NCBI RefSeq assembly: GCF_038404985.1
Contig: NZ_JBBKBA010000004.1
Span: 1-64,000 of the forward strand
Direction: 5' to 3'
Origin: Ferrovibrio sp. MS7
GTDB taxonomy: Bacteria > Pseudomonadota > Alphaproteobacteria > Ferrovibrionales > Ferrovibrionaceae
DNA length: 64,000 nucleotides
Part shown: positions 1 to 64,000 of the stretch, one piece after another
Layout of the letters: every line of letters starts with the position of its first letter
How positions within the stretch are numbered: position 1 is the first letter of the stretch
Notes under the pieces: model-generated
Databases searched by the model: none
What the model was told of the DNA's origin: nothing
The model's input: the letters and a program-made list of their open reading frames with translations, nothing else
Position numbers and translations under genes: made by a program

Positions 1-119
1 CCAGCTTCCGCCAGAACCTTCGTGATCGCCGCAGTCAGAGACGTCTTGCCGTGGTCAACGTGACCAATCGTCCCGATATTGCAATGCGGCTTGTTGCGCT
101 CAAATTTTGCCTTGCCCAT
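1..119 (-). CDS. tuf: Elongation factor Tu, N-terminal fragment
   Basis: EF-Tu delivers aminoacyl-tRNA to the ribosome as a GTPase. The 39 visible residues start [20 protein letters not shown] and contain the P-loop GHVDHGKT with the following [13 protein letters not shown] typical of EF-Tu. The gene runs off the left edge of the window. Two tRNA genes lie directly upstream on the same strand, as in the classical tRNA-tufB operons, so it is probably co-transcribed with them. Translation factor identity is certain; whether this is the only tuf copy in the genome cannot be seen. Confidence 0.96.
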
Positions 120-203
120 GGCTCTCGTCCTGCTCTGTCCGGCCCGGCTTCAGCCGTGACCTGTTGATCTGCTGTCCGCTCAGTACTCAAACTCACCTAA
201 GGC

Positions 204-277
204 TGGAGCGGGTGATGGGAATCGAACCCACGCAACCAGCTTGGAAGGCTGGGGCTCTACCACTGAGCTACACCCGC
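204..277 (-). tRNA. tRNA-Gly (TCC)
   Basis: The minus strand folds as a complete cloverleaf starting GCGGGTGTAGCTCAGTGG, with anticodon stem CCAGC/GCTGG around loop CTTCCAA (anticodon TCC), T-loop TTCGATT and an encoded 3' CCA. It lies 84 bases upstream of tuf on the same strand and is likely part of the tuf transcript. Confidence 0.97.
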
Positions 278-345
278 CAATACCGCGTTTTCATACCGTC
301 CACCTGGAGGCCTGGCGACCGCTTGCACGGCCTCAGCGCGTAAGG

Positions 346-431
346 TGGTGGAGAGGGCTGGATTCGAACCAGCGTAGGCGTGCGCCAACGGATTTACAGT
401 CCGTCCCCTTTAGCCACTCGGGCACCTCTCC
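346..431 (-). tRNA. tRNA-Tyr (GTA)
   Basis: The minus strand gives an 86-nt class II tRNA beginning GGAGAGGTGCCCGAGTGGC, with anticodon loop CTGTAAA (GTA), a long variable arm, T-loop TTCGAAT and encoded CCA. It is the first gene of the tRNA-Tyr, tRNA-Gly, tuf cluster on this strand. Confidence 0.97.
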
Positions 432-600
432 AATCGCTTCCTTTGGCACCTTTCCCGGCAAGGGAAAAACCACACAAACCAACGACCGGCATCGGCTAAA
501 AAACGCGACAAAAGGCTCAGCATCGCCACTCTCCCCCCGATACACTGGGCTCGGAACGGCAATGTTGTTGCCTCTATCGCGGCGGAATATAAAGGCGGCC

Positions 601-1491
601 ATGAGCCGGCGCAAGCATCAGCCCCCCCGTAATTCCCGACCCGCGCAACACGAAGCGCGACAGCAGGCCAGAAACCCTGGCCAACGCCATGATACGCCTG
701 AGAAATCAGGCCATCATGGGCACCACCGCAAAGCCCCGCCAGGCAGTGGCCCGGTATGGCTTTACGGCACCCATGCCTGCCTCGCGGCCCTGGCGAATCC
801 GGAACGCTATTGCCGCCGCCTGGTGCTGACCCGCGAAACCCTGGCCCAGGTGCAGCCCCGCCTGCCCGCCCAGCCCCAGCCCGAGATTGTGGATAAGTCC
901 CGCCTCGACGCCCTGCTGCCGCCCCAGGCGGTGCATCAGGGCATGGCATTGCAGGTCGAGCCGCTGGACGATCCGGGCATCGAATCCCTGACCGAGCCGC
1001 AGGGCGGCCTGACCCCGGGGGCGCGCGAAATCGTGGTGCTGCTGGACCAGGTGACCGACCCGCGCAATATCGGCGCGGTGATCCGCTCGGCGGCGGCCTT
1101 CGGCGCCCGGGCCGTGGTGCTGCCCGACCGCCATTCGCCGGAAGCCACCGGCGCCCTGGCCAAGGCCGCTTCGGGCGGCCTGGAGGTACTGCCGCTGATC
1201 CGCGTCACCAACCTCGCCCGCGCTTTGGATCAGCTTGCCGAATACGGCTTCTGGCGCGTCGGCCTGGAAATGGAAACCGACAAGACGCTGGCGCAGGCGG
1301 TGGCTGGCATCAAGCGCGTGGCCCTGGTGCTGGGCGCGGAAGATGAGGGGTTGCGCCGGCTGACGCGGGAGAAATGCGACTTCCTGGCCAAGTTGCCGAT
1401 GTCCACCCTACCAATAGGCCGGGCGGTGGAAAGCCTGAATGTCTCGGCCGCCGCCGCGGTGGCACTCTATGAGTGCGCCCGCGACGGCTGA
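601..1491 (+). CDS. rlmB: SpoU-family rRNA/tRNA 2'-O-methyltransferase (RlmB-type)
   Basis: Likely methylates a ribose 2'-OH in 23S rRNA (G2251 in E. coli numbering) using S-adenosylmethionine. The 296-residue product has a basic, low-complexity N-terminus (about residues 1-55), a substrate-binding segment starting VWLYGTHACLAAL, and the three SpoU motifs: DPRNIGAVIRSAAAFG near residue 150, LVLGAEDEGLRR near 243 and ESLNVSAAAAVALYE near 279. The ATG at 601 was chosen because the open frame upstream runs through the two tRNA genes, which cannot be coding. RlmB fits best; a TrmH-type tRNA target is possible. It converges on bfr. Confidence 0.9.
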   Translation: MSRRKHQPPRNSRPAQHEARQQARNPGQRHDTPEKSGHHGHHRKAPPGSGPVWLYGTHACLAALANPERYCRRLVLTRETLAQVQPRLPAQPQPEIVDKSRLDALLPPQAVHQGMALQVEPLDDPGIESLTEPQGGLTPGAREIVVLLDQVTDPRNIGAVIRSAAAFGARAVVLPDRHSPEATGALAKAASGGLEVLPLIRVTNLARALDQLAEYGFWRVGLEMETDKTLAQAVAGIKRVALVLGAEDEGLRRLTREKCDFLAKLPMSTLPIGRAVESLNVSAAAAVALYECARDG

Positions 1492-1506
1492 GCCGGATCA
1501 GCGTTC

Positions 1507-1971
1507 TCAGACCTGCGACTGCAGGAAGTTCTGGATGCCGAGGCTGTCGACCAGGCCGAGCTGAGTCTCGAGATGGTCGATATGATCCTCGGTCTCCTTG
1601 AGGATGTGGCGCAGCACGTCGCGGCTGATGTAGTCGGCGGCGTTTTCGCAGGCCCCGATGGCAGCCACCAGGTCGCTGCGATTCTGGCGCTCCAGATCGA
1701 GATCGCCCTTCAGGCCTTCCGGCACCGTCTCGCCGATGCGCAGCTTGCCGAGATCCTGCAGGTTGGGCACGCCATCGAGCAGCAGAATGCGCTCGATGAT
1801 CTGATCGGCGTGCTTCATCTCGTCGATCGATTCCTTGTATTCGTGATGACCGAGCTTCTCATAGCCCCAGCTCTTCCACATGCGCGCATGCAGGAAATAC
1901 TGGTTGATGGCGGTCAGCTCATTCTTCAGCACCGTGTTGAGATGCTTGATAACGGTCTTGTCGCCCTTCAT
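1507..1971 (-). CDS. bfr: Bacterioferritin
   Basis: Heme-containing 24-mer iron store in the cytoplasm. The 154 residues match the usual length. Ferroxidase ligands are present at E18, E51, H54, E127 and H130, and the heme-ligating methionine at M52 (within ESIDEMKHAD). The ATG at 1971 follows a GGAGAG ribosome site. The upstream region holds a pseudo-palindrome resembling an iron-regulator box, and the partner ferredoxin bfd lies about 4.3 kb away. The two together store iron and release it again on demand. Confidence 0.97.
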   Translation of the reverse strand: MKGDKTVIKHLNTVLKNELTAINQYFLHARMWKSWGYEKLGHHEYKESIDEMKHADQIIERILLLDGVPNLQDLGKLRIGETVPEGLKGDLDLERQNRSDLVAAIGACENAADYISRDVLRHILKETEDHIDHLETQLGLVDSLGIQNFLQSQV

Positions 1972-2257
1972 GGCGCTCTCCTATTGCTCACCCGATTGGG
2001 TTTTGCATAAGCGCCACATCCGCATCGCGCAATACAAAAGCCTGCTGTTGCGAGTGACTAGCGAAGATAGTCGCAGCAACTGCGAAGCACTCGCGAAAAT
2101 GCCCGGTTTCGTGCCCGGAACGCATGATTTGACGATGATTTCACGCCAGCAAACAGGGTGGCGGTTTCATACTTTTTATCTGCCGCACCAAACTGGAATC
2201 GGTGCCTGGTTTCCTCAGGCTTACCACAATCATCTCAAGTTCAAGGGAGGCACGATC
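1972..2257. promoter_or_regulatory. Divergent control region of bfr and the TlpA-like gene, with candidate iron box
   Basis: No gene is seen here. Positions 2048-2064 read TTGCGAGTGACTAGCGA, an imperfect palindrome, and GCGAGTG (2050-2056) recurs inverted as CACTCGC (2088-2094). A related 17-mer lies upstream of bfd (6543-6559). I infer a Fur-family operator; the regulator is not in the window. Confidence 0.4.
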
Positions 2258-2863
2258 ATGCCGCTTGCCCGCCGCACCCTGCTCGGCCTGCCGGCCCTGC
2301 TCTTCGCCGCCGGCCTGCCCCCAATTGCCAGGGCACAAAGCACCGGCCCGCTGAAATTTCCCACCGCAGAGATGGCCCGCACGGCCGAGGTGAAGGCGGA
2401 TATGTGGAAAAGGCTGCCGGATTTCCCGCTCTGGACTGCCGATGATCAGGAATACCGCTTCCGGCAAAGCCTGGGCCGCATCACTTTCCTGCATTTCTGG
2501 GGCTCGTGGTGTGGGCCCTGCCAGCGTGAAATGCCACAGATGACGGCCTTTTATAAAAAATTCAAAGACCATCCCGATATGAACCGGCTGCTGGTGGTCT
2601 ATGGCGAGCCTTTTGCCACCGGGCGGAAATATCTCGGCGGCAGCATCGACGATGCAGCGCTGTTCGATCCGCGCGAGGGCGGCCAGCTTGGCAACAAGCA
2701 GAATCTTTATCGCCAGCTATCATTGCGCCGGGTTCCCGGCACCATCATCACCGACCGCAATGGCCTGGTGATCTTCTGGATGGAGGATGCCACCGACTGG
2801 CAGCGGATTGAGCGCGAAATGCCCAACATCTTCGCCAATTCGGCGCCCTATACCGGTTCATGA
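2258..2863 (+). CDS. Secreted TlpA/ResA-like thioredoxin-fold protein
   Basis: Probable periplasmic thiol-disulfide protein. Its 201 residues begin with a signal peptide (RRTLLGLPALLFAAG, cleavage near ARAQS), followed by a thioredoxin fold with the active site WCGPC near residue 84 in the context LHFWGSWCGPCQREMP. A cis-Pro region follows (RRVPGTIITDRNG). The ATG at 2258 follows an AAGGGAGG ribosome site; an upstream extension would destroy the signal peptide. Possible roles are cytochrome c maturation or general periplasmic disulfide reduction; neighbours do not decide between them. Confidence 0.85.
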   Translation: MPLARRTLLGLPALLFAAGLPPIARAQSTGPLKFPTAEMARTAEVKADMWKRLPDFPLWTADDQEYRFRQSLGRITFLHFWGSWCGPCQREMPQMTAFYKKFKDHPDMNRLLVVYGEPFATGRKYLGGSIDDAALFDPREGGQLGNKQNLYRQLSLRRVPGTIITDRNGLVIFWMEDATDWQRIEREMPNIFANSAPYTGS

Positions 2864-2869
2864 AACAGC

Positions 2870-3265
2870 TTACGGAAACAGCGCCACCTGCCGCGTATGG
2901 CTGGACTGGCGCTGGCCCTCGGTCGTGTCATAGCGCACGCGGAATTGCACCGGCCCCTTGACCGGTGCCGCCACATTGCCCGCCGTGAACACCACCCAGC
3001 CGCCCGGCACCTGCTGGCTGCAATGCTGCCGCCGCGCCGTCACCGTCTGCTCGCGGATACTGGCGCTCAAGCCCTCCGGTCCGCTCAGGATGTCGATGCC
3101 GAGGATGCGGTTCAACTGCGACCGGCAATTCGACGTGTCGATCCAGTAGACCTCGAAAACATCCGTGCTCTCGCCGCTTTTCAGCATGATTTCCTGCGGC
3201 TGCGCCGCTGCCGGGAAGCCAGACAGCAGCAGGCAGAGCAGTAACAGGACGCGGAAACCTTGCAT
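2870..3265 (-). CDS. Secreted protein of unknown function
   Basis: The 131-residue protein starts with a clear signal peptide (LLLLCLLLSGFPAAAQ) and has a small, probably beta-rich body with three cysteines (in SNCRSQ and QHCSQQ, plus one in the signal peptide). I do not recognise the family. It has an AGGAGAGAG ribosome site just before the ATG and starts 10 bases after the stop of the secreted hydrolase gene upstream on the same strand, so the two are probably one operon exporting both products. Confidence 0.7.
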   Translation of the reverse strand: MQGFRVLLLLCLLLSGFPAAAQPQEIMLKSGESTDVFEVYWIDTSNCRSQLNRILGIDILSGPEGLSASIREQTVTARRQHCSQQVPGGWVVFTAGNVAAPVKGPVQFRVRYDTTEGQRQSSHTRQVALFP

Positions 3266-3274
3266 GTCTCTCTC

Positions 3275-4069
3275 CTAGAATTGCAGCGACCAGGCTTGGC
3301 TCAACACTTGCCACACCAGGGCGCGGGCCTGCTCGCGCGCCTCCGGGTGCGGCCCGTAGCCGAAACGCATGTTGCTGGCCGTGAAGGCGCCGCTGGCGGT
3401 GCCATCAAAGCCGTGAGACGCGCCGGCAAAGGCATGAAATTGGATCTTGCCCCCGGCAAGCCGCTTGCAGCGCCCGTAGCTTTCCTTGTGCTGGCCCCAA
3501 TCGTCGGCGTCGCCGTAAAGGATATGCACCTGGGTCGGACCATCGGCCGTGTAGTCGCTGGGACAATAGCCTTCGCAGCCGGGATAGAAGGAAAACACCG
3601 CCGTCGGTGGCCGGTCGGCCGGGAAACTCTTGCGCGTGTTCAAGGCCTCGGTGCCGCCGCGCGAGAAGCCCATCACGGCATAGCGCATGGTGTCGATGCG
3701 CGGCTGCTCCAGGCGGGCCAGTTCCAGCACGGCAGCGGCGTCATAGTAATACAGCAGGCTACAGCCGGTGCCGGACCAGTTGCCGTTCGGTCGCTTGCGC
3801 GAGGCGGCGCTGCGAATCTGTACCGTGGCGATACCGCGCTGGTTCAGCCAGGGCGTCCAGGCATTCGGCGCCCAGGCGCGGCTGCCACCGGTGCCTTCCA
3901 GCATGATGACAAGCGGCACCTTATCCCCGCCCTCCGCCCTACCGCCTTCCGGCAGATAGAATTCAGCATAGTCGCGATAGGCGGCGGGCTGCGCCCAGGA
4001 TGACCCCACCCCCATCGCGGCGAGTCCGAGCAACAGCATCAGCAAAGACGGCAGGCGGCACATCGGCAT
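3275..4069 (-). CDS. Secreted alpha/beta-hydrolase, dienelactone-hydrolase-like
   Basis: The 264-residue protein has a signal peptide (LLMLLLGLAAMGVGSSWA), an oxyanion region at MLEGTGGSR, a nucleophile elbow GFSRGG with serine, an acidic residue in YGDADDWG and a histidine in FAGASHGF, so a Ser-Asp-His triad is likely. Four or more cysteines are consistent with disulfides in the periplasm. Substrate unknown; esterase or depolymerase activity is possible. It is the first gene of a two-gene operon with the small secreted protein downstream. Confidence 0.8.
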   Translation of the reverse strand: MPMCRLPSLLMLLLGLAAMGVGSSWAQPAAYRDYAEFYLPEGGRAEGGDKVPLVIMLEGTGGSRAWAPNAWTPWLNQRGIATVQIRSAASRKRPNGNWSGTGCSLLYYYDAAAVLELARLEQPRIDTMRYAVMGFSRGGTEALNTRKSFPADRPPTAVFSFYPGCEGYCPSDYTADGPTQVHILYGDADDWGQHKESYGRCKRLAGGKIQFHAFAGASHGFDGTASGAFTASNMRFGYGPHPEAREQARALVWQVLSQAWSLQF

Positions 4070-4206
4070 TGCCGTTAATCTGCTGCCGCGCCGTCAAAGC
4101 AGCGTCAAAAAGCACGAGCACCCGCTGAAAATTTCACACGCATGGCCATATTTTCATGGCTGAATAGGCTGTCACCGCTAAATCTCGAGGGTATGCGGGC
4201 CAGATC

Positions 4207-6246
4207 ATGACATATTCGGCGAGAATAACCTCCCCGCCCAGGCTTGAGCGCGCCCTGCATCTCTGCCTGCTGGGGCCATTTCTAGCCAAGCTGGAAGGCC
4301 AGTCGATCACCGATGGCCTGGGCCGCAAGGCGCAGGCCTTGCTCGCCTATCTGGCCGCCCAGCCCGGCCATGCCGCTACCCGCGAGGAGCTTGCCGCCCT
4401 GCTCTGGGGCGAGCGTTTCGACGACCAGGCCCGCCAGAGCCTGCGCCAAACCCTGCTGACCATTCGCCGCCAGCTTGGCCCCAATGCCGACGCGATCCTG
4501 CAGGCCGGGCGCCTGCGCATCGCGCTGCAGCCGGCGCATTTCAGCACCGACCTGGCCGACCTGGAGGCGGCGCTGACTGCCGATGACAGCCATGTTCTGC
4601 GCAATGCGGTCGCGCTGCTGCGCGGCGACTTGCTGGCTGGGCTGGACATCGCATCCAGTGCCTGGGAGGAGTGGCTGCGCGTCCATCGGGTGTTATGGCG
4701 GGAAAAGGCCCTGGCATTGCTGGGCCGGTCGCTGCGCGCCAGCGTAGCCGCCGGGGCCGCAACCGATGCCCTGATTGCGGCGCAGAAACTGCAGCAGCTT
4801 GATCCCTTTGATGAAGCGGCCCATTGCCTGGCGCTGGAGGCAATCGCCCGCTTCAAGGGCCTGGCAGCGGCGCAGCAGGCGCATCGCGATTTCGCTGCCA
4901 TGCTGGATACCGAACTCGGTGTGCAGCCAAGCCCGGAAACGCTGGCCTTCCTGGCACAACTGGAAGCCGCGCCGCTGACACCGCAGGTGGCGAAAATCCC
5001 CAGCCCTGCGGCAGCGCAAGCCGCATCGCCGCCTGCCGGCTGGCGCCTGCCCTATGGCCTGGCGGCCGCCTGCGCCGTGATCGCCCTGGTCGCCGGGCTG
5101 CTGCGCCCCGCATCCACCCCGCAAGCCGACGTGCCGCGTTTCGCCTTCGCACTGGCGCCATTGGCGGTGCTGGATCGCAGCGATGTTACCGCGCGCCAGG
5201 CCCAGGCCTTCGCCGACGACCTCGCCACCGCGCTCGCCGGGCTGCCGGCAGCGGCGATTGACCGCCGGCTCGGCACCAGGATACAGGGCAGCCTGCGCCA
5301 GGAACGCGATGGCTACAGCCTCAACCTGCGTGCCGAAGCAGCGAAGGATGGCCGCATCATCTGGGTGGAAAGCCGGCGCGTGGAGAGCATCACCCCGGCC
5401 TTGGCACGCGACATGGCCTTGCGTGTTTTCGTGGCGAAACTCAATGCCGCCAGCCAGGACCTGCCGCCGCGCGGCAAACCGGATGCGGCAGTGCAGGCGG
5501 AAATCAAGGCCGGCTGGGATGCCCTGCGCGGCGGGTCGAACAAGGCCAAGGCGGAAGAGTCGATCCGCCGCTTTGCCACCGCCCGCGCCCTCGATCCCGA
5601 CTCAACCGACGCCCTCACCGGCTATGCCCATGGCATCGCCATGAAAGTCATCAGCGGCTGGAGCGAGCAGCGCGATGCCGATCATGCCGAGGCGCTGCGG
5701 CTGCTGGATGCCGCGATCCTGCGCGACCCACGCAACGAGACAGCGCATTTCACCGTGGCGCTGCTGCACAAGGGCCGGCGCGATTACCATCGCGGCCTGC
5801 TGGCGATGCGCGTGGTGCTGGCACTCAATCCCGGCCATCCAGCGGCCCACGCCCAGACCGCGCATATGAGTATTCTCACCGGCGACCCGGTGGCTGGCGC
5901 CGACCATGCCGAACTGGCGATCCGCCTGGGGCCGCGCGCCAATGCCATCGACCGGGCCTATCTCTATGCCGGCATGGCGCATCTGCTGCTGGGCAACTTC
6001 GCCCTCAGCGAAGAACGGCTGGCGCAGTCGCTGCGGATCAATCCGGAATTTCCCGATGCCTTCGCCTGGCGTGCCGCCGCGCTGGCGCAGCTCGGCCACC
6101 TGCAGGAAGCGCGCGCCCTGCATGGCGAGCTGCTGCGGCGCTGGCCGGACTGGCGCGTCGATCACCACCTGCTGCAAAGCCAGGACCGCGCCGCCATGGC
6201 ACGCTTCACCGGCGGGCTGGAGCGCGTTACCGCGCCTGGCCGTTAA
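4207..6246 (+). CDS. Membrane-anchored BTAD/winged-helix regulator with TPR-type C-terminal domain
   Basis: A 679-residue multi-domain protein. Residues about 15-100 form an OmpR-like winged helix (HLCLLGPFLAKLEG to LRQTLLTIRRQLG). About 110-255 form a helical BTAD-like bacterial transcriptional activator domain ending ELGVQPSPETLAFLAQLEA. One hydrophobic segment follows at about 281-299 (LPYGLAAACAVIALVAGLL). The rest, about 400-670, is TPR-like repeats, presumably periplasmic. The layout suggests a one-component membrane sensor like CadC, with cytoplasmic DNA binding. No target is evident; the nearest neighbours are secreted hydrolase genes. Confidence 0.75.
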   Translation: MTYSARITSPPRLERALHLCLLGPFLAKLEGQSITDGLGRKAQALLAYLAAQPGHAATREELAALLWGERFDDQARQSLRQTLLTIRRQLGPNADAILQAGRLRIALQPAHFSTDLADLEAALTADDSHVLRNAVALLRGDLLAGLDIASSAWEEWLRVHRVLWREKALALLGRSLRASVAAGAATDALIAAQKLQQLDPFDEAAHCLALEAIARFKGLAAAQQAHRDFAAMLDTELGVQPSPETLAFLAQLEAAPLTPQVAKIPSPAAAQAASPPAGWRLPYGLAAACAVIALVAGLLRPASTPQADVPRFAFALAPLAVLDRSDVTARQAQAFADDLATALAGLPAAAIDRRLGTRIQGSLRQERDGYSLNLRAEAAKDGRIIWVESRRVESITPALARDMALRVFVAKLNAASQDLPPRGKPDAAVQAEIKAGWDALRGGSNKAKAEESIRRFATARALDPDSTDALTGYAHGIAMKVISGWSEQRDADHAEALRLLDAAILRDPRNETAHFTVALLHKGRRDYHRGLLAMRVVLALNPGHPAAHAQTAHMSILTGDPVAGADHAELAIRLGPRANAIDRAYLYAGMAHLLLGNFALSEERLAQSLRINPEFPDAFAWRAAALAQLGHLQEARALHGELLRRWPDWRVDHHLLQSQDRAAMARFTGGLERVTAPGR

Positions 6247-6267
6247 ATCGGATAAGGCGGATGGATT

Positions 6268-6489
6268 TCAGGCTTCGGCCTGGGCCACGGCGCCAAGCGG
6301 CACGGCATGGCTGGCATTGTGGTTGGTGTTGCAGGCGGCGCGGATCATGCAGCGCACGTCACCAACACATTTACCGCATTGCGGCTTCTCGGCCAGATGC
6401 TTGTAGACCGACGCCACCGAACGGCAGCCCTGGTCGATGGCGCCACGCACATCGCGTTCGGTCAATCCATGGCACAGGCAGACATACAT
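6268..6489 (-). CDS. bfd: Bacterioferritin-associated ferredoxin
   Basis: A 73-residue [2Fe-2S] protein that reduces iron in bacterioferritin to release it. It begins MYVCLCHGLTERDVRGAI, giving the first two cysteine ligands (C4, C6), and the second pair is in PQCGKC. The start at 6489 was chosen because the family begins at this Met; the in-frame extension upstream is unlike Bfd and overlaps the control region. The tail after CNTNHNASH is longer than usual. It pairs functionally with bfr. Confidence 0.93.
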   Translation of the reverse strand: MYVCLCHGLTERDVRGAIDQGCRSVASVYKHLAEKPQCGKCVGDVRCMIRAACNTNHNASHAVPLGAVAQAEA

Positions 6490-6697
6490 CGGCGGCGGAA
6501 TCCGGTTGCGACTGATTATCAGACGCGAGGAATGTAGGGCGACTGCGAACCATTTGCAAGATGTCCTTGGCGCCAATTCTTCCAGCGGCTTAGATGCCGG
6601 GACGGGTTCCAGAGGCCCGCCGGGACCACCTCGCCCCCGCCCAGCCCGCTCTTGCCCTGGCGCCGCCGCTTGGCTAGAACGGCGCGGCCTTCCAGGC
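6490..6697. promoter_or_regulatory. bfd upstream region with two iron-box-like palindromes
   Basis: No gene seen. Positions 6510-6524 (GACTGATTATCAGAC) form a near-perfect palindrome with the TGATWATCA core common in Fur boxes. Positions 6543-6559 (CTGCGAACCATTTGCAA) share a spaced pattern with the element upstream of bfr. Both lie within about 70 bases of the bfd start, so iron-dependent control of bfd is likely by inference. Confidence 0.45.
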
Positions 6698-6765
6698 GGT
6701 GGATTGGCTCAGCGGATTTGCAAACCAAAGGTTAGACCGCCAATTCAATCGACGGCACGCCCCTC
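6698..6765 (+). pseudogene. tRNA-Thr-like remnant
   Basis: GGATTGGCTCAGCGG (6701-6715) matches the D-arm of the intact tRNA-Thr at 8250 with one mismatch. ATTTGCAAACCAAAGG then resembles its anticodon arm and TTCAATC (6744-6750) its T-loop. Eleven bases between two CAGCGG repeats of the intact gene are missing, as expected from slippage. It cannot fold as a normal tRNA, so I read it as a decayed copy. Confidence 0.5.
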
Positions 6766-6863
6766 TTACTTTTCCATGCATCAATCATTTTAAAAAAGAA
6801 TCGACGCGCCTAACCGTCGCGACGAAACACGACCAGAGGAATGTAACTTTCCGATAGGGTAAT
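6766..6863. other. AT-rich noncoding stretch
   Basis: Short AT-rich spacer between the tRNA-like remnant and the end of the signal-peptidase-like gene. No gene and no clear terminator seen. Confidence 0.4.
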
Positions 6864-7799
6864 TTACGAAACTCGCAATCCAATTCGCGCGATATGCGGA
6901 CTATACAAAACCGCATATGGCAGATCGCGAATTCTTTGCCTATCGATGAAATCAATCTTGGCAGAGTCCTTTCTGAAAGTTCGATTGTCGAAGAGATAAT
7001 GCACGTGCCCCATCCCTTGTATATTTAGCTGTATCTCTATTTTTGTTTTCTGTTCGCCGATGTTTTTGGCCAACTCCTCATCGAATGAGAAGTTAAAATG
7101 AAACGGCGTCATCCTTGATTCTTTGATGATATACTGCCGATCATTTAATACCTCGCGCTTAATCATGCGGCTCTGAGGTTCGTCGATGCTATACGTAGAA
7201 ATATCTGCCGGCCTTGAGCCTGAATTGACTTGCGAAGCATATATGTAGGACGGGTCAATCGCGCGGACAGGAAATGAACCAAAGAACAAATGGTCCTCCA
7301 GCCAAAACAGATCGCCATGCTTGATATTTCTTTGCGTATAATAATTTCGCTTAATAAGTAGAAGTTCACCTTGCAGGACATTCGGAAAACCAGCATCGGA
7401 TTTATTGTATTTTAAATACCATTTCTCATCTGCAATATATCTGAGATTTCCGTCGAGAAAATATACACCCCAAGACACAACCGCCAGCACCAATATTGCA
7501 ATCGAGTAGAGTGCGTTTCCTTCACTGGTCAGTGATTTCATTCCTCCATTTTTCTCTCTCAGAAGGAATGGAGCAAAGATGATAATCAATCCGAGGAAAA
7601 CAAAACTATACAAAGCCCCTATCAGTAAAAGTATGGCTGAATTCTCATCTCCAATATCAATGGTGCGTATGGCTGAATAGGCAAGCAGTGCAAAAACATT
7701 GGCGAGCGCGAGAAAACAACCAGCTCGACGATAGCCCAAATAAGCAATCCCAATTCCTGGCACAAACACGTTCAGCAGGGCAATTAGGAACCTTCTCAT
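6864..7799 (-). CDS. Membrane protein with degenerate signal peptidase I (S26)-like domain
   Basis: 311 residues. The N-terminus has the PGxGxxYxG pattern (PGIGIAYLGYRRAG) found in some LepB-like proteins, then membrane segments at about 28-46, 54-79 and 97-115. The soluble part keeps S26 boxes: SDAGFPNVLQGE (134-145) where PSxSMxPTLxxGD is expected, HGDLFWL (161-167) for RGDVVVF, and FDNRTFRKDS (270-279) for GDNRxxSxDS. The nucleophile Ser position holds Ala136, and the Lys-Arg of box D reads Val-Arg (FPVRAI). Probably not a peptidase. The start at 7799 overlaps the upstream small frame by ATGA; a Met at 7841 is the alternative. Base composition is strikingly AT-rich compared with neighbours, suggesting transfer. 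Confidence 0.75.
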   Translation of the reverse strand: MRRFLIALLNVFVPGIGIAYLGYRRAGCFLALANVFALLAYSAIRTIDIGDENSAILLLIGALYSFVFLGLIIIFAPFLLREKNGGMKSLTSEGNALYSIAILVLAVVSWGVYFLDGNLRYIADEKWYLKYNKSDAGFPNVLQGELLLIKRNYYTQRNIKHGDLFWLEDHLFFGSFPVRAIDPSYIYASQVNSGSRPADISTYSIDEPQSRMIKREVLNDRQYIIKESRMTPFHFNFSFDEELAKNIGEQKTKIEIQLNIQGMGHVHYLFDNRTFRKDSAKIDFIDRQRIRDLPYAVLYSPHIARIGLRVS

Positions 7800-7960
7800 G
7801 CGGAGCCTGATCTGCCGCAGTTTCCACCCAAATACTTGCAAACAAATTGCTGCCTGAGGCGGTCAAGCTGCACGGTCTTGTTGTTGGCAGATATATGGAA
7901 ATAGGAAGCGCGAACGTTAGGCTTTATCGCCCATTCGTCAAATGCATTCAGTATCGGCAT
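7796..7960 (-). CDS. Possible small protein upstream of the S26-like gene
   Basis: A 54-residue frame starting MPILNAFDEWAIKPNVRA and ending at a TGA that overlaps the ATG at 7799 in an ATGA arrangement, as expected for a translationally coupled pair. No ribosome site of note and no family recognised; three cysteines lie near the C-terminus or adjacent. It could equally be a chance frame in AT-rich DNA. Confidence 0.3.
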   Translation of the reverse strand: MPILNAFDEWAIKPNVRASYFHISANNKTVQLDRLRQQFVCKYLGGNCGRSGSA

Positions 7961-8249
7961 ATGATCACACTTGCGGCGAAAAATAGAGATTCAAAAAGAA
8001 AACGACACCCTAAAGAGGTAGCTTAAACTATGGCGCTATCGAGAGATAGACCAAGGTGAGCTTGATGCGTGGTCCCGGATGAGCATACCTCCCCCTCGTC
8101 TTCCAACTTCAGAAACAGGATTTTCGCCTTGTGTCGCTTCCTTGACGTAACTGAAACGCCCGAATAAAACCGCGGCTTCTCAAATTGGACGCCACCGTGA
8201 AGAATCGGGCGCGCCAAAACGTCGCATTGTTCTTTTTATTCAAACAGTT
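7961..8249. other. Noncoding islet segment
   Basis: No convincing gene on either strand; short frames here have no ribosome sites or family resemblance. Composition rises back to the window norm towards the tRNA-Thr gene. Confidence 0.4.
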
Positions 8250-8324
8250 GCCGGATTAGCTCAGCGGTAGAGCAGCGGTTTTGTAAACCGAAGGTCGGGG
8301 GTTCAATCCCCTCATCCGGCACCA
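8250..8324 (+). tRNA. tRNA-Thr (TGT)
   Basis: Complete cloverleaf: acceptor GCCGGAT/ATCCGGC, D-arm TAGCTCAGCGGTAGAGC, anticodon stem CGGT/ACCG with loop TTTGTAA (TGT), T-arm GGGGG TTCAATC CCCTC and encoded CCA. It stands alone and borders the AT-rich islet. Confidence 0.97.
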
Positions 8325-8345
8325 TTCCCCACGAAAAGCCGCCCC

Positions 8346-9158
8346 CTACTTGAAGGGATACGGCCCTGGGAAACGCTCCACATAGACATAGTTGCTGACC
8401 AGCCCCTGCTCCGGGCGCCAATCGTGCAGCGCAATCTTTGACGGCTCGAAGCAGAAGCCGAGCGGCGCGTTCTCGCGCAGATCAAGCTCGATCTGGTGCG
8501 CGGATGACGGCGCCAGCAGCACCGGCACACCGGCGATGCTGGCATGGATCACGCGATGCACATGGCCGCAAAGAATGCCGGCGATGCGCGGCGCGTGGCG
8601 CGTGATGAGCGCGCGGAAAGCCTCGAGGCCTTCCAGCACGCCGCAGGCATCCATTGGCGCGATGCCGGTGCGGAATGGCGGATGATGCATGAACAGCAGG
8701 GCCGGCTGCTCGGGCGTGGCTTTTGCCACTTCCGCTTCCAGCCAGGCCAGACGCGCCGCATCGAGCGCGCCCTCCGAGCGGCGCGGCACGATTGAATCGA
8801 TGCCAATCAGCCGCAGCGGCCAGTCATCCCGGGTGGTGGCATGGCAGAACGGCGCGTCCGCCTCGGCCGCCGGCAGCATATCCGGAAAGGCGCGGCGCAT
8901 GGCGGCGCGGTCGTCGTGATTGCCCGGCACCACCAGATACGGCAGGCCGAGGCCATCCAGCCCGGCCTTGAGATAAGCATATTCGCCATCCGTCGCCGTC
9001 TCGGTGAGGTCGCCGGTCACCAGCAGCAGGTCGGGGCGCGGATCAAGACTCGCCAGCCGCTCCAGGCAGCGCGAAAAAGCGGCATGGGTATCCACCCGGC
9101 CGGCCAGCAACTCAGCCCCGCGCGTCACATGCAGATCGGTGATTTGCGCTATCAGCAT
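8346..9158 (-). CDS. GpdQ/CpdA-like metallophosphodiesterase
   Basis: Class III phosphodiesterase fold with two metal ions. The 270 residues carry the motifs in order: DLH at 8-10, GDLTE near 49, GNHDD near 80, MHHPPF near 156 and GHVH near 196. The N-terminus (MLIAQITDLH, then GRVDTHAAF) resembles the glycerophosphodiesterase GpdQ more than cAMP phosphodiesterase CpdA, though both are possible. The ATG at 9158 follows AGGAGG. It diverges from a Ugp-type ABC operon, supporting a role in cleaving glycerophosphodiesters taken up by that system. Confidence 0.85.
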   Translation of the reverse strand: MLIAQITDLHVTRGAELLAGRVDTHAAFSRCLERLASLDPRPDLLLVTGDLTETATDGEYAYLKAGLDGLGLPYLVVPGNHDDRAAMRRAFPDMLPAAEADAPFCHATTRDDWPLRLIGIDSIVPRRSEGALDAARLAWLEAEVAKATPEQPALLFMHHPPFRTGIAPMDACGVLEGLEAFRALITRHAPRIAGILCGHVHRVIHASIAGVPVLLAPSSAHQIELDLRENAPLGFCFEPSKIALHDWRPEQGLVSNYVYVERFPGPYPFK

Positions 9159-9517
9159 TTTTACGCCTCCTGGTGGCATCCAAGTCCAATCGCACTGCAA
9201 CATGAGGAAATATGTGAGCTTTTAGTTTAATGCCAGATTTATTTTGTGGCATTTTGCGTAAAATTTTGGCTGAATAAGTGCCGGAAATCGACCATCTTTG
9301 CCAAAGATGAAAAATAAACGGGGGACACGAACCAACAAAAACCAACAAAACTCACAATTTTCATCAAAAGATCATCAAAGCGTAAACAATGGCACGGATC
9401 GTGCTGTTCCCCCAGCCGGCACTTCCCGACCGGCTGGCGGCAGCAAGGTCCGGCCGGGGCAACAAGAGTGGCGTACGAGAACCGGATCAACGGCTACCAA
9501 CCACGAGGAACTCAACG
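9159..9517. promoter_or_regulatory. Divergent control region with tandem repeats
   Basis: A 359-base AT-rich region without genes between the phosphodiesterase and the transporter operon. It holds a perfect tandem 10-mer, ACCAACAAAA twice at 9331-9350, followed by ATCAAAAGATCATCAAAG (9364-9381). Direct repeats of this kind are typical of DeoR-family operators, and a DeoR-family gene closes the operon. Operator function is inferred. Confidence 0.45.
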
Positions 9518-10822
9518 ATGACCAAGATGAAATCCCAGATTTCCCGGCGCCACTTCCTGCAGGGAAGTGCTGCGGCGGTTTCGGCGGCCGGCATGTTCGG
9601 CTCCAGCCCGCTTTTCGCCCAAGGCAGCGACGTGGTGAAGCTGCAATTCATGTATCCGATCGGCGTGTCGGGCGATATCAACCGCATCGTCACCGGCATG
9701 ATCAACGAGTTCAACGCCGCCCATGACAAGATCAAGGTGGAGGCGATCTACGCCGGCAGCTACGACAATACCGAGCAGAAGGTGATGACCTCGCTGGGCG
9801 TGGGCGATCCGCCGGCCACCTGGCTGCCGATCAACTCGGCGCTGCAGACCTTCCTCGGCATGGATGCGCTGGCCGATGTGACCGCGCTGGCCAAGGCCGA
9901 CGACATCTACCAGGACTTCCTGCCCGGCTTCCTCGGCATCTGCGAATCCGAAAGCAAGCTCTACGGCCTGCCCTTCCAGTGCTCCACCCCGGTGCTCTAT
10001 GTGAACAAGGCCGCCTTCGCCAAGGCCGGCATCACCAAGATCCCCGATACCTGGAACGAACTGCTCGAGACCGCCAAGGCGCTGACCATCCGCCAGGGCG
10101 CCGACGTGACCCAGTGGGGCCTCACCATCGGCGGCGGCTGGCATGACTGGATCTTCGAAAGCTATGTGCGCCAGAACGGCTTGGTGCCGTGGCAGAAGGA
10201 CAAGGTGCTGTTCGAATCGCCGGAAGCGATCGACGCCCTGGAATTCTGGGTGAAGATGGTGAAGGCGGGCGTGATGCCGGCGGCTTCCACCTGGGAAAGC
10301 TCGGCCAACGATTTCATGGCCGGCCGTACCGCGATGCTCTACCACTCCACCGGCTCGCTCACCAACCTGCGCAAGTCCTCGCCGTTCGATGTCGGCGTGG
10401 CCTTCATGCCGAAGAACAAGACCTACGGCGCCACCATCGGCGGCGGTCCGATCTTCATCGCCAAGAAGCAGCCGGACGCCCACCTGAAGGCAAGCTGGAC
10501 CTTCGCGCGCTGGATGACCAACACCAAGAACCAGACCGAATGGTGCCAGGCCACGGGCTATATCGCGGCGCGCAAGTCGTCGTGGGAAAGCGCCGAGCTG
10601 AAGAAGTTCGTGAACGAGGTGCCGGCGGCCAAGGTGGCGCTGGATCAGGCCGCCTATGCCGGCGCCTTCCTGCAGGTGCCGGGCTATCACAAGGTGCGCG
10701 AATTCCTCAAGAGCGCACTGGACCGCACGCTGGCCGGCGAGATCAACCCCACCGCCGCGCTGAAGGAAGCCAACGCCAAGTCGAACCAGGAAATCCAGCG
10801 CCTGATGCGGCGCCGGACCTAA
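9518..10822 (+). CDS. ABC transporter sugar/glycerophosphate-binding protein (CUT1)
   Basis: Periplasmic solute-binding protein of 434 residues. It has a twin-arginine-type signal (SRRHFLQGSAAAVSAAG, cleavage near LFAQG) and the family-1 extracellular binding fold starting VVKLQFMYPIG. It resembles UgpB. The ATG at 9518 follows GAGGAA. It heads an operon of two permeases, one ATPase and a DeoR regulator, and a strong hairpin right after its stop probably raises its yield relative to the permeases. Substrate is inferred as glycerol-3-phosphate diesters or a sugar. Confidence 0.87.
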   Translation: MTKMKSQISRRHFLQGSAAAVSAAGMFGSSPLFAQGSDVVKLQFMYPIGVSGDINRIVTGMINEFNAAHDKIKVEAIYAGSYDNTEQKVMTSLGVGDPPATWLPINSALQTFLGMDALADVTALAKADDIYQDFLPGFLGICESESKLYGLPFQCSTPVLYVNKAAFAKAGITKIPDTWNELLETAKALTIRQGADVTQWGLTIGGGWHDWIFESYVRQNGLVPWQKDKVLFESPEAIDALEFWVKMVKAGVMPAASTWESSANDFMAGRTAMLYHSTGSLTNLRKSSPFDVGVAFMPKNKTYGATIGGGPIFIAKKQPDAHLKASWTFARWMTNTKNQTEWCQATGYIAARKSSWESAELKKFVNEVPAAKVALDQAAYAGAFLQVPGYHKVREFLKSALDRTLAGEINPTAALKEANAKSNQEIQRLMRRRT

Positions 10823-10829
10823 CGGTCGC

Positions 10830-10863
10830 AGCCGGCCGGCGCAACCGCGCCGGCCGGCTTTTC
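10830..10863 (+). terminator. Intra-operon hairpin after the binding protein gene
   Basis: A perfect 13-bp stem (AGCCGGCCGGCGC at 10830-10842 with its complement at 10847-10859) closes a four-base loop and is followed by TTTTCC. It lies between the binding protein and the permease genes, so it likely acts as a partial terminator or mRNA stabiliser. Confidence 0.75.
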
Positions 10864-10929
10864 CGCTTCACCTGTCCCGGCAATCCTGCCCGGTAATCCT
10901 GCCTGGCAATTCCGCACGAGTTATCCTGT

Positions 10930-11826
10930 ATGCGACGTATCCTATCGGCCCCAATGCGCGAAGCGATGGTGGCAGCGGTGATGCTGCTGCCCTCCCTCGT
11001 CTTTCTAGCCGCCTTCACCTATTGGCCGATCCTGCGTTCGCTGTATTTCAGCTTCCACGACGTGATGCTCGGCTCCAGCAAGATCATCTATCTCGGCTGG
11101 GAGAATTACGAGCGCCTGTTCCAGGATGAACTATTCTGGAAATCCTTCCGCAACACCGCCTTCTACACCCTGATCACTATTCCGCTGGCACTGACCTGCG
11201 CGCTGCTGCTGGCAGTGGCGCTGGACAGCAAGATCCGCGGCATGGCGATCTACCGCTCGGCCTTCTTCTATCCGGTGATGATCCCGTCGGTCGCCGCCGG
11301 CATGGTCTGGGTGTTCCTCTACGCGCCGGGCTACGGCCCGATCAACGGCATGATGGACGCGCTCGGCCTGCCGAAGCTGGAATGGTTGTATTCCTCCGAC
11401 TGGGCGATGCCGGCGATCATCGTGATGAGCATCTGGAAATATTCCGGCTACTTCATGCTGATCCTGCTCGCCGCTTTGCAGCTTGTGCCGCGCGACCTCT
11501 ATGAAGCCGCCAAGCTGGATGGCGTGTCGGCCTGGCACCAGCTTATCCACATCACCATTCCGCTGATCTCGCCGACGATCTACTTCGTGATCATCATCGG
11601 CATCCTGCATTCCTACCAGATCTTCGATTATGTGTTCGTGATGACGCTTGGCGGACCCGCCGACGCGACCAATGTGCTGACCTTCTACATCTACCAGAAC
11701 GCCTTCCAGTATCAGGATATCGGTTTCGCCAGCACGGTGGCCAATATGCTGCTGCTGTTCATCGGCGGCCTGATTGCGGTGATCGCCTCGACCATCGGGC
11801 GCCGCGTGCATTACCTGGGGCGCTGA
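10930..11826 (+). CDS. ABC transporter permease (CUT1, UgpA/MalF type)
   Basis: 298-residue inner-membrane protein with six predicted membrane segments, the first LPSLVFLAAFTYWPILRSLYF. The EAA loop that contacts the ATPase reads YEAAKLDGVSAWHQLIHITIP. It pairs with the next gene, which starts two bases after its stop, to form the transport channel of the CUT1 operon. Confidence 0.92.
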   Translation: MRRILSAPMREAMVAAVMLLPSLVFLAAFTYWPILRSLYFSFHDVMLGSSKIIYLGWENYERLFQDELFWKSFRNTAFYTLITIPLALTCALLLAVALDSKIRGMAIYRSAFFYPVMIPSVAAGMVWVFLYAPGYGPINGMMDALGLPKLEWLYSSDWAMPAIIVMSIWKYSGYFMLILLAALQLVPRDLYEAAKLDGVSAWHQLIHITIPLISPTIYFVIIIGILHSYQIFDYVFVMTLGGPADATNVLTFYIYQNAFQYQDIGFASTVANMLLLFIGGLIAVIASTIGRRVHYLGR

Positions 11827-11828
11827 TC

Positions 11829-12650
11829 ATGACGAAAACCCTCAAGCGCAACTGGCTGCATTTCGTGCTGATCCCGCTGAGCCTGCTGTGGCTCAGCCCG
11901 CTGGCCTGGATCCTCATCACCTCGGTGAAAACCCGTATCGAGGTGTTCGACCCCAAGGCCGGCGTGCTGCCGAAATCCTTCATCTGGGACAATTACCCGG
12001 CGGCCCTGGCGGTGGCGCCGTTCGATACCTACCTGATCAACTCGGTGCTGGTCACCGGCTCGATCCTGGCAGCCCAGCTCGTCACCATCTCGCTCGCCGC
12101 CTATGCCTTCGCCCGCCTCACCTTCCCGGGCAAGAACGTGATCTTCGGCCTGTTCCTGCTGCAGATCATGTTCCCGATCTACGCCATCTTCCTCACCAAC
12201 TTCGTCACCGTGCGCGAGATGGGCCTGCTCAACAGCCTGCCGGCCATGGTGGTGCCCTTCGTCGCCAGCGGCTACGGCACCTTCATGCTGCGCCAGGCCT
12301 TCCGCCAGGTGCCGACCGAACTCGGCGATGCCGCCAAGCTGGATGGCTGCGGCCATTTCGAAACATTGTGGCATGTCTACCTGCCGCTGGTGCGCCCCAC
12401 CCTGGTCGCTTTCGGCATCATCTCCGTGGTGACGCACTGGAACGACTATATGTGGCCGTTGCTGGTCACCAACTCGGAAGCCGTGCGCACCATGCCGATC
12501 GGCCTCGGCCTGCTCGCCAAATCCGATAGCGGCGCCGACTGGACCCGCCTGATGGCGGCCACCGTGATCGTGGTGTCGCCACTGCTGCTGCTCTTCGTCA
12601 TCTTCCAGCGCCGCTTCGTCGACAGCTTCATGCATGCCGGCCTCAAGTAA
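11829..12650 (+). CDS. ABC transporter permease (CUT1, UgpE/MalG type)
   Basis: 273 residues, six predicted membrane segments. The EAA loop reads LGDAAKLDGCGHFETLWHVY, and the C-terminus RRFVDSFMHAGLK is typical of the MalG/UgpE branch. It follows the UgpA-like gene after two bases and precedes the ATPase by 14, so it is the second permease half of the same transporter. Confidence 0.92.
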   Translation: MTKTLKRNWLHFVLIPLSLLWLSPLAWILITSVKTRIEVFDPKAGVLPKSFIWDNYPAALAVAPFDTYLINSVLVTGSILAAQLVTISLAAYAFARLTFPGKNVIFGLFLLQIMFPIYAIFLTNFVTVREMGLLNSLPAMVVPFVASGYGTFMLRQAFRQVPTELGDAAKLDGCGHFETLWHVYLPLVRPTLVAFGIISVVTHWNDYMWPLLVTNSEAVRTMPIGLGLLAKSDSGADWTRLMAATVIVVSPLLLLFVIFQRRFVDSFMHAGLK

Positions 12651-12664
12651 GTAAGGACCCAATC

Positions 12665-13729
12665 ATGGCAACCGTTTCGCTCCGCCAGATCACCAAGCGC
12701 TATGGCACCCAGACTGCGGTGCAGGCGCTCGACCTCGAAATCGCCGACAAGGACTTCATGGTGCTTGTCGGCCCATCGGGCTGCGGCAAATCCACCACGC
12801 TGCGCATGGTCGCCGGCCTTGAAGACATCACCGCCGGCAACCTGCTGATCGATGGCGTCGATGTTACCGAAGTAGAACCGCAGCGCCGCGATATCGCCAT
12901 GGTGTTCCAGTCCTATGCGCTCTACCCGCATATGACCGCCTATATGAACATGGCCTTCGGCCTGATGAAGACCACCAAGCTGTCGAAGAAGGAGATCGAG
13001 GCCCGCGTGCTGGAAGCCTCGGACATCCTCAACATCCGTGAATTGCTGCAGCGCAAGCCGAAGGAAATGTCCGGCGGCCAGCGCCAGCGCGTCGCCATCG
13101 GCCGCGCCCTGGTGCGCAAGCCAAAGGTCTATCTGTTCGACGAGCCGCTTTCCAACCTGGATGCCAAGCTGCGCGGCCGCATGCGCGGCGAGTTGAAGCG
13201 CCTGCATAACGAACTCGGCATCACGGTGATCTATGTCACCCACGACCAGGTGGAGGCGATGACGCTCGGCACCCGCATCGCGGTGATGGCGGATGGCCGT
13301 ATTCAGCAGCTCGGCGAACCGATGGATGTCTACCGCCGCCCCAGCAACGTGTTCGTCGCCTCCTTTATCGGTGCGCCGGAAATGAACATGCTGCATTGCA
13401 AACTCGATGGCGGCGGGCTGTCGCATCCGGGTTTCCTCAAGCCGCTCGGCCTTGGCCAGGGCCAGAGCAGCGGCGAGGTGCTGCTCGGCGTGCGGCCGGA
13501 GGAAATCGCCGTTGCACCGCTCGATGCGGCCACCCTCACCGGCCGTGTCGAGCGCGTCGAACTGCTTGGCGCCGAGGCACTGGCGGAACTGCGTGTCGGC
13601 GTCGACCGCATGGTGGCACGCCTGCCGGTGGAAGGCGTGCCGGAAGTCGGCACCGAGGTCGGGCTTGCGATTGACACTGGCCGGGCGCGGCTTTTCAATG
13701 CCGCCTCTGGTCAGGCGATTTATACTTGA
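12665..13729 (+). CDS. ABC transporter ATPase (UgpC/MalK type)
   Basis: 354 residues. Walker A GPSGCGKSTT (about 38-47), Q-loop in VFQSYALYPH, signature MSGGQRQRVAIGRAL near 136, Walker B YLFDEPLSNLD near 156, and a switch His in YVTHDQVEAM. The C-terminal TOBE-like regulatory part contains LLGVRPEEIAV, a hallmark of MalK/UgpC ATPases. It energises the two permeases upstream. Confidence 0.93.
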   Translation: MATVSLRQITKRYGTQTAVQALDLEIADKDFMVLVGPSGCGKSTTLRMVAGLEDITAGNLLIDGVDVTEVEPQRRDIAMVFQSYALYPHMTAYMNMAFGLMKTTKLSKKEIEARVLEASDILNIRELLQRKPKEMSGGQRQRVAIGRALVRKPKVYLFDEPLSNLDAKLRGRMRGELKRLHNELGITVIYVTHDQVEAMTLGTRIAVMADGRIQQLGEPMDVYRRPSNVFVASFIGAPEMNMLHCKLDGGGLSHPGFLKPLGLGQGQSSGEVLLGVRPEEIAVAPLDAATLTGRVERVELLGAEALAELRVGVDRMVARLPVEGVPEVGTEVGLAIDTGRARLFNAASGQAIYT

Positions 13730-13754
13730 ACTCATTTCCGAACGGGGCGTGGCG

Positions 13755-14543
13755 ATGCGCGATAGTGGCACGCTGAATATCCGGCAACGCAGCATTGCCG
13801 AATGGCTGCAGAAGACCGAGTCCGCCTCGATTCAGGACCTGAGCGAACAGTTCCAGGTTTCCGACGAGACCATCCGCCGCGACCTGCGCTTCCTGGAACA
13901 GCAGGGCCTGGTGGAGAAATTCCATGGCGGCGCGCGGCTGAACGAGGAGCGCAAGGAAGCGCCGTTCCAGCGCCGTATGCGCGAGATGGCGGATGCCAAG
14001 CGCCGCATCGGCATCGCTGCGTCGCGGCTGATCCCGGATGAGTCCACGGTGTTCCTAGATAACTCCTCCACCTCCTGCTTCCTGGCCCGCGAACTGGCCA
14101 AGCGCAGCGGCCTCAGCATCATCACGCTGTCGCTGGAAGTGGCGAAGATTCTTTCCGCCGGCAGCGGCCGGCACCGCGTGATCCTGCCGGGCGGCGAATT
14201 GCGCGTCGAGGATCAGACCCTGATCGGCGCCGATGCGATCCGCTTCGTGTCGCAGTTCACGCCCAGCATCTGCGTCATCTCGGTCGCCGCCGTGACGCCC
14301 GAACATGGCTGCATGGATTTCGACCTGTTCGAAACCGAGTTCAAGCGCGTGATGATGCCGCTGTCAAAGACCGTGCTGCTGCTGGCCGATAGCAGCAAGT
14401 TCCGCAAGTCCGGCCTGGTCAAGGTCTGCGACCTCGCCGCTTTCGACATCATGGTGACCGAGGCCGAACCGCCTGGCGTGATTGCCGACCAGCTCGCCAT
14501 GGCCAATGCCAGCCTGGTGCTGGCCGGCGGCGAGCAGGATTAG
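13755..14543 (+). CDS. DeoR-family transcriptional regulator
   Basis: 262 residues. The N-terminal helix-turn-helix reads RQRSIAEWLQKTESASIQDL through VSDETIRRDLRFLEQQG, followed by the DeoR sensor domain with the DNSSTS phosphate-binding loop and GG near the C-terminus. Such proteins bind phosphorylated sugars or glycerol-3-phosphate and repress transport operons. It starts 25 bases after the ATPase stop; GTG at 13749 is an alternative start. It likely controls its own operon through the repeats at 9331-9350. Confidence 0.9.
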   Translation: MRDSGTLNIRQRSIAEWLQKTESASIQDLSEQFQVSDETIRRDLRFLEQQGLVEKFHGGARLNEERKEAPFQRRMREMADAKRRIGIAASRLIPDESTVFLDNSSTSCFLARELAKRSGLSIITLSLEVAKILSAGSGRHRVILPGGELRVEDQTLIGADAIRFVSQFTPSICVISVAAVTPEHGCMDFDLFETEFKRVMMPLSKTVLLLADSSKFRKSGLVKVCDLAAFDIMVTEAEPPGVIADQLAMANASLVLAGGEQD

Positions 14544-14622
14544 GCAGCCCCAGCCGAGCCTTCCGCCGTTTCCGACTTTCGGCCTAGGATACGCGCCCGT
14601 CTCCAATACGCGCCGTATCCCC

Positions 14623-15792
14623 ATGTTCGCTGCTTTCTCGATCTCAGCTTTTGCCGCCGGTCTGCTGGCCGGCTTCGTCGGCTTCGCCTCCTCCTTCGCC
14701 GTGATCATCCAGGGCCTTGTCGCCGTGGGCGCCAGCCCGGCCCAGGCGGCATCCGGCCTGATGGCGGTGTCCATCGCTATGGGGCTGTGCGCGGTGATCG
14801 TCAGCCTGCGCCTGAAAATGCCGGTCAGCATCGCCTGGACCACGCCGGGCGCCGCCCTGCTGGCGGCTTCTGGCGCCGCAACGGGTGGCGACTTCGCCGC
14901 CGCCACCGGCGCCTTCCTGATCTGCGGCCTGCTGATCTTCATTGCCGGCCTGTGGCAGACGCTGGGCCGCTGGGTGGCGGCGATCCCGGCGCCGCTGGCC
15001 AATGCCATGCTGGCCGGCGTGCTGCTGCCGCTCTGCCTGGCGCCGGTGAAGGCGGTGGCCGCCGATCCGCTGCTCGGGCTGCCGATCGTGGTGAGCTGGG
15101 CGCTGATGGCGCGCTGGAAACGGCTCTGGGCGGTGCCGGTAGCCGTATTGGTGGCGGTGGTGCTGATCATCGTGGCGACACCGCCGATTCAGCTCGATCC
15201 CGCCACACTGTGGCCGAACCCGCAATTCGTCATGCCCCGCTTCACGCCGGAAGCGATGATCGGTGTGGCGCTGCCGCTGTTCATCGTCACCATGGCGTCG
15301 CAGAACATCCCTGGCATCACCGTGCTGCGGGTCAATGGCTACCAGCCCGACCCCAATCCGCTGTTCCGCGCCACCGGCCTGTTCAGCATGGCGGCGGCGC
15401 CCTTCGGCGCCGTCAGCGTCAATCTCGCCGCCATCACCGCCGCGATCTGCGCCGGGCCGGAAGCCCATCCCGATCCGGCACGCCGCTACTGGGCCGCCAC
15501 GGTGGCCGGCCTGTTCTATATATTGATCGGTCTCGGCGCCGCTGCGGCCACCGCCTTCCTGATCGCGGCACCGCCGCTGCTGATCCAGGCAGTGGCCGGC
15601 CTCGCCCTGCTGGGTGCCTTCGGCAATTCGCTGATGGGCGCGGTGGCGGAGCCGCGCGATCGCGAGGCCGCCGTGATTACTTTTCTGGTGGCCGCATCGG
15701 GGGTGAGTTTCCTCGGTATCGGCGGCGCCTTCTGGGGTCTGCTCGCCGGCGGCGCGGTGATGGCCCTCACACGCTGGAGGGGCATAGGCTGA
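14623..15792 (+). CDS. BenE-family benzoate/aromatic acid transporter
   Basis: 389-residue inner-membrane protein with about 11-12 hydrophobic segments and the BenE-type start AAFSISAFAAGLLAGFVGF and segment ASQNIPGITVLRVNGYQP. The family is a benzoate/H+ symporter in Acinetobacter; the substrate here is unproven. The ATG at 14623 was chosen since further upstream the frame overlaps the DeoR gene. No aromatic degradation genes lie beside it, but paaG-like genes are 14 kb downstream. Confidence 0.85.
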   Translation: MFAAFSISAFAAGLLAGFVGFASSFAVIIQGLVAVGASPAQAASGLMAVSIAMGLCAVIVSLRLKMPVSIAWTTPGAALLAASGAATGGDFAAATGAFLICGLLIFIAGLWQTLGRWVAAIPAPLANAMLAGVLLPLCLAPVKAVAADPLLGLPIVVSWALMARWKRLWAVPVAVLVAVVLIIVATPPIQLDPATLWPNPQFVMPRFTPEAMIGVALPLFIVTMASQNIPGITVLRVNGYQPDPNPLFRATGLFSMAAAPFGAVSVNLAAITAAICAGPEAHPDPARRYWAATVAGLFYILIGLGAAAATAFLIAAPPLLIQAVAGLALLGAFGNSLMGAVAEPRDREAAVITFLVAASGVSFLGIGGAFWGLLAGGAVMALTRWRGIG

Positions 15793-15935
15793 ATCCCTCT
15801 AAGCCCTTGATAGATTGGGGACAGAATCAATCAGCTTTCGTCTAGATTGTACTGAATTGTTACCTTGGGTTGCTCCGCTCCCAAGGCTTAAAATCGTCGG
15901 CAGCGATCGCAGAAAAGCGGATCGAGGATGCCGAA

Positions 15936-16505
15936 ATGCCGTTGCCCAGTCTGAACCTCTCCAACTTCACCTTCTTGGTTGCTGACCCCAATCCGTATTT
16001 CCACAGCTTGCTCAAGGGCGTGCTGCATGCTTTCGGTGTGCGCTCGGTGGTTTCGACCAATAACGGCGGCGAAGCCTTGCAGATTACCCGCAGCCAGAGC
16101 TTCGACCTGATCTTCAGCGACTGCCTGCTGCCGGAACTGGATGGCTTCGATCTGGTGAAGCGGATCCGCGCCGATGGCATGAACCCGAACCGCTATGTGC
16201 CGGTGATCACGCTCACCAGCCACACCCAGGAACGCCATGTCGCGCATGCGCGGGATTGCGGCACCAGTTTCGTGCTGGCCAAACCGATCTCGCCGAAACA
16301 GCTTTATGACCGCCTGGCCTGGGTGGCCGATGACCAGCGGCCCTATGTGATGTCGGAGAACTATATCGGTCCCGACCGCCGCTTCAATCAGGATAGCCGT
16401 TATATGGGTCCGGAGCGCCGCCGCGCCCTTGTTGACGATTCCGATGACGGGCTTGAACTGCCGACCATACCCGGTCCGCAGCAAAACAGCCTGACCAAGG
16501 CATGA
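15936..16505 (+). CDS. Response-regulator receiver protein with GP[DE]RR repeats
   Basis: 189 residues. A receiver domain (about 10-130) has the phosphoacceptor Asp in IFSDCLLPELDGF, a conserved Thr in VITLTSHTQ and Lys in VLAKPISP. No DNA-binding output domain follows; instead two short motifs, IGPDRRF and MGPERRR, about 15 residues apart. A GAGGA ribosome site precedes the ATG at 15936. The next gene overlaps its stop by four bases, so both are co-translated and probably work as a signalling pair. Confidence 0.85.
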   Translation: MPLPSLNLSNFTFLVADPNPYFHSLLKGVLHAFGVRSVVSTNNGGEALQITRSQSFDLIFSDCLLPELDGFDLVKRIRADGMNPNRYVPVITLTSHTQERHVAHARDCGTSFVLAKPISPKQLYDRLAWVADDQRPYVMSENYIGPDRRFNQDSRYMGPERRRALVDDSDDGLELPTIPGPQQNSLTKA

Positions 16506-16996
16506 ACGAGCCTCACACCCCCGCCCTCCTGCTTACAGTCACCTCGCGTTTTGCCCGTCTTGCCAAACGCGAAGGCGGCAAGAGTGCGGCTGAGGCCTTG
16601 CAAGCAGCGGAAAGCTTCATCGAAAGCCAGCAGGAGAAGTATTTCGGCTGGGTCACCGCCGATCTCGAACGGCTCAACAAGCTGCTCACCCTGCTGGATG
16701 CCGATCCGGCCAGCGACAAGGCAAGCGAAGCGGCTTACCGCAAGGCGGTACATATCCGCGATCTCGGCAGCAGTTTCGGCCATGCCATCATCACCGAAGT
16801 GGCGGACAGCCTCTGTGAGCTGCTGTACCGCTTCCGCATGAACCGTATCTACAATCATGAAGCCGTGGCCGCGCATCGCGCCGCGCTGAAGCTGGTCTGC
16901 ACCCTGCAATTCAGCACCATGCCGGCAGAGGCCGGCCTCACCCTGCAGGACGGCCTGCGCAAAGTGGTGGCGAGATATCCCAAGGTGGAAGACTGA
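16502..16996 (+). CDS. Helical protein coupled to the receiver protein, function unknown
   Basis: 164 residues, predicted mostly alpha-helical, with no signal peptide or membrane segment. Notable stretches are VHIRDLGSSFGHAIITEVAD and HEAVAAHRAALKLV. It overlaps the receiver gene by ATGA. The helical character and context suggest a phosphotransfer or signalling partner, but no canonical HPt motif (HxxKG) is visible, so I do not assign a function. Confidence 0.75.
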   Translation: MNEPHTPALLLTVTSRFARLAKREGGKSAAEALQAAESFIESQQEKYFGWVTADLERLNKLLTLLDADPASDKASEAAYRKAVHIRDLGSSFGHAIITEVADSLCELLYRFRMNRIYNHEAVAAHRAALKLVCTLQFSTMPAEAGLTLQDGLRKVVARYPKVED

Positions 16997-17093
16997 GCGG
17001 CTGGAAAACCGGGTCAAAAAACACTGTTACGGGCTCTGCCCGGCTGGTATAGGCTGGCGACAGCAAACACAAAGAAAAAGCCGAGTTCTCCCC

Positions 17094-17684
17094 ATGCCGC
17101 TTTCCGCTCCGGCCCCGCGCCGGCATTTCCACACCCGCGCCATCGAGGCCCAGGGTTTCCGCCGTGATGACGGCCTCTGGGATGTGGAAGCCCATATCCG
17201 CGACACCAAGGCCTACGATTACGAGGAATTCTACCGCGGCAAGATGCCGGCCGGGCGGCCGGTGCATGCCATGAGCATCCGCCTCACCTTCGGCGACGAC
17301 ATGATCGTGAAGGAAGTGGAGGCCGTCACCGATGCCGCCCCCTACTCGCCCTGCCAGGATGTGGCGCCGCGTTTCCAGCAGCTCGTCGGCCTGCGCATCG
17401 GCGGCGGCTGGCGCATGCAGACGCGCCAGCGGCTGGGCGGCACCAAGGGCTGCACCCATATGGTGGAGCTGCTCGACGTGATCGCGACGGTGGCGTTCCA
17501 GACCATCACCAGCGGCCATGAGCCGGAGAAGCGCAGCGCCGCCAATATGTGGCACAGCGAAGGCGACAAGCCACCCTACTATCTGGATGGCTGCCATTCC
17601 TGGAATCGCAGCGGCGAGGTGGTGCGCGCGCAATTGCCGCAATTCTACATCGCTCCGGCACCCGCCGATCCAAAGGACGATTGA
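17094..17684 (+). CDS. DUF2889 family protein
   Basis: 196 residues matching the DUF2889 pattern by eye: HFHTRAIEAQGFRRDDGLWD, DTKAYDY, the segment LRIGGGWRMQTRQRLGG, then KGCTHMVELL. Cytoplasmic, with several conserved Cys and His residues that might bind metal. Function of the family is unknown. It stands alone between the signalling pair and a secreted hydrolase. Confidence 0.82.
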   Translation: MPLSAPAPRRHFHTRAIEAQGFRRDDGLWDVEAHIRDTKAYDYEEFYRGKMPAGRPVHAMSIRLTFGDDMIVKEVEAVTDAAPYSPCQDVAPRFQQLVGLRIGGGWRMQTRQRLGGTKGCTHMVELLDVIATVAFQTITSGHEPEKRSAANMWHSEGDKPPYYLDGCHSWNRSGEVVRAQLPQFYIAPAPADPKDD

Positions 17685-17751
17685 CGCAGCAGCTAGCCCG
17701 GTCCTAGCATCGCCTCTGGCTGAATAACCAGACAGATCGGAGGAAACGGCC

Positions 17752-18567
17752 ATGAAACTGCGGCAATTTACGCTCGCATTGACCACGCTTGTCGCCGCCT
17801 CGCTTGCCGCTACGGCAGGCATGGCGCAATCGAAGCCGGCCCTGAAGGAACTGGGCGGCAATCCGCCGGCCTCGATCATCTTCATCGGCAACAGCTTCTT
17901 CTATTACAACAACTCGATGCATGGCCATGTCGGCGCCATGGTCGCCGAGGGCATGCAGGGGCATCGCGTGCGCGGCTCGTCGGTGACGATCAGTGGCTCC
18001 GGCCTCGACTGGCATGACGTGAATTCCTACTTCCGCCCCGATGGCGTCGGCCGCTATTCCTTCGTCGCCAACAACGAAGTGGTGTTCAACCCGCCCACCG
18101 ACAAGCTGTTTGAAGTGGCGGTGATGATGGATTGCAGCCAGTGCCCGGTGCATCCGACGCTTTCGAAGGTGTTCACCGAATACACCAAGAAGCACTCCGA
18201 CACCGTGCGCAAGCATGGCGCCAAGCCGGTGTTCTTCATGTCCTGGGCCTACCAGGACAAGCCGGAGATGACCGAGCAGCTTGCCGAGGCATATACCAAG
18301 GCGGCGAATGACAATGGCGCCCTGGTGATCCCGGCCGGCCTTGCCTTCGCGCGCTCCATCGCGCAGAAGCCGGACCTCAACCTCTATGTCGCCGACAAGC
18401 GCCATCCCAGCCTGCCCGGCACCTACCTGGCGGCTGCCGTCACCTATGCCACGCTGTTCGGCAAGTCGCCGGTCGGCCTGAAATACAGCGCCGGCCTCAG
18501 CCCGGACGTGACCGCGCATCTGCAGCAGGTGGCACAGGATACCGTGAAGTCCTATCTCGGGCGGTAA
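17752..18567 (+). CDS. Secreted SGNH/GDSL-like hydrolase
   Basis: 271 residues with a signal peptide ending near ATAGMAQS. Block I of the SGNH fold reads IFIGNSFFYYN (GNS in place of GDS) and the C-terminal Asp-His block reads DKRHPSLPGTYLAA. An AGGAAA ribosome site precedes the ATG. Likely an esterase or acyl hydrolase of unknown substrate in the periplasm or outside; the family call is by eye. A strong terminator follows. Confidence 0.75.
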   Translation: MKLRQFTLALTTLVAASLAATAGMAQSKPALKELGGNPPASIIFIGNSFFYYNNSMHGHVGAMVAEGMQGHRVRGSSVTISGSGLDWHDVNSYFRPDGVGRYSFVANNEVVFNPPTDKLFEVAVMMDCSQCPVHPTLSKVFTEYTKKHSDTVRKHGAKPVFFMSWAYQDKPEMTEQLAEAYTKAANDNGALVIPAGLAFARSIAQKPDLNLYVADKRHPSLPGTYLAAAVTYATLFGKSPVGLKYSAGLSPDVTAHLQQVAQDTVKSYLGR

Positions 18568-18601
18568 TACCCGGGCGGTAATCCTGGCCTGAACCGCTTT
18601 A

Positions 18602-18641
18602 ACACCCCGCCCCAGCAATACCGGGGCGGGGTGTTTCATTT
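18602..18641 (+). terminator. Rho-independent terminator
   Basis: A perfect 12-bp stem ACACCCCGCCCC (18602-18613) and its complement (18623-18634) is followed by TTCATTTT. It ends the SGNH hydrolase transcript. Confidence 0.9.
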
Positions 18642-18691
18642 TCACAACCTGCCTGCTTGAGTCAGGTCCGCAAGCCTGCCAAGCTCAGGTT

Positions 18692-18964
18692 ATGTGCCGC
18701 TGGTGCGATACCGATAGCGACCCGACGATTGCGCAATTGCCGCCCCAGGCGCAGAGCCTGCAGCGCCGCATCACGCAGTTGCTCCCCCTGCTCGAAACCC
18801 CCGATGCCCTGCCGCCCGCCGATGCCCTGCGCATCAGCCAGATGATCCTCGGCCTGCTCGACCAGTTCGACGCGCTGCTGGGTGAGGACGCGCCCTGCCG
18901 CGCCCGCCTCGGCCTGCCGCGCGCGCTCGCCGGCCAGGCCCCCGCCTTTCCCGCCCTGCAATAG
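18692..18964 (+). CDS. Small hypothetical protein with CxxC
   Basis: 90 residues starting MCRWCDTDSDPTIAQL, so a CRWC pair sits at the extreme N-terminus; the middle is a predicted amphipathic helix (LLPLLETPDALPPADALRIS). No family recognised. It follows a terminator and ends 21 bases before the M20 amidohydrolase gene, with which it may be co-transcribed. Confidence 0.5.
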   Translation: MCRWCDTDSDPTIAQLPPQAQSLQRRITQLLPLLETPDALPPADALRISQMILGLLDQFDALLGEDAPCRARLGLPRALAGQAPAFPALQ

Positions 18965-18985
18965 CCCAGAACAGAAAGCTCCACG

Positions 18986-20245
18986 ATGACCGCGCAGAAT
19001 ATCAGCCGTTCCGCCAAGGCATTCCAGATGATCGATGGCCTGCTGCCGGAACTGGAGCGGATCTATCTCGACCTGCATGCCAACCCGGAATTGTCGCTGC
19101 AGGAAGTGCGCACCGCCGGCATCGCCGCCACATGGCTGGAGACTTGCGGCGCCGAGGTGCATACCGGCATCGGCAAGACCGGCGTGGTCGGCCTGCTGAA
19201 GAATGGCGATGGCCCGGTGATCCTGCTGCGCGCCGATATGGATGCCCTGCCGGTAAAGGAAAAGACCGGGCTGCCCTATGCCAGCACCGCCACCGGCATC
19301 GACCGTTTCGGCCAGTCGGTGTCGATCATGCATGCCTGCGCCCATGACATGCATGTCACCTGGCTGATGGCGGTGATGAAGATCCTTAGCGAAACCCGCG
19401 ATAGCTGGCGCGGCACAGTGATGGCGGTGTTCCAGCCGGCCGAGGAAATCGGTGCCGGCGCCAGCGGCATGCTGGCCGATGGCATGGTGAAGCGTTTCCC
19501 GAAGCCGACGGTGTGCTTAGGGCAGCATCTGGTGCCGCTGCCCGCCGGCCAGATCGGCTACCGCCCCGGCACGGCGATGTCGGCCGCCGACAGTTTCGAA
19601 GTACGCATGTTCGGCCGCGGCGCCCATGGCTCGCAGCCGCAGAACAGCGTCGATCCGGTGGTGATGGCGTCCGCCACCGTGATGCGGCTGCAGACCATCG
19701 TCAGCCGCGAAGTGGCGATGATGGATTCAGCCGTGGTCACGGTCGGCACGATTCAGTCGGGCCTGAATGAAAACGTGATCCCCGATGAAGCGATTCTCCG
19801 CCTAAACGTGCGCAGCTTCAAGGAACAGGTGCGCCAGCGCGTGCTGGCTTCGGTGAAGCGCATCATCGAGGCGGAAGCCACCGCCTCGAACGCACCGAAG
19901 CCGCCGGCCTTCACCACGATCAGCCAGTTCCCGGTCACCATCAACGACGAGACCGCGACCGCACGCACCATCGACGGCATGAGCCGCCATGCCAGCGTCG
20001 CGCCGGTGGAATTGCCCGAGCCGCTGACGGGGAGCGAGGATTTCGGCCTGTTCGGCACCGCCTGGGGCGTGCCTTCCGTGTTCTGGCTGATCGGCGGCAC
20101 CGATCACGGCATCTGGCAGGCAGCGCAGGAAAAAGGCGAGCCGCTGCCGGTGAACCACTCGCCGTTCTTCGCGCCACAGATTCACCCGACGCTCAAGACC
20201 GGCGTGCAGGCGATGCTCGGCGCGGCTTATGCGTGGCTCGACTAG
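18986..20245 (+). CDS. M20-family amidohydrolase (hippurate hydrolase/IAA-amino acid hydrolase type)
   Basis: 419 residues. Metal-binding motifs of the M20D group are visible: RADMDALPV, MHACAHDMHV with the HACxHD core, and the glutamates of QPAEEIGAG near residue 150. The dimerisation domain includes GAHGSQPQNSVDP. It hydrolyses N-acyl amino acids or similar amides in the cytoplasm; exact substrate unknown. Its TAG stop overlaps the stop of the convergent winged-helix gene by CTAG. Confidence 0.9.
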   Translation: MTAQNISRSAKAFQMIDGLLPELERIYLDLHANPELSLQEVRTAGIAATWLETCGAEVHTGIGKTGVVGLLKNGDGPVILLRADMDALPVKEKTGLPYASTATGIDRFGQSVSIMHACAHDMHVTWLMAVMKILSETRDSWRGTVMAVFQPAEEIGAGASGMLADGMVKRFPKPTVCLGQHLVPLPAGQIGYRPGTAMSAADSFEVRMFGRGAHGSQPQNSVDPVVMASATVMRLQTIVSREVAMMDSAVVTVGTIQSGLNENVIPDEAILRLNVRSFKEQVRQRVLASVKRIIEAEATASNAPKPPAFTTISQFPVTINDETATARTIDGMSRHASVAPVELPEPLTGSEDFGLFGTAWGVPSVFWLIGGTDHGIWQAAQEKGEPLPVNHSPFFAPQIHPTLKTGVQAMLGAAYAWLD

Positions 20246-20595
20246 GCAGCCCTTACGGTAAAGTCGACATGGATGGCATCGAAGGGGAATTCGATCTTGC
20301 CGTCCTCCCGCTTCCATAGCAGACCGGCGGCAAGCAGCGCCTTGATGTCGCCATGCACGCCGCTGGGATCGCGCCCAACCTTGCGCGCCGCCTCGCGGAC
20401 GCCAAGCGGCCCCGCACCGGCCAGGGCTTCGAGCAGCGACCAGCGGCGCGGCGCCAGCACCTGCCAGAGCAATTCGCGCGAGGCAAAAGATATGCGCGGC
20501 GGCAGCTTACGGCCCTTGGTGGCGGCAGCCATGCGTTCCGCCATCTGGCGGCGCATGTCATCCGGTGCGGCGATGTCGATAGTCAACGTCCTCAT
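20242..20595 (-). CDS. Winged-helix protein (HVO_A0114-like), putative antitoxin
   Basis: 117 residues beginning MRTLTIDIAAPDDMRRQ. The middle holds an HTH, ALAGAGPLGVREAARKVG with RDPSGVHGDIKALLAAGLL. The ATG at 20595 has GGAGG upstream and overlaps the stop of the DUF6516 gene by ATGA, so the two are translationally coupled. A Met at 20607 is the alternative start. The order, with the putative toxin first, and the DNA-binding fold suggest an autoregulating antitoxin, by inference. Confidence 0.75.
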   Translation of the reverse strand: MRTLTIDIAAPDDMRRQMAERMAAATKGRKLPPRISFASRELLWQVLAPRRWSLLEALAGAGPLGVREAARKVGRDPSGVHGDIKALLAAGLLWKREDGKIEFPFDAIHVDFTVRAA

Positions 20596-20879
20596 TTCCG
20601 CCTCCATGTATCCACCTCCGCCCAGAAATCGGCGAGCAACGTGTCAAGGTCGCTGAACGCATAGGGCCGTTCCTTGCCGCCGGCATGGCGATGGTCGCCT
20701 TTGCCTGCCTCGTTGTCGTAACGGATCACGCAGATACCATCCTCGACATAGGCCAGCCTATATTTCAGCGGATGCTGGGAACCGCGCAGCGGGCGCTCCA
20801 GCCGCCAGACCACCAGTTCGACGAAGCTGGTTTCGTCAAGGATGTAGCGTTCGTCGATCAGCAAATCAGCCGGCATGTT
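20592..20879 (-). CDS. DUF6516 family protein, putative toxin
   Basis: 95 residues: MPADLLIDERYILDETSF, then FVELVVWRLERPLRGSQH, KYRLAYVEDGICVIRYDNE and GKGDHRHAGG, the DUF6516 pattern as I recall it. The HRH cluster next to acidic residues could be an active site. The start at 20879 was preferred because repeats resembling an operator lie immediately upstream; a Met at 20978 would add 33 residues unlike the family. It pairs with the coupled winged-helix gene. Toxicity is inferred, not known. Confidence 0.75.
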   Translation of the reverse strand, partial: NMPADLLIDERYILDETSFVELVVWRLERPLRGSQHPLKYRLAYVEDGICVIRYDNEAGKGDHRHAGGKERPYAFSDLDTLLADFWAEVDTWRRK

Positions 20880-20940
20880 GCGATTTAGAACAACACACCG
20901 GCTGTATGTTGTCAATTTCAACAACACATCGGCAGAATTG
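20880..20940 (-). promoter_or_regulatory. Candidate operator of the DUF6516 module
   Basis: AACAACACACCGGC (20889-20902) recurs with one mismatch as AACAACACATCGGC (20920-20933), start to start 31 bases apart, about three helical turns. Between them TGTTG and CAACA form an inverted repeat. TTGACA is present on the minus strand in the same stretch. Cooperative autorepression by the winged-helix protein is likely by inference. Confidence 0.5.
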
Positions 20941-20979
20941 CTTGCATCATCAAATTCTGTGGCAAAATACTGCTTCACT

Positions 20980-21279
20980 CACTCACTCGATCTGCATTAT
21001 AATGCAGGAATGGCTGCGCGAGCGGCCTGGGAGGGGTGAAAGGGCGCAAGCCCATGCTGCGCGCGGTGGCCAACCGCCCGCTTCGACCATTTTCCTGCCA
21101 GTGCCAATACCCGCAGCTTAAGGCTCGGCGTGGACTTAAGCCCTAGCTGCCATTACGGTTTCGCGTGATGGTGGGCAGCGGCTGAGACTGCGGCCAGCCG
21201 GGTGAGGAATAATCGGTGGGGGCAAGGCGCGGCCGGGGTGGCCGGCCCGGTATCTCCCGCCGGATCAGGGGAGAGAAAC
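20980..21279 (+). promoter_or_regulatory. Upstream region of the Liv-type operon
   Basis: About 300 bases without a gene. A perfect 16-bp palindrome CTGCATTATAATGCAG lies at 20992-21007 and contains TATAAT (20998-21003), so an operator overlapping a -10 box is plausible. The -35 side is weak. The rest, including the GC-rich stretch up to the ribosome site, shows nothing further. Confidence 0.45.
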
Positions 21280-22476
21280 ATGAAAGTGTCCACGCTGCTT
21301 CGCATGACCAGTGCCCTGGCGCTGGCCGCGCCGCTGGCTTTCGGTGCCATGGAGGCTGCCGCGCAGCCGGCCAAGAAGATCAAGATCGGCTTCGTCACCA
21401 CGCTGTCCGGCCCCAACGCCGCCTATGGCCAGGACATGAAGAACGCCTTCGACCTGGCGCTCGAGCATCTTGGCAAGAAGATGGGCGGCATCGCGGTGGA
21501 AGTCGTCTATGAAGACGACGAGCAGAAGCCGGAAGTCGGCAAGCAGAAGACCGAGAAGCTGCTGCAGCGCGACAAGGTGGATTTCGTCGCCGGCTTCATC
21601 TGGTCGAACGTGCTGCTGGCGTCCTACAAGCCGGTGGTGGATGCGCAGACCTTCCTGATCAGCGCCAATGCCGGCCCCTCCCAGCTCGCCGGCGAGATGT
21701 GCAATCCGTATTTCTTCTCGGCCTCCTGGCAGAACGACCAGAACACCATGGCGATGGGCGAATTGCTGAACCATAAGGGCGCCAAGAAGGCCTATCTGGT
21801 AGCGCCGAACTATGCCGCCGGCCAGGACATGGTCAACGGCGTGAAGGCCACCTTCAAGGGCGAAGTGGTGGGCCAGGACATGACCAAGTGGCCTGACCAG
21901 CTCGACTTCTCGGCCGAGATTTCCAAGATCCGCGCCGCCAAGCCGGATGCGGTCTTCGTCTTCTTCCCCTCGCGCTGGGGCGTGCAGTTCTACACCCAGT
22001 ATGCCCAGGCCGGCCTGAAGAAGGACATCCCGCTCTACTCCACCTACACGGTGGACGCGGTGACCCTGAAACTGCAGAAGGACCTAGCGCTGGATACCTT
22101 CCTCACCCTGTGGTGGGCGCCGGATCTGCCCTATGCCGCGAATCAGAAGATGGTCGGCGACTTCAAGAAGAAGCATGGCTCGGCCCCGACCTTCTACGGT
22201 GCCCAGAGCTATGACGCCGCCAACCTGATCAACTCCGCCGTGGTCGCCACCAAGGGCAACCTGAAGGACAAGGAAGCGGTGCGCGCGGCGCTGAAGGCGG
22301 CGAAGTTCGATTCAGTGCGCGGCCCGATCAAGTTCGGCAACAACCAGTTCCCGATCCACAACATCTATCAGCAGGAAGTCTACAAGGTGTCGGATACCGA
22401 ATACGACATCCGCACCGTGTCGACCGTGCTGAAGGATTTCCAGGATCCCTATGCCGCGAAGTGCCCGATGAAGTAA
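21280..22476 (+). CDS. Liv-type ABC transporter substrate-binding protein, copy 1
   Basis: 398-residue periplasmic binding protein of the type 1 (LivK) fold. Signal peptide ends near MEAAAQP; mature part opens KKIKIGFVTTLSGPNAAYGQ. A GGGGAGAG ribosome site precedes the ATG at 21280. It is a close paralogue of the next gene, sharing the stretch EDDEQKPEVGKQKTEK. A hairpin follows the stop, likely boosting its level. The ligand may be an amino acid, amide or aromatic acid; not determinable. Confidence 0.9.
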   Translation: MKVSTLLRMTSALALAAPLAFGAMEAAAQPAKKIKIGFVTTLSGPNAAYGQDMKNAFDLALEHLGKKMGGIAVEVVYEDDEQKPEVGKQKTEKLLQRDKVDFVAGFIWSNVLLASYKPVVDAQTFLISANAGPSQLAGEMCNPYFFSASWQNDQNTMAMGELLNHKGAKKAYLVAPNYAAGQDMVNGVKATFKGEVVGQDMTKWPDQLDFSAEISKIRAAKPDAVFVFFPSRWGVQFYTQYAQAGLKKDIPLYSTYTVDAVTLKLQKDLALDTFLTLWWAPDLPYAANQKMVGDFKKKHGSAPTFYGAQSYDAANLINSAVVATKGNLKDKEAVRAALKAAKFDSVRGPIKFGNNQFPIHNIYQQEVYKVSDTEYDIRTVSTVLKDFQDPYAAKCPMK

Positions 22477-22483
22477 CGCTGCG

Positions 22484-22522
22484 ATGGCGGCCTGGATTTC
22501 TCCGGGCCGCCATTTGCTTTGA
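22484..22522 (+). terminator. Hairpin after binding protein copy 1
   Basis: ATGGCGGCC (22484-22492) pairs with GGCCGCCAT (22505-22513) and is followed by a T-rich run (TTGCTTTG). Probable terminator or attenuator between the two binding-protein genes. Confidence 0.65.
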
Positions 22523-22640
22523 CTGACATTCGTCCGTAACGTATCGGCCAAGGGGGAACATCCGCAGGGCAATGTGTTTTCAACCAGGCAGCGCCGGCCG
22601 GCAGCCGGCAGCGCCGCCATTGCATCTGCAGGAGATCGTC

Positions 22641-23849
22641 ATGCCGCCGCGTCCGTCCGCCCTTTCCTTCCGCATCACCGCCCTTGCTGCCGCCATGCTG
22701 GCCTGCGGCAGCCTCAGCGCCCTGCCTGCCCAGGCGCAGCCAGCCAAGAAGGTCAAGATCGGTTTCGTCACCACGCTGTCCGGCCCCAATGCCGCCTATG
22801 GCCAGGACATGAAGCAGGCCGTGGAACTGGCGCTCGAGCATCTCGGCAAGAAGGCCGGCGGCGTGCCGCTGGAGGTGCTGTTCGAGGATGACGAGCAGAA
22901 GCCGGAAGTCGGCAAGCAGAAGACCGAGAAGCTGCTGCAGCGCGACAAGGTGGATTTCCTCGCCGGCTATATCTGGTCGAACGTGCTGCTGGCTTCCTAC
23001 AAGATCGCCACCGACAACCAGACCTTCCTCATCAGCGCCAATGCCGGCCCGTCGCAGCTTGCCGGCGAGCAGTGCAATCCGTATTTCTTCTCGGCTTCGT
23101 GGCAGAATGACCAGCCGCATATGGGCGTCGGCGAATTGCTGAACCAGAAGGGCGCGCGTCGTCTCTATATCGTGGCGCCGAATTATGCCGCTGGCCAGGA
23201 TGGCGCCAATGGCGTCAAGAGCCTGTTCAAGGGCCAGGTGGTGGGCCAGGACATGACCAAGTGGCCCGACCAGCTCGACTTCTCCGCCGAGATCACCAAG
23301 ATCCGCGCCGCCAAGCCGGATGCGGTCTATGTCTTCTTCCCCGGCCGCTGGGGCGCGCAGTTCTTCACGCAATACAGCCAGGCCGGTCTCAAAGCCGAGG
23401 TGCCGCTCTATTCCGCCTTCACGGTCGATGCCGTGTCGCTGAAACTGCAGAAGGAAACCGCGCAGGACACCTTCCTCGCCATGACCTGGGGACCGGACTT
23501 GCCCTATGCCGCCAACCAGAAGCTGGTCGGCGGCTTCAAGCAGAAGCATGGCTCCAGCCCGACCTTCTACGGCGCCCAGAGCTATGATGCGATCAACCTG
23601 ATCGCCTCGGCGGTGGCGGCGACCAAGGGCAACCTGAAGGACAAGCAGGCGGTTGGCGAGGCACTGAAGGCGGCCAAGTTCGATTCCGTGCGCGGCCCGT
23701 TCAAGTTCGGCAACAACCAGTTCCCGATCCAGAACATCTACCAGCAGGAAGTCTACAAGACAGCCGATGGCGGCTTCGACCTGCGCACCATCAGCACGGT
23801 GATGACCGCGCACCAGGATGTGCATGCCGCCAAATGCCCGATGAAGTAA
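22641..23849 (+). CDS. Liv-type ABC transporter substrate-binding protein, copy 2
   Basis: 402 residues. The signal peptide differs from copy 1 (ending near LPAQAQP) while the mature sequence is near-identical over long blocks. The ATG at 22641 follows CAGGAGA. The pair arose by tandem duplication; different pocket residues (for example SAFTVDAVSLKL here and STYTVDAVTLKL in copy 1) may give different ligand ranges. It precedes livH by 29 bases. Confidence 0.9.
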   Translation: MPPRPSALSFRITALAAAMLACGSLSALPAQAQPAKKVKIGFVTTLSGPNAAYGQDMKQAVELALEHLGKKAGGVPLEVLFEDDEQKPEVGKQKTEKLLQRDKVDFLAGYIWSNVLLASYKIATDNQTFLISANAGPSQLAGEQCNPYFFSASWQNDQPHMGVGELLNQKGARRLYIVAPNYAAGQDGANGVKSLFKGQVVGQDMTKWPDQLDFSAEITKIRAAKPDAVYVFFPGRWGAQFFTQYSQAGLKAEVPLYSAFTVDAVSLKLQKETAQDTFLAMTWGPDLPYAANQKLVGGFKQKHGSSPTFYGAQSYDAINLIASAVAATKGNLKDKQAVGEALKAAKFDSVRGPFKFGNNQFPIQNIYQQEVYKTADGGFDLRTISTVMTAHQDVHAAKCPMK

Positions 23850-23878
23850 CCCTCTAGCGAAAGCGTAAAGCGCCCATC

Positions 23879-24808
23879 ATGCTGTTGTTGATCCTCGAGC
23901 AATTCCTGAACGGCCTGCAGATCGGTCTGCTGCTGTTCCTGCTCGCCGCCGGCCTCACCCTGGTTTTCGGTATCATGGACCTGGTGAACCTGGCGCATGG
24001 TTCGCTCTACATGATGGGCGCGTATTTCGCCGCTGTCTTCGTGCAATGGACCGGCAATTTCTACATCGGTGCCTTGCTGGCGCTGCCCGCCGGCCTGCTG
24101 CTCGGCATCGCCACTGAATATGTCGCGCTGCGCAGCCTCTATGCCCGCGACCATCTCGATCAGGTGCTGGCGACCTTCGGCCTGATCCTGTTCTTTAATG
24201 AATTCGCCCGCCTGATCTTCGGTGCCGGCGGCATGGCGATCGAACTGCCCGCCATCCTCGCCGGCCAGATCGAAATTGTGCCCGGCCTGCCCTACCCGAC
24301 CTACCGCTTCGTGATCATCGCCATGGGCCTGCTCTGCGCCGGCATCTTGTATCTGCTGGTTCAGAAGACGCGGCTCGGCATGCTGATCCGCGCCGGAGCC
24401 TCGAACCGCGAGATGGTTGGCGCGCTCGGCATCGACATCAAGCTGCTGTTCACCCTGGTCTTCGGCCTCGGTTCGGCGCTGGCAGCCCTCGCCGGCCTGA
24501 TGGCCGGGCCGATTGCCACGGTGCAGATCGGCATGGGCGACAATGTGCTGATCCTCTGCCTTGTCGTCATCGTCATCGGCGGCCTCGGTTCGATCCGTGG
24601 CGCCTTCATCGCTGCCGTGCTGGTCGGCGTGCTGGAAACCATGGGCCGCGCCTTCCTGCCGCAGATCCTGGGCCAGTTCCTCAATCCGTCGCAGGCAGGT
24701 TTCCTGGCGCAGTCGCTCTCCTCCATGCTGGTCTACATCTTGATGGCCGGCGTGCTGGTGTTGCGCCCGGCCGGCCTGTTCCCGGCCCCTGGCACGCCGG
24801 GGCGCTGA
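23879..24808 (+). CDS. livH: Branched-chain-type ABC transporter permease LivH
   Basis: 309-residue inner-membrane permease with about eight hydrophobic segments and the LivH start LNGLQIGLLLFLLAAGLTLV followed by GIMDLVNLAHGSLYMMG. The segment IVIGGLGSIRGAFIAAVLVG is the EAA-like loop. It forms the channel with LivM, which starts two bases after its stop. Confidence 0.92.
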   Translation: MLLLILEQFLNGLQIGLLLFLLAAGLTLVFGIMDLVNLAHGSLYMMGAYFAAVFVQWTGNFYIGALLALPAGLLLGIATEYVALRSLYARDHLDQVLATFGLILFFNEFARLIFGAGGMAIELPAILAGQIEIVPGLPYPTYRFVIIAMGLLCAGILYLLVQKTRLGMLIRAGASNREMVGALGIDIKLLFTLVFGLGSALAALAGLMAGPIATVQIGMGDNVLILCLVVIVIGGLGSIRGAFIAAVLVGVLETMGRAFLPQILGQFLNPSQAGFLAQSLSSMLVYILMAGVLVLRPAGLFPAPGTPGR

Positions 24809-24810
24809 CC

Positions 24811-25902
24811 ATGCAGACACGCTTTTCCATCAGTACAGTCGTTGCCCTGGTCCTGCTCACCCTGCTGGCACTGGTGCCGACCGCCTCGCAGGTGTTCCAG
24901 GATCCGTTCCTGCTGACGCTGTTCACCCGCATTGTCATCCTGGCGCTCGCCTCGGTGTCGCTGAACTTCATCCTCGGCTATGGCGGCCTGGTCAGCTTCG
25001 GCCATGCCGCCTTCATCGGCGTCGGCGGCTACACCGTCGGCATCATGGCCAAGCACGAAGTCTATGCGGCCTGGTTGCAATGGCCGCTGGCGCTGGCGAT
25101 GTCCGCCTTCGTCGCCCTGATCATGGGGCTGCTGTCGCTCCGCACGCGCGGCATCTTCTTCATCATGATCACCCTGGCCCTGGCGCAACTCGTCTACTAC
25201 ATGGGCAACGGCGCCTATGCCTATGGCGGCGACGATGGCCTCACCATCCTGCGGCGTTCGGATTTCGCCGGCCTGATCGACCTCAAGCATCGCCCGAGCT
25301 TCTATTATCTCTGCTGGGCTTTGCTCTGCCTGGCGCTGTATCTCTGTCACCGCGTGGTGAATTCACGCTTCGGCATGGTGCTGCAAGGCGCCAAGAGCAA
25401 CGACCGCCGCATGGCCGCCATCGGCTTTCCGGTGTTCCGCTACCGCCTTGCCGCCTTCGTCGCCGCCGGCACCACCTGCGGCCTAGCCGGCGTGCTGCTG
25501 GCCAACCACACCGATTTCGTCAGCCCGGCACTGATGCACTGGACCCGCTCCGGCGACCTCATCGTCATGGTGGTGCTGGGCGGCATGGGCAGCCTGTTCG
25601 GGCCGCTATTCGGTGCCCTGAGCTTCCTGGCGCTGGAGGAAATCCTCTCCAGCTACAGCGAATACTGGAAGCTGTTCTTCGGCCCGCTGCTGGTGCTGGT
25701 GGTGATCTTCGCGCGCGGCGGCATCGATGGCGCCCTGCAGCGCGGCCATGGCGGCATCCTGCTGGCGATCCTCGGCGGCTTCGTGCTGCTGCATGGCATC
25801 CACCTGTTCTACGATGACCTGTGGTACATCCCGGCGGCGCTGATTGCAGCAGCAATCGCGCTTGCTGTGGTGGCCAACCGTGGCCTGCGGAGGCTGTCAT
25901 GA
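24811..25902 (+). CDS. livM: Branched-chain-type ABC transporter permease LivM
   Basis: 363 residues with about nine to ten hydrophobic segments. LivM marks are NFILGYGGLVSFGHAAFIGVG and VVLGGMGSLFGPLFGALSFL. A C-terminal pair of extra hydrophobic segments (GILLAILGGFVLLHGIHLF) extends the usual length. Its stop overlaps the livG start by ATGA. Confidence 0.92.
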   Translation: MQTRFSISTVVALVLLTLLALVPTASQVFQDPFLLTLFTRIVILALASVSLNFILGYGGLVSFGHAAFIGVGGYTVGIMAKHEVYAAWLQWPLALAMSAFVALIMGLLSLRTRGIFFIMITLALAQLVYYMGNGAYAYGGDDGLTILRRSDFAGLIDLKHRPSFYYLCWALLCLALYLCHRVVNSRFGMVLQGAKSNDRRMAAIGFPVFRYRLAAFVAAGTTCGLAGVLLANHTDFVSPALMHWTRSGDLIVMVVLGGMGSLFGPLFGALSFLALEEILSSYSEYWKLFFGPLLVLVVIFARGGIDGALQRGHGGILLAILGGFVLLHGIHLFYDDLWYIPAALIAAAIALAVVANRGLRRLS

Positions 25903-26654
25903 GCCAGCCTGTGCTTGAGGTGAGCGGCCTGATCAAGCGGTTCGGCGGCCTGCTCGCCACCGACAATTTCTCCATCGATATCCGGCCCGGCGAAGTGCAT
26001 GCGGTGATCGGCCCCAATGGCGCGGGCAAGACCACGCTGATCGGGCAGTTGATCGGCGAACTGAAAGCCGATGCCGGCTCGATCAAGTTCTTGGGCAACG
26101 AGATTTCCGACCTGCCGGTGCATCGCCGTTCGCATCTCGGCCTCGCCCGCTCGTTCCAGATCACCTCGATCTTCCATGCCTTCACCGCGTTGCAGAATGT
26201 CGCCCTGGCGGTACAGGCGCATGACGGCCATTCCTTCCGCTTCTGGCGCCCGGCGGCGAGCGATCCGAGCCTGACAGAGCCGGCGATGGACGCCCTGAAG
26301 CTGGTCGGCCTGGAAGCGCGCGCCCATGTGCCGGCCAATGCCCTGAGCCATGGCGAGCATCGCCAGCTCGAACTGGCCATGGCGCTGGCGACCAAGCCGA
26401 AGCTGCTGCTGCTGGACGAGCCGATGGCCGGCATGGGGCCGGAGGATTCCCAGCGCATGGTGCAGATGCTGTTGAAGCTGAAAGGCTCGGTTTCGATCCT
26501 GCTGATCGAGCATGACATGGAGGCGGTGTTCGCGCTGGCCGACCGCATCACTGTGCTGGTCTATGGCCGCGGCATCGCCACCGGCACGCCGGACGAAATC
26601 CGCCGCAACGAACAGGTGCGCGAAGCCTATCTCGGCGCCGAGGCCCAGCCATGA
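25899..26654 (+). CDS. livG: Liv-type ABC transporter ATPase LivG
   Basis: 251 residues. Walker A GPNGAGKTT, signature LSHGEHRQLELAMAL (His instead of the usual Gly at the third position, common in LivG), Walker B KLLLLDEPMAGMG and the switch region IEHDMEAVF. It overlaps livM and livF by four bases each, so all three are translationally coupled. Confidence 0.93.
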   Translation: MSQPVLEVSGLIKRFGGLLATDNFSIDIRPGEVHAVIGPNGAGKTTLIGQLIGELKADAGSIKFLGNEISDLPVHRRSHLGLARSFQITSIFHAFTALQNVALAVQAHDGHSFRFWRPAASDPSLTEPAMDALKLVGLEARAHVPANALSHGEHRQLELAMALATKPKLLLLDEPMAGMGPEDSQRMVQMLLKLKGSVSILLIEHDMEAVFALADRITVLVYGRGIATGTPDEIRRNEQVREAYLGAEAQP

Positions 26655-27361
26655 CCGGCCTGCTTGAAGTCGATGGCATCGACACCTTCTATGGCCGCAG
26701 CCAGGTGTTGTTCGGCATGCGGCTGGCGATCAAAGCCGGCGAGGTCGTGACGCTGATGGGCCGCAACGGCATGGGCAAGACCACCACGATCCGCTCGATC
26801 ATGGGCCTGACCCCGCCGGCCGAGGGCCGCATCGCCTTCCGTGGCGCCGAGATCGCCCGGCAGCCGGCCTATCGCGTCGCCAAGGCCGGCATCGGCCTGG
26901 TGCCGGAAGGCCGCCAGATCTTCCCGAATTTGAGCGTGCGCGAAAACCTGGTCGCCACCGCCGCCAACCGCCAGGGCCTCAAGGCGCCCTGGACCTATGA
27001 CAAGGTGGTGGCCCTGTTCCCGCGCCTCGCCGAGCGTGCCGGCAACATGGGCAACCAGCTTTCCGGCGGCGAACAGCAGATGCTGGCCATCGGCCGCGCG
27101 CTGATGACCAACCCGCATCTGCTGATCCTGGACGAAGCCACCGAGGGCCTGGCGCCGCTGATCCGCCAGGAAATCTGGGCCTGCATCGGGCAGTTGAAGG
27201 CAGCCGGACAGTCGATCCTGATTGTGGATAAAAACGTCGAGGCCCTGACCCGGCTGGCCGACCGCCACTACATGATCGAAAAGGGCCGCGTCGTATGGGA
27301 GGGCTCGTCCGCCGACCTGGCCGCGAATCCGGACGTGCAGCACCGCTATCTCGGGGTCTGA
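26651..27361 (+). CDS. livF: Liv-type ABC transporter ATPase LivF
   Basis: 236 residues. Walker A GRNGMGKTT, signature LSGGEQQMLAIGRAL, Walker B LLILDEATEGLAP and switch region in LIVDKNVEAL, where Asp-Lys replaces the usual Glu-Gln, a variation frequent in LivF. It is the last gene of the transporter operon. No convincing terminator follows before the diguanylate cyclase gene. Confidence 0.93.
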   Translation: MTGLLEVDGIDTFYGRSQVLFGMRLAIKAGEVVTLMGRNGMGKTTTIRSIMGLTPPAEGRIAFRGAEIARQPAYRVAKAGIGLVPEGRQIFPNLSVRENLVATAANRQGLKAPWTYDKVVALFPRLAERAGNMGNQLSGGEQQMLAIGRALMTNPHLLILDEATEGLAPLIRQEIWACIGQLKAAGQSILIVDKNVEALTRLADRHYMIEKGRVVWEGSSADLAANPDVQHRYLGV

Positions 27362-27547
27362 CGGCGGCTTACATGGGGCCTGCTGGCGGCTTTTTTCTGC
27401 GCAACTTCTACCGCTGGCTGCCTGTTTTCAGGGCCTTCGCCCAGGCATGAAGCGTTTGTGACAAAATCTTGCTAAATCCGACGCACTGCCGTTGCATTGG
27501 CCCGGCACCTGGCTTCATATGGAAGCCTCTTGAGGGGGAGTTGGCGC

Positions 27548-28600
27548 GTGTATTCCGAAGACATGCACCGGGCGGCTGAGTTTGCCCACGCGGCTGTGGC
27601 GAGCATGGCCAAGCACGGCATTGCGCCCACCCCGATCAACTTCACCGTCTGGTACGAATACCATGCCGGCCGCGACCATAATCTGGCCCGCGCCGTGGAT
27701 GGTATCATCGCCGCCCAGCAGCGCTTCACGCCGGAAGTGGTGCTGGCGCTCTACGAGCAGCATCTGTCGCCGGCCCGCCTGTTCCATGCCTCGCGCCACA
27801 CCGCCGAGAAGCTGGATGCGGTGATGCATGAATTGCGCGGCCATATCGATCAGGCGGAACAGAACACCCGCGCCTATGGCAGTCAGCTCGAACAATTCTC
27901 CGGCCAGCTTGATGCCCTGCCCGATAGCCCTGCCGGTGTCGACAGCCTGGTGGATACAATGCTGCTCGATACCCGCGACATGCAGGAGCGCAACAAGGAT
28001 CTGGAAAGCCGGCTGGCCGAGGCCACGGCGGAAGTGCAGCAATTGCGCCAGAGCTTCGAGCAGGCGCGGCGCGAAGCGTTGACCGATCCGCTCACTGGCC
28101 TGGCCAACCGTAAGGCCTTCGAACAATCGATGCATCTGCTGGTGCAGGACACGCTGAAAGGCCAGGCGCCGCTGTCGCTGCTGATGCTCGACATCGACCA
28201 TTTCAAGCATTTCAACGATGAATATGGCCACCAGACCGGCGACACCGTGCTGCAGCTTGTTGGCCGCATGCTGGCCGACAATGTGAAGGGCCAGGATGTG
28301 GCGGCACGTTATGGCGGCGAGGAATTCGCCATCCTGCTGCCGTTCACCATGCTGGAACAGGCGATCAAGCTCGCCGATGGAATCCGCCGCACCATCGCCG
28401 CGCGCAAGCTGGTGAAGCGCACCAGCGGCCAGGATTTGGGCCGCGTCACCATCTCCGTCGGCGCCGCAGAATACCGCCCGGGCGAAACTCTCTCCGGCCT
28501 GATCCAGCGCGCCGATGATGCGCTCTATGCCGCCAAGCGCGCTGGCCGCGACCGCGTGCTGAGCGAGCGCGACCTGATCGTCGCCGCCGCAGGGCAATGA
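27548..28600 (+). CDS. Diguanylate cyclase (GGDEF domain)
   Basis: 350 residues; makes c-di-GMP from GTP. The N-terminal half is helical with a coiled-coil-like stretch (ESRLAEATAEVQQLRQSFEQ). The GGDEF domain begins DPLTGLANRKAF and has the active motif RYGGEEF. The inhibitory site five residues earlier reads KGQD rather than RxxD, so feedback inhibition may be weak. No membrane segment. A GTG start at 27548 with GAGGGGGAG upstream was chosen; Met at 27563 is an alternative. Its stop overlaps the next gene by ATGA. Confidence 0.9.
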   Translation: MYSEDMHRAAEFAHAAVASMAKHGIAPTPINFTVWYEYHAGRDHNLARAVDGIIAAQQRFTPEVVLALYEQHLSPARLFHASRHTAEKLDAVMHELRGHIDQAEQNTRAYGSQLEQFSGQLDALPDSPAGVDSLVDTMLLDTRDMQERNKDLESRLAEATAEVQQLRQSFEQARREALTDPLTGLANRKAFEQSMHLLVQDTLKGQAPLSLLMLDIDHFKHFNDEYGHQTGDTVLQLVGRMLADNVKGQDVAARYGGEEFAILLPFTMLEQAIKLADGIRRTIAARKLVKRTSGQDLGRVTISVGAAEYRPGETLSGLIQRADDALYAAKRAGRDRVLSERDLIVAAAGQ

Positions 28601-29376
28601 ACCCGATACTGCTTGAACGCGACGACGGCGTCGTCCGCCTCACCCTGAACCGGCCCGAGCGGCTCAATGCCATGAGCGTCGACCTGATGCTGGCATTGCG
28701 TGCGGCGCTGGATGAAATCGCCGCCGACAAGGCCAACCGCTGCCTGCTGCTGACCGGCGCCGGGCGCGGCTTCTGCGCCGGTGCCGATCTTTCCGGCGGC
28801 GGCATCGAGCCGGGCGAAAGCGACCTCGGCGATGTGATCCACAACTGGTTCAATCCGGTGGTGCGCCAGTTGCACGCCTTGCCGATGCCGATTGTCGCCG
28901 CCGTGAACGGCATTGCGGCCGGCGGCGGCGCCAGCCTGGCACTGGCCGCGGATATTGCGCTGGCAGCGCGCTCCGCCAGCTTCAGTCAGGTCTTCTGCCG
29001 CATCGCTCTGGTGCCCGATGTCGGCAGCACCTATTTCCTGCCGCGCACGGTCGGCCCGGCCCGCGCATTGGGCATGGCGATGCTGGGCGAAGTGGTAAGC
29101 GCCGAGGACGCTGCAGCGCAGGGCATGATCTGGCGCTGCGTCGAGGATGCCGACCTGCTCTCCGAAGCCACGCGGATCGCCCGCCGGCTGGCACAGGGCC
29201 CCACCGCAAGCCTGGTCGCCACCCGCCGCCTGCTGCGCCGGGGCGCCGATGCCGCCCTTGATGATCAGCTCGAAGCCGAGGCCCTGGCGCAAAGCGCCGC
29301 CGGTCGCCGTGCCGATTTCGCCGAAGGCGTTTCAGCCTTCCTTGCCAAGCGCCCAGCAGCCTTCACCGGGCGATAA
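28597..29376 (+). CDS. Enoyl-CoA hydratase/isomerase, PaaG-like, copy 1
   Basis: 259-residue crotonase-fold protein. The oxyanion hole residues lie in AGRGFCAGADLSGG and NGIAAGGGASLALAAD; the stretch VPDVGSTYFLPRTVG places an Asp where PaaG-type ring isomerases have theirs. Likely acts on enoyl-CoA or phenylacetyl-CoA intermediates. It is translationally coupled to the diguanylate cyclase by ATGA. A second copy follows about 100 bases downstream. Confidence 0.88.
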   Translation: MNPILLERDDGVVRLTLNRPERLNAMSVDLMLALRAALDEIAADKANRCLLLTGAGRGFCAGADLSGGGIEPGESDLGDVIHNWFNPVVRQLHALPMPIVAAVNGIAAGGGASLALAADIALAARSASFSQVFCRIALVPDVGSTYFLPRTVGPARALGMAMLGEVVSAEDAAAQGMIWRCVEDADLLSEATRIARRLAQGPTASLVATRRLLRRGADAALDDQLEAEALAQSAAGRRADFAEGVSAFLAKRPAAFTGR

Positions 29377-29481
29377 AGCCTTACGCCCTTTCTTCATGGC
29401 ATGCTTACGCCACGTCAGGCTTTTGCCGCCGCAGCGGCTCGGCTAACATCCGTTCGATAACCGCTTTCGGGAGAGAAACAC

Positions 29482-30273
29482 ATGGCTTACGCCACCCTGT
29501 TGGTCGAGAAGAAAGACCGCGTCGCCACCATCACGCTGAACCGGCCGGATCGCCTCAACGCGCTCAGCCTGGAGCTGATGACCGAATTGAATGCCGCGCT
29601 GCGCGACATCGAGAATGACGGCGAAAGCCGTGCCGTGCTGCTCACCGGCGCCGGCCGTGGCTTCTGCTCCGGTGCGGATCTTGCCAGCGGCGACCTCAAC
29701 CAGGGCGATGGCCCGCCCGATCTCGGCACGGCACTGCATGATCGCTATCATCCGGTGATCCGCCGCATGGCGAATTACCGCATGCCCATCGTCTGCGCCG
29801 TGAACGGCCCCGCCGCCGGTGCCGGCATGAGCCTGGCGCTGGCCGGCGATATCGTGATCGCCGCCAAGTCCGCCACCTTCCTGCAGGCTTTCTGCAATAT
29901 CGGCCTGGTGCCCGATGCCGGCAGCACCTATTTCCTGCCGCGCCTCGCTGGCTCGGCCCGGGCGCTTGGTCTCGCCATGCTGGGCGAGAAACTGCCGGCG
30001 GAAACCGCCGCCGAATGGGGCCTGATCTGGAAGTGCGTCGAGGATGCCGAGCTGATGAGCACAGCCGGTGCCATCGCGGCCAAATTCGCCAATGGCCCCA
30101 CGGTCGGCCTCGGCCTGATCCGCAAGATCGTGCGCCAGTCGGCCTCCAATACACTGGACCAGCAGCTCGAAGTCGAACTTGAGGCGCAGCGCGTCGCCGG
30201 CCGCAGCCGCGATTTCATCGAGGGCGTCACCGCCTTCCTGCAGAAGCGCCCGGCCAAGTTCACCGGCAAGTAG
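29482..30273 (+). CDS. Enoyl-CoA hydratase/isomerase, PaaG-like, copy 2
   Basis: 263 residues, paralogous to the upstream copy. AGRGFCSGADLASG and NGPAAGAGMSLALAGD form the oxyanion hole; VPDAGSTYFLPRLAG carries the PaaG-type Asp. A GGGAGAG ribosome site precedes the ATG. Followed five bases after its stop by a PaaI-type thioesterase, so the phenylacetate pathway is a plausible setting, though no paaABCDE or paaK genes lie nearby. Confidence 0.88.
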   Translation: MAYATLLVEKKDRVATITLNRPDRLNALSLELMTELNAALRDIENDGESRAVLLTGAGRGFCSGADLASGDLNQGDGPPDLGTALHDRYHPVIRRMANYRMPIVCAVNGPAAGAGMSLALAGDIVIAAKSATFLQAFCNIGLVPDAGSTYFLPRLAGSARALGLAMLGEKLPAETAAEWGLIWKCVEDAELMSTAGAIAAKFANGPTVGLGLIRKIVRQSASNTLDQQLEVELEAQRVAGRSRDFIEGVTAFLQKRPAKFTGK

Positions 30274-30277
30274 GCCG

Positions 30278-30715
30278 GTGGCACAGGATCCGCAAGCAAT
30301 CGCCGAGGCGGTCGGCCGTGCCATGGCCGCCGCCGATACGGCAACGCGCGAACTCGGCGTGGAACTGCTCGAGATCGGTCCCGGCAGCGCCAAGCTGCGC
30401 ATGATTGTGCAGCCGAAGATGCTGAACGCAGTTGGCATCTGCCATGGCGGCTATATCTTCCTGCTCGCCGATGCCGCCTTTGCTTTCGCCTGCAATTCCT
30501 ACAACCGGGTGGCCCTGGCGCAGCGTGCCGATATCAGCTTCACCGCCAAGGTGGCGCCCGGCAGCGTGCTGACAGCGACGGCACGCGAGGCAGCGCATAC
30601 CGGCCGCAGCGGCGTTTACGATATCGAGGTACGCGACCAGGACAGCACGCTGGTCGGCCTGTTCCGCGGCCACTCGCGCGAAGTCAAAGGCGAAGTGGTA
30701 CCCGGCTTGACCTGA
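30278..30715 (+). CDS. PaaI-family hotdog thioesterase
   Basis: 145 residues, hotdog fold. ICHGGYIFLLADAAFAFACN gives the conserved HGG and the catalytic Asp region of PaaI (acyl-CoA thioesterase releasing hydroxyphenylacetyl-CoA dead-end products). A GTG start at 30278 was chosen, just after the paaG-like stop; Met at 30323 is the alternative. It completes a small paaG-paaG-paaI group. Confidence 0.85.
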   Translation: MAQDPQAIAEAVGRAMAAADTATRELGVELLEIGPGSAKLRMIVQPKMLNAVGICHGGYIFLLADAAFAFACNSYNRVALAQRADISFTAKVAPGSVLTATAREAAHTGRSGVYDIEVRDQDSTLVGLFRGHSREVKGEVVPGLT

Positions 30716-30774
30716 AGCCTGACTTGACCTTGGAAACAGGGGCGCCATCTGACCGGCCAGCAGGGAGGCTGCGC

Positions 30775-31170
30775 ATGGATGAAACTGGCCTGCGGCACGA
30801 AGCCGCCGCGTTCTTCGATCAATTCGTGGAGAATTTCGCCAGCTTCAGCGGGCCCCGCATTGTGTCGCTCTATGCCGTGCCCGGTCTGGCGATCCGGGGC
30901 GATGGCGTGGTGCAAGTGCTGCAATCGCGGCCCGATCTGGAGGCCTTTTTCCAGCAGGCGGTGGATGGCTATGCCAGCCTCGGCTGCCGCGCCTGCCGCT
31001 ACCGCGAGCTTGCCGTCACGCCTATTGGTGGCCGCGCCATGCTTGGCAGCGTTACCTGGGATTTACTCGATGCCGACGGCGCGGTGCTGAAAAGCTGGCG
31101 GCAATCCTACAATCTGGCAAAATTGCCTGAGGGCTGGCGCATCGTCGCATCTACAGAACACCTATATTGA
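30775..31170 (+). CDS. NTF2/SnoaL-like protein of unknown function
   Basis: 131 residues, with the alternating helix-then-beta pattern of NTF2-like folds: FFDQFVENFASFSG, then IVSLYAVPGLAIRGDG and GSVTWDLLDADGAVLKSWRQ. A CAGGGAGG ribosome site precedes the ATG. Catalytic role cannot be inferred. It ends 20 bases before the aldo/keto reductase gene, which shares its direction. Confidence 0.7.
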   Translation: MDETGLRHEAAAFFDQFVENFASFSGPRIVSLYAVPGLAIRGDGVVQVLQSRPDLEAFFQQAVDGYASLGCRACRYRELAVTPIGGRAMLGSVTWDLLDADGAVLKSWRQSYNLAKLPEGWRIVASTEHLY

Positions 31171-31190
31171 TTTTTGGGAAGGAAACACCC

Positions 31191-32192
31191 GTGGCTCTGC
31201 AACAACGCAAGCTGGGCCGGCATGGTCCCATGGTATCGGCACTCGGCCTCGGCTGCATGGGCATGTCGGAATTCTATGGCGCCACCGATGACGCGGAATC
31301 GCTCCGCGTGCTGCTGTACGCCGCCGAGCGCGGTGTCAGCTTTTTCGATACCGCCGACATCTATGGCTTCGGCCGCAACGAGGCATTGCTGGCGCGCTTT
31401 CTCAAGCAATGGCGCCAACCGGTGGTGGTCGCTACCAAGGGCGGCATCGTGCGCAAGGAAAACAGCTACGAGCGCCGCATCGATAATTCGCCGGCCTATA
31501 TCCGTGGTGCGGTCGAAGATTCGCTCAAAAGGTTGGGGCTTGAGCGCATCGACCTGTACTACATCCACCGCAACGAGGAAGGCCGTGCCATCGAGGAGGT
31601 GATCGAGACCCTGGCGGCGCTGGTGCGCGAGGGCAAGATCGCTCATATCGGCCTGTCGGAAGTCTCGGTCGCCAATCTGCGCCGCGCTGCCAAGGTGCAT
31701 CACGTCGCGGCCGTGCAGAGCGAGTATTCGCTGTGGAGCCGCGAACCGGAAGACGGCATGCTCGCCGCCTGCGCCGAACTCGGCACCGCCTTTGTGCCTT
31801 ACTCGCCGCTCGGTCGTGGCTTCCTGTCGGGCCAGTTCGAGGATGCCGCAGCGATTCCCGATGGCGATTTCCGCAAGTCCAATCCGCGCTTCCAGGCCGA
31901 AGCCTTGGCGCGCAACCAGGCAGCACTCGCCGGCTTCAAGAAGCTGGCGGCTGAGCGCGGCGCCACACCGGCGCAGCTGGCGCTGGCCTGGGTGCTGGCA
32001 CGCGGCGATCATTTGATTCCGATCCCCGGCACCAAGCGCCAGAGTTATCTGGAACAGAATCTCGGCGCGCTGGATATCGCGCTCAGTGCCGCCGATCTTG
32101 CCGCCATCGAGGCCATTCTGCCGCGCGGCTTCGCCGCCGGTGCGCGCTATACGCCGGAAGGCTTCAAGGGCACGCAGGCGGATGAGGGCTGA
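31191..32192 (+). CDS. Aldo/keto reductase
   Basis: 333 residues, NADPH-dependent TIM-barrel oxidoreductase. The tetrad is visible: Asp and Tyr in FFDTADIYGFG, Lys in VVATKGG and His in YYIHRNEEG. The C-terminal NADP site region reads IPIPGTKRQSYLEQN. A GTG start at 31191 follows GGAAGGAAA; a TTG at 31167 overlapping the upstream stop is less likely. Substrate unknown. Confidence 0.9.
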   Translation: MALQQRKLGRHGPMVSALGLGCMGMSEFYGATDDAESLRVLLYAAERGVSFFDTADIYGFGRNEALLARFLKQWRQPVVVATKGGIVRKENSYERRIDNSPAYIRGAVEDSLKRLGLERIDLYYIHRNEEGRAIEEVIETLAALVREGKIAHIGLSEVSVANLRRAAKVHHVAAVQSEYSLWSREPEDGMLAACAELGTAFVPYSPLGRGFLSGQFEDAAAIPDGDFRKSNPRFQAEALARNQAALAGFKKLAAERGATPAQLALAWVLARGDHLIPIPGTKRQSYLEQNLGALDIALSAADLAAIEAILPRGFAAGARYTPEGFKGTQADEG

Positions 32193-32198
32193 GGCATC

Positions 32199-32396
32199 AT
32201 GCTGAACACCGAACCGAATATCCCCGATCCGGATGGCTTCTACGAACAGCTTGTCGCCATGACGCAAGGACTGGATGAGCGCCGGGCAAGGTTGGCGACG
32301 GCCAAGCTGGCTTTGTTGCTGGCCAATCACATCGGCGACCGCGCCGTGCTGGCGGAAGCCATGCGGCTGGCGCGCGGCGAGGCGGAAGTGGGCTAG
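32199..32396 (+). CDS. DUF2783 family small protein
   Basis: 65 residues. DPDGFYEQLVAMTQGLDE and LALLLANHIGDRAVLAEAM match the DUF2783 pattern as I recall it. It starts six bases after the aldo/keto reductase stop, so it belongs to the same operon. Function unknown; small, helical and cytoplasmic. Confidence 0.75.
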   Translation: MLNTEPNIPDPDGFYEQLVAMTQGLDERRARLATAKLALLLANHIGDRAVLAEAMRLARGEAEVG

Positions 32397-32399
32397 ACT

Positions 32400-32780
32400 C
32401 TAGCGGCGGTGACGCGCCATCGTCGGGCGACGGCTCGGCGGCGGTTCTTCCGCCTTCTGCTTGCGCGCCACGGCATAGGCCTTGCGCGCCCAGTCGAGCA
32501 ACTCGTCCTGATCGTCCATCAGGTCGGGCGGCAATTGCCAATAGCTCATCGCCACCGGCTTGCCGCGACCGTTATACACAAAGGGGCCGACCCCGCGTGC
32601 TTCAAAGTCGCCCTTGGTCTCGGCATCGGCCTTGAGATAGAGCGTGTCGTCGACGATCAGCGCGAACATGATGCCGCGGCAGTATACGCCAGCGCCGCCG
32701 AACATGCGGCGCACGGCAATCGGACCGAGCGGCGCGAAAAGCTCGGCAGCATGGTCCATGAAGGCATTGGAGGCGGTCAT
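32400..32780 (-). CDS. TfoX/Sxy N-terminal domain protein
   Basis: 126 residues with the TfoX pattern VRRMFGGAGVYCRGIMFALI and DTLYLKADAETKGDFEARG. The full-length competence regulator has a second domain that is missing here. The C-terminus is basic and Pro-rich (KAEEPPPSRRPTMARHRR). Role in competence is unproven in this group. The start at 32780 fits the family; an upstream Met is not conserved. Confidence 0.85.
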   Translation of the reverse strand: MTASNAFMDHAAELFAPLGPIAVRRMFGGAGVYCRGIMFALIVDDTLYLKADAETKGDFEARGVGPFVYNGRGKPVAMSYWQLPPDLMDDQDELLDWARKAYAVARKQKAEEPPPSRRPTMARHRR

Positions 32781-32870
32781 GGGCCGGAGGTTAACGCGAT
32801 GGCCGCCGCAGTGAAAGAGCAAGCTGCGGAAACTTTGACGCTTTTCGGCCCTTCAGCTAGCCTGGGCGCC

Positions 32871-33254
32871 ATGCAGGCCTATCTCCTCATCGCCACCGGC
32901 GGCGCCCTCGGCAGCATTGCGCGCTACTGGATGGCCAATGCCATCGACGGACGCCACACCACCGGCTTTCCCTGGGGCACGGTGATGGTCAACATCCTCG
33001 GCAGCTTCGTGATCGGCATGGCGGCGGCCCTGGTAATCGGGCGCGGCCTGTGGACCGAGAATGCGCGGCTGTTCGTGATGATGGGCGTCTGCGGCGGCTT
33101 CACCACCTTTTCCACCTTCAGCCTGCAAACCCTGACCCTGCTGCGGGACGGCCTGATCCTGCGCGCCGGGGGCAATATCGCGGTGTCGGTGATTGCCTGC
33201 CTGCTGGCCACCTGGGCCGGCCTGGCGCTGGTGCAGGCGCTTGAACGGAGTTAG
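32871..33254 (+). CDS. crcB: Fluoride ion channel CrcB/Fluc
   Basis: 127 residues with four membrane segments. GGALGSIARYWM, the central PWGTVMVNILGSFVIG with the polar Asn, and GGFTTFSTFS are all characteristic of Fluc channels, which expel fluoride as dual-topology dimers. I saw no fluoride riboswitch in the short upstream gap. Flanked by a TfoX-like gene and a ferredoxin. Confidence 0.94.
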   Translation: MQAYLLIATGGALGSIARYWMANAIDGRHTTGFPWGTVMVNILGSFVIGMAAALVIGRGLWTENARLFVMMGVCGGFTTFSTFSLQTLTLLRDGLILRAGGNIAVSVIACLLATWAGLALVQALERS

Positions 33255-33260
33255 CCGGGC

Positions 33261-33590
33261 CTAACCCATCATATTGCGCGTGGCGGTGGGCAGTTTCACC
33301 ACCAGGCCGTCCAATGCCTCGGTGATCAGCAACTGGCAGCCGAGCCGCGAGGTCTTGGTCAGGCCGAAGGCGAGGTCGAGCATGTCTTCCTCGTCCGGCT
33401 TGGCCGCCGGCAGCTTGCCGTACCATTCCGGATCGACCACCACATGGCAGGTGGAGCAGGCCAGCGACCCTTCGCAGGCGCCCTCGATATCGATGCCATG
33501 CTTGTGCGCCACTTCCAGCACCGAAAGGCCGAGCGGGGCATCCACCTCGCGGCGGCTGCCATCGGTCTGGATGAAGGTCATCTTGGGCAT
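33261..33590 (-). CDS. fdx: [2Fe-2S] ferredoxin (ISC type)
   Basis: 109 residues. Cluster ligands are in [15 protein letters not shown] (Cys spacing C-x5-C-x2-C) with the fourth Cys in SRLGCQLL, matching ISC or adrenodoxin-like ferredoxins. It lies 56 bases downstream of a cysteine desulfurase on the same strand, so iron-sulfur assembly or electron supply is the likely role. Confidence 0.92.
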
Positions 33591-33646
33591 GGGGGCGGCT
33601 CCTGACTGGACGCGCCTGATATAGCGTCCCCGGCCAAACCGGGCAA

Positions 33647-34792
33647 CTAACCGCGCTTGCGGCGATAGAGCGCAATCCAGGCCTCGGCGGCGCGGCCGGC
33701 ATCGTCCGGGGCGCTGTTCCAGCCAAAGCTGAAGCGTACCGCCTCGCGCGCCGCCGCCTCGCCGCTGCCCATGGCGCTGAGCACATGGCTCGGCTTCATC
33801 TTGCCCGACGAACAGGCCGAACCGGCGGAAACCGCCAGGCCGGCAAGATCGAAGGCCATCACCTGCAATTCCGCCGCCACGCCGGGCATGCCGATGCAGC
33901 TTGTATTGGGCAGCCGCGCCACGCCGCCGGCATGGATCACCGCGTCTGCCGCCGCCGCGCGAACCGCTGCCTCGAAGCTGTCGCGCCAGGCGGCAATCGT
34001 CGCCATATGGCCGAGATCACCCTGGCCAAGATCACGCTGGGCGGCCTCGGCGGCAGCGCCGAAGCCGGCAATACCGGAGAGATTCTCCGTGCCGGCGCGG
34101 CGGCCAAGTTCCTGCCCGCCGCCAAGCTGCAGCGCCTCGATGGCAAGGTCGCCGCGCAGCACCAGGGCGCCTATCCCGGTCGGCCCGCCGAGCTTGTGGG
34201 CGGACAGGCTCATCATGTCGGCCTGCAGCCCCGAGAAACGGACCGCCAGCTTGCCCGCCGCCTGGATCGCATCCACCAGCAGCAGGCCACCGGCGGCGCG
34301 CACCAGAGCCTGCGCCTCGGCCACCGGCTGGATGGCGCCGGTCTCGTTGTTGGCCAGCATCAGGGCCACCAGGGCCGGCCTGGGCGCCTCGGCCAGCAGC
34401 CGCTCCAGCGCCGCCAGGTCGACCAGCCCGGAGGGCAAAGCCGGCAGAATGTAGACCGGTTTGCCCCCGACTCGGGCCAGGGTTTGGGCGGGTGCCAGCA
34501 CCGAGTCGTGCTCCAGGGCGGAGACAATCAGGCTGGCTGCGGGGGCTCGGGCGAGCGCCAGGTTGTTCGCTTCCGTGCCCCCGGAGGTGAACAAAATCTC
34601 GGCCGGTTCCGCCCCCACCAGGGCGGCAACCCGGGCCCGCGCGGTCTCCTTCACAGCCCGGGCTCGGCGCCCGAAAGCGTGTATCGACGAAGGGTTACCG
34701 GGTTCGGCAAGGGCCGCCAGCATGGCCTCGCGCGCCTCTGGCCGCAGCGGTGCGGTGGCGTTGTAATCGAGGTAGAGCGGGGCCTGCGGCAT
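33647..34792 (-). CDS. Cysteine desulfurase (NifS/IscS family)
   Basis: 381 residues, PLP enzyme that moves sulfur from cysteine for Fe-S clusters or thio-modification. It begins [23 protein letters not shown] lysine is in [14 protein letters not shown] and the active Cys in [14 protein letters not shown]. The start at 34792 fits the family N-terminus; the longer frame upstream is unrelated. It is somewhat shorter than IscS and closer to the NifS side. Operon with the ferredoxin downstream. Confidence 0.92.
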
Positions 34793-34920
34793 TGTCAGGG
34801 GCCAATCAAGGGCTGTGGATGGATCGTTTTTAGCTTGAATCCGGAACCGGCGTTTATGGTAAAATCCCGCTGGTTTCAACTGGTTAAATCAACGACCGCC
34901 GCCCAGGTGTAGTTCCGCCC

Positions 34921-35610
34921 ATGCCCGATGTCATTTTCCCCGGTCCTGATGGTCGCCTCGAAGGCCGGTACCAGCATGGCTCGGAGGCCAATGCGCCGAT
35001 CGCCCTGATCCTGCATCCGCACCCGCAATACGGGGGCACGATGAACAACAAGGTGGTCTACAATCTGTTCCATGTTTTCGCCAAACGCGGCTTCTCCGTG
35101 TTGCGCTTCAATTTCCGTGGCGTCGGCCGCAGCCAGGGCACTTACGATAATGGCGAAGGCGAACTTTCCGATGCCGCCTCGGCGCTGGACTGGCTGCAGA
35201 CCTACAACGCCAATGCCTCGGCCGTGTGGATCGCCGGCTTCTCCTTCGGTGCCTGGATCTCCATGCAACTGCTGATGCGCCGGCCGGAGATCGATGGCTT
35301 CATCTCGGTGGCACCACCAGCCAACATGTTCGATTTCGGCTTTCTGGCGCCCTGCCCGTCCTCGGGCCTGATCATCCAGGGCACCGACGACAAGATCGTG
35401 CCCGAGAATGATGTGGCCAAGCTGGCGCAGCGGCTGTCGCTGCAGAAGGGCATCAAGATCGACTACAAGAAAGTGCCCGGCGCGGATCACTTCTTCGAGG
35501 GCAAGCTTGATGAACTCACCTCTGCTGCCGACAAATATGTGAAAGCGGCGCTCGCTGCTTCCGCCGGCCCGCGCCCGATACCCGGCAAGGGCAACCAGAC
35601 CCAGGTCTAG
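34921..35610 (+). CDS. Alpha/beta-hydrolase
   Basis: 229 residues without signal peptide. Oxyanion region LILHPHPQYGGTMNNKVVY, nucleophile elbow GFSFGA, Asp in QGTDDKIV and His in GADHFFEG make a complete triad. The HPHPQYGG pattern recurs in a widespread proteobacterial hydrolase group of unknown substrate. It diverges from the cysteine desulfurase and converges on anmK. Confidence 0.87.
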   Translation: MPDVIFPGPDGRLEGRYQHGSEANAPIALILHPHPQYGGTMNNKVVYNLFHVFAKRGFSVLRFNFRGVGRSQGTYDNGEGELSDAASALDWLQTYNANASAVWIAGFSFGAWISMQLLMRRPEIDGFISVAPPANMFDFGFLAPCPSSGLIIQGTDDKIVPENDVAKLAQRLSLQKGIKIDYKKVPGADHFFEGKLDELTSAADKYVKAALAASAGPRPIPGKGNQTQV

Positions 35611-35611
35611 A

Positions 35612-36706
35612 TCAGTTTTTGGCGCGGTAAAGCCGCCCGCCGCTGGCCGGAAACGGCACGCCCGTGGTGCCCGGCAGGCTGAGCGGCAGGCCGGCTGCGG
35701 CACGCGCCGCGAGATAGGCGAAAGCCTCCGCTTCCAGTGCATCGCCGCGCCAGCCGACGCTTTCCACCGGTTCCACTGGCATAGCCAGCCGCTCAGCAAG
35801 TTCGCGCATCATGGTGCGGTTATGCCGCCCGCCGCCGGTGACCAGGCAGCGCAGCGGCCGGCTCGGCAAATGCTCCAGCGCGCGCGCCACGGCGGCAGCG
35901 GTGAAGGCGGTGAGCGTCGCAGCACCCGAAGCAGGCCAGAGATGCGCCACGCTTTCGGCACTGAAATCATCGCGGTCGAGCGATTTCGGCGGCCTGGCCT
36001 GGAAGTAGGTATGCGACAGCAGCCGCGCCAGCGTCGGCTCATCCACCTCGCCCTGGGCACCAAGCTTGCCACCTTCATCGAGCCGCTGGCCGGTATGGCG
36101 CAGCAGCCAGTCATCCAGCAACGCATTGCCCGGCCCGGTATCGAAGGCCAGCAGGTCCTCGTCGCGCGGGCCACCGATATAAGTGATGTTGGCAACGCCG
36201 CCGATATTCAGCACCAGCAGCGGCAATTCCAGTTTCGACCAGCCTGCCAATGCTGCGTGATAGAGTGGCACCAGCGGCGCCCCCTGCCCGCCCAAAGCCA
36301 CATCCTGGCTGCGGAAGTCCGCCACCGTGTCGATGCCGGTCAGCCGCGCCAGCAGAGCGGCATCGCCGGCCTGCCAGGTGCGGCCGCGCTCCGGGCGGTG
36401 CAGCAGGGTATGGCCGTGGAATCCGAGCAGGCGAATGTCCTCTGGGCGCAGCCCGGCTTCGTCCAGTAGCCGCCGCACCGCTTCGGCATGGGCCTCGGCC
36501 AGGGTGCGGCGCAACGTCATGGCGCCATGGCCACCCTCGCCCAGCGCGGCACGGATGGCCTGCCGCTGGGCATCGCTGTAGGCCAGCGTCAGGGCCGGGC
36601 CTAACCCGCCCAGATTACCGCCATCGCAGCGCAGCAGCGCGGCATCGACGCCATCCATCGAGGTGCCGCTCATCAGGCCGATGATCCAGGGGAGCTGGGA
36701 CAAGAC
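35612..36706 (-). CDS. anmK: Anhydro-N-acetylmuramic acid kinase
   Basis: 364 residues, close to the usual 369. It recycles cell-wall anhydroMurNAc by phosphorylating hydrolysing addition. IGLMSGTSMDGVDAAL near the start and FDTGPGNALLDDW are hallmark motifs; VTGGGRHNRTMM lies near the end. A TTG start at 36706 with TGGAG upstream was preferred, as it puts IGLMSGTS at the usual distance; TTG at 36751 is the alternative. It diverges from tyrS. Confidence 0.93.
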   Translation of the reverse strand, partial: VLSQLPWIIGLMSGTSMDGVDAALLRCDGGNLGGLGPALTLAYSDAQRQAIRAALGEGGHGAMTLRRTLAEAHAEAVRRLLDEAGLRPEDIRLLGFHGHTLLHRPERGRTWQAGDAALLARLTGIDTVADFRSQDVALGGQGAPLVPLYHAALAGWSKLELPLLVLNIGGVANITYIGGPRDEDLLAFDTGPGNALLDDWLLRHTGQRLDEGGKLGAQGEVDEPTLARLLSHTYFQARPPKSLDRDDFSAESVAHLWPASGAATLTAFTAAAVARALEHLPSRPLRCLVTGGGRHNRTMMRELAERLAMPVEPVESVGWRGDALEAEAFAYLAARAAAGLPLSLPGTTGVPFPASGGRLYRAKN

Positions 36707-36777
36707 AGGAACTCCAGAACTAGGCTTACAGCCGGGCCTATGGTAAACCAACGCCGCTTTTCCCGGCAGTATTGGTG

Positions 36778-38043
36778 ATGACGATGACCGAGTTCAAATC
36801 CGACTTCCTGCGCATCATGGCCGAGCGTGGCCACCTGCATCAATGCACGGAACCGGCGCAGCTCGACGCCAAGGCGCAGGCGCCCGGCGGCATCATCGCC
36901 TATGTCGGCTACGACTGCACCGGCCCCAGCCTGCATGCCGGCCATCTGCTGTCGATCATGATGCTGCGCCGGCTGCAGCAATGCGGCCACAAGCCCATCG
37001 TGCTGATGGGCGGCGGCACCACCAAGGTCGGCGACCCGTCCGGCAAGGACGAGCAGCGCAAGCTGCTCACGGTCGAGACCATCAACGAGAACATGGCCAG
37101 CATCAAGCGGGTGTTCAACCGCTTCGTGACATTCGGCGACGGCCCCACCGATGCCATCATGGTGAACAACGCCGATTGGCTGGATGGCCTCAACTACATC
37201 GACTTCCTGCGCGACTATGGCCGGCATTTCTCGGTCAACCGCATGCTCAGCTTCGACAGCGTGAAGCTGCGGCTGGACCGCGAGCAGCCCTTAAGCTTCC
37301 TCGAATTCAACTACATGATCCTTCAAGCCTACGATTTCGTCGAACTGGGCCGCCGCTATGGCTGCAACATGCAGATGGGCGGCTCGGACCAGTGGGGCAA
37401 CATCATCAACGGCGTCGAGCTTGGCCGCCGTGCCGCCGAGATGGAGCTATTCGGCCTCACCTGCCCGCTGCTCACCACCGCGTCTGGCGCCAAGATGGGC
37501 AAGACCGCCAGCGGCGCCGTATGGCTGAACGAAGACATGCTGGCGCCCTACGATTACTGGCAATACTGGCGCAACACCGAAGATGCCGATGTCGGTCGCT
37601 TCCTGCGCCTGATGACCGACCTGCCGCTGGACGAGATCAAGCGCCTGGAAGGCCTGCGCGGCGCCGAACTGAACGATGCCAAGAAAGTGCTGGCCACCGA
37701 AGCCACGGCTTTGTGCCATGGCCGCGAGGTGGCCGAAGCCGCTGCCGAGACCGCCCGCAAGGCGTTCGAGCAGGGCGAATTCGGTGGCGACCTGCCGATC
37801 ATCGCCGTGCCGCGTGCGCGGCTTGCCGCCGGCATTGAAGCCTTCCAGCTTGTGCTGGAAGCCGGCTTCGCCAAGAGCGGCGGCGAAGCCCGCCGCCATG
37901 TTCGCGGCAATGCCATCCGACTCAACGACCAGCCGGTGGCGGAGGAAACCCGCGCCATCACGCTGGCCGATCTCGGCGCCGATGGCCAGCTCCGCCTCTC
38001 CTTTGGCAAGAAGCGCCACGTGCTGGTGCAGGCAGCGGATTAA
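36778..38043 (+). CDS. tyrS: Tyrosyl-tRNA synthetase
   Basis: 421 residues. The class I HIGH motif reads HAGH in [11 protein letters not shown], the KMSKS loop reads KMGKT in [10 protein letters not shown], and the tyrosine site is in [17 protein letters not shown] with [11 protein letters not shown]-terminal S4 RNA-binding domain ([20 protein letters not shown]) completes the bacterial TyrRS. Start at 36778 chosen among several close candidates (36772, 36775, 36784). Confidence 0.96.
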
Positions 38044-38066
38044 AGCTAGCCAATTAAGGTTGGCGC

Positions 38067-41000
38067 TTAAGGCGCGATCTGCGCTGGTGGCGGCGGCACT
38101 TCAACCGGCTGATCGCCAGTGCTATTGCCGCTACTGCTGCCACTGGCCTGGAAGATGCGGCGCAGGAAGCCCGGCGCGATAGCCGAGAGCGGATTGATGC
38201 TCATCTCGGTCTTTTCCTTCGGGCCACTGACGGCGAAATTCACGCCGATGATCCCGTCGCCGATAAACAGGTCGCCGAGCAGCGGAATACGCCCGAGAAT
38301 GGTGTTGAGCACGAAGGCCGGCACGGCTGTGCCATTGATGCTGACGTGATTGGTCTTGCGGTTGATGGTGCCTTCCAGGGTGATGCCAAGCTGCGGGCCG
38401 CGGATGCGGCTCGGCTGCAAGGTCAGCACGCCGTCCTTCTGTGTGAACGGGATATGCGCCGTGTCGAAATTGATCCCCTCGCCTGAAAGCAGTGCGGCAA
38501 GGCCGGTGAAGGAGCCAATGCCGAGCAGCCGGGCGAGGAACGGCGCCTGCACCGCCTTGAACTGCCGGGCATTCAGCACCCCTTCGAGCGGCTGGCCAGA
38601 CTTGGCGTCGTCATAGACGCCATCAACCGTAAGAGTACCGCCCTGCATCTTCTCGACGCCGAGATAATTGAATACCGCACCGGCATTGTCGCTGCGCACC
38701 GTAAGTTGCCGCTGCCGCTTGGCCTTGTCCGCTACCGGCGCGATACGCACCGCCAGCGTGCCGCCGCCATGGAAGGCACCCGACAGATCAAGCTGTTCGG
38801 CAAACAGCGCACCCCGCTGCAAATCAAGCGCGAAATTGCGCATCGCCGTGGTTTCATCCAGCCGCACATCGTCGAAGCGCAGCCGTAGGTCCAGCAGCGG
38901 CTGCGGCTGTGGTTCCCCGGTATCCGCATCCATCGCCTTCACAAAAGGCGTCAGGTCGTAATGCTTGCCCTCGGCCCGCAGCACCGTATCGCCATTGGCG
39001 GCCCGGCGCAGATTGACGTTGGCCTCGTTCTCGCCGATCCGCAGCAAGCCGAGCTTGAGCGACCAGGCGCCATCAGTCGCCAAGGACGCGCTGCCATCGG
39101 CGACGAACTGATCCGCCGTGATGCGCAATCCCTCGAATTCGGTAGGCGCATTCGGCTTCAGCCGCGCGGTAAACTGGGCGGCGCCAGTCTTGCCCACCGG
39201 CTTCTCCCAAAAAATCTCGCTGATTGCCAGTTTCGCCGGCGTCAGATCCAACTGTGTCCGGATCACCGTCTCATTGCCCAGACGGCGGCTTTCGATCTCA
39301 GCCAGGGCATCGACCGGACCATCGATCATCGACTCAAGATCGAAGCCAAGCGCCTTGCGCCCCTGGTTATCGGCACGGCCTGAAATGCGGTAGCGCGCCG
39401 TCACCGCCTGGCGCGAATCAAATTCCTGCCGCCAGTGCAGCCGCACCGGCACCTCGTTCAGCGCCGCCGTGCCATCGGTATCGAGCCCCTTGGGATCGAC
39501 CTTGAGCTGCATGGTGCCATTGGTGAGGGCAAAACGATCGTAGATATCCGGGATCGCCAGATTGACCAGGTCGGCCTTGGCGGTGAATTTCACGTCATCA
39601 AGCTTCAGCTTGTGTTCGAGCGGGAAGTTGAACGTGACATCGACACGGCCCTGGCCTTCCACCACTGCCGGCTTGATGCCAAGCTGGGTGGCATACCCGA
39701 GCGGCTTCTGGTCGATCAGCCCGAGCAATTCCCTATTGGCGCCGGCCGCTGTCACGGCAATATCGGCGAACTGGTCGCGTGCCTGCAGCCCGTTGATGCG
39801 CAGCTTGCCATTGCTGGTGGCGAGCGGTCCGACCTTGCCACTGGCCAGCGTGAGATTGAACTCGTCGGCATCCAGCACCGCATCGCCGCGCGCCTCGGTC
39901 AGGCGCGTCAGCGGGGCGAAATAATCGACGCTGAGCCCCTCGAAACCGAACGCCAGTCGCACAGCATTGCGCGACAGCTTCTGCTTGCCCGAGAGCATCG
40001 CCGGGCTAAGCTGCGCCGCGAATTCCGCCTGTGGCACCCGCCCGCCCCGAATATGCGCGGAAATCCAGTCGATGGCATTCTTCGCGGCATCCTGCGGCCA
40101 GTAGAGCTTCAGGCGATCCATCGCCAGGTCGGTGAACTGGCCCTTGATATCGAGGGCGAATTCGCCGGGCGCCGGGCGAAGCAATTCACCGCTGAAACCA
40201 AGCCGCACGCCATCCTCGAAATGGAAACTCGCTGCTTCGATGGCCAGGGTATCGCCAATACCCGGCGTGGCCGACGCATTCATCGCGCCCTGTATACGCG
40301 CCTCGCGCAGCCGCAGCGGCTCTTTCCACAATTCCGGCAATTCTACCAGGCCGGCACCGGCATTGAGGTCGTAGCGCAGGTTGGCGATATCGCCGCTCTG
40401 CCCAAGGCGGAAGGAAAGCTGGCCCGCCAGCGGCATATGCAGACCGGCAAGCTCCTTCACATCCGGCACCAGATCGGCAAAGTCGGCCGGCTCGACACCA
40501 TCGAACCGCAGATAGGCCTGCGCGGCGCGGTCGGCGGCGGAATAGACTGCCGTCAGCGCCAGACTGAGAGACTTATTGCGCCAGGCTAGGCTGCCCTGCA
40601 ATTGCGCCCGCACGCTGTTCTCGCCGCGATCCGCCTGGAACCAGGCGCCGGGCGCCTCCCAGCGGCGGCGCAGCTTGCGATCAATGATCACCAGCCGGGA
40701 AATCTCCATTGAGACCTGGCTGATCTGGCCGAGCGGATCGTTCAGGTCCACCGGCTGCGACAGGCGTTCGAACAGATTGGCGAACAGCAGCGGCATGAAG
40801 TCTTCGCTGCCTGGCTGCGGTTCCGCCACCGCATCCGCTGCCGGCTCCTGGGCTTCGGGCAGGCCGAGGCGGAAACGGCCATCGGCCTCGCGCAGCAATA
40901 GCGCATCAACGCCACGCACCCGCATGTAGGTAGGCGCCAGCACGCCGCGCAGCAACGAAGCACCACTCAAGCCGATATCAATTTCCGGCAGCTTCATCGA

Positions 41001-41264
41001 CTGGCCGCGCTCGCCGGAAATAGTGGTGTCGACAATACGCAGGCCCAGCGCCTGCTCATCCTGCTTCCAGGCCAGCACCACGTCGGAAAAGCTGACCTTG
41101 AGGCCGATATCGGCAAGGCTCAGGCTTTCCTGCAAATAGGGCACCAGGAAGTCGAGCGACAACGGCTCGCGGCTCACCCGCCAGACCAGGGCGCCAGCCA
41201 GCAGGCCTGTGACCACGCACAGGCCAAGCACAGTGCGGATGAACAATCGACTCCAGCGCAGCAT
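38067..41264 (-). CDS. Large AsmA-like/YhdP-type envelope protein
   Basis: 1065 residues with an N-terminal membrane anchor (FIRTVLGLCVVTGLLAGALVW) and a long beta-rich periplasmic body. The C-terminal part (GSFTGLAALLSGEGINFDTA, VSINGTAVPAFVLNTILG, IPLLGDLFIGDGIIGVNFAV) is typical of YhdP/AsmA_2 proteins, which bridge inner and outer membranes and move phospholipids in E. coli. A Pro-rich tail ends the protein. Convergent with tyrS and divergent from glnE. Confidence 0.87.
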   Translation of the reverse strand: MLRWSRLFIRTVLGLCVVTGLLAGALVWRVSREPLSLDFLVPYLQESLSLADIGLKVSFSDVVLAWKQDEQALGLRIVDTTISGERGQSMKLPEIDIGLSGASLLRGVLAPTYMRVRGVDALLLREADGRFRLGLPEAQEPAADAVAEPQPGSEDFMPLLFANLFERLSQPVDLNDPLGQISQVSMEISRLVIIDRKLRRRWEAPGAWFQADRGENSVRAQLQGSLAWRNKSLSLALTAVYSAADRAAQAYLRFDGVEPADFADLVPDVKELAGLHMPLAGQLSFRLGQSGDIANLRYDLNAGAGLVELPELWKEPLRLREARIQGAMNASATPGIGDTLAIEAASFHFEDGVRLGFSGELLRPAPGEFALDIKGQFTDLAMDRLKLYWPQDAAKNAIDWISAHIRGGRVPQAEFAAQLSPAMLSGKQKLSRNAVRLAFGFEGLSVDYFAPLTRLTEARGDAVLDADEFNLTLASGKVGPLATSNGKLRINGLQARDQFADIAVTAAGANRELLGLIDQKPLGYATQLGIKPAVVEGQGRVDVTFNFPLEHKLKLDDVKFTAKADLVNLAIPDIYDRFALTNGTMQLKVDPKGLDTDGTAALNEVPVRLHWRQEFDSRQAVTARYRISGRADNQGRKALGFDLESMIDGPVDALAEIESRRLGNETVIRTQLDLTPAKLAISEIFWEKPVGKTGAAQFTARLKPNAPTEFEGLRITADQFVADGSASLATDGAWSLKLGLLRIGENEANVNLRRAANGDTVLRAEGKHYDLTPFVKAMDADTGEPQPQPLLDLRLRFDDVRLDETTAMRNFALDLQRGALFAEQLDLSGAFHGGGTLAVRIAPVADKAKRQRQLTVRSDNAGAVFNYLGVEKMQGGTLTVDGVYDDAKSGQPLEGVLNARQFKAVQAPFLARLLGIGSFTGLAALLSGEGINFDTAHIPFTQKDGVLTLQPSRIRGPQLGITLEGTINRKTNHVSINGTAVPAFVLNTILGRIPLLGDLFIGDGIIGVNFAVSGPKEKTEMSINPLSAIAPGFLRRIFQASGSSSGNSTGDQPVEVPPPPAQIAP

Positions 41265-41366
41265 CGCGAAGCAGCTTGCCTTTCCAACGCGTTAGCGGAA
41301 CCGGCCGAATGCTTGACCGGTAGGTGAGTTTAGCCGAACTTGGCCCCGGATTTCGAGGGAAACGCC

Positions 41367-44300
41367 ATGGCAAAACTGCCATCTTTGGAATGGTCACGCC
41401 TGCCGCCGGCCCGGGATGGGGAAGCCGTGGCGCGTGGCCTGGATGCCTGGCAGTCGATGCTGGCCGATCTTGCCGCCGAAGACCGTGCCTGCGCTAAGCT
41501 GGCCAAGGCCCTGGGAACCGAATCCGCCAAGGCCCCGGCCCGCCGCCTGCTCGACTGCCTGTGGAGCCACAGTCCGTATTTGAGCGACCTGGCCCGCCAT
41601 GAACCGCAGGCAGTACTGGCCCTGCTGCGCCAGGGGCCGGATGCCGCGCTCGGCGAAACCCTCGATATTCTGCACAAGGCCGCCGCCACTGCCGAGGATG
41701 CAGAGGCGCTGATGCTGCCGCTGCGCCGCGCCAAGCGCCAGGTGGCGCTGATCATTGCGGTAGCGGATATCGCACAACTCTGGCCGCTGGAAACCGTGAC
41801 CGGGAACCTGAGCGACTTCGCCGCCCTGGCGATCGACCTGGCCATCGGCGCGGTGTTGCGCGATGCCGCCGCACGCGGCGACGTCGAATTGCCCAACCCC
41901 AAGACACCATGCCTGGGTTCCGGCTTCGTGGCACTCGGGATGGGCAAGCTCGGCGCGCGGGAACTCAACTATTCCAGCGATATCGACCTGATCATGCTGT
42001 TCGATCAGGAAGTGGTGCGCTATCGCGGTCGCAAGACAGCGCTGGAATGCTATGTGCGGTTGACACAGCAGATGGTGCGTCTGCTGCATGAGCAGACCGC
42101 CGATGGCTATGTGTTCCGCACCGACCTGCGGCTCAGGCCCGATCCAGGCTCGACGCCGGTGGCGCTCTCCATGGCGGCAGCCGAAGCCTATTACGAAAGC
42201 TTTGGGCAGAACTGGGAACGCGCCGCGATGATCAAGGCGCGGCCAGTCGGCGGCGACATCGAGGCTGGGCGTGGCTTCCTCAAGCGTCTGACGCCCTATG
42301 TCTGGCGCAAGAACCTGGATTTCGCCGCCATCGAGGACATCCATTCGATCAAGCGCCAGATCCATGCCCATAAGGGCCATGGCGAGATCGCCATCGAGGG
42401 CCACAATCTGAAACTCGGGCGCGGCGGCATCCGCGAGATCGAGTTCTTCGCCCAGACGCAGCAGCTCATCGCCGGCGGCCGCGACAGCCGGCTGCGCGCC
42501 ATCGGCACGGTGGAAGCGATCAATGCCCTGGTTGCCACCGAGCGGCTCGATCCCGGCACGGCCGAGGAACTGATCGCCGACTACGGCTATCTGCGCAAGG
42601 TTGAACACCGGCTGCAGATGGTGAACGACGAACAGACCCATACCCTGCCCGATGATGCGGAAGGTATCGCGAAGCTGGCGGACTTCCTCGGCGAAACCAG
42701 TGCCACTGCCTTCCGCGCCAAGCTGCTGGCCCTGCTTGCCCGAGTGAAGACGCATTACGACGAGCTATTCGCCGAAGCGCCGAGCTTAGGCAGCAACCAG
42801 GGCAGCCTGGTTTTCACCGGCACCGACGACGATCCGGAAACACTGGCCACCCTGCAGGGCCTCGGCTTCAGCCAGCCGCCGGAAATCGCCGCCATGGTGC
42901 GCGGCTGGCATTTCGGCCGCTATCGCGCCATGCGTTCGGAACGAGCGCGCGAGAAACTCACCGCCATCATGCCGCAATTGCTGGAAGCCTTCAGCCGCAC
43001 CGGCAGCCCCGACGAGGCAATCCGCCGCTTCGATCATTTCCTCGGGCAATTGCCAGCCGGCGTGCAGTTGTTCAGCCTGCTGCAAAGCAATCCGGCGGTA
43101 CTCGACGTGCTGGCCGAACTGCTCGCCGCAGCCCCGCATCTCGCTGAAAGCCTGGCGCAGAACACGGCTTTGTTCGACAGCCTGCTGGAATATGCCGAGA
43201 CGCCGCCGGATTTCACACCGGAGCGGCTCGCCGTCTCGCTGTCGCGCCAACTCGGTTCGGCACGCGACTTCCAGGATGTGCTGGACTGGACCCGGCGCTG
43301 GACCGGCGAGTTGCGGCTGCAAGTTGGCATCGGCCTGTTGCGCGGCCAGTTGGATGGCACTTCCGCCGGCCGGGCGCTGAGTGCCGTGGCCGATACCGTG
43401 CTGGACGAATTGCTGCGTCATGTGCAGGCGGAATTCGCCCAGCATCATGGCGTGGTGCCCGGTGCCCAGGTGGCGCTGATCGGCTTTGGCCGGCTCGGCA
43501 GCCGCGAACTGACGCTGGAATCCGATCTCGACCTGCTGCTGCTCTATGATCATCCGGCCAAGGCGCAGCAATCGGATGGCAAGCGGCCGCTTACGCCGGG
43601 ACTCTATTTCGCCCGTCTCTGCCCGCGCTTCATTAATGCCATCACCGCGATGACCGGCGAAGGCCGGTTGTTCGAAGTCGATATGCGCTTGCGGCCCTCG
43701 GGCAATGCCGGGCCGATAGCCACCGCCCTCAAGGCCTTCAAGGACTACCAGGAAAAGGAAGCCTGGACCTGGGAGCATATGGCACTCACCCGAGCGCGCG
43801 TCATTTCCTCTCCGCCGGCACTGGCGAAGAAATTCGATACCGTACGCCGGGCCGTGCTTGCCAAGAAACGCGACCCCAAGAAACTGCTGGCCAATGTGGC
43901 GCATATGCGCGACCGGCTGGCGCGAGCCAAGCCGGCGCGCGATGCCTGGGCGCTGAAGCAGGCGCGCGGCGGTTTGGTGGATATCGAATTCATCACCCAG
44001 TATCTGCAACTGCGCCATGGCGCCACGGCCGCCGCGATTCTCGATCCCACGCCGCTGCAGGCTTTGCAGGCGCTGCGCGACACGGGCTGCATCGAATTGC
44101 AAGCTGTGGACATGCTGATCGGGGCAGCCAAGTTTCAGGGCCACTTGCTGGCGCTGACGCGGCTGGCGGGACCGGCGGCGAAACGGCCAGAGCAATGGCC
44201 CCCTGCGCTGGCCAAACGGCTACCCGCCTTGCTCGGCGAGCCGGACCTGACGCGCCTGACGCAACGGCTCGAGGCGACGCAGGCAGCGGTGTTCAAGCTC

Positions 44301-44408
44301 TATCAGGCTCTGGTGGAGGCGCCAGCCGCACCCTATCTTGCGCTCGCCGACTCCCTTCGCGGCGATGCCACTACAGGAGCAGACCCAGATGAGCAGCAAG
44401 AGCGTTAA
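41367..44408 (+). CDS. glnE: Glutamine synthetase adenylyltransferase/deadenylase
   Basis: 1013 residues, controls glutamine synthetase by adding or removing AMP. Two nucleotidyltransferase domains are visible: GMGKLGARELNYSSDIDL near residue 195 (deadenylase) and GFGRLGSRELTLESDLDL near 707 (adenylylase), each followed by a helical GlnE/GlnD_UR domain. The ATG at 41367 follows GAGGGA; a TTG at 41340 is less likely. It overlaps the peroxiredoxin gene by 20 bases. Confidence 0.96.
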   Translation: MAKLPSLEWSRLPPARDGEAVARGLDAWQSMLADLAAEDRACAKLAKALGTESAKAPARRLLDCLWSHSPYLSDLARHEPQAVLALLRQGPDAALGETLDILHKAAATAEDAEALMLPLRRAKRQVALIIAVADIAQLWPLETVTGNLSDFAALAIDLAIGAVLRDAAARGDVELPNPKTPCLGSGFVALGMGKLGARELNYSSDIDLIMLFDQEVVRYRGRKTALECYVRLTQQMVRLLHEQTADGYVFRTDLRLRPDPGSTPVALSMAAAEAYYESFGQNWERAAMIKARPVGGDIEAGRGFLKRLTPYVWRKNLDFAAIEDIHSIKRQIHAHKGHGEIAIEGHNLKLGRGGIREIEFFAQTQQLIAGGRDSRLRAIGTVEAINALVATERLDPGTAEELIADYGYLRKVEHRLQMVNDEQTHTLPDDAEGIAKLADFLGETSATAFRAKLLALLARVKTHYDELFAEAPSLGSNQGSLVFTGTDDDPETLATLQGLGFSQPPEIAAMVRGWHFGRYRAMRSERAREKLTAIMPQLLEAFSRTGSPDEAIRRFDHFLGQLPAGVQLFSLLQSNPAVLDVLAELLAAAPHLAESLAQNTALFDSLLEYAETPPDFTPERLAVSLSRQLGSARDFQDVLDWTRRWTGELRLQVGIGLLRGQLDGTSAGRALSAVADTVLDELLRHVQAEFAQHHGVVPGAQVALIGFGRLGSRELTLESDLDLLLLYDHPAKAQQSDGKRPLTPGLYFARLCPRFINAITAMTGEGRLFEVDMRLRPSGNAGPIATALKAFKDYQEKEAWTWEHMALTRARVISSPPALAKKFDTVRRAVLAKKRDPKKLLANVAHMRDRLARAKPARDAWALKQARGGLVDIEFITQYLQLRHGATAAAILDPTPLQALQALRDTGCIELQAVDMLIGAAKFQGHLLALTRLAGPAAKRPEQWPPALAKRLPALLGEPDLTRLTQRLEATQAAVFKLYQALVEAPAAPYLALADSLRGDATTGADPDEQQER

Positions 44409-44868
44409 TCTCAAGCCCGGCGACAAAGCCCCGGCCTTCACCCTGCCCGGCGATAACGGCAGCAAGCTGTCGCTCAGCCAGTTCAAGGGCAAGCCGGTAG
44501 TGCTGTATTTCTATCCCAAGGACGATACGACCGGCTGCACCAAGGAAGCGCTCGACTTCACTGCCGCGCAGGCGAAGTTCGACAAGCTCGGCGCCGTTGT
44601 GATCGGCTGCTCGCGCGACAGCGTTGCAGCACACGATAAGTTCAAGACCAAGCACAAGCTGTCAGTGAAGCTGGCATCCGATGAAGAAGGCACGGTGACC
44701 GAAGCCTATGGCGTGTGGGTGGAGAAGAGCATGTATGGCCGTAAATACATGGGGATCGAGCGCGCGACCTTCCTCATCGATGGCAGCGGCAAGATTCGCC
44801 AAATCTGGCACAAGGTGAAAGTGCCAGGTCATATCGCGGAGGTTTTAGCCGCCGTGCAGGCTCTTTGA
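44389..44868 (+). CDS. bcp: Bcp/PrxQ-type peroxiredoxin
   Basis: 159 residues, thiol peroxidase. The peroxidatic Cys is C50 in DDTTGCTKEALDF. The resolving Cys that many Bcp proteins have five residues later is replaced by Leu55, so it may work as a 1-Cys enzyme or use the Cys in IGCSRDS. The ATG at 44389 has GGAG upstream and lies inside the end of glnE. A strong terminator follows. Confidence 0.92.
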   Translation: MSSKSVNLKPGDKAPAFTLPGDNGSKLSLSQFKGKPVVLYFYPKDDTTGCTKEALDFTAAQAKFDKLGAVVIGCSRDSVAAHDKFKTKHKLSVKLASDEEGTVTEAYGVWVEKSMYGRKYMGIERATFLIDGSGKIRQIWHKVKVPGHIAEVLAAVQAL

Positions 44869-44910
44869 GAATCAATCGGTTGCGGGTGTTATCCACACCC
44901 TGTGCATAAT

Positions 44911-44958
44911 ACGCGCGACAAATTCGCCCCACTGTTTGTCGCGCGTTTCTTTCAATTT
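44911..44958 (+). terminator. Terminator hairpin after bcp
   Basis: A perfect 12-bp stem ACGCGCGACAAA (44911-44922) with its complement (44935-44946), followed by TTCTTTCAATTT. It separates glnE-bcp from the M23/bactofilin operon. Confidence 0.8.
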
Positions 44959-45048
44959 GCAACAGATACTGGCTTGCATTAACCAAGCCAAATACGTCCT
45001 AATTACGCTGGTTTAGAGCAATCGGCGATAGATGCGAACGGGGGGCCG

Positions 45049-46500
45049 GTGAGCAGACGCGCATTGAGGCAATGGCGGGAGTGGCGCGACCGCAATTTTC
45101 CGGAGCGGCAAATTATTTTCCGCAGTCGCGGCGACGTTCGCTATGTCGCTCTGTCCGGACGCACCCAGCTCATGCTCGGCATCGGCGTACTCGCCTTCGC
45201 CGGTTGGATTGGTTATGCCTCGGTGAACGCGATCTACCGCGACACCCTGCTCGAGAGCCGCGACCGTCGCATCGCCGAACTCACCATCGCTTATGAACGC
45301 CTGGCCCAGGATTTCGAGCGCAACCAGGAAAACTTCCTGATCGCCTCGCGTGATCTGGAAGACCGCTATCGCCGCCTGCATGATATGGCCACCAAGGCCC
45401 AGGCCGATGCCCCTGCCACCAATACCGCCGATGCCAAGGGCGCGCCCCGCCCTGCCGACAAGCCGGCTGCTGATAAGCCTGGCAATGCCTTGGCCAGTGC
45501 CGCGCTGCCAAAGGCGGCGGAAACGAAGGCCGAAGCAAAAGCCGAAGCCAAGCCAGCCGAAAAGCCTGCGGACAAGGCCGTTGAACTGGTGAAGGCGCAA
45601 CCGGTGAAGCCTGAAGCGGCGGACACCGCTGATGCGTCGCCGCGCAATATCGAAGACCTGGAAGCGATGCTGCGCAGCAGCCGGCAGAAGGGCGCCGGAC
45701 AGCCGGCACCGAAGGCCGGCGAGATCGAGAGCCGCATCCTGGCCCTGCGGGGTCGCCAGCGCGACGTGCTGGATGACCTCAATCAGCGCACGGACAAAAA
45801 TGTTGCCACGCTGGAAAAGACCCTGCGCGGCACCGGCCTGGATATCGAAGCCCTGCTCAAGCGCCATGCCGCCGCCCGCGCCGAAGTGGGCATCGGTGGC
45901 CCGCTGCGCACCGTGGCCGATGCCACACCGGGCACGGCTCCGGCAGCCGACGCCGCCGCGGCCTCGCTGGCGCTGGCCGACCCGATCGACCGCGACGTGG
46001 CCAAGCTGGAAGGCAAGCTCGGCCGCTGGGGCGAACTGGTCGCCCTGGCCCAGCGCCTGCCGCTGGCTTTGCCGGTAAACCCAGATGAAACGGAAATGTC
46101 GAGCGGCTTTGGCCGCCGCATGGACCCCTTCACCAAGCAATGGGCCTTCCATGCCGGGCTCGACCTGATCGGCCCGCGCAACGCCCCGGTGCTGAGCACC
46201 GCCGCCGGCGTGGTGGTGTTTGCCGGCCGCAAGGGCCCCTATGGCCGCGCGGTGGAAATTGACCATGGTCTTGGCATCAAGACGCGCTATGCTCACCTCA
46301 ACACGATTGGCGTGCAGGTGGGTGACGTGGTTACCTACAGCAAGCGTATCGGCACCATGGGCTCCACGGGCCGTTCCACCGGGCAACATCTGCATTACGA
46401 AATTCTGCTCGACGACGAACCTGTCGATCCGGGCAAATTCATCGAGGCGGGCTATCATGTTTTCAAGCAGCAAGAAGACACAAACGCCGGGCGCCAGTAA
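45049..46500 (+). CDS. M23-family peptidoglycan endopeptidase
   Basis: 483 residues. One membrane anchor (LGIGVLAFAGWIGYASV, about 46-62), a coiled coil, a low-complexity Ala/Lys/Pro linker (about 120-195), then a C-terminal LytM domain with Zn ligands in FHAGLDL and GQHLHYEI. It cleaves peptide cross-links in the cell wall. A GTG start at 45049 follows a GGGGGG run. The bactofilin gene begins inside its last 44 bases, so the two are coupled. Confidence 0.9.
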   Translation: MSRRALRQWREWRDRNFPERQIIFRSRGDVRYVALSGRTQLMLGIGVLAFAGWIGYASVNAIYRDTLLESRDRRIAELTIAYERLAQDFERNQENFLIASRDLEDRYRRLHDMATKAQADAPATNTADAKGAPRPADKPAADKPGNALASAALPKAAETKAEAKAEAKPAEKPADKAVELVKAQPVKPEAADTADASPRNIEDLEAMLRSSRQKGAGQPAPKAGEIESRILALRGRQRDVLDDLNQRTDKNVATLEKTLRGTGLDIEALLKRHAAARAEVGIGGPLRTVADATPGTAPAADAAAASLALADPIDRDVAKLEGKLGRWGELVALAQRLPLALPVNPDETEMSSGFGRRMDPFTKQWAFHAGLDLIGPRNAPVLSTAAGVVVFAGRKGPYGRAVEIDHGLGIKTRYAHLNTIGVQVGDVVTYSKRIGTMGSTGRSTGQHLHYEILLDDEPVDPGKFIEAGYHVFKQQEDTNAGRQ

Positions 46501-46954
46501 GGCCCCACCGTCGCTCCTCAGCGTCGGCCTCACGGTCAATGGCGACCTCGCCTCTGAAGGCGAAGTGCAGATCGACTGCGTGGTGAATGGTGATGTCACT
46601 GCCGAGCGCCTTGCCATCGGCGAGAATGCCCGCGTGGTCGGCGAAGTGGTGGCCGATCATGTGCTGATCCGCGGCGAGGTGATCGGCCGCATCCGCGCCA
46701 AGTCGGTGGAACTGGACAAGACCGCTCGGGTGCGCGGCGATATCTGGCACGAGCTGCTCTCGATCGCCGCCGGCGCCAAGATCGAAGGCCTGTGCAAATT
46801 CGCCGAGAACCCGCGCGAAGCAGCAGCGAAGTTCAGCGTGGTGACGCAGATCACCCACAACCCGGATCCGCAGCCGGCACCGGGAAAGGCTGACAAGGCC
46901 GAAAAGATCGAGAAGGCCGACAAGCAGGCGGAAGCCCTGCGCGCCAGCTCGTAA
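46457..46954 (+). CDS. Bactofilin
   Basis: 165 residues. The DUF583 beta-helix core runs about residues 18-115 (LLSVGLTVNGDLASEGEVQI, then VRGDIWHELLSIAAGAKIEG), with a disordered lysine/alanine-rich tail (KADKAEKIEKADKQAE). Bactofilins polymerise without nucleotide into membrane-linked scaffolds. Overlap with an M23 endopeptidase gene is a recurring arrangement in which the scaffold positions the wall enzyme to shape the cell. Confidence 0.93.
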   Translation: MFSSSKKTQTPGASKAPPSLLSVGLTVNGDLASEGEVQIDCVVNGDVTAERLAIGENARVVGEVVADHVLIRGEVIGRIRAKSVELDKTARVRGDIWHELLSIAAGAKIEGLCKFAENPREAAAKFSVVTQITHNPDPQPAPGKADKAEKIEKADKQAEALRASS

Positions 46955-46980
46955 GCTCCAGGCTAGCCCCCCGCACCGGT

Positions 46981-47048
46981 CATGCCCGCGAAAGCGGGCA
47001 TCCCATTTTGCGGCATGAAATGGGACTCTCGCTTACGCGAGAGTGACA
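46981..47048. repeat. REP-like intergenic hairpin repeat, copy A
   Basis: TCATGCCCGC GAAA GCGGGCA forms one hairpin and ACTCTCGC TTAC GCGAGAGT another, joined by an inverted ATCCCATTT/AAATGGGA core. A related unit with the same start (TCATGCCCG) and ATCCCATTT core lies at 55445-55516. Both sit just after stop codons, as expected for REP/BIME-like elements that may also act as terminators. Confidence 0.7.
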
Positions 47049-47056
47049 TTCGAAAA

Positions 47057-47740
47057 TTACTCTCCGAACCGGCCTGCTTCGAGGAAGCGCCGCACCGCGG
47101 CGATCACACGTTCATCATCGCAGATGAAGGTATGCGCCACATCGACGCTGAGGAAATCCGTCATGCCCGGCAGCATGGCGGAATCGAGTTCCACTGTGCC
47201 GTCATGGGCAACCTCTCCGGCCAGCAGGGTGTTAAGCCAGCTAGCCGGATTGAGTGGATGAAAGCCGCGTGTGCCGGCGATCACACCGATGTCGGCCTCC
47301 GGCATGCCGATGCTGCCGAGCCAGGCGGCATCGCGCCCCAGTTCCAGCGCCGGACGCCCGAACAGGCGCGGCAGATCGGCCAGCAACCGCGTGGCGGTGA
47401 GCCGCGTGATGATGCCGGCACCGCGATTGGGCGAAGCAACCAGCACCAGCCGGCCCAGAGCGAAGCCGGGTCGCCAGCCAGCCAGGCCGGCACGAATGAT
47501 CAGGCCGCCAAGCGAATGGCCGACGAAATGCGTCAGCTTCGGCTGCTTGGCCAGTTCATCGCAGAGTGCGCGAAACAAAACCACCAGCTCGGCGATGCTG
47601 TACCGCCGGCTCGGGTAATCCCAGTTGATCACCTCATAGCCGGCCTCGCGCAGAGCAGCCTCCAGCCGGGCCAGCGAACGCCGGGTGCGCGACAGGCCAT
47701 GCAGCAGCACCACGCGCTGCGCTTCAGAACCGGCAATCAT
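47057..47740 (-). CDS. Lipase/esterase-like alpha/beta-hydrolase
   Basis: 227 residues. VVLLHGLSRTRRSL is the oxyanion loop, GHSLGG the nucleophile elbow and the C-terminal His lies in VDVAHTFICDDE. The set resembles bacterial triacylglycerol lipase/PGAP1-like proteins. No signal peptide. Its ATG overlaps the stop of the upstream acyltransferase gene (ATGA), linking both to lipid metabolism. Confidence 0.85.
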   Translation of the reverse strand: MIAGSEAQRVVLLHGLSRTRRSLARLEAALREAGYEVINWDYPSRRYSIAELVVLFRALCDELAKQPKLTHFVGHSLGGLIIRAGLAGWRPGFALGRLVLVASPNRGAGIITRLTATRLLADLPRLFGRPALELGRDAAWLGSIGMPEADIGVIAGTRGFHPLNPASWLNTLLAGEVAHDGTVELDSAMLPGMTDFLSVDVAHTFICDDERVIAAVRRFLEAGRFGE

Positions 47741-49155
47741 GGCAGCAGATGAGCAATCGAATAGGCGTAATAGCCGAGAATCGGCCGGTCGGCGGCGTTG
47801 AGGCGGTAGAGCCCGGTGTCATCGCGCAGGATGATGCGCCGCAGGCTCAGCATGCGCAAGCCGGTCTCGATGGCATAGTCGAGGTCTCCGCGCGGCACAT
47901 AGATGCGGGCGCCGTTGCCTTCCAGGCGCTGGATCAGTTCCAGGCAGCGCGCCTTGATCTCGACACTGGAAAGTGCCTCGCCCTCGCTCAGCCCGAGCAG
48001 CACCTGCGATACCAGCGCGGTCGGCAGCACCGGCACTACGGCGCCGACACGCTGCATCAATTCCGTACCCAGCGCTGCGACATGGCTGGAGCGCGCGTCC
48101 TTCTCCACCAGACGCAGATCACCGGCACCGCGTTCCTGCAGCCAGTGGCGCAGCGATAGCGGCGTGCCGAAATTGACGCAGGCATAGCCGAAACGATACC
48201 AGCTGCCAGAAATCGCCCGCAGCAGGTTGCGGCCGACGAAGCGCAGCACAGTGCCAACAGCGGCACTGGCACTGACTCGCTTGGCGTCGGGGTCGAGCTT
48301 GCGCAGCAGGCTGCGGTCTTCCAGCACGCGGTCGTAGTTGATGCCAACTGGCACAAACACCACGTCGCGGCCCTCCACCGGATCAAAGGCGCGGGCCAGA
48401 TAATCCAGCAAGCCGAGCTTGGGCGGGCGCATGCGGCCATCGAGGGTCAGGCCGCCTTCCGGGAAAATTGCCTGGGGCACACCACCGGCCGTAGCGGTCT
48501 GCACATAGCGCTCCAGCACCTTGCGATACAGCGGATCGTTGGAATTGCGGCGGATGAAATAGGCCCCCATGGCGCGGATAAGCTGCTGCAAAGGCCAGAC
48601 CCGCGCCCATTCGCCCACGGCATAGCTCAACGCTGCCTGGTCGGCGGCGAGATAGGCCACCAGCACGTAATCCATGTTGGAGCGGTGATTCATCACGAAC
48701 ACCACGGTGGCATCGCGCGGCACCGCATCCAGCCCGGCGCTGTCGGTGAAGCCGACGCGGACACGGTAGAGGGTGCGGGCCAGGCGGCGCGCCAGCCAGT
48801 AGCCGATGCGGAAGTAGAAATAGGCATTGAAGGCCGGCACGATCTCGCGGGCGTATTTCTCCACCTGCGCCATCGCCACCTCGCGCGGCATCTCGCGCTC
48901 GCGCGCATGCGCCTCGGCGGCGGCCACCACCTGCGGATCGTAGAGCAGCCGGTCAATCAGGGATTGCCGGCGGGTCAGGGTGATCGGGCGGAGCTTGAGT
49001 TGCAGCCGCTGGTTCAGGTCGTCGATCACCCGGTTGAGACGGCGGCGCAGGAACCAGCGCACACCCGGCACCAGCAGGCGGTCGGCCAGGCCGATGGCGG
49101 CCAGGATCGCCGCCAGCACCGCGAACCATAGCGGTATCTCGATGGTCTGATGCAC
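47737..49155 (-). CDS. Glycerophosphate-type acyltransferase (PlsC/GPAT domain)
   Basis: 472 residues. An N-terminal membrane segment (PLWFAVLAAILAAIGLADRLL) precedes a basic stretch and the acyltransferase domain with block I NHRSNMD (the HxxxxD motif), block III FPEGG and block IV VFVPVGINYD. Longer than PlsC and closer to PlsB-like glycerol-3-phosphate acyltransferases. A GTG start at 49155 with GGGAGG upstream was chosen over a TTG at 49182. Coupled to the lipase-like gene downstream. Confidence 0.85.
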   Translation of the reverse strand: MHQTIEIPLWFAVLAAILAAIGLADRLLVPGVRWFLRRRLNRVIDDLNQRLQLKLRPITLTRRQSLIDRLLYDPQVVAAAEAHAREREMPREVAMAQVEKYAREIVPAFNAYFYFRIGYWLARRLARTLYRVRVGFTDSAGLDAVPRDATVVFVMNHRSNMDYVLVAYLAADQAALSYAVGEWARVWPLQQLIRAMGAYFIRRNSNDPLYRKVLERYVQTATAGGVPQAIFPEGGLTLDGRMRPPKLGLLDYLARAFDPVEGRDVVFVPVGINYDRVLEDRSLLRKLDPDAKRVSASAAVGTVLRFVGRNLLRAISGSWYRFGYACVNFGTPLSLRHWLQERGAGDLRLVEKDARSSHVAALGTELMQRVGAVVPVLPTALVSQVLLGLSEGEALSSVEIKARCLELIQRLEGNGARIYVPRGDLDYAIETGLRMLSLRRIILRDDTGLYRLNAADRPILGYYAYSIAHLLP

Positions 49156-49209
49156 GCCCTCGCCTCCCCGGCCTTGGAGCAAGACTGCTCTGGCGGGGCC
49201 GCGCGGCTT

Positions 49210-50320
49210 CTAGTCGGCCTTGGCCCCGACCTTGGATGCTAGCTGGGCAGCCATGAACCTGTCCAGGTCGCCGTCCAGCACGCCCTGGCTGTCGGACGTC
49301 TCCACGTTGGTACGCAGGTCCTTCACCATCTGGTAGGGGTGCAGCACATAGGAGCGGATCTGGTGGCCCCAGCCAATATCGGTCTGGCTGTCGATCACGG
49401 TCTGCTTCTCGGCCTCGCGCTTCTGCAACTCGCGCTCATAGAGCCGGGCCTTCAGCATCTTCATCGCCTCATCGCGGTTGCGATGCTGGCTCTTGTTGGT
49501 CTGGCAGGCGACCACGATGCCGGACGGCATATGGGTGATACGCACGGCAGAGTCAGTCTTGTTGACGTGCTGGCCACCGGCGCCCGAGGCGCGGTAGGTA
49601 TCCACCCGCAGGTCCTTTTCCTGCACATCGACTTCGATACTGTCGTCGATCACCGGATAGGCGCCGACCGACGAGAAGCTGGTATGGCGCCGGGCATTGG
49701 AATCGAACGGCGAGATACGCACCAGGCGATGCACGCCGGTCTCGTTCTTCAGCCAGCCATAGGCATTCGGACCGCTGACCTTGATGGTGGCGGACTTGAT
49801 GCCGGCTTCTTCGCCTTCGCTCTCTTCCTGGAATTCCACCTTGTAGCCATGCTGCTCGGCCCAGCGCACATACATGCGCAGCAGCATCGAGGCCCAATCC
49901 TGGCTTTCGGTGCCGCCGGCACCGGCATGGACTTCAAGGAAAGCATCGTTGGCATCGGCCTCGCCCGAGAGCAGGCTCTCAAGCCGTGCCTTCTCGACCT
50001 CGGCGCCGAGCGCGCCGATGGCCGCCTCGGCCTCGGCAACCACAGCCGCGTCGCCCTCGGCTTCGCCGAGGTCTATCAGGTCGATATTATCCTGTAGCGC
50101 CTGCTCCAGCTTGCGCTGGGTGCCGATCTGGCGGTCCAGGCGGTTGCGCTCGCGCATCACCACCTGGGCTTCGGCGGGGTTGTTCCAAAGGCTGGAATCC
50201 TCAGCCTTGGCGTTCAGTTCTTCGAGCCGTTTAACCGAGTTATCCCAGTCAAAGAGACCTCCTCAGCAGTTCCAGCGACTGCTTGATCTCATCGGCTACG
50301 GCCTTGATTTCGGCACGCAT
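49210..50320 (-). CDS. prfB: Peptide chain release factor 2, with programmed +1 frameshift
   Basis: 369 residues after frameshift. The first 23 codons ([19 protein letters not shown] then RRSL) end at an in-frame TGA; shifting +1 gives [15 protein letters not shown] and the rest of RF2. The GGQ motif that triggers peptide release is in [11 protein letters not shown] and the stop-codon recognition SPF is in VRISPFDSN. The AGGAGG before CTT TGA C is the usual stimulator, so the gene regulates itself through RF2 level. The frame ends with a typical RF2 tail. Confidence 0.96.
50248..50263 (-). other. prfB +1 frameshift site
   Basis: On the minus strand the sequence reads AGGAGGTCTCTTTGAC: an internal Shine-Dalgarno-like AGGAGG, then slippery CTT followed by TGA C. 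Codon 23 is CTT and codon 24 TGA. This is the canonical RF2 autoregulation element. Confidence 0.95.
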
Positions 50321-50416
50321 GGCGGTAATCCACGACAAATAGTTAATTTCGCGGGCGGACCATAAGGGCAGCCGGCGGCGCTGTCAATTTTCCCCAAGGG
50401 GCCACCGGATGGCGGC

Positions 50417-51175
50417 TTAGCCGCCGCGCTGCCGCTTCACCAGTTGCCGCATCGCCTCCAGCGGGATGGCACCAGGCACGATCTCGTCACCGATCACGAA
50501 ACCCGGGGTGCCCTGGATGCCAAGTTTGGTCGCCAGCGCCAGGTTGCGCTCGATCACCTCGGTCACGCGCGGCGCAGCCATATCGGCCTTGAGCTTGGCG
50601 ACATCCAGGCCACTCGCCTTGGCGATACGCAACACCTCGGCCTCGGGCAACTGGCCGCGATGCTCCATCATCGCGTTGTGGAAAGCGAAATACTTGCCCG
50701 GCTGCTGCTGTGCCGCAATGGCGGCGCGCGCGGCGACGACGCTATCCGGACCCAGCACCGGCAATTCCTTGAGCACCACGCGCAGGCGGCTGTCTTCCTT
50801 CAGCAATGCCAGCACCGAGGGCTGCACCTGCTTGCAATAGCCGCAGCGGTAATCGAAGAACTCCACCAGCGTCACGTCGCCCTTGGGATTGCCGGCGACA
50901 TGGGACACGCCGTCGTCGAAGATTTCCTTGCGGTTCTCCGTCAGCGCCGCCTTGATCGTCGCTTCCTGCTGCTTCAACTCCTGCCAGGCCTCGTTGATCA
51001 GCTCAGGATGCCGCACCAGCACTTCCAGCAGGCGCGGGCTTTCCAGCAGGCTTTCCTTCACCGCGTCGCGCAGCTCCTGCGGCACCGGCTCGGCCTTTTG
51101 CTGTGCGGCTACCGGCCCGGCGACGAAACCGGCCAGCAGCAGGAGGGCAATCAGCAGGCGACGCAACAGCGGCAT
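50417..51175 (-). CDS. DsbA/Com1-like periplasmic thiol oxidoreductase
   Basis: 252 residues. Signal peptide LLIALLLLAGFVAGPVAAQ; a helical N-terminal stretch of about 60 residues; then a DsbA-type thioredoxin fold with active site CGYC in FFDYRCGYCKQ and cis-Pro in IQGTPGFVIG. Resembles Com1/ScsC-like proteins and probably forms or isomerises disulfides. It lies 101 bases downstream of the M48 peptidase gene on the same strand, both serving envelope quality control. Confidence 0.9.
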   Translation of the reverse strand: MPLLRRLLIALLLLAGFVAGPVAAQQKAEPVPQELRDAVKESLLESPRLLEVLVRHPELINEAWQELKQQEATIKAALTENRKEIFDDGVSHVAGNPKGDVTLVEFFDYRCGYCKQVQPSVLALLKEDSRLRVVLKELPVLGPDSVVAARAAIAAQQQPGKYFAFHNAMMEHRGQLPEAEVLRIAKASGLDVAKLKADMAAPRVTEVIERNLALATKLGIQGTPGFVIGDEIVPGAIPLEAMRQLVKRQRGG

Positions 51176-51276
51176 GGTATTTCCTTAAACACAGTGAAAA
51201 TGGTTGCGGACTATGGCCGCAGGCAGCAGCCGGAGACAAGCCACGAAACGGTGAGCCCCGGCTCTGGGCAGATAGT

Positions 51277-52683
51277 TCAGCGGTTGCGCGCCTCGCGGCG
51301 GCGTTCCTTGGCGGCGGCGATCACATCCTGCGCCCGCAGCCAACCCGGCGTGCCCTCTTTCAGCAGCCGCTGGGCACGCTCGGCCTGCCCTTGAGCATCG
51401 CGCAGCGCGCCCTCGACCAGGTAGCGCTCGGCACTGGCCAGCGAGGCCATGCCGATATCGCCGCTTCGGCCATAGGCAATGGCAAGCTGCTGCCAGGCGG
51501 CAGAGCTTTCCGGTTCGCGCTGCACCACATCCTTGAGGATGGTGACAGCCTCCGGCAGCAGGCTGTTATCTTCCAGCGCCACCAGCACGCGGGCATAGCC
51601 ATAGGCCAGCAGCGGCTCGCGCGGCCCCAGTTCATGGGCGCGGCGATGCGGCTGCAAAGCGTCGCGCACATTGCCCATGTCGATCAGGATGTCGCCCTTG
51701 AGTTCGTGATAGTAGGGATCATTCGGAAACTCGGCGATCAGGCTGTTCACCTCGGCCTGGGCGCGGGTGAAATCCAGGGTGCGGAAATAGGCGAAGGCGC
51801 GGGCATAGCGCGCATAGGGGCTGGTATCGCTTTCCGGGTATTTGCGCAGCGTGGCGCCAAGGCCATCGAGATAGCCCATCAGCTTGGCCTGCATGCGTTT
51901 GAAGCGTTCGACATTCTCCGGGTTGTCCGGCACCTTGGCATAGCGCGACTGCTCGGCGCGGGCCGTCAATGCCGCCACGCGGTCGGCGGAAAGCGGGTGA
52001 GTGCGCACATAGGGGTCCTGGCGTTCCGCCTGCAATGCTTCCTGGTTGGCGAGGACCTTCATGAACTCCACCAGGCCCATGATGCTCTGCTGCGTCGCAT
52101 CGAGGAAATTGGCGCCGGCCTGGTCGGCCGCCGCCTCCTGCCCGCGCGTAAACGACAGGAAGTTGCGCTCGGCGATCTGCTGTCCGGCCAGCATGCCGGC
52201 CACGGCGGCATCCGAACTGCCGGAAACAACACCCGCCGCAACGCCCAGCAGCATTGAGGCGATCATCAGCGCCGAGGCATTGCTGAGCGAGTCCTCCATC
52301 CGCGACAGGTGACCGCCGGAGATATGGCCAATTTCATGGGCCAGCACGCCGATCACCTGGGCCGGGCGCTCGGCCCGCTGCAGCAGGCCGGTATGGACGA
52401 AAATGCGCTGGCCGCCGGCCACGAAAGCGTTAAGCGAGCGGTCGTTAACCAGATGCACCTGGACCGAGTCGGCGGTCAATCCGGCCGCCGCCAACAGTGG
52501 CAAGGCATAGGCTCGGATGGTATTTTCGATCTCGGCATCGCGCACCAGCGACACGCCGCGCCGCTGCGCCAAAGCCTCGCCGGAAATGACCGCCGCGAGG
52601 GTGGGCAGGAGGGCGGCAATGGCGAAGACAAGGGCGCAACCGACCGCCAAGGGTCGGCGCAGAGAGGACCAGCGTAAAGCCAT
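51277..52683 (-). CDS. M48 metalloprotease with TPR domain, BepA-like
   Basis: 468 residues. A signal or anchor segment (LAVGCALVFAIAALLPTLAAV), Zn motif HEIGH in AHEIGHISGGH near residue 118 and the third ligand Glu in GQEAAADQAG; the C-terminal half has TPR repeats. BepA degrades or refolds misassembled outer membrane proteins such as LptD and BamA. The start codon overlaps that of the divergent GGT-like gene. Confidence 0.9.
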   Translation of the reverse strand: MALRWSSLRRPLAVGCALVFAIAALLPTLAAVISGEALAQRRGVSLVRDAEIENTIRAYALPLLAAAGLTADSVQVHLVNDRSLNAFVAGGQRIFVHTGLLQRAERPAQVIGVLAHEIGHISGGHLSRMEDSLSNASALMIASMLLGVAAGVVSGSSDAAVAGMLAGQQIAERNFLSFTRGQEAAADQAGANFLDATQQSIMGLVEFMKVLANQEALQAERQDPYVRTHPLSADRVAALTARAEQSRYAKVPDNPENVERFKRMQAKLMGYLDGLGATLRKYPESDTSPYARYARAFAYFRTLDFTRAQAEVNSLIAEFPNDPYYHELKGDILIDMGNVRDALQPHRRAHELGPREPLLAYGYARVLVALEDNSLLPEAVTILKDVVQREPESSAAWQQLAIAYGRSGDIGMASLASAERYLVEGALRDAQGQAERAQRLLKEGTPGWLRAQDVIAAAKERRREARNR

Positions 52684-54238
52684 GATGAATTCGAGTCCGA
52701 ACCGGCTGGTGGTTTCGTGCCAGCCCCAGAAAGGTAGGCAGCGGGCCGGCCTGCGTCAATGCACCGCCCCCTCCCTCGCCCTGGTACTAGCCCTGCTGGT
52801 GCTGGCGGGTTGCGGCAAGAAAGCTGCCGAAGCCAATGATCCAACGCCCGAAGCGGCAAAAGGTTTCACCGGTGTTGTTACCAGCGATGAACCCCGCGCC
52901 ACGCTGGTCGCCCGTAATATTCTTGCAGCAGGCGGCAGTGCCGCCGATGCCGTGGCCGCCGGTACGCTGGCCATGGCCGTCACCTATCCCACCGCCGTAT
53001 CGCTCGGCGCTGGCGGCCTCTGCGTGGCGGTGGACCCGGCGCGCAAGCGGGCGGATACCATCGAGTTCCTGCCGCGTCTGCCGGCCGGCGGCGGCGCTGT
53101 GCCGATCCCCGGCCTGCTGCGCGGCCTGGCCATGCTGCAGGGCGTCTATGGAACCCTGCGCTGGGAAGCCGTGGTCTCGCCCGCCGAGGCCCTGGCGCGG
53201 TTCGGCGAACGGACCAGCCGCGCCTTCGTGCAGTCGGTGCAGGAAGCCAATCCGCCGGCGCTCGGCGATCCCGCCCTGGCCCGGCTGCTGGCCGGCCCCG
53301 GCGGCAGGCCGCGCGCCGAGGGCGATCTGCTGGTGCAGAACGAACTCGCCTTCGTGCTTGGCCGCGTCCGCAGCGCCGGCCCGACCGATTTCTACCAGGG
53401 CCAGGTGGCCCGTCAGATCGTGGCCGATTCCGCCCGCATCGGCGGTGCGATCAAGGAAGATGACCTGCGCGGTTTCGCCGCCCAGGTGACCAAGCCGATA
53501 GAACTGCCGTTCCAGTATGCGATGACGGTCTATGCCTCGCCGAATGCACGCGGCGGCGCCACCGCCGCCTGGCTGGTGGAACAGGGCTTCAGCCCGGCAA
53601 GTGCTTTCAGCATCCAGAGCGTCGGCAGCGCCAAGCCGCGTGAATTCGCTACATCCATCGGCCAGGCCTATCGCGGCCTGGAAGGCAACGCGCCGCTATT
53701 CGAGCATGGCTCGGCCAGCATCTCCGCCATCGACAAGGATGGCCGCGCGGTTTCCTGCGCCATCGGCCTTGGCCGTGCCTTCGGCAGTCGCAAGATCGGC
53801 AGTGAAACCGGCATCCTGTTTGCCGCCACCCCTGGTATTGCAGGCGATGAAACGCCCTTCCTCGCCGCCATGGTCGCCGCCAACTACACCGCGAAGCAGA
53901 GCTTCGCCGCTGGCGCGGTGAGCGGCGGCGCCCCCGGCCCTGCCGCCCTGGCGCAAGTGATGATCGAGGCCTTTACAGGCAAGCAGCGGATCAATCAGGT
54001 GATCGCCAGGCCGCGCCTGTTCCAGCCCGGTCCGCAAGCGCCGGTGATGCATGAAGCCGGTGTCGATGCCGCCATGCTTGGTGCCATCACCCAGCGCGGC
54101 GTGCCAGCGGTGGAAGTGCGCCGTTTGGGCCGCGTTACCATGGCGGTGTGCAGCAATGGCGTGCCGCGCAGCCCCGAGACGTGCCGTGGCGGGGCCGATC
54201 CGCGCGGCTTCGGCCTCAGTGCCGGCGATGAATTCTGA
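52682..54238 (+). CDS. Gamma-glutamyltransferase-like lipoprotein
   Basis: About 518 residues with a lipobox LAGC preceded by LALVLALLV. The body follows the GGT pattern: ILAAGGSAADAVAAG, then IPGLLRGLAMLQGVYG and a C-terminal core. The expected nucleophile segment TTHYSVVD aligns by eye with SASISAID, giving Ser and Ala in place of the two Thr, so activity is uncertain. The lipobox lies about 45 residues in, so translation may begin later, for example at GTG 52709. Confidence 0.7.
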   Translation: MMNSSPNRLVVSCQPQKGRQRAGLRQCTAPSLALVLALLVLAGCGKKAAEANDPTPEAAKGFTGVVTSDEPRATLVARNILAAGGSAADAVAAGTLAMAVTYPTAVSLGAGGLCVAVDPARKRADTIEFLPRLPAGGGAVPIPGLLRGLAMLQGVYGTLRWEAVVSPAEALARFGERTSRAFVQSVQEANPPALGDPALARLLAGPGGRPRAEGDLLVQNELAFVLGRVRSAGPTDFYQGQVARQIVADSARIGGAIKEDDLRGFAAQVTKPIELPFQYAMTVYASPNARGGATAAWLVEQGFSPASAFSIQSVGSAKPREFATSIGQAYRGLEGNAPLFEHGSASISAIDKDGRAVSCAIGLGRAFGSRKIGSETGILFAATPGIAGDETPFLAAMVAANYTAKQSFAAGAVSGGAPGPAALAQVMIEAFTGKQRINQVIARPRLFQPGPQAPVMHEAGVDAAMLGAITQRGVPAVEVRRLGRVTMAVCSNGVPRSPETCRGGADPRGFGLSAGDEF

Positions 54239-54252
54239 TTTGGAGTGACGCG

Positions 54253-55425
54253 ATGTCCAGCGTTCTGAAGCCGCTTGCCGGCCCCCTGCCCTCGCGGCGC
54301 GGCGCCATCGATCCATTCTTCGTCATGGAAGTGATGAAGGCCGCCGCCGCGCGCGAAGCCGCCGGCGGCGATGTGATTCACATGGAAGTGGGCCAGCCTT
54401 CCACGCCAGCGCCGCGCGCCGCAATTGAAGCGGCGACGAAAGCCGCGCAGACCAACCCGCTGGGCTACACGCTGGCACTCGGCGTTCCCGAACTGCGCGA
54501 GGCGATCTCCGGCCATTACCGCCAGTATTATGGCCTCGACGTGCCGGCCGAGCGCATCGTCGTCACTACCGGTTCATCCGCCGGCTTCCAGCTTGCCTTC
54601 CTCGCCGCCTTCGATGCCGGCGACGAAGTGGCGCTCGGCGAACCGGCCTATCCGGCCTACCGCAACATCCTCAAGGCGGTCGATCTGGTGCCGCAGATGA
54701 TCGTGACGGAAGCCGAAACCCGCTTCCAGCCGACGCCGGAAACCATCCAGGCGGCGGCGCCCAACGCCAAGGGCGTGCTGGTGGCGAGCCCGGCCAATCC
54801 GAGCGGCTGCATGCTCGACCATGCCTCGCTTGCCGCCCTGGTGCGCGATTGCGCCGCCAGGCAGCGCTGGCTGATCGTCGATGAAATCTATCACGGCATC
54901 ACCTATGGCGGCCGCGCGGAATCCGTGCTGGCACTCACCGACCAGGCCATCGTGATCAACAGCTTCTCGAAATACTTCTCGATGACCGGCTGGCGGCTCG
55001 GCTGGATGGTGCTGCCGCCGCAACTGATCCGCGCCGTGGAATGCCTGTCGCAGAATTTCTATATCTCCGCCCCGGGCATCAGCCAGGTCGCCGGCATCGC
55101 CGCGCTCTCGGCCTATGACGAGCTGGAGCAGAATGTGGCGCGCTACACTAGGAACCGCGAAATCCTGCTGAACGAATTGCCCAAGGCCGGCTTCGACAAG
55201 CTCGCGCCTGCCGATGGCGCCTTCTACATCTACGCCGACATTTCGCGCTTCACCAACGATGCGCAGGATTTCTGCACCCGCCTGCTGCTGGATACCGGCA
55301 TTGCCGCCACGCCCGGTTTCGACTTCGATCGTGGCCGTGGGCATTACTTCATGCGTTTCTCGTTTGCCGGCGCCACCGACCGCATGATCGAGGCGGCAAA
55401 GCGGCTGCACGCCTGGAAGAAGTAA
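54253..55425 (+). CDS. Aspartate-aminotransferase-family PLP enzyme
   Basis: 390 residues, class I/II aminotransferase. PLP lysine in SFSKYFSMTGWRLGW, with ASPANPSGCM and VDEIYHGITYGG before it; the phosphate-binding TGSSAGF lies near residue 104. Substrate is not evident; the family covers aspartate, alanine and tyrosine transamination. GGAG precedes the ATG. It starts 14 bases after the GGT-like gene, so they may be one operon. Confidence 0.9.
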   Translation: MSSVLKPLAGPLPSRRGAIDPFFVMEVMKAAAAREAAGGDVIHMEVGQPSTPAPRAAIEAATKAAQTNPLGYTLALGVPELREAISGHYRQYYGLDVPAERIVVTTGSSAGFQLAFLAAFDAGDEVALGEPAYPAYRNILKAVDLVPQMIVTEAETRFQPTPETIQAAAPNAKGVLVASPANPSGCMLDHASLAALVRDCAARQRWLIVDEIYHGITYGGRAESVLALTDQAIVINSFSKYFSMTGWRLGWMVLPPQLIRAVECLSQNFYISAPGISQVAGIAALSAYDELEQNVARYTRNREILLNELPKAGFDKLAPADGAFYIYADISRFTNDAQDFCTRLLLDTGIAATPGFDFDRGRGHYFMRFSFAGATDRMIEAAKRLHAWKK

Positions 55426-55444
55426 AAAAACCTCCCCCCTGTCG

Positions 55445-55516
55445 TCATGCCCGGGCTTGACCCGGGCATCCCATTTCATATGCCAAAGATGCGCGGATCA
55501 AGTCCGCGCATGACGA
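55445..55516. repeat. REP-like intergenic hairpin repeat, copy B
   Basis: TGCCCGGG CTTGA CCCGGGCA and ATGCGCGGA TCAA GTCCGCGCAT form two hairpins, bounded by GTCGTCATG and its complement CATGACGAC. It shares TCATGCCCG and the ATCCCATTT core with copy A near 46981. It sits between convergent genes and could terminate both. Confidence 0.7.
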
Positions 55517-55536
55517 CATTAGTTTTGGTGCACTCT

Positions 55537-55929
55537 TTACTCCCGCGGCCCCGGCCATTCCGGGCGCGGCGCCGGGTCCTCCACGGTCATGTTGGCGCCT
55601 GCGGTGGCGCGTACCGGCACTTTGCTGTGGTCGAAATCATCCAGGCACTGGATGTTGACGCCGTAATGATCCGGCGCGGCGCGCTTGCGGTGGAAGGTAT
55701 AGATGCCGCAACGCGAGCAGAAGTAATGCTTGGCCCGGCGCGTGTTCCATTGATACAGCGTCAGCGCCTCTTCCCCCGCCGTGATGGTCAAGGCGCTTTC
55801 ATGCACCTTGGTCATCAGCGCATTCTTTTTGACGCAAAGCGAGCAGTCGCAGGTGGTCAGCTCGGTGATTTCCGCGTCGATGCGGAAGGTCACGGTGCCG
55901 CAATGGCAGGAACCGCGATAGCTGCCCAA
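55537..55929 (-). CDS. GFA-family (glutathione-dependent formaldehyde-activating) protein
   Basis: 130 residues. Zn-binding motifs: GSCHCGTVTF, TTCDCSLCVKKN and YFCSRCGIYTFH. The family includes S-hydroxymethylglutathione synthase, but most members have unknown roles. A TTG start at 55929 with AAGGA in the der 3' end was chosen; it is five bases downstream of der, so likely co-transcribed with the yfgM-bamB-der operon. Confidence 0.85.
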   Translation of the reverse strand: MGSYRGSCHCGTVTFRIDAEITELTTCDCSLCVKKNALMTKVHESALTITAGEEALTLYQWNTRRAKHYFCSRCGIYTFHRKRAAPDHYGVNIQCLDDFDHSKVPVRATAGANMTVEDPAPRPEWPGPRE

Positions 55930-55933
55930 GGCC

Positions 55934-57334
55934 CTAGTCCTTCTTGGTGTCGAAAGGATTCTTGCTCTTGCGCAGGATGACGCGGATCGGGATGCCAGCG
56001 AGATCGAAGGCATCGCGGTAACCGTTGATCAGGTAACGCTGGTAAGTCTCGGGGATGGTTTCGGCGCGGCCGGCGAACAGCGACAGCGTCGGCGGCCGGG
56101 TCTTCACCTGGGTGCCGTAGCGGATGCGCACGCTCCGGCCATTAGCCAGCGGCGGTGCGTTCTTGGACAGCATGTGTTCGAGCCAGCGATTGAAAGCCGC
56201 CGTGCCGATGCGGGTGTTCCAGCGCTCATACTGCTTCATCACCGCCGGCAGCAGGCGGTCGAGATGGCGGCCGGTGAGCGCCGAGAGCGTTACCACCGGG
56301 ATGCCGCGCGCCTGCGGCAGCGAGGTCTGCAGCCGGTCCTCGATCTCGCGCAAAGCCTTGGCGCGGTCTTCCACCAGATCCCACTTGTTCACGGCGATGA
56401 CCAGGGCGCGGCCCTCGCTCAGCACATGGTCGGCAATGGTCAGGTCCTGGCGGTCAAAACCAAGATGGCCGTCCAGCATCAACACCACCACCTGGGCCAT
56501 GCGGATGGAATAGAGCGAGTCGGCGACGGAAAGCTTTTCCAGCTTTTCCTCCACCCGCGCCTTGCGCCGCATGCCGGCGGTATCCACCAGGCGGATGCGG
56601 CGGCCCTGGTATTCCCAGGCAATAGTAATGCTGTCGCGTGTCAGGCCCGGCTCCGGGCCCGTCAGCATGCGGTCGGTGCCCAGCAGCGCATTGATCAGGG
56701 TCGACTTGCCGGCATTGGGCCGACCAACCACGGCGAGCTGGATCGGGCGCGTCGGGTCGTCCGGCGTCTCGACATCCACATCGACATCGACCGGCAGCAA
56801 TTCACCATCATCGGGCACGGCTTCGATATCCGCCGCCGGGATGGCGATATGCGGCGCGAGGGCATCGAACAGTTCCGACAGGCCCTCACCATGTTCAGCG
56901 GAGAAAGGCAGCGGCTCGCCCAACCCCAGGCCATGCGCCTCGGCCAGACCCGACACGCCGCCACGCCCTTCGCACTTATTGGCCAGCAGCACCACCGGCT
57001 TGCGCTGGCGCCGCAGCCACTTGGCGAAATGGGAGTCGAGCGGCGTCACGCCGGCGCGGGCATCCACCACGAACAGCACCACGTCGGATTCGGCCACGGC
57101 CTGCTCGGTCTGGCGCCGCATGCGGCCGGCCATGGTTTCGTCTTCCGCATCCTCGAGGCCGGCGGTGTCGATGATGGTGAATTCGAGATCGCCCAGCCGG
57201 CCCTGGCCTTCGCGGCGGTCACGCGTCACGCCCGGCGTATCATCGACCAGCGCCAGGCGCTTGCCGATCAGCCGGTTGAACAGCGTCGACTTGCCGACAT
57301 TGGGCCGGCCGACGATGGCGACTTTGCGCTGCAT
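55934..57334 (-). CDS. der: Ribosome-associated GTPase Der (EngA)
   Basis: 466 residues with tandem GTPase domains: GRPNVGKST near residue 10 and GRPNAGKST near residue 207, each with DTAG and NKxD-type motifs (NKCEG, NKWDL). The C-terminal KH-like domain ends with IRVILRKSKNPFDTKKD. It acts in 50S subunit maturation. Gene order yfgM, bamB, der is the same as in E. coli. Confidence 0.96.
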   Translation of the reverse strand: MQRKVAIVGRPNVGKSTLFNRLIGKRLALVDDTPGVTRDRREGQGRLGDLEFTIIDTAGLEDAEDETMAGRMRRQTEQAVAESDVVLFVVDARAGVTPLDSHFAKWLRRQRKPVVLLANKCEGRGGVSGLAEAHGLGLGEPLPFSAEHGEGLSELFDALAPHIAIPAADIEAVPDDGELLPVDVDVDVETPDDPTRPIQLAVVGRPNAGKSTLINALLGTDRMLTGPEPGLTRDSITIAWEYQGRRIRLVDTAGMRRKARVEEKLEKLSVADSLYSIRMAQVVVLMLDGHLGFDRQDLTIADHVLSEGRALVIAVNKWDLVEDRAKALREIEDRLQTSLPQARGIPVVTLSALTGRHLDRLLPAVMKQYERWNTRIGTAAFNRWLEHMLSKNAPPLANGRSVRIRYGTQVKTRPPTLSLFAGRAETIPETYQRYLINGYRDAFDLAGIPIRVILRKSKNPFDTKKD

Positions 57335-57341
57335 TGGAATC

Positions 57342-58688
57342 CTAACGATAGGCTGACAGGCGGGCATTTTCGGTCAGGATATAGACCGTCTGCCCTGCCA
57401 CGACCGGCGACACCGCCGCCGGGCCGGAAAGTTTGATTGCGCCAACCAGATCGCCGGTATAGGGCGAGATCGCATAGGCGCGCTCATCACTGGAGGCGAC
57501 GATCAGGCGGTCGCCGGCCAATACCGGACCATACCAGTTGATCACGCCCTTGCGTATCGGCGCCGTTGGATCCTTGTAGCGCTGCAACTGGCGAATCCAT
57601 TTCACCTTGCCGTCGCGCCGGCTGAGACAGAGGATTTCTGCATCCACCGTCACCAGGAAAATGAACTCACCGGCGACCCAGGGGGTCTGCACGCTGCCAA
57701 CCGCCCGTTCCCAGACGCGCTCGCCGGTGCGGATATCAATCGCGACGAAGCGGCCCGACTGGCTGACGGCATAGACGCGGCCACGGTCGATCACCGGCAG
57801 CGCGTTGATGTCGTTCAAGGCACCGATGGCGCTGACGCGGCCGGCGGTGCGCACCAACTGCTCCGACCAGCCGACAGTGCCGGTCTCGGCACGCAGGGAC
57901 ACCACTTCACCGGACGAGAATGGCGCCACCACGGTGCTGCCCTCGGCTGCCGGCGCGGCAGCACCAAGCAGACCAGCGGCTTCAACGATGCCGGAATAAG
58001 TCCAGAGCTGGCGACCGGTTTCGGCTTCGAGCGCGAAAAGCTGGTTATCCTGGGTAATGAGATAGACGCGGCCGCCCTCGGTGGCCGGCGCACCGCGCAC
58101 CGGCAGCTTCAAAGCGACATGCCAATAGAGCAGGCCGGTATTGGGCTGCAAAGCCACCACGTCGCCGTAGGCAGTGGCAACGAACAGCTTGCCTTCGGCA
58201 TAGGCCATGCCGCCGCCAAGCGCGCCTTCCGTCTCGCCCTTCGGTGTCAGGTCGACCCGCCACAGCCGGCGGCCGGTATTGGCATCGAAAGCGGTGATCT
58301 TGGAAGCAGCATCCTTGGTGAAGATGCGGCCATCGGCCACCACCGGCTGGCCGAGAATCTTGGTCTCGTCGTCCCCCGCCGTGCCGATATCGGCACTCCA
58401 GATTTCGCGCAGCGTGTCACCGAGCGCCAGATGCTGCATGGCATGACTGGGATAGCCGCCCGGCTGCGGCCAATCGGCATTGGCCCAGGGCTTGGGCAGC
58501 TGCACCGGCGTCTGTGCCAGTTGCGGATCGGGATCAAGTTGGGAGTCGAAAGCCAGCACCGAGATACGCTCGCCCGGCACTTTCGGCTTGTCCTTGACCG
58601 TGAAGAAATCGCCCACGGTATCGCACCCGGCCAGTGCCAGCGGCAGCAGGAGCAACAGGGCGAAGCGGCTAAGGCGGGTCGGCGTCAT
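57342..58688 (-). CDS. bamB: Outer membrane assembly lipoprotein BamB
   Basis: 448 residues. Lipobox ALAGC with Cys22 when started at 58688 (MTPTRLSRFALLLLLP); other Met codons lie at 58700 and 58703. The body is an eight-bladed propeller of PQQ-like repeats, for example DANTGRRLWRVDL, EAETGRQLWTYSG and DIRTGERVWERAV. It assists BamA in folding outer membrane proteins. Located between the YfgM-like gene and der. Confidence 0.93.
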   Translation of the reverse strand: MTPTRLSRFALLLLLPLALAGCDTVGDFFTVKDKPKVPGERISVLAFDSQLDPDPQLAQTPVQLPKPWANADWPQPGGYPSHAMQHLALGDTLREIWSADIGTAGDDETKILGQPVVADGRIFTKDAASKITAFDANTGRRLWRVDLTPKGETEGALGGGMAYAEGKLFVATAYGDVVALQPNTGLLYWHVALKLPVRGAPATEGGRVYLITQDNQLFALEAETGRQLWTYSGIVEAAGLLGAAAPAAEGSTVVAPFSSGEVVSLRAETGTVGWSEQLVRTAGRVSAIGALNDINALPVIDRGRVYAVSQSGRFVAIDIRTGERVWERAVGSVQTPWVAGEFIFLVTVDAEILCLSRRDGKVKWIRQLQRYKDPTAPIRKGVINWYGPVLAGDRLIVASSDERAYAISPYTGDLVGAIKLSGPAAVSPVVAGQTVYILTENARLSAYR

Positions 58689-58716
58689 CACGGTGGGCAT
58701 CATCCAGTATGCATCA

Positions 58717-59379
58717 TCACGGATTGAGCGGACCGCCCAGGGCGGCGAGCAATTCGCTGGCGCGGCCACGTGCACCCGGCGAAGCGTTCGGGTCGTCGGC
58801 GAGTTCGGTGAGCAGCTTGCGCGCCTGATTGCGGTCGCCGGCCTTGAGTTCGGTCAGCGCCAGCAATTCACGCACATTCGAGGCCCAGGGGCTGGTGGCG
58901 GGAATGCTGCCGAGGCGGCGGCGCAGTTCCTCCACGCTCAAGGCATCGAAGCCGTTCAGCGCCGCGTAATAGCGCGCCAGATCACGGAAATCGTTGGCAT
59001 GGGCCGAATTGCCGGCGATGGCATCATAGGCGGCAATGGCGCCAGTGATATCCTTGGCACGGACCAACTGGCCGGCCTGCTGGAAGGCGGCAAGCAGGGC
59101 ATAGCCATCAGCGCCCGAGGCGGCAATGCCGGCGAAGGCCTGGGCGGCCTCGACATGCTTGCCTTCCTGGCCGAGCGACTGGGCGGTGACAAAGGCGCGG
59201 GCGGCGGCCTCGGCCTTCTCGGACCGGTAATGCTGCCAGACCTGGTAGCCGGCGACGCTGGCCAGCAGGATGACCACGGCGGCGATCATCGGCACCCGAT
59301 ACCGCTGCCAGGCCTGCATCATCCGGTCGCGGCGGTATTCCTCGTCCACTTCCTGGATAAAGGTGTCTTTCTCGGCCAA
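58717..59379 (-). CDS. yfgM: YfgM-like TPR protein, Sec translocon ancillary subunit
   Basis: 220 residues. A cytoplasmic N-terminus (IQEVDEEYRRDRMMQAW), one membrane segment (VPMIAAVVILLASVAGYQVW, about 30-49) and a TPR-like periplasmic domain. YfgM works with SecYEG and periplasmic chaperones. The TTG start at 59379 follows GAGGAG. First gene of the yfgM-bamB-der operon. Confidence 0.88.
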   Translation of the reverse strand: MAEKDTFIQEVDEEYRRDRMMQAWQRYRVPMIAAVVILLASVAGYQVWQHYRSEKAEAAARAFVTAQSLGQEGKHVEAAQAFAGIAASGADGYALLAAFQQAGQLVRAKDITGAIAAYDAIAGNSAHANDFRDLARYYAALNGFDALSVEELRRRLGSIPATSPWASNVRELLALTELKAGDRNQARKLLTELADDPNASPGARGRASELLAALGGPLNP

Positions 59380-59544
59380 CGCCCAAGCTCCTCAAAACCA
59401 AAACCCGCGGCGCAAATCGCCGTTTTCAGCGGTTGCCACGCGCAGCGCGGGCAAGCGGCGCGTACCATAGCCGCAACGCGGTCCCTTGGCAAAGCCCGGC
59501 GGGGAACCGGATTCCTTGGTAACGCTTTGATAATACATGGACTC

Positions 59545-59573
59545 TTGGCAAAGAAAAAAAACCTGTCTATGCT
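59545..59573 (+). promoter_or_regulatory. Candidate sigma-70-type promoter
   Basis: TTGGCA (59545-59550), a 17-base spacer rich in A, and TATGCT (59568-59573) lie about 70 bases upstream of the secreted-protein gene. Near-consensus by eye. Confidence 0.5.
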
Positions 59574-59644
59574 CGCGTCGGTTTTGGCGCCATCACCACG
59601 GTAGACCAGGACTTTGCATTTGTCCTTTCGGGGGAGCAGACGGC

Positions 59645-60331
59645 ATGCGGGCAGTGATCGCCAAGACGCTTCAGAGCGCCTTCCTGGCTGGTGCCGTTTT
59701 CACCCTATCCGGCGTAATCCTGACCGCCGCACCAGCCCTGGCGCAGAAGGGCCCCCGGCACCCCACCGCCCCGATTCCCTTCGAGCAGGAACGCGCCCGC
59801 GAACGCGGCGACCGCGCCATGCTGCTGCTGAACGAAGATGCTTCGCGCATTCCGGGCCACCGCATCGTGGAACTGCCAATCATCAATGGCAAGATGGGCG
59901 AGCATGCCAAGCTGGACGACAACGTGGAGATCTTCTTCCCGTTCGGCCGCATCCTCACCGCCACCACCGAAATCCACAAATACCGCCCGACAGGTGTGAA
60001 GACTGAGGGCATGGGGCCGGAATTCCTGCCCGACCCGCGCTATAACCGCGTGAAGAATTTCGACCGCGCACTGGGCGTTGTCTGCGCCAGCGAGCGCGTT
60101 GACGGTGGCCCGTACAAGGTGGAATTGCGCCGCGGCAGCGACCAGAGCCTGTCGCTGGTGCGCAGCATTCCGGCCGAGAACAAGCCGGCAAATGACGAGG
60201 ATGCCGTGTCCTATCGCGTCGTCAGCTCGATGGACATCCGCCACCTGAGCCGCCAGGAACCCGAGGCCGACCGCCTCTACCGCCGTTGCCTGCAGGGCAA
60301 CGACGCCCAGCGTATCAGCCAGAAAGACTAA
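59645..60331 (+). CDS. Secreted protein of unknown function
   Basis: 228 residues. Signal peptide ends near APALAQKG. The mature protein is charged (EQERARERGDRAMLLL) with a conserved-looking core HRIVELPIINGKMGEHAKL and two Cys (VVCASE, YRRCLQG). No family recognised. It probably shares its promoter with the 55-residue membrane protein 30 bases downstream. Confidence 0.7.
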   Translation: MRAVIAKTLQSAFLAGAVFTLSGVILTAAPALAQKGPRHPTAPIPFEQERARERGDRAMLLLNEDASRIPGHRIVELPIINGKMGEHAKLDDNVEIFFPFGRILTATTEIHKYRPTGVKTEGMGPEFLPDPRYNRVKNFDRALGVVCASERVDGGPYKVELRRGSDQSLSLVRSIPAENKPANDEDAVSYRVVSSMDIRHLSRQEPEADRLYRRCLQGNDAQRISQKD

Positions 60332-60361
60332 GCCCCTCGCTTCCGGGGCGGAGACCAGCGT

Positions 60362-60529
60362 ATGTCCTGGCAATCCTGGGCCCAGTTGCTGGGCCTACTG
60401 ATGGCTGCCCTGCTGATCCTGCCCGCCGCCCTGCGGCTGCCATGGAAAAGCCGCCGCATCCTGGTCTATATCGCCGGCTGGCTGGCCATATTCGCCATCG
60501 TCGGGCTGATCATCCAATTGCTTCAATAA
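60362..60529 (+). CDS. Small two-segment membrane protein
   Basis: 55 residues, MSWQSWAQLLGLLMAALL at the start. Two hydrophobic segments (LLGLLMAALLILPAAL and ILVYIAGWLAIFAIVGLII) flank a basic loop PWKSRR, as in a helical hairpin. A GGGGCGGAGA stretch lies upstream. It follows the secreted-protein gene in the same direction. No family recognised; coding character is good. Confidence 0.7.
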   Translation: MSWQSWAQLLGLLMAALLILPAALRLPWKSRRILVYIAGWLAIFAIVGLIIQLLQ

Positions 60530-60670
60530 CCGTCTCCAGTAACGTTCTGGGGAGCAATCCATCGCGCGATTGACGCTCGGGTGGGCGCTGGAGCTAAATA
60601 CCGCCCGGCGCGCAGGCGGACAGAGAATCCACACAACGCCGCGCAAGCCCACACAGAGAGGAACACATCC

Positions 60671-61528
60671 ATGAATGAAATGCTGAGCCTGGCGCCAAAG
60701 GTGGACTTCTCCCGGCGCGGCTTTGTCGCCACCGGCCTGATTTCCGGCTTCTCGCTTGCCGCCGCACCGGTGGTGGCGCAGAGCATCATCACCACCGACA
60801 CCAACGGCCTCACCGCCGGCGAAGTGAAGGTGCCGGTACCGGGCGGCCAGATGGCGGCCTACCGCGCCATGCCGGCCAAGGACGGCCCCTTCCCCACCGT
60901 GCTGGTGATCCAGGAAATCTTCGGCGTGCATGAGCATATCAAGGATGTGTGCCGTCGCCTCGCCAAACTCGGCTATCTCGCCATCGCGCCGGACCTCTAT
61001 GCCCGCCAGGCCGATATGAGCAAGGTGACCGAGATGCAGGCCGCCGTTGCCGTGGCCGGCCAGGTGCCGGATGCGCAGGTGATGGCCGATCTCGACGCCA
61101 TGGCTGCCTGGGCCAAGAAGAATGGCGGCGACCAGGCCAAGCTCGGCATCACCGGCTTCTGCTGGGGCGGTCGTATCACCTGGCTCTATGCCGCGCATAA
61201 CCCGAACCTCACCGTTGGCGTCGCCTGGTATGGCCGCGTCGTCGGCCAGCCGAACGAGCGCCAGCCGCGCAATCCGGTGGACCTCGCCGCCGCGATCAAG
61301 GCGCCGGTGCTGGGCCTCTATGGCGGCGCCGACCAGGGTATCCCGAACGACACGGTCGAGCAGATGCGCGCCGCGTTGCGCACCGCCGGCAAGACCTTCG
61401 ACTTCATGATCTATCCGGACACGCCGCATGCCTTCCATGCCGATTACCGCGCCACCTACCGGAAGGCGCAGGCGGAAGATGGATGGGCCAAGATGCATGC
61501 ATGGTTCGTGCGCCACGGCCTTGGCTGA
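60671..61528 (+). CDS. Secreted dienelactone-hydrolase-family protein
   Basis: 285 residues with a twin-arginine signal ([15 protein letters not shown], cleavage near VVAQS). The dienelactone hydrolase triad is Cys in GFCWGG, Asp in YGGADQGIP and His in [12 protein letters not shown] export implies a folded periplasmic enzyme, perhaps on lactones or esters. A terminator follows the gene. Confidence 0.9.
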
Positions 61529-61551
61529 GTTGCAGCGATAAAGCATGAGCG

Positions 61552-61588
61552 AACGGCGGTCCGGGCAATCCGGGCCGCCGTTTTCTTT
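61552..61588 (+). terminator. Rho-independent terminator
   Basis: AACGGCGGTCCGG (61552-61564) pairs with CCGGGCCGCCGTT (61570-61582) with one mismatch and is followed by TTCTTTT. It ends the dienelactone hydrolase transcript. Confidence 0.85.
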
Positions 61589-61634
61589 TGCCCTCATGCT
61601 AAGCTTGAACCTCATTAGCACCGGGGCCGATTCC

Positions 61635-62000
61635 ATGCTGCTTGTTGCCACCTACACTGCCGCCAGCCCGATCGAAGGCGTCGGCCTGTTCGCCGCCGAG
61701 GCGATTCCAGCCGGTACGCTGATCTGGCGTTTCGAGCCGGCTTTCGACCGCGTCATAGCGGAAGACGTGGTCGCGCAATTGCCGCCACCGGCGCGCGCTT
61801 TCGTTGAACGCTATGGCTACATCACGCCGCAGATTCCAGGCGGCTGGGTGGTCAGCCTGGATAACACGCGCTTCATCAATCACGCCGCCGATCCCAACAC
61901 CGACAACACCACGCCACAGACTTTTGCCCGCCGCGCCATTGCCAAGGGCGAGGAGATCACCTGCGACTACGGTGAATTCTGCGAATACACGCTCGATTGA
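61635..62000 (+). CDS. SET-domain protein
   Basis: 121 residues. The SET-type core is seen in GVGLFAAEAIPAGTLIW, FINHAADPNT and GEEITCDYGEF, which bind S-adenosylmethionine and lysine in the eukaryotic family. It is compact and lacks the post-SET cysteines except one near the end. Bacterial SET proteins methylate lysine in some species. ATG at 61635 chosen; a longer frame would run through a terminator. Confidence 0.85.
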   Translation: MLLVATYTAASPIEGVGLFAAEAIPAGTLIWRFEPAFDRVIAEDVVAQLPPPARAFVERYGYITPQIPGGWVVSLDNTRFINHAADPNTDNTTPQTFARRAIAKGEEITCDYGEFCEYTLD

Positions 62001-62114
62001 GTGCTGCCCCGCCACGCGGCACGAAGATGGCCGCGTCTTGATCTGAGTCAATGCCGCCGGATCTGCAGCGGCCTAACCTGCATCCATCAACAGTCAGTAC
62101 CCAGGATGCAGATC

Positions 62115-62219
62115 ATGACCACGTTCGAGACATTTTATCTTTGTGGTGTTGTTGCGGCTTTCACGCTGTTCGCAGCTACCCTGGCTTTCGCCAGCATCAC
62201 TTCCGGCTCTCGCCACTGA
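62115..62219 (+). CDS. Small single-pass membrane peptide
   Basis: 34 residues, MTTFETFYLCGVVAAFTLFA at the start, one hydrophobic helix and a short polar tail ending SGSRH. AGGA eight bases before the ATG supports translation. The opening resembles small proteins I have seen in other alphaproteobacteria, but the family is not certain. Confidence 0.5.
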   Translation: MTTFETFYLCGVVAAFTLFAATLAFASITSGSRH

Positions 62220-62456
62220 TCTGGTCCGATTGAATTTCAGACTACGATGGCTTGGCCTCCGCCATGCTGTCGAAGGCGAGCGGCGTCGGCAGTCTCACCC
62301 CCTGCCGCGCCGCGAGCGCTTTTTCCGCCGGGCATCGGCGGTGCCGCCCGAATGATCCTCACCCAGAGCGCATAATTCCTGGGCAGAGTGGCGCAGATTC
62401 CACCGCCGCCCCCGAGACTTAGGCCAAATTTCCCGGTTCAGCGCAGATCATAGCTT
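62220..62456. other. Noncoding stretch
   Basis: No gene or clear structure was seen between the small membrane peptide and the sigma-54 promoter candidate; short frames lack ribosome sites. Confidence 0.4.
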
Positions 62457-62472
62457 GGCACGCTTTGTGCTA
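62455..62472 (+). promoter_or_regulatory. Candidate sigma-54 promoter
   Basis: TTGGCACGCTTTGTGCTA has GG (62457-62458) and GC (62469-62470) ten bases apart, as required for sigma-54 -24/-12 promoters (TGGCAC-N5-TTGCW). One deviation: GTGC instead of TTGC. It lies about 64 bases before the PhyH gene. Confidence 0.6.
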
Positions 62473-62535
62473 CCCGCTATCCTACACATACCTGTATAGA
62501 CCAATTTTGATGGCTGGCAGATAGGTGGGGGACCG

Positions 62536-63396
62536 ATGAGTGGCGTGAGCGCATTGCCGACCAATGACAAAAGCCCCGGGGGTGAACAATCTCCTGTGAG
62601 CGAGCAGGATATCGCCAACTTCCAGAAGGATGGCGTCATCGTCGTACGCGGTGCCTTCCGTGACTGGATCGCGCCGCTGCAGGCCGGCACCGCCGCATTG
62701 ATGGCCAATCCGAGCCCGCTGGAGCGCACCGTGAAGCCGGAAGACGGTTCGGCGCCGTTCTTCCAGGATCTCTGCAACTGGCAGCGCATTCCGCAATTCC
62801 AGGATTTCGTGCTGCATTCCGGCGCCGCCAAGCTGGCCGCCGCTCTGATGCGTTCGAACACCGCGCGCTTCTTCCACGATCATGTGCTGGTGAAACAGCC
62901 GGGCGGCAGCACGGTGACGCCCTGGCACCAGGACCAGCCATATTACTGCGTCGAAGGCAAGCAGAGCGTCAGCTTCTGGATCCCGCTCGACCCGGTGCCG
63001 CGCGATGTGGTGATGGAATGCGTGCGCGGCTCGCATCTGTGGGGCAAGGATTTCCGCCCGATGCGCTTCAACGGCACGCGGCTCTATGAGAATGACAATT
63101 TCGAGGTAATGCCGGATATCGAGGCGATGCGCGGCGAACTCGACATCGCCGGCTGGGACATGCAGCCCGGCGATGCCATCGCTTTCAATTTCCGCACCGT
63201 GCATGGCGCACCGGCCAACAACTCGCCCCGCATGCGCCGCGTCTTCTCCGCCCGCTGGGTCGGCGACGATGCCGTCTATGCCGAGCGTGCCGGCAAGGGC
63301 TCGCCGCCCTTCACCGGCCTCACCATGGCCGATGGCGATGCCTTCGACGCACCGATCTTTCCGGTCGTCTACGACTCCACTGCTTCAGTACGTTAA
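62536..63396 (+). CDS. Phytanoyl-CoA dioxygenase (PhyH) family protein
   Basis: 286 residues, Fe(II)/2-oxoglutarate-dependent oxygenase. Metal ligands: His and Asp of WHQDQPYY near residue 135 and a second His in FRTVHGAPANN; 2-oxoglutarate Arg in SPRMRRVFSARW. Substrate unknown; bacterial members hydroxylate small molecules. A GGGGGACC ribosome site precedes ATG 62536. Follows a sigma-54 promoter candidate and precedes a NitT/TauT-type binding protein gene, so a nitrogen- or sulfur-source pathway is plausible. Confidence 0.87.
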   Translation: MSGVSALPTNDKSPGGEQSPVSEQDIANFQKDGVIVVRGAFRDWIAPLQAGTAALMANPSPLERTVKPEDGSAPFFQDLCNWQRIPQFQDFVLHSGAAKLAAALMRSNTARFFHDHVLVKQPGGSTVTPWHQDQPYYCVEGKQSVSFWIPLDPVPRDVVMECVRGSHLWGKDFRPMRFNGTRLYENDNFEVMPDIEAMRGELDIAGWDMQPGDAIAFNFRTVHGAPANNSPRMRRVFSARWVGDDAVYAERAGKGSPPFTGLTMADGDAFDAPIFPVVYDSTASVR

Positions 63397-63405
63397 GTCC
63401 GCCCT

Positions 63406-63435
63406 GCCCCGGTCAATCGACCGGGGCGTTTTTGT
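63406..63435 (+). terminator. Terminator/attenuator after PhyH
   Basis: GCCCCGGTC (63406-63414), loop AATC, GACCGGGGC (63419-63427), then GTTTTTG. Perfect nine-bp stem with T run. It lies between the PhyH and binding-protein genes. Confidence 0.85.
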
Positions 63436-63461
63436 TTCCACCTACCCACACGGAGACCTCG

Positions 63462-64000
63462 ATGTTGCGATCCACCAAGACCCTCGGCGCCCTGATCGGC
63501 ACCGCTTTTGCCGTCACCGCCTCGCTGGCGCAGGCCCAGGAAACCAAGGTCGGGATCGGCATTTCCGGCTGGACCGGCTTTGCCCCGATCACGCTGGCCA
63601 AGGAAGCCGAAATCTACAAGAAGAACGGCCTCGACGTGACGATCCGCAAGATCCCGCAGAAGGACCGCCACCTGGCGCTGGCCTCTGGCGACATCCAGTG
63701 CGCCGCCACCACGGTGGAAACCTGGATCGTGTGGAACACCAACGGCATCGCCACCACCCAGTTGTTCAAGATGGATCAGGGCATGGGTTCGGACGGCATC
63801 GTCGCCCGCAACTCGATCACCAAGGTCTCCGACCTGAAGGGCAAGACCGTGGCCGCTTCGGCGCCTGGCACCAACCCGCATTTCACGCTGGCCTGGATTC
63901 TGAAGAAGAACGGCCTGAAGCTCAGCGACGTGAACCTGATCACCCTGGAGCCGGCACCGGCCGCCAATGCCTTCGTTGCCGGCACCGGCAACCTGGATGC
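63462..64000 (+). CDS. NitT/TauT-family ABC transporter substrate-binding protein, N-terminal part
   Basis: 179 visible residues; cut by the right edge. Signal peptide ends near SLAQAQE, then TKVGIGISGWTGFAPITLAK and the NitT/TauT-type stretch TVAASAPGTNPHF. A CGGAGA ribosome site precedes the ATG. The family binds taurine, nitrate, sulfonates or aromatic acids. The PhyH gene upstream and sigma-54 promoter suggest a nutrient-scavenging locus continuing past the window. Confidence 0.88.
   Translation, partial: MLRSTKTLGALIGTAFAVTASLAQAQETKVGIGISGWTGFAPITLAKEAEIYKKNGLDVTIRKIPQKDRHLALASGDIQCAATTVETWIVWNTNGIATTQLFKMDQGMGSDGIVARNSITKVSDLKGKTVAASAPGTNPHFTLAWILKKNGLKLSDVNLITLEPAPAANAFVAGTGNLD

What the first reader, a model, noticed from the sequence alone, without database searches (positions are those of the whole stretch)
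6864..7799. Signal peptidase I homologue lacking its catalytic Ser and Lys
The protein keeps LepB-like boxes (PNVLQGE, HGDLFW, DNR...DS) and the PGxGxxYxG N-terminal domain, but Ala136 stands at the nucleophile place and Val-Arg replaces Lys-Arg. It may be an S26 pseudoprotease that binds signal peptides or membrane proteins without cutting them.
Basis: partly seen in the sequence, partly recalled or inferred. Interest (0 to 1): 0.55.

Follow-up and report, generated by a model that had tools for sequence, protein, structure and literature searches.

The report
Dead signal-peptidase-like gene in tRNA insert
A bacterial membrane protein that looks like a signal peptidase without its two cutting residues sits alone in a small foreign DNA insert beside a tRNA gene; it is probably a non-cutting binder, but no close relative was found and its role is unproven.

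Summary
The ORF is real: window 6864-7799 (-), 311 aa. Ala136 stands where box B has its Ser nucleophile and Val178-Arg179 where box D has Lys-Arg; no lysine lies between residues 160 and 214. S26 ancestry is likely, not proven: the only NCBIfam hit (18,950 models) is signal peptidase I, E 0.0047, below cut-off; 21 of 10,000 shuffles score as high on one S26 profile, 168 on another; hhalign against 13 LepB was negative; single-sequence AlphaFold failed. The host has an ordinary LepB. The gene is an AT-rich (42.5% GC against 63.9%) single-gene insert between a decayed and an intact tRNA-Thr copy; a same-species genome has a different insert at that tRNA. A second AT-rich, strain-specific insert in this genome carries another S26-like membrane protein (P0002) that also lacks Ser and Lys. 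Best reading: an S26-derived pseudoprotease, about three TM segments plus a periplasmic domain, carried as mobile cargo and binding without cutting, as proposed for streptococcal SipA.

The parts
6864..7799 (-). CDS of the dyad-less S26-like membrane protein (P0001, 311 aa)
   Evidence: open frame longer than in any of 2000 shuffles
7449..7799 (-). N-terminal membrane part, residues 1-117: PGIGIAYLG segment and about three TM helices
   Evidence: hydropathy; AlphaFold helices 2-22, 24-46, 52-84, 92-125 (low confidence); topology is inference by eye
7365..7400 (-). box B-like stretch, residues 134-145 (SDAGFPNVLQGE); Ala136 at the nucleophile place
7302..7319 (-). box C-like HGDLFW, residues 161-166
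   Evidence: BLASTP with P0002 covers residues 127-168
7263..7268 (-). Val178-Arg179 at the Lys-Arg place of box D
   Evidence: spacing and motif by eye; residues
6963..6989 (-). box E-like DNR...DS, residues 271-279
   Evidence: TIGR02227 match residues 235-291; HMM matches
6716..8249 (.). AT-rich insert (GC 0.445) that holds the gene, absent from the syntenic place of a same-species genome
6698..6765 (+). decayed tRNA-Thr copy at the left junction (ends approximate)
   Evidence: not called as tRNA
8250..8324 (+). intact tRNA-Thr (TGT) at the right junction
6802..6819 (-). terminator-like hairpin with T run, about 45 bases past the stop codon
   Evidence: 2 such sites found against a mean of 1.9 in shuffles, so weak

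Best explanation
P0001 is an S26 (type I signal peptidase) descendant that has lost both catalytic residues. It is held in the inner membrane by an N-terminal part of about three TM helices, with the S26-like domain in the periplasm, and it acts by binding an exported peptide or membrane protein segment without cutting it. It reached this genome as the only recognisable gene of a small mobile insert at tRNA-Thr, so its role is accessory and not housekeeping. Shown: ORF, residues, AT-rich insert, tRNA duplication, strain-specificity, separate normal LepB. Inferred: S26 descent (likely), topology, periplasmic position, binding.
For: TIGR02227 signal peptidase I is the only NCBIfam hit, E 0.0047, residues 235-291. 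P0001 and P0002 align over box B-C, BLASTP E 1e-4 for the pair; 7 of 10,000 shuffles reach that score. HMM matches lie in S26 order: residues 133-165 and 266-293 on the HMM with P0002, 138-165 and 264-290 on the 22-sequence HMM without it, the latter with domain scores below zero. 21 of 10,000 shuffles score as high on an HMM of 9 S26 proteins without P0002, 1 of 10,000 with it. Ala136 and Val178 with no Lys in 161-213. Normal LepB in the same genome. tRNA-Thr insert. Second strain-specific dyad-less S26-like gene.
Against: hhalign of P0001 against 13 LepB gave probability 0.2%. No Pfam S26 match: only DUF6419 at E 0.72. Whole-genome searches of the own genome did not list P0001 with PF10502 at E 0.001 or with TIGR02227 at E 0.1, and P0001 as a single query did not find P0002 at E 1. 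With a 22-sequence S26 HMM 168 of 10,000 shuffles score as high, 82 with P0002 added. Solved structures: no S26 hit, only a rhodopsin at E 0.79. AlphaFold on one sequence gave no usable fold. Without an orthologue, selection on the protein could not be tested.
Confidence: 0.6

Rival explanations
1. Not S26 at all: an orphan membrane protein with an unrelated soluble domain whose short motifs (PN..GE, GD, DNR) resemble signal peptidase by chance.
For: Negative hhalign, no Pfam S26 match, no S26 hit in PDB sequences, modest shuffle results with the larger profile, not listed by family searches of its own genome.
Against: The only NCBIfam hit is the family named beforehand, in a different part of the protein from the P0002 match, both in S26 order; similar size and layout to P0002, which passes the Pfam cut-off for S26.
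Confidence: 0.2
2. A functionless gene: cargo of a decaying element at tRNA-Thr, frame still open because it arrived recently.
For: One tRNA copy has decayed; no other ORF of 80 aa or more lies wholly in the insert and none is an integrase; a same-species genome lacks it; no relatives to show selection.
Against: 332-codon open frame against at most 269 in 2000 shuffles; the left tRNA copy has decayed while the gene stayed open.
Confidence: 0.15
3. An active protease that uses other residues, for instance Ser134 with a displaced base.
For: Ser134 is two residues from the nucleophile place and the DNR..DS box is kept.
Against: Ser134 falls on the first, non-nucleophile Ser of PSxSM; no Lys between 160 and 214 and no His at the place.
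Confidence: 0.05

Closest known systems
SipA of Streptococcus pyogenes (signal-peptidase-like protein essential for pilus polymerisation; PMC4049620, passages read)
   Same: S26-type protein without catalytic Ser and Lys (Asp48 and Gly85 there); no peptidase activity found.
   Different: SipA has a solved S26 fold and belongs to pilus gene clusters; P0001 has a larger membrane part, no solved fold, no partner gene in its insert, and is a lone insert. No sequence link between them was tested.
Bacterial type I signal peptidase LepB (PF10502, TIGR02227)
   Same: Order of box B-, C- and E-like motifs, a TM helix shortly before box B.
   Different: No nucleophile Ser, no base Lys, no PF10502 match and below the TIGR02227 cut-off, extra N-terminal membrane part.
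P0002 of the same genome (G000:C1:2290520-2291455)
   Same: About 310 aa, about three TM helices then an S26-like domain, no Ser or Lys at the two places, AT-rich (GC 0.453) strain-specific insert.
   Different: 17% identity; passes the Pfam S26 cut-off (40.4 bits); no tRNA found there.

Membership tests
Type I signal peptidase, S26 (active enzyme) | Ser nucleophile in box B | tested here: not met
   Ala136 in that column
Type I signal peptidase, S26 (active enzyme) | Lys (or His) general base in box D | tested here: not met
   Val178; no Lys 161-213; placement of box D by eye
S26 superfamily by sequence profile | match above curated cut-off of PF10502 or TIGR02227 | tested here: not met
   no PF10502 match; TIGR02227 16.8 bits against cut-off 47, not listed at E 0.1
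S26 superfamily by sequence profile | colinear box B, C, E similarity beyond chance | tested here: inconclusive
   21, 1, 168 and 82 of 10,000 shuffles on four HMMs; hhalign negative
S26 superfamily by fold | S26 beta fold of the periplasmic domain | tested here: inconclusive
   AlphaFold pLDDT 42.5 and 38.3 with one sequence; no fold search was run on such models
SipA-like S26 pseudoprotease | non-cutting role in assembly of a surface structure | not testable with these tools
   no other ORF of 80 aa or more wholly in the insert
tRNA-integrated mobile element | tRNA gene duplicated at the two ends of the insert and an empty or different allele in a close relative | tested here: met
   left copy degenerate
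tRNA-integrated mobile element | integrase gene | tested here: not met
   no other ORF of 80 aa or more wholly in 6716-8249

The most novel reading that the evidence does not exclude
A fast-evolving kind of mobile single-gene cargo: dyad-less S26 membrane proteins (P0001 and P0002) that entered one genome twice at different places and serve an accessory role such as shielding export or signal-peptide processing from a phage, a rival or an inhibitor.
Probability: 0.2. Interest if true: 0.65.

Novelty: new variant of a known kind. Interest (0 to 1): 0.35.

Why it matters
Non-cutting signal peptidase relatives in bacteria seem little studied: in the listings seen here SipA was the only worked bacterial example (openly licensed papers only). 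Two such genes as strain-specific inserts in one genome would suggest that the S26 scaffold is reused as a mobile binding module. If the fold is wrong, this is only one more orphan membrane gene.

Tried and rejected
Looking for relatives of P0001 led nowhere. Whole genomes: 61, 385 of the class, 398 of the phylum; each sample includes the own genome and the samples overlap. The only other rows were G039 (E 5.3e-4, 83 residues, a stop inside; seen) and G639 (E 0.006, two stops inside), both taken as chance. Own genome at E 1: only itself. Pattern scans: genome contigs 46 and 211 stretches, none confirmed; viral contigs 3, 142 and 8 stretches, none confirmed. Plasmids: no match; phages: one record at E 2. 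PADLOC: none; PHROGs: E 0.3, not used. A two-row profile of P0001 and P0002 in 398 phylum genomes gave, besides the own genome, L087 (an S26 protein with Gly at the nucleophile place) and a broken frame; neither is a full-length relative.

TIGR02227 in 41 genomes: 7 of the 19 rows below the cut-off were fetched and read; by my reading three look LexA- or repressor-like, three TraF-like, one chance. None is a P0001 relative. The other 12 were not read.

P0002: in 61 genomes it matched, besides itself, 5 genomes. Two of those loci read as ordinary LepB (L006, L010); the rest were not resolved. On plasmids it matched 92 records, those listed being mostly plasmid lepB; in phages none.

No fold search was run.

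The first shuffle control failed because gap characters got into the file (found); one search is the valid one. Searches were scripts that stopped on errors. HMMER listed only 6374-7228 of the 10,000 shuffles per model, and BLASTP 668 entries; the unlisted ones are taken to score lower.

A defence role was considered; PADLOC was negative for P0001 and P0002 and for the other inserts' genes tested. A viral scan with the 257-aa protein of the L061 insert gave one locus with a 20-residue match (L089), not followed.

Full report
What is there. The finding's ORF is real: window 6864-7799, minus strand, 311 aa. The frame is open for 332 codons, while 2000 shuffles of the surrounding insert gave at most 269. 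A terminator-like hairpin lies about 45 bases past the stop, though such sites are as common in shuffles; the one promoter-like site found is on the other strand.

Is it S26? The evidence is moderate and mixed. For: the only NCBIfam hit is signal peptidase I, E 0.0047, residues 235-291, 16.8 bits against a cut-off of 47. P0002, a second protein of the same genome that does pass the Pfam S26 cut-off, matches P0001 over residues 127-168 with E 1e-4 for the pair. HMMs built here match P0001 in two stretches in S26 order: 133-165 and 266-293 with P0002 in the HMM; 138-165 and 264-290 on a 22-sequence HMM without it, with domain scores below zero. Against 10,000 block-shuffled copies, 21 score as high on the HMM of 9 short S26 proteins, 1 on that HMM plus P0002, 168 on the HMM of 22 S26 proteins, 82 on that plus P0002; the BLASTP score from P0002 is reached by 7. 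Against: hhalign with 13 LepB gives 0.2%, Pfam has no S26 match, family searches of the own genome did not list P0001 (PF10502 at E 0.001; TIGR02227 at E 0.1), P0001 alone did not find P0002, PDB sequences have nothing of this kind, and AlphaFold without an alignment gave pLDDT 42.5 for the whole protein and 38.3 for residues 97-311. I put S26 descent at about 0.75.

Are the catalytic residues gone? If it is S26, yes. MAFFT and the HMM put Ala136 in the Ser column and Ser134 on the first Ser of PSxSM. Box D was placed by eye: Asp163 to Arg179 is 16 residues, as in a Bacillus LepB (L068). Whatever the exact placing, there is no lysine between 160 and 214, and the histidines of that stretch are 161 and 170. 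The same genome has an ordinary LepB with Ser and Lys, in a gene order that I read as pdxJ-acpS-lepB-rnc, which by recall points to an alphaproteobacterium. So signal peptide cutting need not depend on P0001.

Membrane part. Hydropathy (two overlapping windows merged) and the low-confidence AlphaFold helices give four hydrophobic segments in residues 1-120. The first holds PGIGIAYLG and has Arg on both sides; by eye I infer a re-entrant hairpin, then three TM helices and a periplasmic C-terminal domain, as in LepB. P0002 can be read the same way.

Where it sits. The gene has GC 0.425 in a window of 0.639. A genome of the same species, G756, has the two flanks at 97-98% identity but not the gene. 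In the window the order is left flank, a decayed tRNA-Thr copy (about 6698-6765), the 1.5 kb insert, the intact tRNA-Thr (8250-8324), right flank. In G756 (L061) the order is left flank, intact tRNA-Thr, a different 1.6 kb AT-rich insert with two main ORFs, a partial 3' tRNA copy, right flank. The alignment of the decayed copy to the tRNA is matched by 1 of 5000 shuffles; comparable scores occur at a few other places of the window, but this one lies at the junction. Two other genomes of the genus have at this tRNA a long ORF, of autotransporter type in the copy tested (L062, Pfam E 3.8e-28), and no second tRNA copy was seen there. So the tRNA is an integration site and P0001 is strain-specific cargo; no other ORF of 80 aa or more lies wholly in the insert. 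P0001 is in 1 of 10 genomes of the genus (G756 is 72% complete but its syntenic place is held).

A second case. P0002 (GC 0.453) lies in an AT-rich stretch (GC 0.469) absent from the same place in G756; none of the rows for the 9 other genus genomes covers L002 1179-2544. Its box B reads PSELSLPN, with Leu at the nucleophile place, and box D LISRIAAIPGD, with Ser for Lys. Identity to P0001 is 17%. Two dyad-less S26-like genes as separate strain-specific inserts in one genome is the most interesting part of this result. Whether they share a function is unknown.

Relatives. None found; searches and counts are in Tried and rejected. These were pattern scans and samples of genomes, so rare or diverged relatives can have been missed.

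Known precedent. SipA of Streptococcus pyogenes lacks both catalytic residues, has the S26 fold, shows no peptidase activity and is needed for pilus polymerisation; the authors leave its mode of action open and mention a chaperone-like role (PMC4049620, passages). A 2026 paper treats it as the signal-peptidase-like example of the superfamily (PMC12984324, passages). My other searches (listings with starts of abstracts) showed no bacterial case of the present kind; a listed survey of functional and non-functional proteases of Babesia (PMC8621943) was not opened. Only openly licensed papers were searched.

Verdict. Observation confirmed; interpretation partly supported. New variant of a known kind, interest 0.35.

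Noticed in passing
L002:1354-2289 (-), G000:C1:2290520-2291455: P0002, a second S26-like membrane protein without Ser and Lys at the two places, in an AT-rich strain-specific insert; it also matches phage family phrog_15562 of unknown function (E 2.8e-7).
   Followed up: partly
L061:3264-4848 (G756): Different AT-rich insert at the same tRNA-Thr, with 257-aa and 133-aa ORFs; no Pfam or PADLOC match. The 133-aa one looks nuclease-like by eye only.
   Followed up: partly
L062:784-1926 and L063:5595-6749: Long ORFs at the same tRNA-Thr in two other genomes of the genus; the L062 one is of autotransporter type, the L063 one resembles it by eye.
   Followed up: partly
L087:1471-2001: S26 protein of another genome with Gly at the nucleophile place (TADGMSPTLLYGD) but the Lys kept (WIKR), read by eye.
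   Followed up: no
window 8070-8083: Inverted 14-base copy (93%) of the 3' end of the tRNA-Thr inside the insert; may be a trace of an older event or chance.
   Followed up: no
L064 and hits: Signal peptidase relatives are common on plasmids: 413 plasmid records matched the Citrobacter plasmid lepB, many listed as lepB.
   Followed up: no
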